DNA from: a virus
Direction: 5' to 3' (one strand)
Length of the DNA stretch: 22,412 nt
Virus record (IMG/VR): IMGVR_UViG_3300013104_000076
Coordinates: 1-22,412 of that record
Positions 1 to 22,412 of this stretch are shown in pieces. The translations under genes and the position numbers were made by a program. Each line of letters begins with the position of its first letter. Within the stretch, counting starts at the first letter, position 1. The notes below the pieces were generated by a model that saw only the letters and a program-made list of their open reading frames with translations, ran no database searches and was not told where the DNA came from.

Positions 1-21
1 GGGTGGGGGTGGGGGTGGGGT
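1..21 (+). repeat. G-rich tract, G-quadruplex-type motif
   Basis: The window opens with four runs of three or more G separated by single T residues (GGG-T-GGGGG-T-GGGGG-T-GGGG). This meets the usual definition of an intramolecular G-quadruplex motif. It lies immediately downstream of the terminal HNH gene, whose coding strand is minus, so the transcript of that gene would be C-rich here. Its function is unknown; it may lie near a genome end, but the window stops here. Confidence 0.5.
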
Positions 22-25
22 GCCC

Positions 26-325
26 CTACCATTTCCGGCTGGTTTTGAGTGGTTTAGGCATTGTTTTGGTCTTTGGGGCGTCTTTGTTGCCTTTTGACTG
101 ATTGCATCGCCTGCATATGACAACCAGGTTGTCTACGTGGTCTCGCCCGCCCATTGCGAAGGGGATTATGTGATCGGGTTCTGCACTGTCGGGCTGTAGC
201 CCTTGGGTGTAGTTGAGTATGGTGTTGCAGTGCGGACAGTTCGTGTGACCGTTGCGCTGCGCTCTTGCTAAGGCTTGAGAGCGCACACGTTTCCATGTTG
301 CTGTGCCCGTGCGTGAGGTAGCCAT
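26..325 (-). CDS. HNH endonuclease, terminase-associated type
   Basis: A 99-aa protein with a compact HNH/zinc-finger nuclease fold. Visible motifs are CPHC (C30, C33), the catalytic DH pair (D51-H52), N66, and CRRCNQSK (C71, C74, N75, K78), which give a treble-clef zinc knuckle around a beta-beta-alpha-metal active site. Small HNH proteins like this often sit beside the terminase of siphoviruses, where they support terminase cleavage during packaging. That would fit if position 1 is close to the genome end, but no terminase is visible here. The ATG start is preceded by GGAGGG at a good distance. It is the last gene of the minus-strand operon. Confidence 0.9.
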   Translation of the reverse strand: MATSRTGTATWKRVRSQALARAQRNGHTNCPHCNTILNYTQGLQPDSAEPDHIIPFAMGGRDHVDNLVVICRRCNQSKGNKDAPKTKTMPKPLKTSRKW

Positions 326-353
326 GAGAACAGCCCTCCACGTCTGCTAGCGG

Positions 354-485
354 CTAGTCTTCGTCCCAGCCTGCGTCTTGGTGTTCTGCCCAGTCGGCGT
401 GTTCGAACTCGCGCTCTAGCGTGTCTGTTCGGGCTTCCGCTGCACGGGCTTCAAGGTATTCGCATAGGGCCCGGTAGAGACGCAT
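354..485 (-). CDS. Small acidic protein, unknown function
   Basis: A 43-aa reading frame beginning MRLYRALCEYLEARAAEA and ending in an acidic tail (AGWDED). The ATG is preceded by an AGGAG Shine-Dalgarno sequence about six bases upstream. It fills the gap between the exonuclease and HNH genes on the same strand. The composition suggests a single amphipathic helix rich in Glu, Arg and Ala. I recognise no family. Support comes from the ribosome site, the codon pattern and the tight packing. Confidence 0.6.
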   Translation of the reverse strand: MRLYRALCEYLEARAAEARTDTLEREFEHADWAEHQDAGWDED

Positions 486-526
486 GCTGCTCCTAAGTTT
501 GGGTTATGCGCGGACCTAGCCGTCAC

Positions 527-1327
527 TTACCGTGCGCTCCTGGTTTGTGTGGCGTCGATGAGTTTCTTGGTGCCGCGTACCCAGTGGCCGCAGGTGCATT
601 GGTACATGCGGTAGCGCTGCACGTTGGCGTATGAGGTACCTGCGCGGAACTTACTGAGGTCTTTGTTGCCGCAGACTGGGCATCCCCATTCCTCGCCTGT
701 GAACATGCTGAGGTGTGGGTGGTTGGGGATCCATGCGCGTAACCGGTCGTAGAGTTTCTCGGTTAGTACAACGTCTTGGATGTTGTACTTGCGCATGCGG
801 TCCCAGGCTTTGTCGTCACCGGCCATGCATTTGACCCAGAGTTCGTGACCGATGTGGCTTGTCTTTTTGCCGAGGCCGAGTTGCTGTGCGACGTGGTCGA
901 GTTTCCCTGACGAGAACTTGAATTGCTTACGGACAGTGAGTAGCAGGTCAACGTTCTTGTATGGTGCGGGCGGGTTGAGGCCAGCGAGGATGAATTCGCG
1001 GTTGAGGTGTTTCATGTCGAACCCGGCACTGTTGTAACCGACGATGAGGTCAGCTTCGGACACGAGCGCGTGTATGGCCCGGATCATCTCGGTGTGGCCG
1101 TTGTGGTGGTCTGAGTAGAACAGGACTTCTTTGTTGCCGTACCATTTCGCTGCAACGCTGATGACCTTGGCGGTGTCCTGTAGCTGGGACAGTGACACGT
1201 TCTGGTTGAACAGTGACCAGACGTGCGCGAGGTTGGGGGAGTTCTCAATGTCGAGGGTGAGGATGCGTACCTGCTGAACGGCGGCGGGTGCGATCTTCGG
1301 TGCGAGTTTCTTCGCGAGGGCACCCAT
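527..1327 (-). CDS. DnaQ-like 3'-5' exonuclease with C-terminal zinc ribbon
   Basis: A 266-aa protein with an RNase H-like exonuclease domain. Exo I is LTLDIEN (D26, E28), Exo II is YNSAGFD (about residue 104), and Exo III is YNIQDV near residue 187, which together supply the four acidic metal ligands of the DEDD family. The C-terminal third carries CPVC and a later CTCGHW, a probable zinc ribbon. No polymerase domain is present, so this is a free-standing exonuclease that may act in proofreading, recombination or degradation of host DNA. The ATG follows the TAA of the upstream small gene directly (TAAATG), implying translational coupling. Confidence 0.85.
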   Translation of the reverse strand: MGALAKKLAPKIAPAAVQQVRILTLDIENSPNLAHVWSLFNQNVSLSQLQDTAKVISVAAKWYGNKEVLFYSDHHNGHTEMIRAIHALVSEADLIVGYNSAGFDMKHLNREFILAGLNPPAPYKNVDLLLTVRKQFKFSSGKLDHVAQQLGLGKKTSHIGHELWVKCMAGDDKAWDRMRKYNIQDVVLTEKLYDRLRAWIPNHPHLSMFTGEEWGCPVCGNKDLSKFRAGTSYANVQRYRMYQCTCGHWVRGTKKLIDATQTRSAR

Positions 1328-1528
1328 TTAGAGCCACCCGCATGAGCAGTCAGCTTTGCGGTGCCGGCGTATGGTGTGCTCACTGAGTGGTACGCCTGCG
1401 TCGGTGAGGGTGCGTGCGACGTTGATGTGTGGGGTGTTGGAGTTGAGCAGTGTTTGGAGTGCTTCACGGTCGGCGTGGTCGCCTTGGTTCATGACTCGGC
1501 TGATTATGCAGCCTTTGGTTCTGCTCAT
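1328..1528 (-). CDS. Small putative HTH protein
   Basis: A 66-aa protein. The stretch from about residue 19 to 57 (ADREALQTLLNSNTPHINVARTL... then LSEHTIRRHRK) reads like a resolvase- or terminase-type helix-turn-helix, and it ends in CSCGWL, a short cysteine pair. Small actinophage proteins of this pattern are usually annotated as DNA-binding. The ATG has a GGGAG site in front. The gene abuts the exonuclease gene with no spacer. It is the first gene after the long gene-poor stretch, so its promoter should lie in that stretch. Confidence 0.6.
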   Translation of the reverse strand: MSRTKGCIISRVMNQGDHADREALQTLLNSNTPHINVARTLTDAGVPLSEHTIRRHRKADCSCGWL

Positions 1529-1841
1529 GGTTTCTCCCGGTGCTCATTTGGGTGTTGAAAGGGTGCCCGTTCTGTTGTGCTTCCGCTGAACTGGGGCGAT
1601 AAGATGCGGTGATTCGCCGCGCTTGAGCCAAGGTCTTATGGAGTTGGCATTTGGGCGGGACGTGTGTTCCTGCATGGAGTAGGCGCGTAGCGTCGCCTCG
1701 TTCTTAGATCACCAGTGGCTCAGTTCTCTGCCGCTGCCAATGTTCCCATTGGACTTATTGCGACTTCACCTGCCTTGCTGTTTGGCTGCACGTTTAGGAA
1801 ACTTGCCCTAGTACCAACCAGTGACCTCCATACAGGTCCGT

Positions 1842-1931
1842 GGGCTGCCAGCACTCGAATCTGGTGCACTCCTACCGCATAGCCGAGGCCTGCGGGATTA
1901 GTCAGCCCTGCCGAAGCTCATGTTCTTCGGC
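1842..1931. ncRNA. Candidate three-stem, tRNA-like structured element plus hairpin
   Basis: GGGCTG (1842-1847) pairs with CAGCCC (1903-1908) to close a junction that contains CCAG/CTGG (1848-1851 with 1861-1864, loop of nine) and CCGCA/TGCGG (1875-1879 with 1891-1895, loop of eleven). A separate 7-bp hairpin follows (GCCGAAG/CTTCGGC, 1910-1931). On the minus strand the CCAG loop reads ATTCGAGTG, reminiscent of a T-loop. D-arm and anticodon-arm geometry do not fit a functional tRNA. The folding is symmetric, so the strand is undetermined. Low confidence that this is an RNA gene. Confidence 0.25.
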
Positions 1932-2052
1932 CTATTAAGTTGTCCCGTTCCTGGTTGCAGGGTTTCGGGGTGTTGCCGTACGTGGACTTTCGCAAATGTG
2001 TGCGTACGGTGACATTGCGTCGTAACCCATCGACGCGGGAGACAGACACCAT
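1918..2052 (-). CDS. Possible small basic protein (doubtful)
   Basis: A 44-aa reading frame (MVSVSRVDGLRRNVTVRT... ending LIGRRT) inside the gene-poor stretch. The segment RNVTVRTHLRKS resembles the V-R-x-H-x-R-K pattern of small basic phage proteins. A GAAAGG sequence lies directly in front of the ATG, with too little spacing to be a normal ribosome site; an overlapping GTG at 2049 would be slightly better placed. The codon third-position GC content is moderate. It may equally be chance. Confidence 0.2.
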   Translation of the reverse strand: MVSVSRVDGLRRNVTVRTHLRKSTYGNTPKPCNQERDNLIGRRT

Positions 2053-2154
2053 CCTTTCGAACGTGCTTGACCTGTCTAGGTTTAACCTGCGGGGCGGCGT
2101 CATGGCACCACATCCGATGAGCGGCGGGAAAGGTACTAGCCGCCCCACAGGAAC

Positions 2155-2418
2155 TTAATTATTGTGTCCGTCATCAGTGACATGCTCGAACAGGCGGTGG
2201 GTTTCGTCCACGATGAGGCCGCATAGGGGCTCTAGTTTGGCTTCGTGGATCAACCAATGATGCCTACAGAAGTAGAGTTCGTCGCCTTGCCTTGCCCGTT
2301 GTTGTTCGGGGGTGAGGTCGAGGACCGCGAGGACGTATGCTTGCCCGCCGCATTTGTCGCACCTGTTGGTGCAGTCGAGCATGTTGGTGAAGACCCGCTT
2401 GTCTGATGCAATGTCCAT
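2155..2418 (-). CDS. DUF7455-like zinc-ribbon protein
   Basis: An 87-aa protein. CTNRCDKCGGQAYV near the N-terminus followed by LYFCRHHWLIHEAKL gives the CxxC...CxxH layout of the small actinobacterial DUF7455 zinc-ribbon family, found both in chromosomes and in phages and of unknown function. A GTG at 2427 is also in frame, but the ATG at 2418 is preferred because GGGTGG lies five bases upstream. It sits alone between an intrinsic terminator and the gene-poor stretch, so it should have its own promoter. Confidence 0.75.
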   Translation of the reverse strand: MDIASDKRVFTNMLDCTNRCDKCGGQAYVLAVLDLTPEQQRARQGDELYFCRHHWLIHEAKLEPLCGLIVDETHRLFEHVTDDGHNN

Positions 2419-2444
2419 GCTGTCCACCCGTTCGCAGGCAAAGG

Positions 2445-2472
2445 AAAAGGCCCCGATTGCTCGGAGCCTTTT
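2445..2472. terminator. Bidirectional intrinsic terminator
   Basis: AAAAGGC (2445-2451) pairs with GCCTTTT (2466-2472), and an inner CCGA/TCGG stem closes on a TTGC loop. The T-rich stem foot on both strands would terminate transcription both ways. On the minus strand it follows the DUF5664 gene and ends the main early operon. Confidence 0.8.
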
Positions 2473-2528
2473 AATCCACTATCAGAAGACTACAGGACAA
2501 AACTACCTTTGTCTACCCCATACGCTTG

Positions 2529-2879
2529 TTATTCTTTGGTGGTTTGGTTGGCATGCTTATAGCGGTCGTCGTAGTCCGGGTGTTCCTCCATGAATGTCAG
2601 GAGGGCGAGGGCGTGGAAGGCGACTGCTGCCATGTGTGGGGATCCGGTTTCTTCGTCAGTGTCCTCGCCTGACCAGAATGCGTTTGCATGGCGTTGGAGG
2701 GCGGCGAAGGATTTTGACCATTCGTAGCCTTTCCGCCAATTGTGCGCGGCGTATTTGCGTGCTCCTACGCCGTAGTGGCGGGCGATAATTGCGAGTGCTT
2801 CTACAGGGATGAGGTCGAAGCGCTCATCTTTGGTACCTTTCTCGCCGCCCGTACTGGAAACTGATCGGACCTCGGTCAT
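2529..2879 (-). CDS. DUF5664-type dATP/dGTP diphosphohydrolase-like protein
   Basis: A 116-aa, mostly helical protein matching the phage family annotated as DUF5664 or dATP/dGTP diphosphohydrolase N-terminal domain. Family features visible are KDERFDLIPVEAL (18-29), YGVGARKYAAHNWRKG (36-51), and the metal-binding helices ALQRHANAFWSGEDTDEE (H64, D73, E76, E77) and SPHMAAVAFHALAL (H82, H89). The likely role is cleavage of purine deoxynucleotides or nucleotide-pool control. The ATG overlaps the stop of the DUF4406 gene (ATGA), so the two are coupled. A terminator follows 60 bases downstream. Confidence 0.75.
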   Translation of the reverse strand: MTEVRSVSSTGGEKGTKDERFDLIPVEALAIIARHYGVGARKYAAHNWRKGYEWSKSFAALQRHANAFWSGEDTDEETGSPHMAAVAFHALALLTFMEEHPDYDDRYKHANQTTKE

Positions 2880-3262
2880 GCTGCCACCTCGTCACTTTCG
2901 GTTGCTTCTGCGTCGTTGATCCACTCCGTGTAGAGCTTCACCGGGATGCCAAGGGCGTGTGCTAGTGCTACTTCGGCTGCCGCGCCTTTGGACTTCTCCC
3001 AGCCGAATAGCAGGGCGATGCCTTCTGCGTTGTCGCAGATCCAGGCGAGGTCTTGCTTGAGTGCTTCCCGCAATGAGTAGCCGTGGTCGGTGAGTGCTTC
3101 GTTGCCAGTCATTTTGCTGACATCGAACCCGTTTGCGATGTCGTTCTCTGCTGGGTTGAAGATTTCGTGCCCGATGAGTCGGAGGCGAAAGGATGCGTCT
3201 GCGAAGGCGGGTGCATTGAAATATTTGATGCCTGACATGGGTCCAGCTACATAGAGGCGCAT
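2876..3262 (-). CDS. DUF4406 protein, nucleoside 2-deoxyribosyltransferase-like
   Basis: A 128-aa protein with the Rossmann-like nucleoside deoxyribosyltransferase fold. It starts MRLYVAGPMSG (the family's nucleotide-binding loop), has D71 in KQDLAWICDNAEGIALL, and has the signature GWEKSKGAAAE with E97 as the likely catalytic glutamate. DUF4406 proteins are found in many phages but their substrate is unproven; release or exchange of a base from a deoxynucleoside or deoxynucleotide is the usual guess. The ATG lies one base after the MazG stop, with GGAAGG upstream. A longer in-frame start (3295) would overlap the MazG gene by 32 bases and has no better ribosome site. Confidence 0.8.
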   Translation of the reverse strand: MRLYVAGPMSGIKYFNAPAFADASFRLRLIGHEIFNPAENDIANGFDVSKMTGNEALTDHGYSLREALKQDLAWICDNAEGIALLFGWEKSKGAAAEVALAHALGIPVKLYTEWINDAEATESDEVAA

Positions 3263-3263
3263 C

Positions 3264-3623
3264 TTAGAATTCCTTCCCGCCGTGTTTGCGCCCACGGGTG
3301 GCGTTGTAGGCCAGCTTCTCGGTGATCATCGCTTCGAGGTCGATGTCGTTGGCGCCGCAGAAATCGAGGACTCGGATAACAACATCCGCCATTTCGGAGG
3401 GCACGCCTTCGGGCTTGGTGGGCTTCGAAACGTTGTAGTAGGTGTGATTCACTGGCTGCCCTGCCCGAAGTTCTTCGAGCGCTTCTGATAGCTCGGAGTG
3501 CATGAGGGCGATGCGTTCGGCGTTGAGGGATAGAACGGCGCGGGGCTCGGTAGGTTCGTTGTCGTGGAATCCTTTGTCTGCGGATTGTTTGTAGGCGAGT
3601 GCCTGGAGTTCGCGGATGCTCAT
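3264..3623 (-). CDS. MazG-like nucleotide pyrophosphohydrolase
   Basis: A 119-aa all-alpha protein with the MazG/dUTPase-superfamily metal site: HSELSEALEELR (E44, E47, E50) and EMADVVIRVLD (E77, D80), the ExxE...ExxD pattern. Such enzymes hydrolyse NTPs or dNTPs to the monophosphate and pyrophosphate; phage versions may clean the nucleotide pool, support base modification or blunt alarmone signalling. The start is MSIREL at 3623, overlapping the upstream stop by ATGA. It is the first gene of the nucleotide-enzyme trio. Confidence 0.85.
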   Translation of the reverse strand: MSIRELQALAYKQSADKGFHDNEPTEPRAVLSLNAERIALMHSELSEALEELRAGQPVNHTYYNVSKPTKPEGVPSEMADVVIRVLDFCGANDIDLEAMITEKLAYNATRGRKHGGKEF

Positions 3624-4384
3624 GCTGTTCTGCCTTCGAGTGGTTGTTTGAGTGTGGCTTGGTAGAGGTTGAGTACGTGGTCGAGGCGGTAGGCGGGTGG
3701 GATGGGTTGGCCTTGTTCGTTGGTTGCGGGGTTTGCGCGTTCGAGTTTGGGTGGGTTGTCGTTGCGTGCGGTGCCCCATTTGCGGATCCGGTCTGCGCTG
3801 ATTTCGATGCCGTATTCGGGGGTGGAGAGTTTGCGGCTGAGGTCGGCGGGTGTGCCTACGTAGTTGCCGAAGATGGTTTTCGCGAATGACCGCCACGCGA
3901 GTACTTCGTAGGTGGTCCCGCATGTTTCGCAACGCGCTTCGGGTTGACCTTTGACGGCGTACAAGTCGGTTTCGCATTCGGCGCACCGACCTGCGAATAC
4001 GCGGGGTTCTTGTTTGTCGCGTGCTTGGTCGAGGCCGTTGGTGTGTGTGGTGAGTGCTTGGTGGAAGTCGGTTGCCCAGTGCTGCTGAATGATCCAGGGT
4101 GCGCGGGTGAACAAGTAGTTGGTGAGGCTGTGTGGGTCGCGACCGGTCAAGGGGATGTCGGTTTCGAGTGCGACCCGGAGCGCCCGATCCATGAGCATGC
4201 GATGGGCGGCAACCTTTTTGTCGATGAGGTCGAGGTTGACGGGTATCGGTGCGTGCTCCCTGCTACCCCCACCCATCCTCGGGCCGTACGTGGCGGTCAT
4301 GCTCCCGCGTCCGATGTTCACGTTCGCCATAACCTGATCCAAAGTTGTGAGCGCCTTCTCCAACTCGGGCTGCGTGACTGTCAC
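3620..4384 (-). CDS. Zinc-ribbon plus helix-turn-helix phage protein
   Basis: A 254-aa protein. A central zinc ribbon is clear: CAEC (C134, C137) and CETC (C152, C155). It is followed by an HTH-like segment, about 170-205 (SFAKTIFGNYVGTPADLSRKL, then ISADRIRKWG). The N-terminal 110 residues are helical. The layout resembles actinophage proteins annotated as HTH DNA-binding, perhaps a transcription regulator or replication accessory. It starts with GTG, overlapping the stop of the upstream membrane protein by four bases (GTGA). The exact role is unknown. Confidence 0.7.
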   Translation of the reverse strand: MTVTQPELEKALTTLDQVMANVNIGRGSMTATYGPRMGGGSREHAPIPVNLDLIDKKVAAHRMLMDRALRVALETDIPLTGRDPHSLTNYLFTRAPWIIQQHWATDFHQALTTHTNGLDQARDKQEPRVFAGRCAECETDLYAVKGQPEARCETCGTTYEVLAWRSFAKTIFGNYVGTPADLSRKLSTPEYGIEISADRIRKWGTARNDNPPKLERANPATNEQGQPIPPAYRLDHVLNLYQATLKQPLEGRTA

Positions 4385-4761
4385 TTGCCCGCCTCGCGTT
4401 CTGCCTTGACAACCTCGAACAAGGCATTGCGTAGGGCCTTCTGGATCATCCGTGAATCCTTACCATCGTTCTTTCCCCATGCGAAGAACAGGGCGGCGGA
4501 CCCAAGCCTAAGGCCGCGAACTTTGCCGCCAGCGAGGATCACTGATGCAAAGGCTCCACGCATGCCGAGGTCGCCAGAAGTCCACAAGCGCATCTCTGAG
4601 TCTCCGATAGCTTCGGGCAGTGAGACAGGCTTAAGCCTCTTCCATCGTCCTTCGAACCACTTCTCAACTAAAAGCCAAGCGCCAAAGACGGCGCCGGCAG
4701 CCACCGCTACTGCGGCGGCGATGATCGGGAGTGCGAGTACGCCCCACCAAAATTCAGTCAT
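4381..4761 (-). CDS. Single-pass membrane protein, unknown function
   Basis: A 126-aa protein with one strong N-terminal transmembrane segment, about residues 6-33 (WGVLALPIIAAAVAVAAGAV then GAWLLVEKW), followed by a basic stretch (GRWKRLK) that predicts a cytoplasmic C-terminal domain. The remainder is a mixed alpha/beta region of unknown fold. The ATG has AGGAG upstream and overlaps the stop of the small proline-rich gene. Being in the early operon, it could be an exclusion or host-takeover factor, but no homolog is recognised. Confidence 0.65.
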   Translation of the reverse strand: MTEFWWGVLALPIIAAAVAVAAGAVFGAWLLVEKWFEGRWKRLKPVSLPEAIGDSEMRLWTSGDLGMRGAFASVILAGGKVRGLRLGSAALFFAWGKNDGKDSRMIQKALRNALFEVVKAEREAGK

Positions 4762-4886
4762 GTCATTCGCTCCTGGTTGTGTGTTGGCAGTGGCATCTCT
4801 GCGCGTGTTGGTTGGGGTAGATGGTTGCTGTGCACCGGTCCTGGCCGTGGTAGTGACGGCACGACTGGCATTGGGGCTTCACTCAT
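4758..4886 (-). CDS. Small proline-rich protein
   Basis: A 42-aa reading frame (MSEAPMPVVPSLPRPGPV...), about a quarter proline, predicted disordered. It overlaps its upstream neighbour by eight bases (ATGAGTGA) and its downstream neighbour by four (ATGA), so it bridges the two genes exactly. That double overlap is the main reason to call it. No function is recognised. Confidence 0.55.
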   Translation of the reverse strand: MSEAPMPVVPSLPRPGPVHSNHLPQPTRAEMPLPTHNQERMT

Positions 4887-5316
4887 CGTCCTCGAAAACG
4901 TATGCGGGGATCGGCTTCTCAACTACGGGCCGGAAGACGTACCAAACCTCGTCATCTTCAACACCGTCCTGCCAGTCGTACTTGGACTCAAAGCCGTAGT
5001 CATCGCCGTTGTGATCGAAGTCAGCTTCTCCGTGCTTACCACCGCCCTGCCAGTATGCGAATCCGAATAGCTTGCCGTCTTTGTTTCGGATGATGCGCAT
5101 GAGGGTCGAGCCTTGGTAGAGGTCGCCGTCAGTGTGCCACCAGTCGTCGGTGCCGTTCTTGACGTACTTGTAACCGGCTGAGACGAATACCTCCTTTAGC
5201 TTCCGAAGCTCAGCGCTGTAGTCGTCAAGGACATTCCCCCAACAGACGGAACTTCCGAGTTCGTCGCGGAATGCGATCAGTTCAGGTCGCTCAACTATCC
5301 AAGGCTGATCGCTCAC
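4879..5316 (-). CDS. Hypothetical acidic protein rich in aromatic residues
   Basis: A 145-aa protein with many Asp, Trp and Tyr residues (for example DDWWHTDGDLYQGSTLMR, residues 57-74, and FGFAYWQGGGKHGEADFD near 84-101), suggesting a beta-rich small domain. There is no signal peptide or membrane segment. It starts with GTG overlapping the stop of the 37-aa gene upstream (GTGA). The strongly acidic C-terminus (FEDDE) could suggest a DNA mimic, but that is only a guess from composition. Confidence 0.6.
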   Translation of the reverse strand: MSDQPWIVERPELIAFRDELGSSVCWGNVLDDYSAELRKLKEVFVSAGYKYVKNGTDDWWHTDGDLYQGSTLMRIIRNKDGKLFGFAYWQGGGKHGEADFDHNGDDYGFESKYDWQDGVEDDEVWYVFRPVVEKPIPAYVFEDDE

Positions 5317-5426
5317 TTTGCGCTCTCTTTCGTTTGGAGGATTTGGTGGAGTTGTTGGGGTGGGAGGTTGGCGAGCTTCCGGGCCAGAATCGGGGGCAGT
5401 GTGGTGAGCGGATCAGAGGCGGTCAT
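5313..5426 (-). CDS. Small protein, unknown function
   Basis: A 37-aa frame (MTASDPLTTLPPILARKLA..., ending KESAK). Its ATG overlaps the stop of the gene upstream (ATGA) and its own TGA overlaps the GTG of the gene downstream (GTGA). The sequence suggests one amphipathic helix with leucine spacing. Called on the exact overlaps; the function is unknown. Confidence 0.5.
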   Translation of the reverse strand: MTASDPLTTLPPILARKLANLPPQQLHQILQTKESAK

Positions 5427-5584
5427 TGAACTTCCCTTGCGTAGAACGGGATATCTTCTGATTGGCAAGGCCCCCAGCTTGGGTCAGTGAGAATGTCCCA
5501 AAGGCCATCAGTCCGCTTGCGCCACTTGTTGCCGTGGTGAGATTCCAATGTGGCGCCGACAGGAAGTGCATTGAACTTGCTCAT
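5423..5584 (-). CDS. Small hypothetical protein
   Basis: A 53-aa protein (MSKFNALPVGATLESHHGNKW..., then DGLWDILTDPSWG). The HGNKWRKRTDGLWDI pattern resembles small beta-sheet phage proteins with a W-x-x-x-x-D-G-x-W layout. The start at 5584 has CAGGAGAACG upstream and overlaps the previous stop by ATGA. A longer frame exists upstream but would run through the previous gene. Confidence 0.6.
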   Translation of the reverse strand: MSKFNALPVGATLESHHGNKWRKRTDGLWDILTDPSWGPCQSEDIPFYAREVQ

Positions 5585-5724
5585 ATCCCGTTCTCCTGGT
5601 CTTTTGCGATGGTGTGTGCGGTGAGTTTGAGTTCCCTGACCAACGACCACTGCGATCCTTCGTCAAGGCCGTCGATCAGCTCAAACAAATGGGTGAGGTT
5701 ATGATGCTCCGGATGTGTTGGCAT
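5581..5724 (-). CDS. Small hypothetical helical protein
   Basis: A 47-aa protein (MPTHPEHHNLTHLFELIDGL..., ending DQENGI), predicted largely helical and acidic. The ATG has AGGAG nine bases upstream. It is the first gene after a 121-base gap, so a promoter may lie just upstream. No family recognised. Confidence 0.6.
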   Translation of the reverse strand: MPTHPEHHNLTHLFELIDGLDEGSQWSLVRELKLTAHTIAKDQENGI

Positions 5725-5845
5725 TGTGCCGGCTCCTGTACGGGGTCCGGGATGCTCAACTACCGGGCCGATACGTACAATTCTACCAAGGAATACCCGC
5801 ACGTGGTAGGCATTTCGAGGTAGTTCGGTAAGCAAAAAAATAGGA
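5725..5845 (-). promoter_or_regulatory. Possible internal promoter in the early operon
   Basis: This is the longest gap within the replication half of the minus operon. Reading the minus strand, a TAGAAT hexamer (5785-5780) matches five of six -10 consensus bases, but the -35 region about 17-18 bases upstream is weak. CTACCA/TGGTAG inverted repeats (5790-5816) partly overlap it, and a run of seven T lies just after the resolvase stop. Low confidence. Confidence 0.25.
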
Positions 5846-6208
5846 TCACACGGGTCTTTTGCCGGTCAACAGGAAAGCCAGATCGTTGAGGGTCATGGTC
5901 ACGTATTGGTCGCCGGCTGATCCTTTGCCGCGGCGTTTATGGACCACCACACCAGCAAACGCGTCGTCGTTCAGGCGTTCCGTTTCGGCCTCAGCAACCC
6001 ACCCGCCAAGGTTAAGTTTCGCAACGTCCTTGCACTCGATAGCGACCCGTTTGCCGTGCGCCCTGACCCCACCAATGTCACCCTTATCGGAACTGCCGGT
6101 CTTCACGCGCCGGTCAATCACATCCGACACATGCACCGCCAAATAGTCAGCCACCAAACGCTCAAACCTGCTACCAGCAGCCTTCGCACTGCTGCGTGAC
6201 CGGCTCAA
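5846..6208 (-). CDS. Holliday-junction resolvase-like PDDEXK nuclease
   Basis: A 120-aa nuclease of the archaeal Hjc/phage resolvase type. The active-site pattern is present: GSRFERLVADYL (E16), KGDIGGV (D44), and AIECKD (E58, K60), followed by GGWVAEAETERLNDD and a beta hairpin GVVVHKRRG. It would cut branched DNA made during replication or recombination and help debranch concatemers before packaging. The only suitable start is TTG, overlapping the helicase stop (TTGA) with GGGG upstream. The family length is normal. It follows the helicase gene, a common order in actinophages. Confidence 0.8.
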   Translation of the reverse strand: MSRSRSSAKAAGSRFERLVADYLAVHVSDVIDRRVKTGSSDKGDIGGVRAHGKRVAIECKDVAKLNLGGWVAEAETERLNDDAFAGVVVHKRRGKGSAGDQYVTMTLNDLAFLLTGKRPV

Positions 6209-7506
6209 GACGCAACCCCATGCCGATAATCCCCAGGCTCATGCGACATGCTATTCACCGAAGCGAAATGCGGGCGCCAAGCCAAGCGGATCTTACCCGT
6301 CTCACCATGCCGGTTCTTCTCAATAATCATCTCAATCTCGCCTTCCATTTCCTCGTCATCCCGGTGCAGAAGGATGATGTTGTCCGCGTGAGCTTCAATG
6401 CCGCCCGACTCGCGAAGATCAGCCATCGTCGGGCGGGGGTCTGCCCGTTGCGTCGATCCACGGTTCACCTGCGCCAGGGCAAGCACATGACAGTCAAACT
6501 CTTTTGCAAGGTGCTTGCAGTCTTCCGCGATGCGCGACACTTGCCGTTCGCGGGTGTCACGCTGATCAGCCGGCGCACATAGTTGAAGGTAGTCGATGAT
6601 GACCAAAGGGACGGGCCCGCGACGCTTCCACGTCCTCACTGACGCCCTGATCTGGGCCATGGTGATGCGTGATGCTTCTTCGATGTAAACAGGCCATTCA
6701 GCAGCTTTCGTGCGATGCCTTGCAAGTTTCTGCCAGTCAGTCTCGCTCAACGAGTGCGAGTTGATGCGGTGCAAGTCGATGCCCTCAGCCGCGGCGGCCA
6801 TGCGCCCAACAACTTCGTGTTCTTTCATCTCAAGGGAGAAGAAGCCAGCCCCGTACTTTGACGCAGCCACGGCGGCGCAGCCAGCAACGAGGGATTTACC
6901 CACCGCGGGCCGAGCGCCAAGGATGGTGAGCTGCCCAGGATGCCAGCCGCCGTTGAACTTATGGTCCAGTTCGTGCCAGCCGGTCGGGTAGGACTTGCCT
7001 CGGGGCGCTGACCACAAATCCATGGCGTCATCCAACGCGGCGGCATAGGTGCGGATCTTCACGCCGGATGCCGCATTCACTGACTCGTCAAGGATGGCCC
7101 TTGCATCGTCCAGGACTTGCTCTGTCTGGTCCCACCCGGCTTCGAGCGCCATCTGCTTGAGCCTGCGCCCGACCCCACCAAGCCGGCGCAGCCTTGCGAG
7201 GCCGGTCACGATGGATGCGTAGTGCGGTGCCGCGGACCCGACTGGCGCAACATTTATGCACTCATACAGGTAGGTGAGGTCCATACCGCTGATGGGGTTA
7301 GTGATGAGTTTCTGCGCCAACGCAATCGGCGTTACAGGCTTGCCGGCGCGGGCTTCTTCCACGATGATCAGCCACAGTTGCTCGTGGATTGGGGCGAAGA
7401 AGTCTTCGGGTTCGATGGTGAGGTCATCGAGGATACGTTGGTCCAGCATTACCGCGCCGATGATTGCCCGTTCTGCGTCCTGGTCTTCCCTGACTTTATC
7501 GCTCAT
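6205..7506 (-). CDS. dnaB: DnaB-type replicative DNA helicase
   Basis: A 433-aa hexameric helicase of the DnaB family. The N-terminal domain (about 8-105, starting QDAERAIIGAVML) is the helical DnaB-N domain. The RecA-like domain follows a linker: Walker A GARPAVGKS (197-205), catalytic glutamate in FFSLEM (E226), Walker B LVIIDYLQL (301-309), the H4-like LALAQVNRG (342-350) and DLRESGGIEAHAD (363-375). It unwinds the phage fork, presumably loaded by the initiator encoded just upstream and paired with host primase. Its length is typical. The start overlaps the upstream stop by ATGA. Confidence 0.95.
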   Translation of the reverse strand: MSDKVREDQDAERAIIGAVMLDQRILDDLTIEPEDFFAPIHEQLWLIIVEEARAGKPVTPIALAQKLITNPISGMDLTYLYECINVAPVGSAAPHYASIVTGLARLRRLGGVGRRLKQMALEAGWDQTEQVLDDARAILDESVNAASGVKIRTYAAALDDAMDLWSAPRGKSYPTGWHELDHKFNGGWHPGQLTILGARPAVGKSLVAGCAAVAASKYGAGFFSLEMKEHEVVGRMAAAAEGIDLHRINSHSLSETDWQKLARHRTKAAEWPVYIEEASRITMAQIRASVRTWKRRGPVPLVIIDYLQLCAPADQRDTRERQVSRIAEDCKHLAKEFDCHVLALAQVNRGSTQRADPRPTMADLRESGGIEAHADNIILLHRDDEEMEGEIEMIIEKNRHGETGKIRLAWRPHFASVNSMSHEPGDYRHGVAS

Positions 7507-8432
7507 GCTGCCAGCTTCCTTTTAGCTTCTTCGAGGCGTTCCTGCTGGTGCGCGGCTCGCTGTTCCTTCTTCCACGCGATTTCGCCGGCAACATCTAAAC
7601 CTTCGGGGGGTGTCCCTGGCGTCCAAACGTCTCGGCCTAGGATCGCTTCGACGTTGATTTCACCGGTTGGGGTTACGGGTCCGGTTTTGTTCTTGTCCCA
7701 GTCCTCCAAGGCGGCGAGGCGGAGTTGGTCGTATTTGTCGCGGAACGTTGGCATGGACAGAATGTTCTTCCGCCAGAAGGTGTTGGCTTGTGACCAGCGG
7801 ATGAGGTTGGCGGCTTTGTCTGGTTCTCGGTTGTCGAGGTCGATCATGCGTCGTGCTGCGTCGGTCCAGGTTCTTCCGATGGTGGGGCGTAGTGAGCCGT
7901 TTGCTTCGATGGTGTCGGCTAGTAGTTCGCAGAGCATTTTTACGTCTTCACGGATTTCCACCGAAGAAGCTTTAGCTTCTTTATTAGGGGTCGGGTCGGG
8001 TCGGGTCGGGTCGGGGTTACGAACGTTTTCCGAACTGTTCGTGTCCGTTCGCCCGAACATGCCTTGCTCTTCGCCTTGTTCTAGGGGTTTTTTCTGTTTA
8101 CGTCGGGCCCGCAACTCCTTCATGCGCTCCCTACTTGCGGCCCGCTCAGCGTCTACGTCCTTCTTGCTTGGCTGGTACTCGTGCCAGTTGCAGAACGTAT
8201 ATCCGCCTTGCGTACGCTCCCAAAGACCAACCTCGACCAGCGCGACGGGCGCTGCGGGAGGTCCGCCGAACTCTGAAATCATGTAATCGGGGACGTGTCC
8301 GTCAGTGAGTTGGTCGGCAGCCCATGACCCTGCGACTGTCCACAAACCCACAGCGGCGAACCTAACTCGCTTGGGGATTCTCAGTAGTTTCCTGGATGAG
8401 TGGAATCCGTCATCGACTTTGAACCAAGCCAT
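7503..8432 (-). CDS. Replication initiator/helicase-loader-like protein
   Basis: A 309-aa protein starting MAWFKVDDGFHSSRKLLRIP, a hallmark of actinophage replication-initiation (replisome organiser) proteins with an N-terminal winged helix (about 1-95). A basic linker (RMKELRARRKQKK) leads to a low-complexity D-P-T-R-P-D-P-T segment encoded by pentanucleotide repeats (about 139-149), then a helical C-terminal domain that may contact the helicase. By analogy with lambda O, the initiator gene may contain the origin itself. ATG follows the upstream TAG directly, with AGGA in front. It lies immediately upstream of, and coupled to, dnaB. Confidence 0.75.
   Translation of the reverse strand: MAWFKVDDGFHSSRKLLRIPKRVRFAAVGLWTVAGSWAADQLTDGHVPDYMISEFGGPPAAPVALVEVGLWERTQGGYTFCNWHEYQPSKKDVDAERAASRERMKELRARRKQKKPLEQGEEQGMFGRTDTNSSENVRNPDPTRPDPTPNKEAKASSVEIREDVKMLCELLADTIEANGSLRPTIGRTWTDAARRMIDLDNREPDKAANLIRWSQANTFWRKNILSMPTFRDKYDQLRLAALEDWDKNKTGPVTPTGEINVEAILGRDVWTPGTPPEGLDVAGEIAWKKEQRAAHQQERLEEAKRKLAA
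7987..8016. repeat. TCGGG tandem repeat inside the initiator gene
   Basis: Five perfect tandem copies of TCGGG (7991-8015) after a GGGG, giving six G-runs on the plus strand spaced by TC. It encodes the Pro-Asp-Thr-Arg linker of the initiator protein on the minus strand. A short-unit repeat within an initiator gene is a candidate origin feature, and the motif can also form a G-quadruplex. The AT-rich flank (about 7970-7986, TTTAGCTTCTTTATTA) could be a melting site. Confidence 0.6.
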
Positions 8433-8543
8433 CTAGCTTCCTGCCTTTTTGCGTTGTTCGCGTTGTTCTCGCATGGTTTGTTTCCGGGCCCGGTCGGCTT
8501 GCTTGCGTGACTGCCGGCGCTCCCGATCAGAGGCGGCAGTCAC
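8433..8543 (-). CDS. Small highly basic protein
   Basis: A 36-aa Arg/Gln/Lys-rich peptide (MTAASDRERRQSRKQADRAR..., ending RKKAGS), predicted as one charged helix. It starts with GTG overlapping the upstream TGA (GTGA), and its TAG is followed immediately by the initiator ATG. It could be a small nucleic-acid-binding peptide or a translational-coupling spacer. No family recognised. Confidence 0.5.
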   Translation of the reverse strand: MTAASDRERRQSRKQADRARKQTMREQREQRKKAGS

Positions 8544-8842
8544 GCTCGTACTTCCAGGATGTTCTTGTGAGGCATCCGGTAGTCTCCGAAGTCCCCGTTG
8601 ACGGTAACGGTGGTGGCGTTGACCCTGATGACGCGGTGCCATCCGTAGATTGTCCGTATAGCGCGGGCCGTTTTGAGTTCTTCATGCGTGAACGGGACAG
8701 GCTTGTTGCGTTCGGCGTAGAGTGCGGCGTTACGTTCTGCCTCAGCGTCCCTAGCTGCCTTCGCTTCGGCTAACGATTGGTCGATGCTGCGTTCTGTTGC
8801 TGCTGCACGTGCCCGGTAGGCGCTGCGGGTATCACGCTTCAT
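8540..8842 (-). CDS. Conserved actinophage protein, helical N-terminus plus beta domain
   Basis: A 100-aa protein. The first 50 residues are a charged Ala/Arg/Glu-rich helix. The second half (FTHEELKTARAIRTIYGWHRVIRVNATTV..., ending KNILEVRA) matches a small beta-barrel-like module seen in many actinophage early operons (T/R-I-x-x-G-W-H-R-V-x-R-V-N pattern). Its function is unknown. The ATG overlaps the upstream stop (ATGA). Confidence 0.65.
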   Translation of the reverse strand: MKRDTRSAYRARAAATERSIDQSLAEAKAARDAEAERNAALYAERNKPVPFTHEELKTARAIRTIYGWHRVIRVNATTVTVNGDFGDYRMPHKNILEVRA

Positions 8843-9138
8843 GCTGCCTGCTTTCGTTGGTTGTGTTCGTGGATTTCGGCAGCGGCGGCGAGGAGTCCTT
8901 GTGGTCCGCCGTAGCGTGGTTCGGGGAGTTGTTCGCGGCGGTTGCTGAATGGTTGTTCGATGAGGCGTGTGGTGCGGTTTTGGGTTTCGATGATGCGTTG
9001 TTCGATGCGCTGGTTTTCGCGTTGGATTTTGCGGGCTAGGCGTTCGGCTTCACGTGCGCGGTCGAGTTCGGCTTGGAGGCGTTGTTTGCGTTCGAGGGCT
9101 TCTTGGATGGTGTTGCCGCGGTAGGTGTAGCCGGCCAT
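8839..9138 (-). CDS. Coiled-coil protein, unknown function
   Basis: A 99-aa protein beginning MAGYTYRGNTIQEALERKQR, followed by a long Arg/Glu/Gln-rich coiled coil (about 12-60) and a glycine/proline turn (EPRYGGPQGLLAAAAEIHEH). The start shares one base with the upstream stop (TGATG). It may be an oligomeric adaptor; nothing more specific is supported. Confidence 0.6.
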   Translation of the reverse strand: MAGYTYRGNTIQEALERKQRLQAELDRAREAERLARKIQRENQRIEQRIIETQNRTTRLIEQPFSNRREQLPEPRYGGPQGLLAAAAEIHEHNQRKQAA

Positions 9139-9287
9139 CAGTTGGTTCCTTTCGTGTAGGGGCGGCAGTCGGGGCAGTGGGTGGGTTTGTGTTTGTCGTG
9201 GTTTGGTCGTAGGATGCCGCAGCGTCCGCAGGTGTATGTGCGTGGTGGTTGGGTTGGGTATGGTTTGGATCTGGCGAGGATGCTCAT
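9138..9287 (-). CDS. Small zinc-ribbon protein
   Basis: A 49-aa protein with CGRC and CPDC separated by 15 residues (TYTCGRCGILRP... then THCPDCRPYTKGTN), a minimal four-cysteine zinc ribbon. The start at 9287 (MSILARSKP) overlaps the upstream stop by ATGA. Such mini zinc ribbons are common in actinophage early operons, and none has a proven role. Confidence 0.65.
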   Translation of the reverse strand: MSILARSKPYPTQPPRTYTCGRCGILRPNHDKHKPTHCPDCRPYTKGTN

Positions 9288-9433
9288 TTGGTGTCCCAGG
9301 TTCGGCGGAATTCGGGTGTGGTGACGTTGCAGGGGGAGTGCACGCATGTGTCCCAGGTGTTGGCGTGGTGGTTGCGTTCGTGCCATTTGCGGATTTTGGC
9401 TACGTTGTCGGCCATTGTGTTTTTGAGGCTCAT
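9284..9433 (-). CDS. Small Cys/His-containing protein
   Basis: A 49-aa protein (MSLKNTMADNVAKIRKWHER..., then TWDTCVHSPC). The W-H-x-x-x-x-H-A-N-T-W-x-T-C-x-x-x-x-C layout suggests one metal site. The start at 9433 has a strong AAAGGAG site nine bases upstream. It is the first gene below the large inverted repeat, so its expression may be affected by that structure. Confidence 0.6.
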   Translation of the reverse strand: MSLKNTMADNVAKIRKWHERNHHANTWDTCVHSPCNVTTPEFRRTWDTK

Positions 9434-9457
9434 GCGTTCACTCCTTTGGCTTGTTGG

Positions 9458-9512
9458 TGTGCGAGATAACGACCATTTGAGGTTTACGCAGGAATGGTCG
9501 TTATCTCGCACA
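9458..9512. repeat. Perfect 20-bp inverted repeat below ssb
   Basis: TGTGCGAGATAACGACCATT (9458-9477) is repeated exactly in inverse orientation at 9493-9512, with a 15-base loop between. It fills most of the gap between the ssb stop (9523) and the ribosome site of the next gene. There is no T-run after it on either strand, so it is not a normal intrinsic terminator. It could be an RNA-processing stem, a protein-binding operator or a replication-related site. Confidence 0.9.
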
Positions 9513-9522
9513 TGGGGTTTGG

Positions 9523-10023
9523 TTAGAACGCCGGCTCGTTGGCGGGTCCGTTTCCCCAACCGCCCGCGTCTTGTGTTGCGGGTGCGGCCCAGGGGTCTTG
9601 CTGTGGGGCCTGCTGTGTGCGTGCGGGCTGCTGCTGGTTGCCGCCGCCGTTCCCTGACCGTTGGGTGCGGTTGACCTTCGCGTTGGCGTACTTGAGTGAG
9701 GGGCCGATGTCGTCAACTTCGAACTCGATGACGGTTCGCTTTTCGCCCTCCTTCGTTTCGTACGAGCGGGACTTGAGGCGACCCTGGGCTATGACGCCCA
9801 TGCCCTTAGTCAGTGATTCGGCTACGTTCTCCGCAGCTTCACGCCACACGGACGAGCGGAGGAACAGGGTTTCGCCGTCCTTCCATTCGTTGCTTTGCTT
9901 GTCGAACGTGCGCGGGGTCGATGCGATGGTGAAGTTGGTGACCGCTGACCCTGACGGGGTGAATCGGAGTTCGGGATCGTTGGTGAGGTTGCCGGTAACA
10001 GTGAGGGTGGTTTCGTTCGCCAT
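9523..10023 (-). CDS. ssb: Single-stranded DNA-binding protein
   Basis: A 166-aa SSB. The OB-fold spans about 1-112 ([20 protein letters not shown], then [21 protein letters not shown] and [20 protein letters not shown]), followed by a Gly/Gln/Pro-rich disordered tail. The C-terminal tip is ANEPAF, a variant of the acidic DDDIPF tip that usually binds partner proteins, so host partner contacts may be weakened. It coats ssDNA during replication and recombination. It lies with the YqaJ exonuclease block. AGGA is upstream of the ATG. Confidence 0.95.
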
Positions 10024-10026
10024 GAT

Positions 10027-10488
10027 TTAGGCTGCTTCCTGGTTGTTGTTGTAAATTTCATTGCGCTTGGCTTCTACCGCAACCGCAGCTTCTTCGAGTG
10101 TTGAGAAGTAGCCAGCGGATATGACCCTGCCGTAGTGCCAGACTCTTGCTTGCCACTTTTTTGAGCGCCGGTTCCAAGTCACTCCTCGAACGCCTGATGT
10201 GCTGTTTGACTGCGCACCCTTACGGTTTTCGGTGTTCTTCTTGTGACTTACCGCCCTGAGGTGGTCAGGCCGAACGCATGGCCGGTTGTGGCATATGTGG
10301 TCAATTTCCATACCAGGAGGGATGTCTCCATTGGCCAGCCGGTAGGAGAACCTGTGCGCTAGGTTGCCGTTGGACTGAGTGCTGAACATCCCGTAACCAT
10401 CAGTTTTAGTTCCTGCGGTCCAAGTCCAGCACTCACCTGACTTGTCAACCTTTTCCCAAAAACGCTGTTCCTCGGTCTTGCGATGCAC
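10027..10488 (-). CDS. HNH homing endonuclease with AP2 DNA-binding domain
   Basis: A 153-aa free-standing homing endonuclease. The N-terminal module WEKVDKSGECWTW leads to the HNH core (AHRFSYRLANGDIPPGMEIDH, then CHNRPCVRPDHLRAV), followed by a conserved NTENR and a C-terminal AP2-type domain (SGVRGVTWNRRSKKWQARV, then AGYFSTLEEAAVAVEAKRN). The GTG start overlaps the upstream TAG (TAGTG) and has AAAGG seven bases before it. It sits between a zinc-ribbon gene and ssb and is probably a mobile intruder that does not break either gene. It is a paralog of the gene at 13894-14382. Confidence 0.9.
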   Translation of the reverse strand: MHRKTEEQRFWEKVDKSGECWTWTAGTKTDGYGMFSTQSNGNLAHRFSYRLANGDIPPGMEIDHICHNRPCVRPDHLRAVSHKKNTENRKGAQSNSTSGVRGVTWNRRSKKWQARVWHYGRVISAGYFSTLEEAAVAVEAKRNEIYNNNQEAA

Positions 10489-10685
10489 TAGGCAGCCTTT
10501 CGGTGGTTGGTTTGTTCGGTGTCGCTGGTCCAGTGGTAGAAGCCGAACCGACACTCATAGAAAAATGCGGCTGGGTCGCCGCCGTTGCGTGCCCAGACTT
10601 TGGCGTGGAGTAGGCGGGCCGCGGGAAGGTTAGAAGACTTCACTTTCCCGCAGGAGCATTTGTTACTGTTCGGCTGGTTGGGCAT
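10488..10685 (-). CDS. Small zinc-ribbon protein
   Basis: A 65-aa protein. CSCGKVKSSNLPAARLLHAK followed by FYECRFGFYHWT gives a C-x-C-G-K...A...Y-x-C...W/H-W pattern common to small actinophage zinc proteins. The start at 10685 lies within the end of the upstream gene (23-base overlap) and has only a weak ribosome site, so coupled translation is likely. Its stop overlaps the start of the homing endonuclease. Confidence 0.55.
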   Translation of the reverse strand: MPNQPNSNKCSCGKVKSSNLPAARLLHAKVWARNGGDPAAFFYECRFGFYHWTSDTEQTNHRKAA

Positions 10686-11205
10686 GGGACTTGATCTTGT
10701 TGAGCATGTCCGGGCCTTCCCCTGCTTGTTGCGCGGCCATGTATACGGCTTTGACGTTCTCAAGGTCGCCGGCTGCTAGTGCCGCTTCAGCAAGCCAGTC
10801 ACGCTTGTGCGCTGGTGCTGCGAGGGGCTGCACGGTGAACACCGCGGAACGGCCCTTCTTGACCAGCAGCGGAACCTTCAACGGCTTATCGAGGCCGGTC
10901 ATGTGGCTGATGCGTGTTCCGCCTACAGCCTCGTTACCGAACTGCACTGACGGGTCACAGAACAATGTCACGCTCTGTCCTATGTACGCTGCTGCTTTAG
11001 TGCCCCAGGCTGCGGCGATGACCCTTCGCATGGACTTGCCGGGGCGCCATACGCGGGGGAACCCTGCGAGGTGGAAGTTGAATGGCTGTTCGTTGTTGTG
11101 TTTGCTGACGTTCTCGATGGTGAACGTGCGCGGTCCTGCAACAAGATCTATCGCGTCGAGCTGGTCACTCTTTGGTGCCAAGCTCTCGGTCATATCAAGG
11201 TCCAT
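10663..11205 (-). CDS. Conserved phage protein of the recombination block
   Basis: A 180-aa protein. Residues 18-125 form a beta-rich domain (RTFTIENVS, HLAGFPRVWRPGKSMRRVIAA, AAYIGQSVTLFCDPSVQFG, VGGTRISHMTGLDKPLKV) found in many actinobacterial prophages next to YqaJ exonucleases and SSB. It may be a nucleic-acid-binding partner of the exonuclease, in the position where RecT or Erf would be expected, but it lacks their visible motifs. The start overlaps the YqaJ stop (TAATG). A second ATG at 11193 is also possible. Confidence 0.65.
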   Translation of the reverse strand: MDLDMTESLAPKSDQLDAIDLVAGPRTFTIENVSKHNNEQPFNFHLAGFPRVWRPGKSMRRVIAAAWGTKAAAYIGQSVTLFCDPSVQFGNEAVGGTRISHMTGLDKPLKVPLLVKKGRSAVFTVQPLAAPAHKRDWLAEAALAAGDLENVKAVYMAAQQAGEGPDMLNKIKSHAQPAEQ

Positions 11206-11927
11206 TAGAATCCAATCTCAATTTCTGGGTAGTGGTCGATGCGTTTTGTGTTGGGCTTGCCTGCTGTTTGGATTCGGTAGTTGCCGATCATGATTTGGGC
11301 GGTGTCTTCGAAGGTGTTGGCGGCTTCGAGGATGGCTTGTTGCCACTTTGGGTCGGGCAGAACCCGCTTGACGTAGAGGGGCATTCCGCCGCAATAGCTC
11401 ACGTAGTCGCACCATTGACGACCGGAAACCAGTAGCCCGCATTGGATTTGGGCCATGTTCTCTAAAGGCACTTCGTCGGCCAGGATCGTTGTGAGGTGTT
11501 TCTTCTGGCGGCGCGACTTGATTTCGATCAACCCGTCTTCGCCTACCAATCCATCGGGCGAGTACCCAATCCGGTATGTTCCGAACTGGCGGGTCATGAA
11601 CCCGATTTCATGGGCTGGTGCGTAGTGCTCGGAGTAGATGTCACGGGCGTAGGGTTCATCGAGTGTGCCGCGTTCCATGTCGGCTGATACGTAGATGGGC
11701 TCGACATGGCCTGTGATGCGTTCGGCCACTAGTGATGCGGTGAGTGCGCGGGAGCAGTCGTTTGCTGCGACCTTGACTGTTTTCGGGGTGATGAATTGCC
11801 CGACAACTGAGGCTGTGATTATTCCGCAGCGTGCTTGCAGCCATTCGTCTGTGCCTTGTACGAGGTTGTCGAATACTTGCAGGTCGCCGGGTTGTTGTTG
11901 GTCTTGGTCGGTGATCGTTGCGCTCAT
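11205..11927 (-). CDS. YqaJ-like viral recombinase / 5'-3' exonuclease
   Basis: A 240-aa lambda-exonuclease-type PDDEXK nuclease. Visible motifs are GTDEWLQARCGIITAS (25-40), ERGTLDEPYARDIY (E91 region), the core YSPDGLVGEDGLIEIKSRR (D125, E135, K137) and MAQIQCGLLVSGRQWCDYVSY (Q160, Q162). It would resect double-stranded DNA 5' to 3' for single-strand annealing. The start at 11927 has GAGGA upstream and overlaps the stop of the cysteine-rich small gene (ATGA). The usual annealase partner is not obvious, and the next gene may take that role. Confidence 0.9.
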   Translation of the reverse strand: MSATITDQDQQQPGDLQVFDNLVQGTDEWLQARCGIITASVVGQFITPKTVKVAANDCSRALTASLVAERITGHVEPIYVSADMERGTLDEPYARDIYSEHYAPAHEIGFMTRQFGTYRIGYSPDGLVGEDGLIEIKSRRQKKHLTTILADEVPLENMAQIQCGLLVSGRQWCDYVSYCGGMPLYVKRVLPDPKWQQAILEAANTFEDTAQIMIGNYRIQTAGKPNTKRIDHYPEIEIGF

Positions 11928-12046
11928 TCGGTGTCCTCGGTCCCTAGCTCGGTTGTGATTGCGTCGTCTTGTTTGCAGCAGCAGTCGGGGCCGCAAGTGG
12001 CTTCGAGCAGTGTTTTGCGTTTCTTAGCCCGCTCGTCGGCTGTCAT
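11924..12046 (-). CDS. Small cysteine-rich protein
   Basis: A 40-aa frame (MTADERAKKRKTLLEATCGP..., then DCCCKQDD, with an acidic C-terminus). Four cysteines occur within seven residues (C-x4-CCC). It overlaps both neighbours by ATGA, which strongly suggests a real coupled gene. A metal-binding role is possible. No family recognised. Confidence 0.6.
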   Translation of the reverse strand: MTADERAKKRKTLLEATCGPDCCCKQDDAITTELGTEDTE

Positions 12047-12219
12047 GCGACGTCTCCGAAGATCATTTCTTCGAGGTTGGGTGCGATGCGGCGGACCCTC
12101 TGGCGTGCGAGGTGCGCGTCTGCTACGTCGGGGATGTGGTTGAGCAAGGCTTGTTTGGAGGGGTTGAAGATGGATTGTGGTTTGTAGACGTTGTTCGCGG
12201 GGATGGGCATGTGAGTCAT
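12043..12219 (-). CDS. Small hypothetical protein
   Basis: A 58-aa protein (MTHMPIPANNVYKPQSIFNP..., ending EEMIFGDVA), with a proline-rich N-terminus and an Arg-rich middle helix. AAGGAA precedes the ATG by about six bases. It overlaps the next gene by ATGA and is separated from the upstream gene by ten bases. Unknown function. Confidence 0.6.
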   Translation of the reverse strand: MTHMPIPANNVYKPQSIFNPSKQALLNHIPDVADAHLARQRVRRIAPNLEEMIFGDVA

Positions 12220-12229
12220 GGCTGGTTCC

Positions 12230-12520
12230 TTAGCGGGTGATAGGGGCGAGGATGTGGAAGAAATAGCTCATTGGTTCGATGCGGTGACATCCGGGACATT
12301 GGTTGAGGTGGTTGCTTTGGATGCGCTCAACGAACTTGGGGCAGGCTGCGTAAGCTTCGGACCAGCCCGTGCATATGCAATATCCGCGTATGTAATGTGA
12401 TGCGGGTTCGTCTTGGTGAGCATCGCGGTAAGTCGCGTGCTGGGTGTGTTCGCAGGCTTGTTCTTCGAATTCGCCTACGAGTAGTTCGAGGCTGATTTCG
12501 GTTCCTGCTTGGACGGTCAT
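12230..12520 (-). CDS. Cys/His-rich hypothetical protein
   Basis: A 96-aa protein with several candidate metal ligands: EEQACEHTQHATYRDAHQ, RGYCICTGWSEAYAACPKF and NQCPGCHRIEP. This would fit one or two zinc sites, but the spacing does not match a family I know. GGGAG lies upstream of the ATG, which overlaps the stop of the small membrane protein. Confidence 0.6.
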   Translation of the reverse strand: MTVQAGTEISLELLVGEFEEQACEHTQHATYRDAHQDEPASHYIRGYCICTGWSEAYAACPKFVERIQSNHLNQCPGCHRIEPMSYFFHILAPITR

Positions 12521-12651
12521 TGGATGCTCCCGAGTGCTGCGGCGATGGGGAGTGTGCTGAGTGGTAGTACGACGAGGATGAGAACACCTAGTGCGGTTTC
12601 TTTGAGGGATTCGAGTGCGTCACGGTTCCAACGGATCGGTTCACGGCTCAT
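12517..12651 (-). CDS. Small single-pass membrane protein
   Basis: A 44-aa protein: a short charged N-terminus (MSREPIRWNRDALESLKETA) followed by one hydrophobic span at about 21-41 (LGVLILVVLPLSTLPIAAAL). It overlaps both neighbours by ATGA. A tiny early membrane protein could act in exclusion or membrane remodelling, but there is no homology to support this. Confidence 0.6.
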   Translation of the reverse strand: MSREPIRWNRDALESLKETALGVLILVVLPLSTLPIAAALGSIQ

Positions 12652-12812
12652 TGTTGTGCCGCCATCCTGGTTGCTTCCGCGAACGCTTCGGGCTGGGATG
12701 TGTGGTGGCTGATCGTGATGTCATCTGCGTGTCGGACGCTCGCCCACCAGAGGCCCATGTCTTTTACGACGGATGGCTTGTCAGGGTTGGTGCGGAGTGA
12801 GTGGATTTTCAT
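12648..12812 (-). CDS. Small hypothetical protein
   Basis: A 54-aa protein (MKIHSLRTNPDKPSVVKDMG..., then ISHHTSQPEAFAEATRMAAQQ). The beta-strand-then-helix layout with WWASVRHADDITISHHTSQPEAF is seen in small phage proteins of unknown role. The ATG at 12812 has GGAG upstream and overlaps the previous stop (ATGA). Confidence 0.55.
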   Translation of the reverse strand: MKIHSLRTNPDKPSVVKDMGLWWASVRHADDITISHHTSQPEAFAEATRMAAQQ

Positions 12813-13045
12813 TGGCTGTCTCCTGTCTTGCAGACGATGGCGCCGGATAGGTCGATGGCTGGTTTCCGGTAGGGGTTGTCGGCTTTGTTTGGGCGGCTCG
12901 GCAGATCGGCGCATGCGTCCCAGCCCGTCGCGAGCAGTTCGCGTCGGCCGGCGTCAAGCTTGTCTGCCATGCCCATAAGTTGTTGGGCCAGCTTCCGGTT
13001 AGATGCTTTGAGCTGGTCGTTCTCGGCTTGAAGTTCAGCGCTCAT
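12809..13045 (-). CDS. Coiled-coil hypothetical protein
   Basis: A 78-aa protein with an N-terminal leucine-zipper-like helix (MSAELQAENDQLKASNRKLA, continuing to about residue 40), then a proline-rich tail with two cysteines. A strong AAAGGAG site lies before the ATG. Probably oligomeric; the function is unknown. Confidence 0.6.
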   Translation of the reverse strand: MSAELQAENDQLKASNRKLAQQLMGMADKLDAGRRELLATGWDACADLPSRPNKADNPYRKPAIDLSGAIVCKTGDSQ

Positions 13046-13200
13046 TGGTTCTCTCCTTTGCGCCTGGAATCTGCGTCGTCTTCGTACTTGGTTTGTTGTT
13101 GGGCTTGGGTTTCTTCGCGTCCCGCGTAGTACGACCAGTCACGCGGCTCTCGGTACTGGCGGCTCATCAGAGGCCCCACCCGCCGGCTAGGTATGCTCAT
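13042..13200 (-). CDS. Small hypothetical polar protein
   Basis: A 52-aa frame (MSIPSRRVGPLMSRQYREPR..., ending KGENQ), rich in Gln, Arg and Asp, with DWSYYAGREE in the middle. It overlaps both neighbours by ATGA. An internal ATG at 13167 (MSRQYREP) with GGGG upstream is an alternative start. The final codons contain the AAAGGAG ribosome site of the next gene. Confidence 0.5.
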   Translation of the reverse strand: MSIPSRRVGPLMSRQYREPRDWSYYAGREETQAQQQTKYEDDADSRRKGENQ

Positions 13201-13328
13201 TGTTTTTCCGTCCTGTATTCGCTGACGATTTGGGTGATGTTCATGAGGATCGCGACGGGTGTTGATTGGCCGCGCATGAACACGTCTACTTGTTGTCCGA
13301 TGTTTGCCATCGCTTGTTCAGCGGTCAT
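13197..13328 (-). CDS. Small hypothetical protein
   Basis: A 43-aa protein (MTAEQAMANIGQQVDVFMRG..., then PVAILMNITQIVSEYRTEKQ). The pattern of an amphipathic strand and helix is typical of many small early phage proteins. The start at 13328 overlaps the upstream stop (ATGA), as does its own end with the next start. Unknown function. Confidence 0.55.
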   Translation of the reverse strand: MTAEQAMANIGQQVDVFMRGQSTPVAILMNITQIVSEYRTEKQ

Positions 13329-13513
13329 TGTGTGGGCCTGTCGTAGGCGGGGTCGCGGTGTTTGCCGAATCCTGGTGGGACTGAGCCGGTTGTGATGTAG
13401 GTGGCGAACTCGTTGGCGAACCTGTCGAGTTTGAAAACCTCGGAGTGAGTTCCGAATACGTGCCCGGTTTTGAAGTACTCCCGCATGATGGTCGCGTTCG
13501 TGACGATGCTCAT
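13325..13513 (-). CDS. Small hypothetical protein
   Basis: A 62-aa protein (MSIVTNATIMREYFKTGHVF..., ending AYDRPTQ). It may form a small alpha/beta domain; GHVFGTHSEVFKLDRFANEF is its most distinctive part. It overlaps both neighbours by four bases. No family recognised. Confidence 0.6.
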   Translation of the reverse strand: MSIVTNATIMREYFKTGHVFGTHSEVFKLDRFANEFATYITTGSVPPGFGKHRDPAYDRPTQ

Positions 13514-13671
13514 GCTGCGACCGCCGTGACTGTGGTGACCGGGCCGTGTTCAGTGATGCCGACGTTGCCCTTGTTGTGAACACGGGCAGCTGCTTCTTGT
13601 TGGAGGTCAACCAGGATGGACGGGTTGCGGCGGATGTCTGATGTGAAAACGGAGAACGTGTGCTTGCTCAT
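13510..13671 (-). CDS. Small hypothetical protein
   Basis: A 53-aa protein (MSKHTFSVFTSDIRRNPSIL..., ending VTTVTAVAA). AAAAGGAA lies before the ATG, which starts two bases beyond the stop of the HTH gene. It could be a small DNA-interacting protein, but this is not supported by a clear motif. It ends in an ATGA overlap. Confidence 0.55.
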   Translation of the reverse strand: MSKHTFSVFTSDIRRNPSILVDLQQEAAARVHNKGNVGITEHGPVTTVTAVAA

Positions 13672-13672
13672 G

Positions 13673-13897
13673 TCATTTCCTTTTCGGGATTCGGGGTGCT
13701 TTGCGGGGCGGTTCGGGTGGTGCTGGTTGTTTGTGGTACATCGCTTTGATGGTTTGGATGTCTTCGGCTGAGAAGCGGATTTCGGAGCCGATCACGTGAT
13801 GCGGCCAGTTGTCGCGTTTTTTGAGCCGGTAGATCGTGGACCGTGAAACTTTGAGGATCGCGGCGAGTTCTTCGAGGGTGTAGAGCATGTCGGTCAT
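13673..13897 (-). CDS. Excisionase-like helix-turn-helix protein
   Basis: A 74-aa HTH_17/MerR-like protein: MLYTLEELAAILKVSRSTIY is the recognition helix pair, followed by RLKKRDNWPHHVIGSEIRFS as the wing, then a helix and a basic proline-rich tail. This is the typical form of phage excisionases (recombination directionality factors), also used by small regulators. Position in the early operon, not beside the integrase, fits excision on induction. The start overlaps the upstream stop by ATGA; M4 is an alternative. Confidence 0.7.
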   Translation of the reverse strand: MTDMLYTLEELAAILKVSRSTIYRLKKRDNWPHHVIGSEIRFSAEDIQTIKAMYHKQPAPPEPPRKAPRIPKRK

Positions 13898-14382
13898 GCC
13901 GCCCCACGTTGTCGATCCGCGTCGTTGTGGGTGAACAGCCGATTTCGAAGCTCTACGACCGCGGCCTCAGCCTCAGCCACGGTTGAGTAGTAGCCGGCTG
14001 AATGCTGCCTTCCGTGATGAGTTACGGTTGCCCGCCATTTCTGGTCGCGTGGAAACCAGGAGACTCCTAAAACGCCAGACTTGGTGTTGCTATTAGCGGC
14101 GTCACGGTTTTCCAGGTTCTCTTTGTTCGTGACAGGCCGGAGGTGGCTGGGTTTGACACATGCCGGGTTGTGGCAGGTGTGATCTATGTGGAAACCCTCC
14201 GGAATTGGCCCCACCGCCAACTCGTAGGCAACTCGATGGGCGAGGCTTGCTCGATGGGATCCGTCCACCCGGATCATGAACTTGCCATATCCACTCACGT
14301 TTCGGTGGGCGGTCCAAAGCCAGCAGGTGTCAGTCTTGGCAACCTTTGACCAGAACCGTTCCTGAGGGGATTTCCTGCTCAT
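13894..14382 (-). CDS. HNH homing endonuclease with AP2 domain (second copy)
   Basis: A 162-aa protein with the same architecture as the one at 10027-10488: FWSKVAKTDTCWLW, an HNH core (HIDHTCHNPACVKPSHLRPV) and an AP2 domain (SGVLGVSWFPRDQKWRATV, then AGYYSTVAEAEAAVVELRN). It starts at an ATG with GGAG upstream and ends in an ATGA overlap with the excisionase-like gene. Divergence between the two copies suggests separate arrivals or old duplication. It would cut uninfected alleles and spread with the phage. Confidence 0.9.
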   Translation of the reverse strand: MSRKSPQERFWSKVAKTDTCWLWTAHRNVSGYGKFMIRVDGSHRASLAHRVAYELAVGPIPEGFHIDHTCHNPACVKPSHLRPVTNKENLENRDAANSNTKSGVLGVSWFPRDQKWRATVTHHGRQHSAGYYSTVAEAEAAVVELRNRLFTHNDADRQRGAA

Positions 14383-14406
14383 GATTCATCTCCAATTCGT
14401 GGGTGG

Positions 14407-14751
14407 CTAAGCAGCTATCGGGAGACGCTGTTGTTGCATCTCCGGGTCTGGTCTCTTGATGGCAATCGGGTCCACGTTGAGGAAGTCCGCGATCTGGTAA
14501 AGGACCTCGTTGGTCATGTGTAGGTCTCCGCTGCATAGTCGCGTCACGTACTGGCGAGAAACTCCACGGGGGGCACGCGCTGTACGAATGTGGGCAGCTA
14601 ACTCCGGCTGTGTGATCGGGCGACGAATGAGGTAACCCTTCGGGGTTTCTTCGGTTCGGAACAGCAGGGCTTTGAGTGTCTGCCCTACTCGCACATCCTC
14701 GGGGTCATAACTTTTGGGGGCCTCCCGAGTACCCCAGGTTACTTCGCTCAT
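14407..14751 (-). CDS. Cro-like HTH regulator, first early gene
   Basis: A 114-aa protein with an XRE-type HTH in the second half, about 46-95 (ITQPELAAHIRTARAPRGVS, then YVTRLCSGDLHMTNEVLYQIADFLNVDP). The start MSEVTWGTR at 14751 follows closely after GATACT repeats and a TTGACA element on the same strand. It is divergent from the immunity repressor, which fits a Cro/early antirepressor role at the shared operators. A longer upstream frame exists but would run through the operators. Confidence 0.75.
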   Translation of the reverse strand: MSEVTWGTREAPKSYDPEDVRVGQTLKALLFRTEETPKGYLIRRPITQPELAAHIRTARAPRGVSRQYVTRLCSGDLHMTNEVLYQIADFLNVDPIAIKRPDPEMQQQRLPIAA

Positions 14752-14754
14752 GTG

Positions 14755-15038
14755 AATATCTTGAAGTATCCGTGAGTATCTTGTCAACCCTGCGCGGAGT
14801 ATCTCAAAGTATCCAGAGGCAGGAAACCGCGCCAATTAAAGGAAGCAGGCCCAAAACTAGAAGGTATATTCGACCCCGATTTGACCGCGAGAAACCAAGA
14901 AACTTCGCCTAAGCTACTCCGGGTACTTGTTGTGGATACCTCGCCTCTTTTGCGAATGTTCTGGGAGTGGAACCGAGTACTTGGATGAGCGAAAACGAGT
15001 ACGTGCGGGTATCCACAATGAGCACATTCGGGTACTAC
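14755..15038. promoter_or_regulatory. Divergent immunity control region with operator repeats
   Basis: Left part: AGTATC copies at 14765, 14775, 14798 and 14808 plus a variant AATATC at 14755, mostly exactly ten bases apart, on either side of a minus-strand TTGACA (14787-14782). Right part: CGRGTACKTG-type copies at 14920, 14974, 14996 and a variant at 15029, and a perfect 10-bp inverted pair TGTGGATACC (14931-14940) / GGTATCCACA (15008-15017). This lies between the repressor and the Cro-like gene and is the likely lysis-lysogeny switch. No clear -10 boxes were seen. Confidence 0.7.
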
Positions 15039-15110
15039 CGAGTGTTGATTACCGTGATTAGTAGGGGGACATTGATTCGTATGAGCATCGTTTTAGAAAC
15101 CGAGGGAGAC

Positions 15111-15626
15111 ATGGAGCAGGACAGGCAGTACGGCGAAGAAGCAATGTTGCGCCGGCTGGGCCAGCTCGCACGTCAGCGCCGCGAGGAACTTGGCCTTGGC
15201 AGGGTTCCTTTTGCGCAGCAGAACGGCATGGGATCAAGTGCGACTATGCGCGATTTTGAGTTCGGGAAGATCAGGCCAACAGCGATCACGTTGCGTCGTA
15301 TCGAGAAGGGTCTTCATTGGAGTCCTGGGGTGATTGACGAGAAGCTTGAAGTTGCTGAGGCGGTCAAGGCTTCGGATGTGTCAATGGAGGATCTTGATTC
15401 GTTCGACTCCGCGCCGAAGGCCGGCTTGGATCGATACACGACTCCTGAGTTGTTGCGTGCTTTGGCCGAGCGTTTGGAGACTTTGCAGGCTGGTTTGGGT
15501 GGCGCTGTTTTGCCGAGGGATCTGGGCACTAAGGATCTGTATGGCATGGCTGCTAGCGGGCATATCCCGGAGCACCTTGAGGCCGAGTACATTGACTCGG
15601 CTGTTGAGGATCCTGACGCGAACTAG
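15111..15626 (+). CDS. Immunity repressor, XRE-type HTH
   Basis: A 171-aa protein. The HTH lies at about 11-75 (LRRLGQLARQRREELGLGR, FAQQNGMGSSATMRDFEFGK, ITLRRIEKGLHWSPG). The C-terminal part is acidic and ends in a helical segment with LLRALAERLETLQAGLG. It is the first plus-strand gene, next to the operators and an ImmA-like peptidase, so it is the prime candidate for the lysogenic repressor. The ATG at 15111 has GAGGGAG upstream; ATGs at 15081 or further upstream are possible but lack a well-spaced ribosome site. Confidence 0.75.
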   Translation: MEQDRQYGEEAMLRRLGQLARQRREELGLGRVPFAQQNGMGSSATMRDFEFGKIRPTAITLRRIEKGLHWSPGVIDEKLEVAEAVKASDVSMEDLDSFDSAPKAGLDRYTTPELLRALAERLETLQAGLGGAVLPRDLGTKDLYGMAASGHIPEHLEAEYIDSAVEDPDAN

Positions 15627-15722
15627 GTCACTTGTGGCTTAAACTGTCCGCCCCAGCCTTTACTCTTAATCCCAGTCGTTGGCACAGTGCTGGCATGGGG
15701 GTTGAGTATTGGGGGTTGCCGC

Positions 15723-16154
15723 GTGGCGATGGTTTATAGGGTTCGGATGCCTGATGGTGTGCCGTCTCGTACTGATGGTGTGGATATTTATGTTGATGAT
15801 CGCCTGGATGATGTTGCGTTGCGGTGTGCGATTGAACATGAAGTCATCCATATTGAGCGCGGGCATTGTACGTTGCAGACTGAGGCTGTTGAGATGTCCG
15901 TCCGGTATGAGACTGCGAAACGGTTGCTTCCTTTGGACATGATTGTGGGGGTGTGCAAGGAGGGCAGGTCGTTGGCTCAGATCGCGCGTGAACTCAGGGT
16001 GACTAAGCAGGTTCTTATGGACCGTGCCGCAACTTTGACTGATGAGCAGTCGAAACTTGCGGGGTGCATGGACTGTCGTATGTGCCCTGTGATCCAGGCT
16101 AAGTACAGCAACCACCCGTCCACGTACCGGGCCCGTCAACTCATCGCTAACTAA
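15723..16154 (+). CDS. ImmA/IrrE-family metallopeptidase
   Basis: A 143-aa protein with the zinc-protease motif HEVIH (H39, E40, H43) and downstream acidic and tyrosine residues (LQTEAVEMSVRYETAKRLLP). In ICEBs1-type systems ImmA cuts the neighbouring repressor to release lysogeny. It follows the repressor at about 100 bases and likely acts on it. GTG at 15723 is chosen because GGGGG is seven bases upstream; an upstream GTG at 15687 would add 12 residues. A CxxC...C cluster (GCMDCRMCPV) near the C-terminus may bind metal. Confidence 0.8.
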   Translation: MAMVYRVRMPDGVPSRTDGVDIYVDDRLDDVALRCAIEHEVIHIERGHCTLQTEAVEMSVRYETAKRLLPLDMIVGVCKEGRSLAQIARELRVTKQVLMDRAATLTDEQSKLAGCMDCRMCPVIQAKYSNHPSTYRARQLIAN

Positions 16155-16165
16155 CCACTCCCGAA

Positions 16166-16215
16166 AAGAATTACCCTGCTCTACCTAGCCTCACATGGTA
16201 GAGCAGGGTATTCTT
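16166..16215 (+). terminator. Strong terminator after the immunity genes
   Basis: AAGAATTACCCTGCTCTACC (16166-16185) pairs with GGTAGAGCAGGGTATTCTT (16197-16215) to give 19 base pairs with one bulged T and an 11-base loop. A T-rich stem foot follows (ATTCTTGTT). It closes the repressor operon. It ends just five bases before the next ATG, so it might act as an attenuator. Confidence 0.8.
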
Positions 16216-16220
16216 GTTAT

Positions 16221-16367
16221 ATGAGCGAACAAACCACCGCGCCAACAGAGCGCGACAAAATGATACGTACCTTGATCACAGACCTTGATGCCGCCCGAGC
16301 AGGCGGGATTGTCTATACCTATGGGCTGATCCAGCAGCGACTCCGCGCCATTCTGGACGCATCATGA
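16221..16367 (+). CDS. Small hypothetical protein, first gene of the accessory array
   Basis: A 48-aa protein (MSEQTTAPTERDKMIRTLIT..., then TYGLIQQRLRAILDAS), mainly helical. The ATG is five bases after the terminator hairpin and has no clear ribosome site; it may be leaderless, with TATTCT (16209-16214) as a -10 seven bases upstream, or may depend on read-through. It overlaps the next gene by ATGA. Confidence 0.55.
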   Translation: MSEQTTAPTERDKMIRTLITDLDAARAGGIVYTYGLIQQRLRAILDAS

Positions 16368-16846
16368 CCGCCACCGTCCCGTCCTTGTTGCAGCCCCTGA
16401 AAGACCGGCTCGCCGCTCAGTTGCCGGATGCCGCCCGGATGGACGCCTACTACTACGGTTTCCAGCGCACGGGGTTCCAGCCCGTGGACGCGATCCTGTC
16501 CGCCGTAGCGGTCGCTGGCAAGGGCTCGCACCACACGGAGTCTTGGGCGGGCACGGACTCAGCATGGTTCTACGGCGACCGGCCCGGACTGCCCGCCGCT
16601 GACGGCGCGGAGGACCTCATCCAGAAGACCGCCGACCTTGCCGCACGGAACATCACCACGGATCAGGCCAAGCTCATCGCAGCCATAGAAGCCGTGGTAG
16701 CGCTGCATGGGCGGGGCGCTGGACACAACCCTGAATGTGATTGCGGGATACCGGCAGGCGCCAATGCAAGGTGCCTCTGCGGTAAAGACTGGCCATGCCC
16801 TACGGTCGCCGCCCTCACCCAGGCGTTGGGTGGTGACACGGCATGA
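16364..16846 (+). CDS. Hypothetical protein with C-terminal cysteine cluster
   Basis: A 160-aa protein. The first 115 residues are helical with ARMDAYYYGFQRTGFQPVDAI, and the C-terminus carries HNPECDCGIPAGANARCLCG and KDWPCPTVAAL (C125, C127, C137, C139, C145), a probable zinc site common in small actinophage proteins. It has four-base overlaps on both sides. The function is unknown. Lysogenic-region location suggests expression from the prophage. Confidence 0.65.
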   Translation: MTATVPSLLQPLKDRLAAQLPDAARMDAYYYGFQRTGFQPVDAILSAVAVAGKGSHHTESWAGTDSAWFYGDRPGLPAADGAEDLIQKTADLAARNITTDQAKLIAAIEAVVALHGRGAGHNPECDCGIPAGANARCLCGKDWPCPTVAALTQALGGDTA

Positions 16847-17232
16847 GCGCGGACTTCGCAGCGACGAAGGCGGTCAAGGCTCGGAAGTCGCACAAGTGTG
16901 AAGAGTGCTTCCGATGGATCACCCCCGGCGAGACGTACCACCGCACGGCCGGAAGCTGGGAAGGCGACTTTTTCACCATCAAGGCATGCGCTCACTGCAA
17001 CGTCTTCCGGAAGCATATCGACGAGGTGGACGACAACTACCACGAGAGCTACTACGGCGGGGCTGGCGAGTGGGTGGCCAACGGTTACTGGTCCGCGATT
17101 GATCTTCCAGGCACAACGTGGATTGAACGCCTCGGCCTGTACCGGATGGCGCGGCAGTTCGCCTCCAAGTGGGGCCAGCGTGACGGGACGCTGGTACCGG
17201 TGCCTGCTGAACCTAAGGCGGTGGCTGCATGA
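16843..17232 (+). CDS. Zinc-binding actinophage protein
   Basis: A 129-aa protein. The N-terminus has KARKSHKCEECFRWITPGE (C19, C22) and FTIKACAHCNVF (C49, C52), a four-cysteine zinc domain, with TYHRTAGSWEGDFF between. This pattern occurs in many actinophages and host genomes. The C-terminal half has GEWVANGYWSAIDLPG and a helical segment. Possibly a nucleic-acid-binding adaptor. Coupled to both neighbours by ATGA. Confidence 0.7.
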   Translation: MSADFAATKAVKARKSHKCEECFRWITPGETYHRTAGSWEGDFFTIKACAHCNVFRKHIDEVDDNYHESYYGGAGEWVANGYWSAIDLPGTTWIERLGLYRMARQFASKWGQRDGTLVPVPAEPKAVAA

Positions 17233-17447
17233 GCCGGGAGGAAGCCGCCGCGAATATCCTCCGTGAGCATGCAACCGACATCCATGACTGTTGCGCTCAG
17301 GACGCCCTTGACGCCGCTGATGGCGTGATGTTCTCGGATGAGCGTGTCGCTTTGCTGACTATCGAGCTAGAACACTTCCGAACCTCAGAAGAACCGACAC
17401 GCGTATTCGCTCACCGGATCATCGCATCATTACGGGAGGGGGCATGA
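17229..17447 (+). CDS. Small helical protein with LREGA tail
   Basis: A 72-aa helical protein (MSREEAAANILREHATDIHD..., ending AHRIIASLREGA). The final codons CGG-GAG-GGG-GCA also form the ribosome site (GGGAGGG) of the next gene, whose ATG overlaps the stop. The same tail ends the gene at 17853-18131. No function recognised. Confidence 0.6.
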   Translation: MSREEAAANILREHATDIHDCCAQDALDAADGVMFSDERVALLTIELEHFRTSEEPTRVFAHRIIASLREGA

Positions 17448-17710
17448 GCGTGCCTGACGAAGCGGTAGAAGCGGCGGCGAAGGCTGCGTCTAAGGATGAC
17501 GCTGAGCCTAACTGGTATCTCGAAACCGAGCGATTCCGTAACACATGGCGCATCCGTATGCGCGCCGCCCTTGAAGCTGCTGCCCCGATCCTCATGTCCG
17601 AAGCGTGGGACGAAGGCGTGAACGATGGCACGTGGAACGCCGAGCATCACTTCCAAATAGCGAATGGCACGCGCCAAGAAATCGAGAACCCTTACAGGAG
17701 TGCAGTATGA
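17444..17710 (+). CDS. Small AWDEG/NPYRS-type protein
   Basis: An 88-aa protein with the shared array module: alanine-rich helix (RAALEAAAPILMSEAWDEGV) and the C-terminal tail ENPYRSAV. The same AWDEG...NPYRS layout occurs in the genes at 18373 and 18522, so these three are paralogs. The tail codons TAC-AGG-AGT contain AGGAG exactly six bases before the next ATG. Function unknown. Confidence 0.65.
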   Translation: MSVPDEAVEAAAKAASKDDAEPNWYLETERFRNTWRIRMRAALEAAAPILMSEAWDEGVNDGTWNAEHHFQIANGTRQEIENPYRSAV

Positions 17711-17856
17711 GCGCCCACCCGATCTACTTTGAGCAGATGAGCGATGGTGGCAAGTGGCCTGCGTGTGCGTGCGGCGAAGTGAAACTACTGACCGATTCCC
17801 GCCCTGACGAACGATGGATAGCCGACCACCTCGCATGGAAGACGGCGACAGCATGA
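17707..17856 (+). CDS. Small hypothetical protein
   Basis: A 49-aa protein (MSAHPIYFEQMSDGGKWPAC..., then DERWIADHLAWKTATA) with a C-A-C-G pair. The pattern of a short zinc-knuckle-like strand followed by W-I-x-D-H-L-x-W is common in actinophage small proteins. It overlaps both neighbours by ATGA. Unknown function. Confidence 0.6.
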   Translation: MSAHPIYFEQMSDGGKWPACACGEVKLLTDSRPDERWIADHLAWKTATA

Positions 17857-18131
17857 GCGCACGTATCGAGCTGACAGCGATTGCACGGCGCGTCATCCTA
17901 AGCCCGCCAGATAAGGGCTTCATGACAGAGGCCATTGCGGATGCGATCTTGGCGGCAGGCTATGTCAAGGTAAGTGAGGCTGGCATAGAACGGGCGGCGA
18001 AGGCTACCTATGCGGAGGGTGCGTTCTGCGGGACTTGCGAGTTCGAAGGCTGGGACTCGTGCGCTGACTGCCGACGCTGCAACATGGACTACGCCCGTGC
18101 TGTTGTTGCGGCGTTGCGGGAGGGGGCATGA
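17853..18131 (+). CDS. Small protein with cysteine cluster and LREGA tail
   Basis: A 92-aa protein. The middle is helical (ARIELTAIARRVILSPPDKG), and there are six cysteines in AFCGTCEFEGWDSCADCRRC plus a following NMDYARAVVAALREGA. The tail and its embedded GGGAGGGGG ribosome site match those of the 17229-17447 gene. Probably zinc-binding. Coupled on both sides. Confidence 0.6.
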   Translation: MSARIELTAIARRVILSPPDKGFMTEAIADAILAAGYVKVSEAGIERAAKATYAEGAFCGTCEFEGWDSCADCRRCNMDYARAVVAALREGA

Positions 18132-18376
18132 GCCGTGAACTTGGGCCGCAGGAGGATTGCGTGCAGTGCGGTGAGTCCAAAGCCGCCATAAAGGAATCAC
18201 AACGTAGACGGGATCCTATCTATTGCGGCGCGGTGGACTACGACGGCGAGTGCATCTGGGAAGCTGACCGGCACCGGTTTATATGGACAACAAGAGACAT
18301 CGCTGAGGAAGTGGCCGAGGCTGAGTACTGGGAACGGGCCGGGCAAGCACTCGACCGCATGGAGGTAGAAGCATGA
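18128..18376 (+). CDS. Small hypothetical protein with CxxC
   Basis: An 82-aa acidic protein (MSRELGPQEDCVQCGESKAA..., then YDGECIWEADRHRFI). C11-x2-C14 plus C33 and C42 could bind a metal. The C-terminus is a charged helix (AEEVAEAEYWERAGQALDRM). It overlaps both neighbours by ATGA. No family recognised. Confidence 0.6.
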   Translation: MSRELGPQEDCVQCGESKAAIKESQRRRDPIYCGAVDYDGECIWEADRHRFIWTTRDIAEEVAEAEYWERAGQALDRMEVEA

Positions 18377-18525
18377 GCGTGTCTGACGAAGCGGTAGAAG
18401 CCCTTGCCGCTGCTGCCCCGTTCATCGCCGCGCAAGCCTGGGACGAAGGGTGGGACGCTATGGCGGACTTTGGCCACCGGCAAGCAGGCCGATACCCCAC
18501 CAACCCCTACAGGAGTGAAGGATGA
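18373..18525 (+). CDS. Small AWDEG/NPYRS-type protein
   Basis: A 50-aa protein beginning MSVSDEAVEALAAAAPFIAA, followed by QAWDEGWDAMADFG and the tail NPYRSEG. It looks like a shortened copy of the 17444 gene: the start (MSV-x-DEAVEA) and the AWDEG and NPYRS parts match, while the middle is lost. AGGAG in the tail codons lies six bases before the next ATG. Confidence 0.65.
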   Translation: MSVSDEAVEALAAAAPFIAAQAWDEGWDAMADFGHRQAGRYPTNPYRSEG

Positions 18526-18767
18526 TCAGCAAGGAAGCATCGGAAGCGGCACACAACACGTACCGGGAAGTCCTCACTGACCTGCGTCTCACTGAGGGCG
18601 CCGGGTTCAAGGTCGCCTCTCAGGTTAGGCGGGCATTGGACGCCGCCATTGAAGCCGCTGCACCCCACCTAATGGCCCAAGCATGGGACGAAGGAAATAT
18701 TGCGGGGATATTCGACCTGCCCAGCGAAGACCACGCAACCCCCAACCCCTACAGGAGCGGCACGTGA
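18522..18767 (+). CDS. Small AWDEG/NPYRS-type protein
   Basis: An 81-aa protein, third paralog in the array: MISKEASEAAHNTYREVLTD, then the shared AAIEAAAPHLMAQAWDEGN and tail PNPYRSGT. The last 15 bases (AGGAGCGGCACGTGA, 18753-18767) are identical to those ending the gene at 19029-19154. The embedded AGGAG serves the next GTG start. Unknown function. Confidence 0.65.
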   Translation: MISKEASEAAHNTYREVLTDLRLTEGAGFKVASQVRRALDAAIEAAAPHLMAQAWDEGNIAGIFDLPSEDHATPNPYRSGT

Positions 18768-18853
18768 CTGCCTTGGAATGGGCTTCTGGCAAGCTCATGG
18801 AAATCCTGGTCCGCGGTGTTTGCGGTTGCGCGAAGTGTAGGGGTAAAGGGTGA
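18764..18853 (+). CDS. Very small cysteine-rich peptide
   Basis: A 29-aa frame starting with GTG (MTALEWASGKLMEILVRGVC, then GCAKCRGKG). Three cysteines in the last ten residues suggest a metal knuckle. It overlaps the gene before and the gene after by exactly four bases (GTGA each time), and the AGGAG six bases upstream is in the previous tail. Called on these overlaps. Confidence 0.5.
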   Translation: MTALEWASGKLMEILVRGVCGCAKCRGKG

Positions 18854-19032
18854 GCGCGTTTGCCGTGTTGTGGTGGGTGGTTGCTGCGTATCAGGTGGTG
18901 GAGGTTGCGCGTGCTGTTCGTGCGCTAATCCTAACTCCTGGAACAAGGGCGACGTTCGGTTGGCCGTTCCTCATCCTCGCCGCAGCAAACACCAGCCTCG
19001 GAACCCTCTACCTCACAGGAGCAATACGATGA
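18850..19032 (+). CDS. Small membrane protein with two hydrophobic spans
   Basis: A 60-aa protein starting with GTG. Hydrophobic spans are at about 2-20 (SAFAVLWWVVAAYQVVEVA) and about 37-56 (FGWPFLILAAANTSLGTLYL), with a basic Arg between them, so it likely makes a hairpin in the membrane. Followed directly by a second small membrane protein. Lysogenically placed small membrane proteins often act in superinfection exclusion, but this is only inference. Confidence 0.6.
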   Translation: MSAFAVLWWVVAAYQVVEVARAVRALILTPGTRATFGWPFLILAAANTSLGTLYLTGAIR

Positions 19033-19154
19033 CCCTACTGGCGCTGTTCATAGTCTTGTTGGTCTGGGGCCATGTGGAGCAGAAAATCATCCGGCACGAC
19101 GCTGACCAGATGATGCGACTCATCCAAGACTCACACGATAGGAGCGGCACGTGA
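19029..19154 (+). CDS. Small single-pass membrane protein
   Basis: A 41-aa protein: one N-terminal hydrophobic span (MTLLALFIVLLVWGHV) and a charged C-terminal helix ending DSHDRSGT. AGGAG lies seven bases before the ATG inside the end of the previous gene, and its own tail carries the AGGAG for the next gene. It pairs with the preceding membrane protein, so the two could form one membrane complex. Confidence 0.6.
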   Translation: MTLLALFIVLLVWGHVEQKIIRHDADQMMRLIQDSHDRSGT

Positions 19155-19387
19155 ACATCACCGAGTTTCTGGAAGCCAGGATCGCAGAGGACGAGGAACG
19201 GGCCCGCGACGTTCAGGAGTACGGGGACACTGGTGGCGTGTTTAGCCCCGCCCGTGTCCTTGTCGAGTGCGCGGCGAAACGGGAAGTGCTCAAGTGGGTC
19301 ACCGACTTCACGGTGCTTGAAGCACTCGCCGCCGTCTACCGCGATCATCCAGACCACGATCCGAACTGGGCGCTTGCTGATTCGTAG
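19151..19387 (+). CDS. DUF6221-like protein
   Basis: A 78-aa protein starting with GTG (MNITEFLEARIAEDEERARD). The pattern E-F-L-x-A-R-x-x-E-D-E...DPARVL-like (SPARVLVECAAKREVLKWV) and the C-terminal AAVYRDHPDHDPNWALADS fits the actinobacterial DUF6221 family, common in phages and chromosomes and of unknown function. It is the last gene of the four-base-overlap array. Confidence 0.75.
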   Translation: MNITEFLEARIAEDEERARDVQEYGDTGGVFSPARVLVECAAKREVLKWVTDFTVLEALAAVYRDHPDHDPNWALADS

Positions 19388-19437
19388 CGTTACCAGCACC
19401 AATACGCAATGAGGGCCCAAGAAAGAGGCAAGCAAGC

Positions 19438-19686
19438 ATGCAAGATGATGTTGTCGGGTATAGCGAGTTCGGGCAAACAGCGCATAAGAAGATGTGGGAG
19501 CAAGCCGATGCTTGGGAAAAAGGACCCAAGCCTGACGTTGATGAGCTAATGAGGGTAGTGAAGAAGGTGGCGATCATCGCGGAAGAGAATGAGATTGCCG
19601 GCGATCCTGGCAAATCGCGGATGGCCTACAGCCTCAAGCTGGCGCTACTCCCCGTGATCCACCTGACTAGTAACAAGCGCGACTAG
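19438..19686 (+). CDS. Hypothetical helical protein
   Basis: An 82-aa protein (MQDDVVGYSEFGQTAHKKMW..., then LMRVVKKVAIIAEENEIAGD). It is mostly helical and charged. It stands apart from the array by 50 bases and has a plain purine-rich ribosome site (AAGAGG). A strong terminator follows within seven bases. No family recognised. Confidence 0.6.
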   Translation: MQDDVVGYSEFGQTAHKKMWEQADAWEKGPKPDVDELMRVVKKVAIIAEENEIAGDPGKSRMAYSLKLALLPVIHLTSNKRD

Positions 19687-19692
19687 GGATAA

Positions 19693-19730
19693 GCAAGGGC
19701 CCTCGCTTCGGTGGGGGCCCTTGCGTTTGT
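19693..19730 (+). terminator. Intrinsic terminator of the accessory array
   Basis: GCAAGGGCCC (19693-19702) pairs with GGGCCCTTGC (19715-19724), a perfect 10-bp stem with a 12-base loop, followed by GTTTGT. It separates the accessory array from the attachment region. Confidence 0.85.
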
Positions 19731-19859
19731 GTTGACCGCGCGTTGACACGGTCAACAACCCCCTATCTGCTGTTGGCAGGGTCAACCAAGAATGGCATGG
19801 AATGACTTGCTCTGACACACAGGAATGCCAAAGAGTACCACGCGGCTTGGTAGAATCCG

Positions 19860-19906
19860 CGTGTTCTAGGGATTTCGAAAGGGGTTCAATTCCCCCCATC
19901 TCCACT
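19860..19906 (+). other. attP core: tmRNA (ssrA) 3'-end fragment
   Basis: GGGGTTCAATTCCCC (19881-19895) is a tRNA-type T-arm (stem GGGG/CCCC around TTCAATT), followed by CCATCTCCAC (19896-19905), which can pair with a GGGGAUG 5' acceptor strand as in tmRNA. No tmRNA 5' part or tag frame exists upstream, so this is only the 3' end that restores the host gene after integration. The core lies about 85 bases upstream of the integrase. The tmRNA rather than tRNA identity is inferred from the acceptor sequence. Confidence 0.7.
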
Positions 19907-19911
19907 GATTT

Positions 19912-19940
19912 AGCCCCGGATTTCCGGGGCTTTTTCTTTT
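19912..19940 (+). terminator. Intrinsic terminator after the att core
   Basis: AGCCCCGGA (19912-19920) pairs perfectly with TCCGGGGCT (19923-19931) around a two-base turn, followed by a long T-rich run. It immediately follows the ssrA fragment, so it would give the rebuilt host tmRNA gene a terminator after integration and insulate integrase from upstream transcription. Confidence 0.85.
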
Positions 19941-19990
19941 GGCGTTGACATAAGCGGCGTTTCTGTTGACTCGAATGAGATAATAGGAGC

Positions 19991-21139
19991 ATGGCAAGCA
20001 TCCACAAACGCGGTCCCAAGAAGGACGGCACCTACTCATACCGGCTAATGTGGCGGGATCCAGACTACGGCCCGCGGCACGAAACGTTCCAGGATGAGGC
20101 GGATGCGAACCTGTGGAAGCGGCTGCTGGATGCTAACGGTCAGTCGCTCAGTATTGCTACGTCACTGCATAAAGAGGCTGAGCAGGCGGGTCCCACGATG
20201 CGGGAATTGTTTGAGGAACACTTCAAGCAGTTAACGGACGTTGGACCGTACCAGCTCAAACGGTACAGCCGCGACCTCGATAACCATTTCACCAGCCTGC
20301 TATCCCGTAAGGTTGCCGGGATCACCCGCCGTGACATCACCGCCTGGATTAACGAGATGAAAGCCAAGCCGGGTAGGTATGGTGCGCCGATGTCAGCTAA
20401 GACAATCGCCAACCAGCACGGCCTACTCTCCGCGGCGATGAACACAGCCCTTGTGTACGGTTACCGGACGGACAACCCATGCAAAGGTGTGAAGCTCCCC
20501 AAGTCCACGCACACCGAGGAACCCATCCGGTTCATCACCCGTGATGAGTGGGACGCAATCCTTGGCAACATGGATCCGCATTTCCTGCCGTTCTTCCAAT
20601 TCCTTGTAGGGTCCGGGCTTAGGTTCGGTGAAGCAACGGCACTCAAGGCCGGGGACTTTGAGCTTGACGCTAAGGCTCCCTCAGTTAAGGTCACTAAGGC
20701 ATGGAAGCAGGATGACGTTGGCGGGTACTACGTGGGCGCCCCTAAGACCAAGAAGTCCAGGCGCACAGTATCCCTCGCCCCATCCACTGTGACAGCCATA
20801 CGTAAGGCTGTAGAGCGCGCGGGGGAGGGATACGTGTTCACCCTCAAGGAGGGCGGCGTTATGCGCTCTGGTTCAACGTTCAACCGGGCATGGCAGCCGG
20901 CGCTACTCAAGACGGGTTACACGCCTAGCACTAAGGCGCAACAGGGGAACATGCCCCGCATCCACGACATACGCCATACGCATGCTTCGTGGATGATCTT
21001 CGCTGGCATGGAGATATTCCAACTGTCACGCAGGCTAGGCCACGAAAGCATTACCACAACGATGGACCGGTATTCGGGACTCCTGCCCGATGCTCAGTTC
21101 GCCGCCATCGACATCGCAACCAAAGCCCTAGAGGGTTAG
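19991..21139 (+). CDS. int: Tyrosine integrase (site-specific recombinase)
   Basis: A 382-aa phage integrase. N-terminal arm-binding domain about 1-60 (MASIHKRGPKKDGTYSYRLM), core-binding SAM-like domain about 68-160, and catalytic domain about 178-370 with GSGLRFGEATAL (R211), K252-254 region, HDIRHTHASW (H325, R328), GHESITTTMDRYSG (H351, nucleophile Y361). It would recombine attP with ssrA attB. AGGAG is close before the ATG. It is separated from attP by a terminator and two GTTGAC repeats. Length and motifs are normal, so it is likely active. Confidence 0.95.
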   Translation: MASIHKRGPKKDGTYSYRLMWRDPDYGPRHETFQDEADANLWKRLLDANGQSLSIATSLHKEAEQAGPTMRELFEEHFKQLTDVGPYQLKRYSRDLDNHFTSLLSRKVAGITRRDITAWINEMKAKPGRYGAPMSAKTIANQHGLLSAAMNTALVYGYRTDNPCKGVKLPKSTHTEEPIRFITRDEWDAILGNMDPHFLPFFQFLVGSGLRFGEATALKAGDFELDAKAPSVKVTKAWKQDDVGGYYVGAPKTKKSRRTVSLAPSTVTAIRKAVERAGEGYVFTLKEGGVMRSGSTFNRAWQPALLKTGYTPSTKAQQGNMPRIHDIRHTHASWMIFAGMEIFQLSRRLGHESITTTMDRYSGLLPDAQFAAIDIATKALEG

Positions 21140-21160
21140 CCTTGCTTGGTGGAGGTTACT

Positions 21161-21292
21161 TTGACTGTTGAGGACGAATCGGGCGAGACAGGTTACGTGT
21201 CTGCTGTGGGTGCTGACTATGCGGACGCGTACACGAAAGCGCGGGCACTCATCCCAGACGGATGCCGCGCCATCGCAATCAGGGCCGAATAG
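21161..21292 (+). CDS. Small hypothetical protein after integrase
   Basis: A 43-aa protein starting with TTG (MTVEDESGETGYVSAVGADY..., then LIPDGCRAIAIRAE). The Y-x-x-A-x-x-x-A-x-x-L-I-P-x-G...I-A-I-R pattern looks like a small alpha/beta phage protein. GGAGG lies five bases before the TTG; an in-frame GTG at 21149 has no ribosome site. No function known. Confidence 0.55.
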   Translation: MTVEDESGETGYVSAVGADYADAYTKARALIPDGCRAIAIRAE

Positions 21293-21339
21293 GTAGGCTG
21301 GCAGCTTTTAATTGCCACGCATATTTGAGACACTGGAGT

Positions 21340-21687
21340 ATGCAGCGACTTCGATTTGACGAGTGGGCCGAGGCTCCAGCTAATCATCCGGTATCCCCTG
21401 AGGTCTGCGCCTTCATTCAACCCACGGAGGATGGAGCGGATGTCGCGTGGATCGGGGACCAAATCGTTGGTGAGTTTCGCCCCGCACGCACAGACGATCT
21501 CCGCCCTGAAGCTGTACCGCTGATAGGGCAAACCAGGTTGTGGGAGTTCGTCGGCTACCAAGATGGAGGGCCATACGCCGGACAGGCCATGTGGATGCCG
21601 ATTCCCTTTGTGCCCGGTATCGCATGGGTTCCGGATGAGGACATCCAGCGGAGCCCCGCCGAGGGGACTGACAAGCCAATAGACTGA
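21340..21687 (+). CDS. Hypothetical protein, unknown function
   Basis: A 115-aa protein (MQRLRFDEWAEAPANHPVSP..., then IGQTRLWEFVGYQDGGPYAG and IPFVPGIAWVPDEDI), probably a beta-rich globular domain. No membrane segment or signal peptide. The ATG at 21340 has GGAG very close by, so the ribosome site is poorly spaced. It is the last plus-strand gene, convergent with holin. It could be a lysogenic-expressed cargo gene, but there is no homology to support a role. Confidence 0.55.
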   Translation: MQRLRFDEWAEAPANHPVSPEVCAFIQPTEDGADVAWIGDQIVGEFRPARTDDLRPEAVPLIGQTRLWEFVGYQDGGPYAGQAMWMPIPFVPGIAWVPDEDIQRSPAEGTDKPID

Positions 21688-21714
21688 CGCGGTGCAGCCT
21701 ATAACGCAAGAAAG

Positions 21715-21750
21715 GCCCCCACAATCCTGTGAAGGAAAGTGGGGGCTTCG
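21715..21750. terminator. Bidirectional terminator between convergent genes
   Basis: GCCCCCAC (21715-21722) pairs with GTGGGGGC (21739-21746), with a purine-rich loop and TTCGTT after it; the opposite strand has CTTTC after the stem. It lies between the last plus-strand gene and the holin stop, so it can end both transcripts. Confidence 0.8.
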
Positions 21751-21755
21751 TTGTG

Positions 21756-22010
21756 TCAGGCGGGTGTTTCTTTGGGGGTTACCTTGAGTCGCAGCAGGTA
21801 AGACCCCAACGATGTCAGTAACGACTTGCCGATGAGGATCCCGAACGTCACCCAGAACGCCTCCGTGGTGATGTCATGCTCAGTCAGCAGGCTTGTTAAG
21901 CCAGTGCCGATCAACACCAGGGCGTCAAGGATGATGCCCGTGTACAGTGTCCGCCACGCACGATTCAGCGCGTCAGACTTCACACTAACCGGGGCAGCAT
22001 GATCACCCAT
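21756..22010 (-). CDS. Phage holin
   Basis: An 84-aa protein with two hydrophobic helices, about 22-41 (LYTGIILDALVLIGTGLTSL) and about 52-73 (FWVTFGILIGKSLLTSLGSY), a short charged turn (TEHDITTE) and a basic C-terminus (RLKVTPKETPA). Size, two spans and position directly after the endolysin make a holin the best call. It would open the membrane so that endolysin reaches the wall. The ATG follows the endolysin TAG with no gap, so the two are coupled. Confidence 0.8.
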   Translation of the reverse strand: MGDHAAPVSVKSDALNRAWRTLYTGIILDALVLIGTGLTSLLTEHDITTEAFWVTFGILIGKSLLTSLGSYLLRLKVTPKETPA

Positions 22011-22412
22011 CTACGCGCCAGCCTTGGGTGTGATCTTCGCAATGTCAGACTTGACCTGAGTGAAGTTGTCGTGGATCAGATCCTTGAGGGGCTTACCCTC
22101 AGGCATCGACTTGCCACCATTGAAAATAGCGTCGTATACAGCTACGAGCATGCGGTTCTGTTCGGGAGTCATTTCGTCCTCAGTTTCAGTTGATTCTGTG
22201 ATGTCGCCGGCAGGTCCAACGGATGCCGAGCCAAGGTATGGGAGCGGGTTCACCCGCCCGTAGAAGCGGGCGTTCAAGTTGTACCCGTCAGGTAGAACCT
22301 CGAAGTGCAGGTGAGGTCCGGTGGATCCGCCAGTGTTGCCGGACAGGCCGATAGCGTCACCCTCGTTCACCCAAGAGTTCTTAGGGGCAATGTTCTTGGA
22401 CAGGTGCCCGTA
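22011..22412 (-). CDS. Endolysin with M23 peptidase domain (5' end cut off)
   Basis: The last 133 residues of a peptidoglycan hydrolase; the start lies beyond the window. The visible part begins with YGHLSK, followed by EGDAIGLSGNTGGSTGPHLHF, the LytM/M23 signature with the zinc ligand and catalytic histidines (HLH, local residues 34 and 36; YGH, residue 3). A linker and an acidic segment (ITESTETEDEMTPEQN) lead to a C-terminal helical tail that may bind cell wall or holin. M23 enzymes cut peptide cross-links. A tail-associated lysin is possible, but adjacency to holin favours endolysin. Confidence 0.85.
   Translation of the reverse strand, partial: YGHLSKNIAPKNSWVNEGDAIGLSGNTGGSTGPHLHFEVLPDGYNLNARFYGRVNPLPYLGSASVGPAGDITESTETEDEMTPEQNRMLVAVYDAIFNGGKSMPEGKPLKDLIHDNFTQVKSDIAKITPKAGA

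Follow-up and report, generated by a model that had tools for sequence, protein, structure and literature searches.

Fourteen minigenes joined by four-base overlaps beside the integrase of a temperate Arthrobacter-type phage: a probable variable accessory-gene locus

The minigene block and its surroundings

The window analysed here (the whole stretch of 22,412 nucleotides, IMG/VR record IMGVR_UViG_3300013104_000076) belongs to a temperate phage of the Arthrobacter type. On its plus strand, positions 16221-19387 hold 14 ORFs, g1 to g14, whose 13 junctions all overlap by exactly 4 bases; the overlap is ATGA at 10 junctions and GTGA at 3. A sequence-only reading of the window had described this array, and every gene and overlap is found where it put them, including five products of fewer than 60 codons (48, 49, 50, 29 and 41 aa).

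That reading also placed the block between the immunity region and the integrase, and it does lie between a repressor/ImmA pair and an integrase gene. On the left, a cro-like gene (14407-14835, minus strand) stands opposite an HTH repressor-like gene (14967..15626, plus strand), which is assigned from this position and a weak match to phrog_6288 and is syntenic in four relatives at 41-62% identity. It is followed by the left neighbour of the locus, an ImmA-type metallo-protease gene (15687..16154, plus strand; phrog_87, E=6e-10), whose product is 67-86% identical in the related phages L138, G005, G003 and L141. On the right lies a tyrosine integrase gene (19991..21139, plus strand; phrog_1, E=3e-63), 95% identical in G005.

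The gap between immA and g1 contains an inverted repeat able to form a hairpin (16166..16215, plus strand; -33 kcal/mol, z -6.3), whose sequence type recurs in L138 and G005; G003 and L141 have another inverted repeat there. Either a terminator or an operator would fit it, as would a combination of the two. Its reading as a repressor operator is not supported, since the window, L138 and G005 have near-identical hairpins but, compared by eye, different repressor-cro intervals. Within the gap, TATTCT (16209..16214, plus strand) is a candidate -10 box that ends 6 bases before the g1 ATG, so that g1 would start leaderless. It is a short hexamer with no clear -35 and was not detected by a sigma-70 scan; a TANNCT sequence nevertheless occupies the same place in all five phages, even though the adjoining repeat changes type. 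At the other end, the right boundary (19376..19418, plus strand), made up of the end of g14 and the bases after it, is largely retained in G005 and L138 despite the loss of g14. A terminator-like hairpin with a 14-pair stem (19693..19724, plus strand), common to G005 and G003, closes the unit. Between the chain and this hairpin lies one more gene, g15 (19438..19686, plus strand, 82 aa), which does not overlap its neighbour and is recognized by its coding score.

Genes of the block

All genes of the chain lie on the plus strand. The first, g1 (16221..16367, 48 aa), is recognized by a best-of-six coding score; its start is common to L138 and G005, and L141 carries a 53% identical homologue among its lytic early genes, in the operon there. 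The product of g2 (16364..16846, 160 aa; LLQPLKDRL...LTQALGGDTA) matches phrog_6530 (E=8e-17) and has versions in G005, G003, L138, L087 and MargaretKali. The CxxC...CxxC protein of g3 (16843..17232, 129 aa; phrog_7314, E=5e-36) has homologues 43-76% identical in other Arthrobacter-type phages, with dN/dS well below 1. g8 (18128..18376, 82 aa) encodes a CxxC protein with a weak phrog_8751 match and resembles gp45 of Microbacterium phage Big4. g6 (17707..17856, 49 aa, CxC) is assigned by coding score; small proteins that look like it by eye follow a WDEG gene in L087 and L141.

Towards the end of the chain, g11 (18764..18853, 29 aa) is Cys-rich and is missing from L141, where a WDEG gene is joined directly to the g12 homologue. 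Two adjacent mini membrane proteins had been proposed here. The second of them, g13 (19029..19154, 41 aa), is clearly membrane-like, having one membrane-like segment and a hydropathy of 1.81; the first, g12 (18850..19032, 60 aa, 63% identical in L141), is hydrophobic and borderline at 1.58. The last gene, g14 (19151..19387, 78 aa), encodes a DUF6221 protein (PF19730, 50.2 bits against a cut-off of 27.6), and its homologue sits at the same place in G003. Searches of solved structures returned nothing significant, and Rfam gave no match.

The remaining genes belong to one family. Three paralogous AWDEG/NPYRS proteins had been noted; their relatedness holds, and their number rises to five because g4 and g7 align into the wider family of g5, g9 and g10. 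g5 (17444..17710, 88 aa) has the form EAVEAA...WDEG...NPYR, while g9 (18373..18525, 50 aa) and g10 (18522..18767, 81 aa, 60% identical to an L115 protein) carry WDEG...NPYR. g4 (17229..17447, 72 aa) ends in ...SLREGA and g7 (17853..18131, 92 aa, Cys-rich) in ...AALREGA; g4 is a relative of g7 by alignment, and the two share their DNA ends. g7 is 64% identical to gp44 of MargaretKali and has versions in G005, G003 and L138. The WDEG...NPYR module occurs in more than 100 phage loci, where an unrelated gene usually overlaps its end by 4 bases; the genes so joined after WDEG proteins amount to 70 proteins in 67 clusters. An NPYRS conserved as an RNA signal only is ruled out: its R is coded by CGN (90 cases) as well as by AGR (24), which indicates that the motif is kept at the protein level. 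Pfam gave no match for the module, and a literature search for the WDEG/NPYR motif surfaced no paper. Since a WDEG query gave no match among annotated phages, the family is described here from IMG/VR only.

The chain and its junctions

The annotated frame has the top codon-usage score of the six frames for 14 of 14 genes; the score is weakest for g11 and also weak for g12. When the whole window was shuffled 200 times with dinucleotides preserved, comparable chains reached at most 8 genes, and the commonest maximum was 4. In four annotated Arthrobacter phages, 66 of 152 same-strand neighbours (43%) overlap by 4 bases, and no more than 5 overlaps follow one another; at that rate, 13 straight overlaps have a chance of 0.43^13 = 2e-5. 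The chain is extreme rather than unique, because a mechanical count over 1.36 Mb, mostly of actinophage loci and biased towards those with the WDEG motif, found comparable chains of 16 (L030), 14 (L010), 13 (L044) and 13 (L105) genes. A chain of 9 genes, one of them a WD..NPYR gene, is also present in the lytic operon of the window itself.

A Shine-Dalgarno sequence (SD) lies inside the preceding gene at 12 of the 13 junctions, the g1-g2 junction being the one without. The mean SD energy is -8.6, against -5.0 in synonymous recodings, none of 500 being as strong. Thus the two marks of termination-reinitiation at ATGA, a stop/start overlap and an SD within the upstream gene, are found at 13 and, clearly, at 12 of the 13 junctions. 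In other prokaryotes, 13 of the 14 gene pairs tested proved to be coupled at such overlaps (PMC6728339). The block is probably one translationally coupled transcript.

The same locus in related phages

The sequence-only reading had called for a comparison of gene order in relatives; once run, it showed minigenes kept at the same place. The locus is common to the window and four related phages (L138, G005, G003 and L141). The IMG number of L141 (IMGVR_UViG_2643221899_000002) suggests that it may come from a cultured isolate as a prophage. The five share a layout of immA, inverted repeat, TANNCT promoter-like hexamer and minigenes, followed, where the sequence reaches, by a conserved right edge and integrase; the immA side is seen in all five and the integrase on the right in the window, L138, G005 and G003. 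In these last four, an order of g2, g7-type, EAVEAA/WDEG-type and DUF6221 gene (or its 3' scar) is kept. The number of genes varies between roughly 5 and 14, and even phages whose integrases are 95% identical differ in most of them: the closest relative, at that identity, has 7 genes against 14 and shares with the block only the start of g1, a gene of the g2 type, one of the g7 type and a single WDEG gene. Synonymous/nonsynonymous ratios near one for most members had been named beforehand as a refuting sign; dN < dS holds in 20 of 20 comparisons, that is, for every comparable member (g4, g6, g8, g9, g11 and g13, mostly without a close relative, fall outside them).

Among annotated phages, a search with the DNA of the whole block matched nothing beyond a short stretch of g2 in MargaretKali. 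No relative came from scans of viral contigs with g2 or with a g8/g12/g13 concatenate, nor from immA and integrase scans of bacterial genomes.

The place is thus the same in the five phages, the flanks are conserved and the content differs, as in a variable accessory locus. On balance we favour the reading that the block is such a locus, with cassettes exchanging at gene ends and probably one coupled transcript.

Gene ends as proposed exchange points

What follows the end of g2 (LTQALGGDTA plus ATGA) varies: it is g3 in the window, a gene of the g7 type in both G005 and L138, and in G003 a gene of 58 aa. Islands of shared DNA reach gene boundaries more frequently than under random placement (4/6, p=0.03; 6/9, p=0.01), and codons of conserved residues are identical more often in the last 13 codons than elsewhere, both in g2 (45/48 against 122/180, p=2e-4) and in g7 (50/54 against 96/165, p=8e-7), these p values coming from few relatives and one shared query and not being independent. 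Part of this conservation could reflect selection on translation signals and not recombination.

We propose immA, the inverted repeat and the promoter-like hexamer as the left bound of the locus, and the g14 end, the terminator and integrase as its right bound. A single transcript would start just past TATTCT, with g1 leaderless, and end at 19693-19724; ribosomes finishing one gene would restart at the next ATGA or GTGA. Similar gene ends could recombine, so that genes are added, lost or swapped without wrecking translation: each gene would carry its successor's start signal, and swaps at gene ends could therefore spare it. The present chain looks as if insertions and duplicates had enlarged a shorter array with the order g2, g7-type, WDEG-type, DUF6221.

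A bolder version of this idea, which we regard as rather doubtful, is that the overlap with an SD in the preceding tail is the standard joint of an actinophage gene-cassette array. Any gene could then be spliced after any other, recurrent ends of the NPYRS-, AALREGA- and QALGGDTA-types would be handles for recombination and start signals at once, and the immA-side locus would be a dedicated cassette-collecting site.

Possible function and alternative readings

The weakest step concerns function. The block may be a mixed cargo that modifies the host from the prophage side, and some of its genes may exclude other phages, an assignment that we hold with somewhat less than even confidence. In lactococcal phages, exclusion genes are known among the accessory genes that separate integrase from repressor (PMC7693887). 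Defence-family profiles (PADLOC) gave no match for the ten block proteins tested, and among the block proteins scanned no Pfam match pointed to exclusion; single members may still serve in anti-defence or exclusion.

A different origin would be an overflow of lytic early host-takeover minigenes, moved across the switch and expressed on infection, not in the prophage. Other phages do carry relatives of g1, g2, g3, g7 and the WDEG genes in their lytic early operons (g2-like and g7-like genes in that of MargaretKali), and the 9-gene chain is in the window's own lytic operon. However, the block runs opposite to that operon, on the strand of the repressor, immA and integrase, it has its own candidate promoter and terminator, and its placement recurs in relatives. 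We consider this origin unlikely, if a serious contender.

It is quite improbable that the block forms one coherent exclusion or anti-defence system, its parts held in fixed ratio by translational coupling, as the sequence-only reading had suggested. The place beside immA and integrase, the long unbroken coupling and the adjoining g12 and g13 would suit such a system, and pairs of a membrane and a cytoplasmic protein are a known form of prophage defence (PMC6426596, PMC6426606). Yet most members are missing from the closest relative, and homologues of g1, g2, g3 and g7 are scattered in lytic operons, alone or in other company; the PADLOC result also speaks against it. Chance ORFs or an annotation artefact, suggested by the tiny size of some genes (29-50 codons) and the weak scores of g11 and g12, can be dismissed, as the codon usage, the SDs inside preceding genes, a chain longer than any in the shuffles and the dN < dS seen among relatives bear out the earlier view that the genes are genuine.

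Comparison with known systems

Actinophage genomes are rich in tiny genes of unknown function and mosaic in order, and swaps that spare an operon are rarely visible in them. The five-phage set lets insertions, losses and joints be read base by base, and yields a testable rule, that each gene carries its successor's start signal. The locus also points to the widespread WDEG...NPYR small-protein module, and it is a defined cargo site that is a candidate for phage exclusion.

We know of no long chain of 4-base overlaps in lysogeny-module loci of the Sie2009 type. The accessory genes described there (Sie2009 etc., PMC7693887) share with the block the place between repressor and integrase and the small genes that vary between related phages; they differ in being few in the described examples, and no sequence match with the block was found. 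Against the small membrane or lipoprotein products of the Sie/Ltp type, the block offers one membrane-like segment in g13 and the borderline g12, with no family match. The RexAB-like prophage defence pairs Sbash 30/31 and CarolAnn 43/44, which are expressed in lysogens (PMC6426596, PMC6426606) and are of a type that combines a DUF4747 protein with a polytopic membrane protein, are likewise actinophage genes near the repressor that vary between relatives. Unlike these pairs, the block has no DUF4747 match in Pfam (all block proteins scanned except g11 and g15), its membrane-like products have 60 and 41 aa, and its chain numbers 14.

A moron is an extra gene with its own promoter and terminator (PMC3029335), which one genome carries and a related genome lacks. 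The block resembles it as a unit of accessory genes bounded by a candidate promoter (TANNCT) and a terminator, with hairpins on both sides; it differs in having many genes per unit and in a place occupied in all five phages, among which individual members come and go. With described termination-reinitiation at ATGA overlaps (PMC6728339) it shares the overlap with an SD inside the upstream gene, whereas here 13 junctions follow one another. A parallel to the exchange itself is in mycobacteriophages Island3 and Brujita, where recombination between shared gene ends of about 50 bp has been inferred (PMC3029335): as there, a gene here would be gained or lost between two repeats of about 50 bp that exist because adjacent genes end alike. 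There it is a single event, whereas here a whole locus is involved, with several recurrent end types and standard ATGA/GTGA joints.

Overlap chain and genomic setting

The fourteen small plus-strand ORFs g1 to g14 (16221-19387) overlap by exactly four bases at 13 of 13 junctions, as the sequence-only reading had claimed. The longest chain in 200 dinucleotide shuffles of the window was eight. Among neighbouring genes of four annotated Arthrobacter phages, 43% show the four-base overlap, with a longest run of five, and a mechanical scan of all fetched loci, in which the first ORF of a chain can be spurious, detected chains of 16, 14, 13 and 13 elsewhere. In view of these comparable chains and the 43% overlap rate, the block is an extreme case inside a common actinophage style, not unique. 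A second chain of nine ORFs with four-base overlaps lies in the window's own lytic early operon (12230-13907, minus strand) and includes a WD...NPYR gene at 12809-13045.

Since its DNA and protein matches fall in Arthrobacter phages, we infer that this IMG/VR virus contig (22,412 bases) derives from an Arthrobacter-type phage. The lytic early operon (genes for a DNA polymerase exonuclease subunit, DnaB-like helicase, replication initiation protein, SSB, RecE-like exonuclease and HNH proteins) is on the minus strand, together with a cro-like gene. On the plus strand are genes for a repressor-like protein, an ImmA-type protease and a tyrosine integrase, with the block between protease and integrase, and at the right end there is an endolysin-like fragment. 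An apparently non-coding stretch, 1554-1831, is possibly a packaging-site region. Positions 1674-1831 share 77% identity with DNA that lies approximately 330-480 bases from the left ends of Arthrobacter phages such as DevitoJr and Synepsis; over 40 bases (1668-1707) the match to Elesar is 100%, and adjacent pieces match the related phage G005 at 94-99% identity.

Coding status and start signals

The block ORFs are real genes. The annotated frame scores best of six for every one of them by codon usage, trained on larger genes of the same phage, and each of 20 homologue comparisons gives a dN lower than dS, the difference being strong for g3 and g7 and weak for g2. At 12 of 13 junctions the upstream gene's tail shows good pairing with the 16S end. 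Pairing energy averages -8.6, against a mean of -5.0 for synonymous recodings, none of which (0/500) reached -8.6. The NPYRS C-terminus is encoded AAC CCY TAC AGG AGY, its AGGAG being the Shine-Dalgarno (SD) sequence, and the REGA C-terminus is encoded with GGGAGG. These familiar C-termini are in part a reflection of the embedded SD.

Gene content in related phages

An ImmA scan found four other phages (L138; G005, or L139; G003, or L142, with a second copy L140; and L141) and matched no bacterial genome. In the window and all four, an inverted repeat and then TANNCT come after immA. An ATG without evident SD lies 6 to 9 bases past TANNCT in four of the five phages, L141 having a leader with an SD. 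The inverted repeat at this place (window 16166-16215; L142 7465-7504; L141 7463-7501) is of one of two unrelated kinds, CTCTACC..GGTAGAG or CTACTT-N7-AAGTAG, and either may act as terminator or operator.

The genes at this conserved place, read from mechanical gene calls, vary. In G005 there are a gene whose start resembles that of g1, a g2-type and a g7-type gene, three unrelated minigenes and a single WDEG gene. Of the five genes in L138, the last belongs to the family but lacks WDEG and has a TTG start. In G003 the first gene differs and has a signal-peptide-like start; after it come a 103-aa gene, a g2-type, a 58-aa and a g7-type gene, a gene for a Cys-rich protein of 44 aa, two WDEG genes, a further ORF and a DUF6221 gene. 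The L141 set consists of a 65-aa gene, a WDEG gene, a g12-type gene and three others. The replacement protein encoded first after immA in G003 (L142, about 7510-7790) also contains Cys residues and is a candidate secreted product.

The G005 and window integrases are 95% identical while block content differs, so turnover is faster in the block than in its flanks. The proposal of one undescribed exclusion or anti-defence system is not borne out, since relatives carry differing gene sets at the same place; their content argues for a variable minigene locus.

Conserved gene ends and a module-like C-terminal motif

DNA common to the window and G005 or L138 inside the block clusters at gene ends, with 100% identity over 41-42 bases at the end of g2 and 39 bases at that of g7. 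The g14 gene is missing in G005 and L138, yet its end persists there. Synonymous identity in g2 and g7 is higher over the final 13 codons than in the rest of the gene. Within the window, ends are common to g4 and g7, and to g5, g9 and g10; recombination between such copies could therefore lengthen or shorten the chain. Gene exchange would proceed by recombination between gene ends; mycobacteriophage Island3 offers an equivalent case, involving one event (PMC3029335). The g2 stretch 16656-16850 is 98.8% identical in DNA (two pieces) to MargaretKali gp43, stopping at the g2/g3 junction, and probably represents exchange with another phage type.

The WDEG...NPYR DNA pattern matched 111 IMG/VR stretches, a motif-selected sample from which total abundance cannot be read. 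The four-base overlap terminates 84 of 114 in-frame matches, and 70 proteins encoded downstream fall into 67 clusters, by a clustering of limited sensitivity for short proteins. The N-terminal parts diverge widely, so that the motif appears to behave as a C-terminal module. An EAVEAA segment opens the closest WDEG subfamily and ties it to g4 and g7.

Expression and possible role

A putative promoter at TATTCT (16209-16214) would allow the block to be read as one transcript, with ribosomes reinitiating at each four-base overlap; reinitiation of this kind has been measured in other prokaryotes, for 13 of 14 gene pairs (PMC6728339). Because relatives of several members sit in lytic operons, the block may be cargo drawn from the lytic gene pool. 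A g1 homologue (53%; L141 387-545, minus strand) lies in the lytic early operon of L141, placing g1-type genes on both sides of the switch. Prophage cargo is a reading that fits the location of the block on the repressor and integrase strand; exclusion genes of other phages are located at comparable places (PMC7693887, PMC6426596, PMC6426606).
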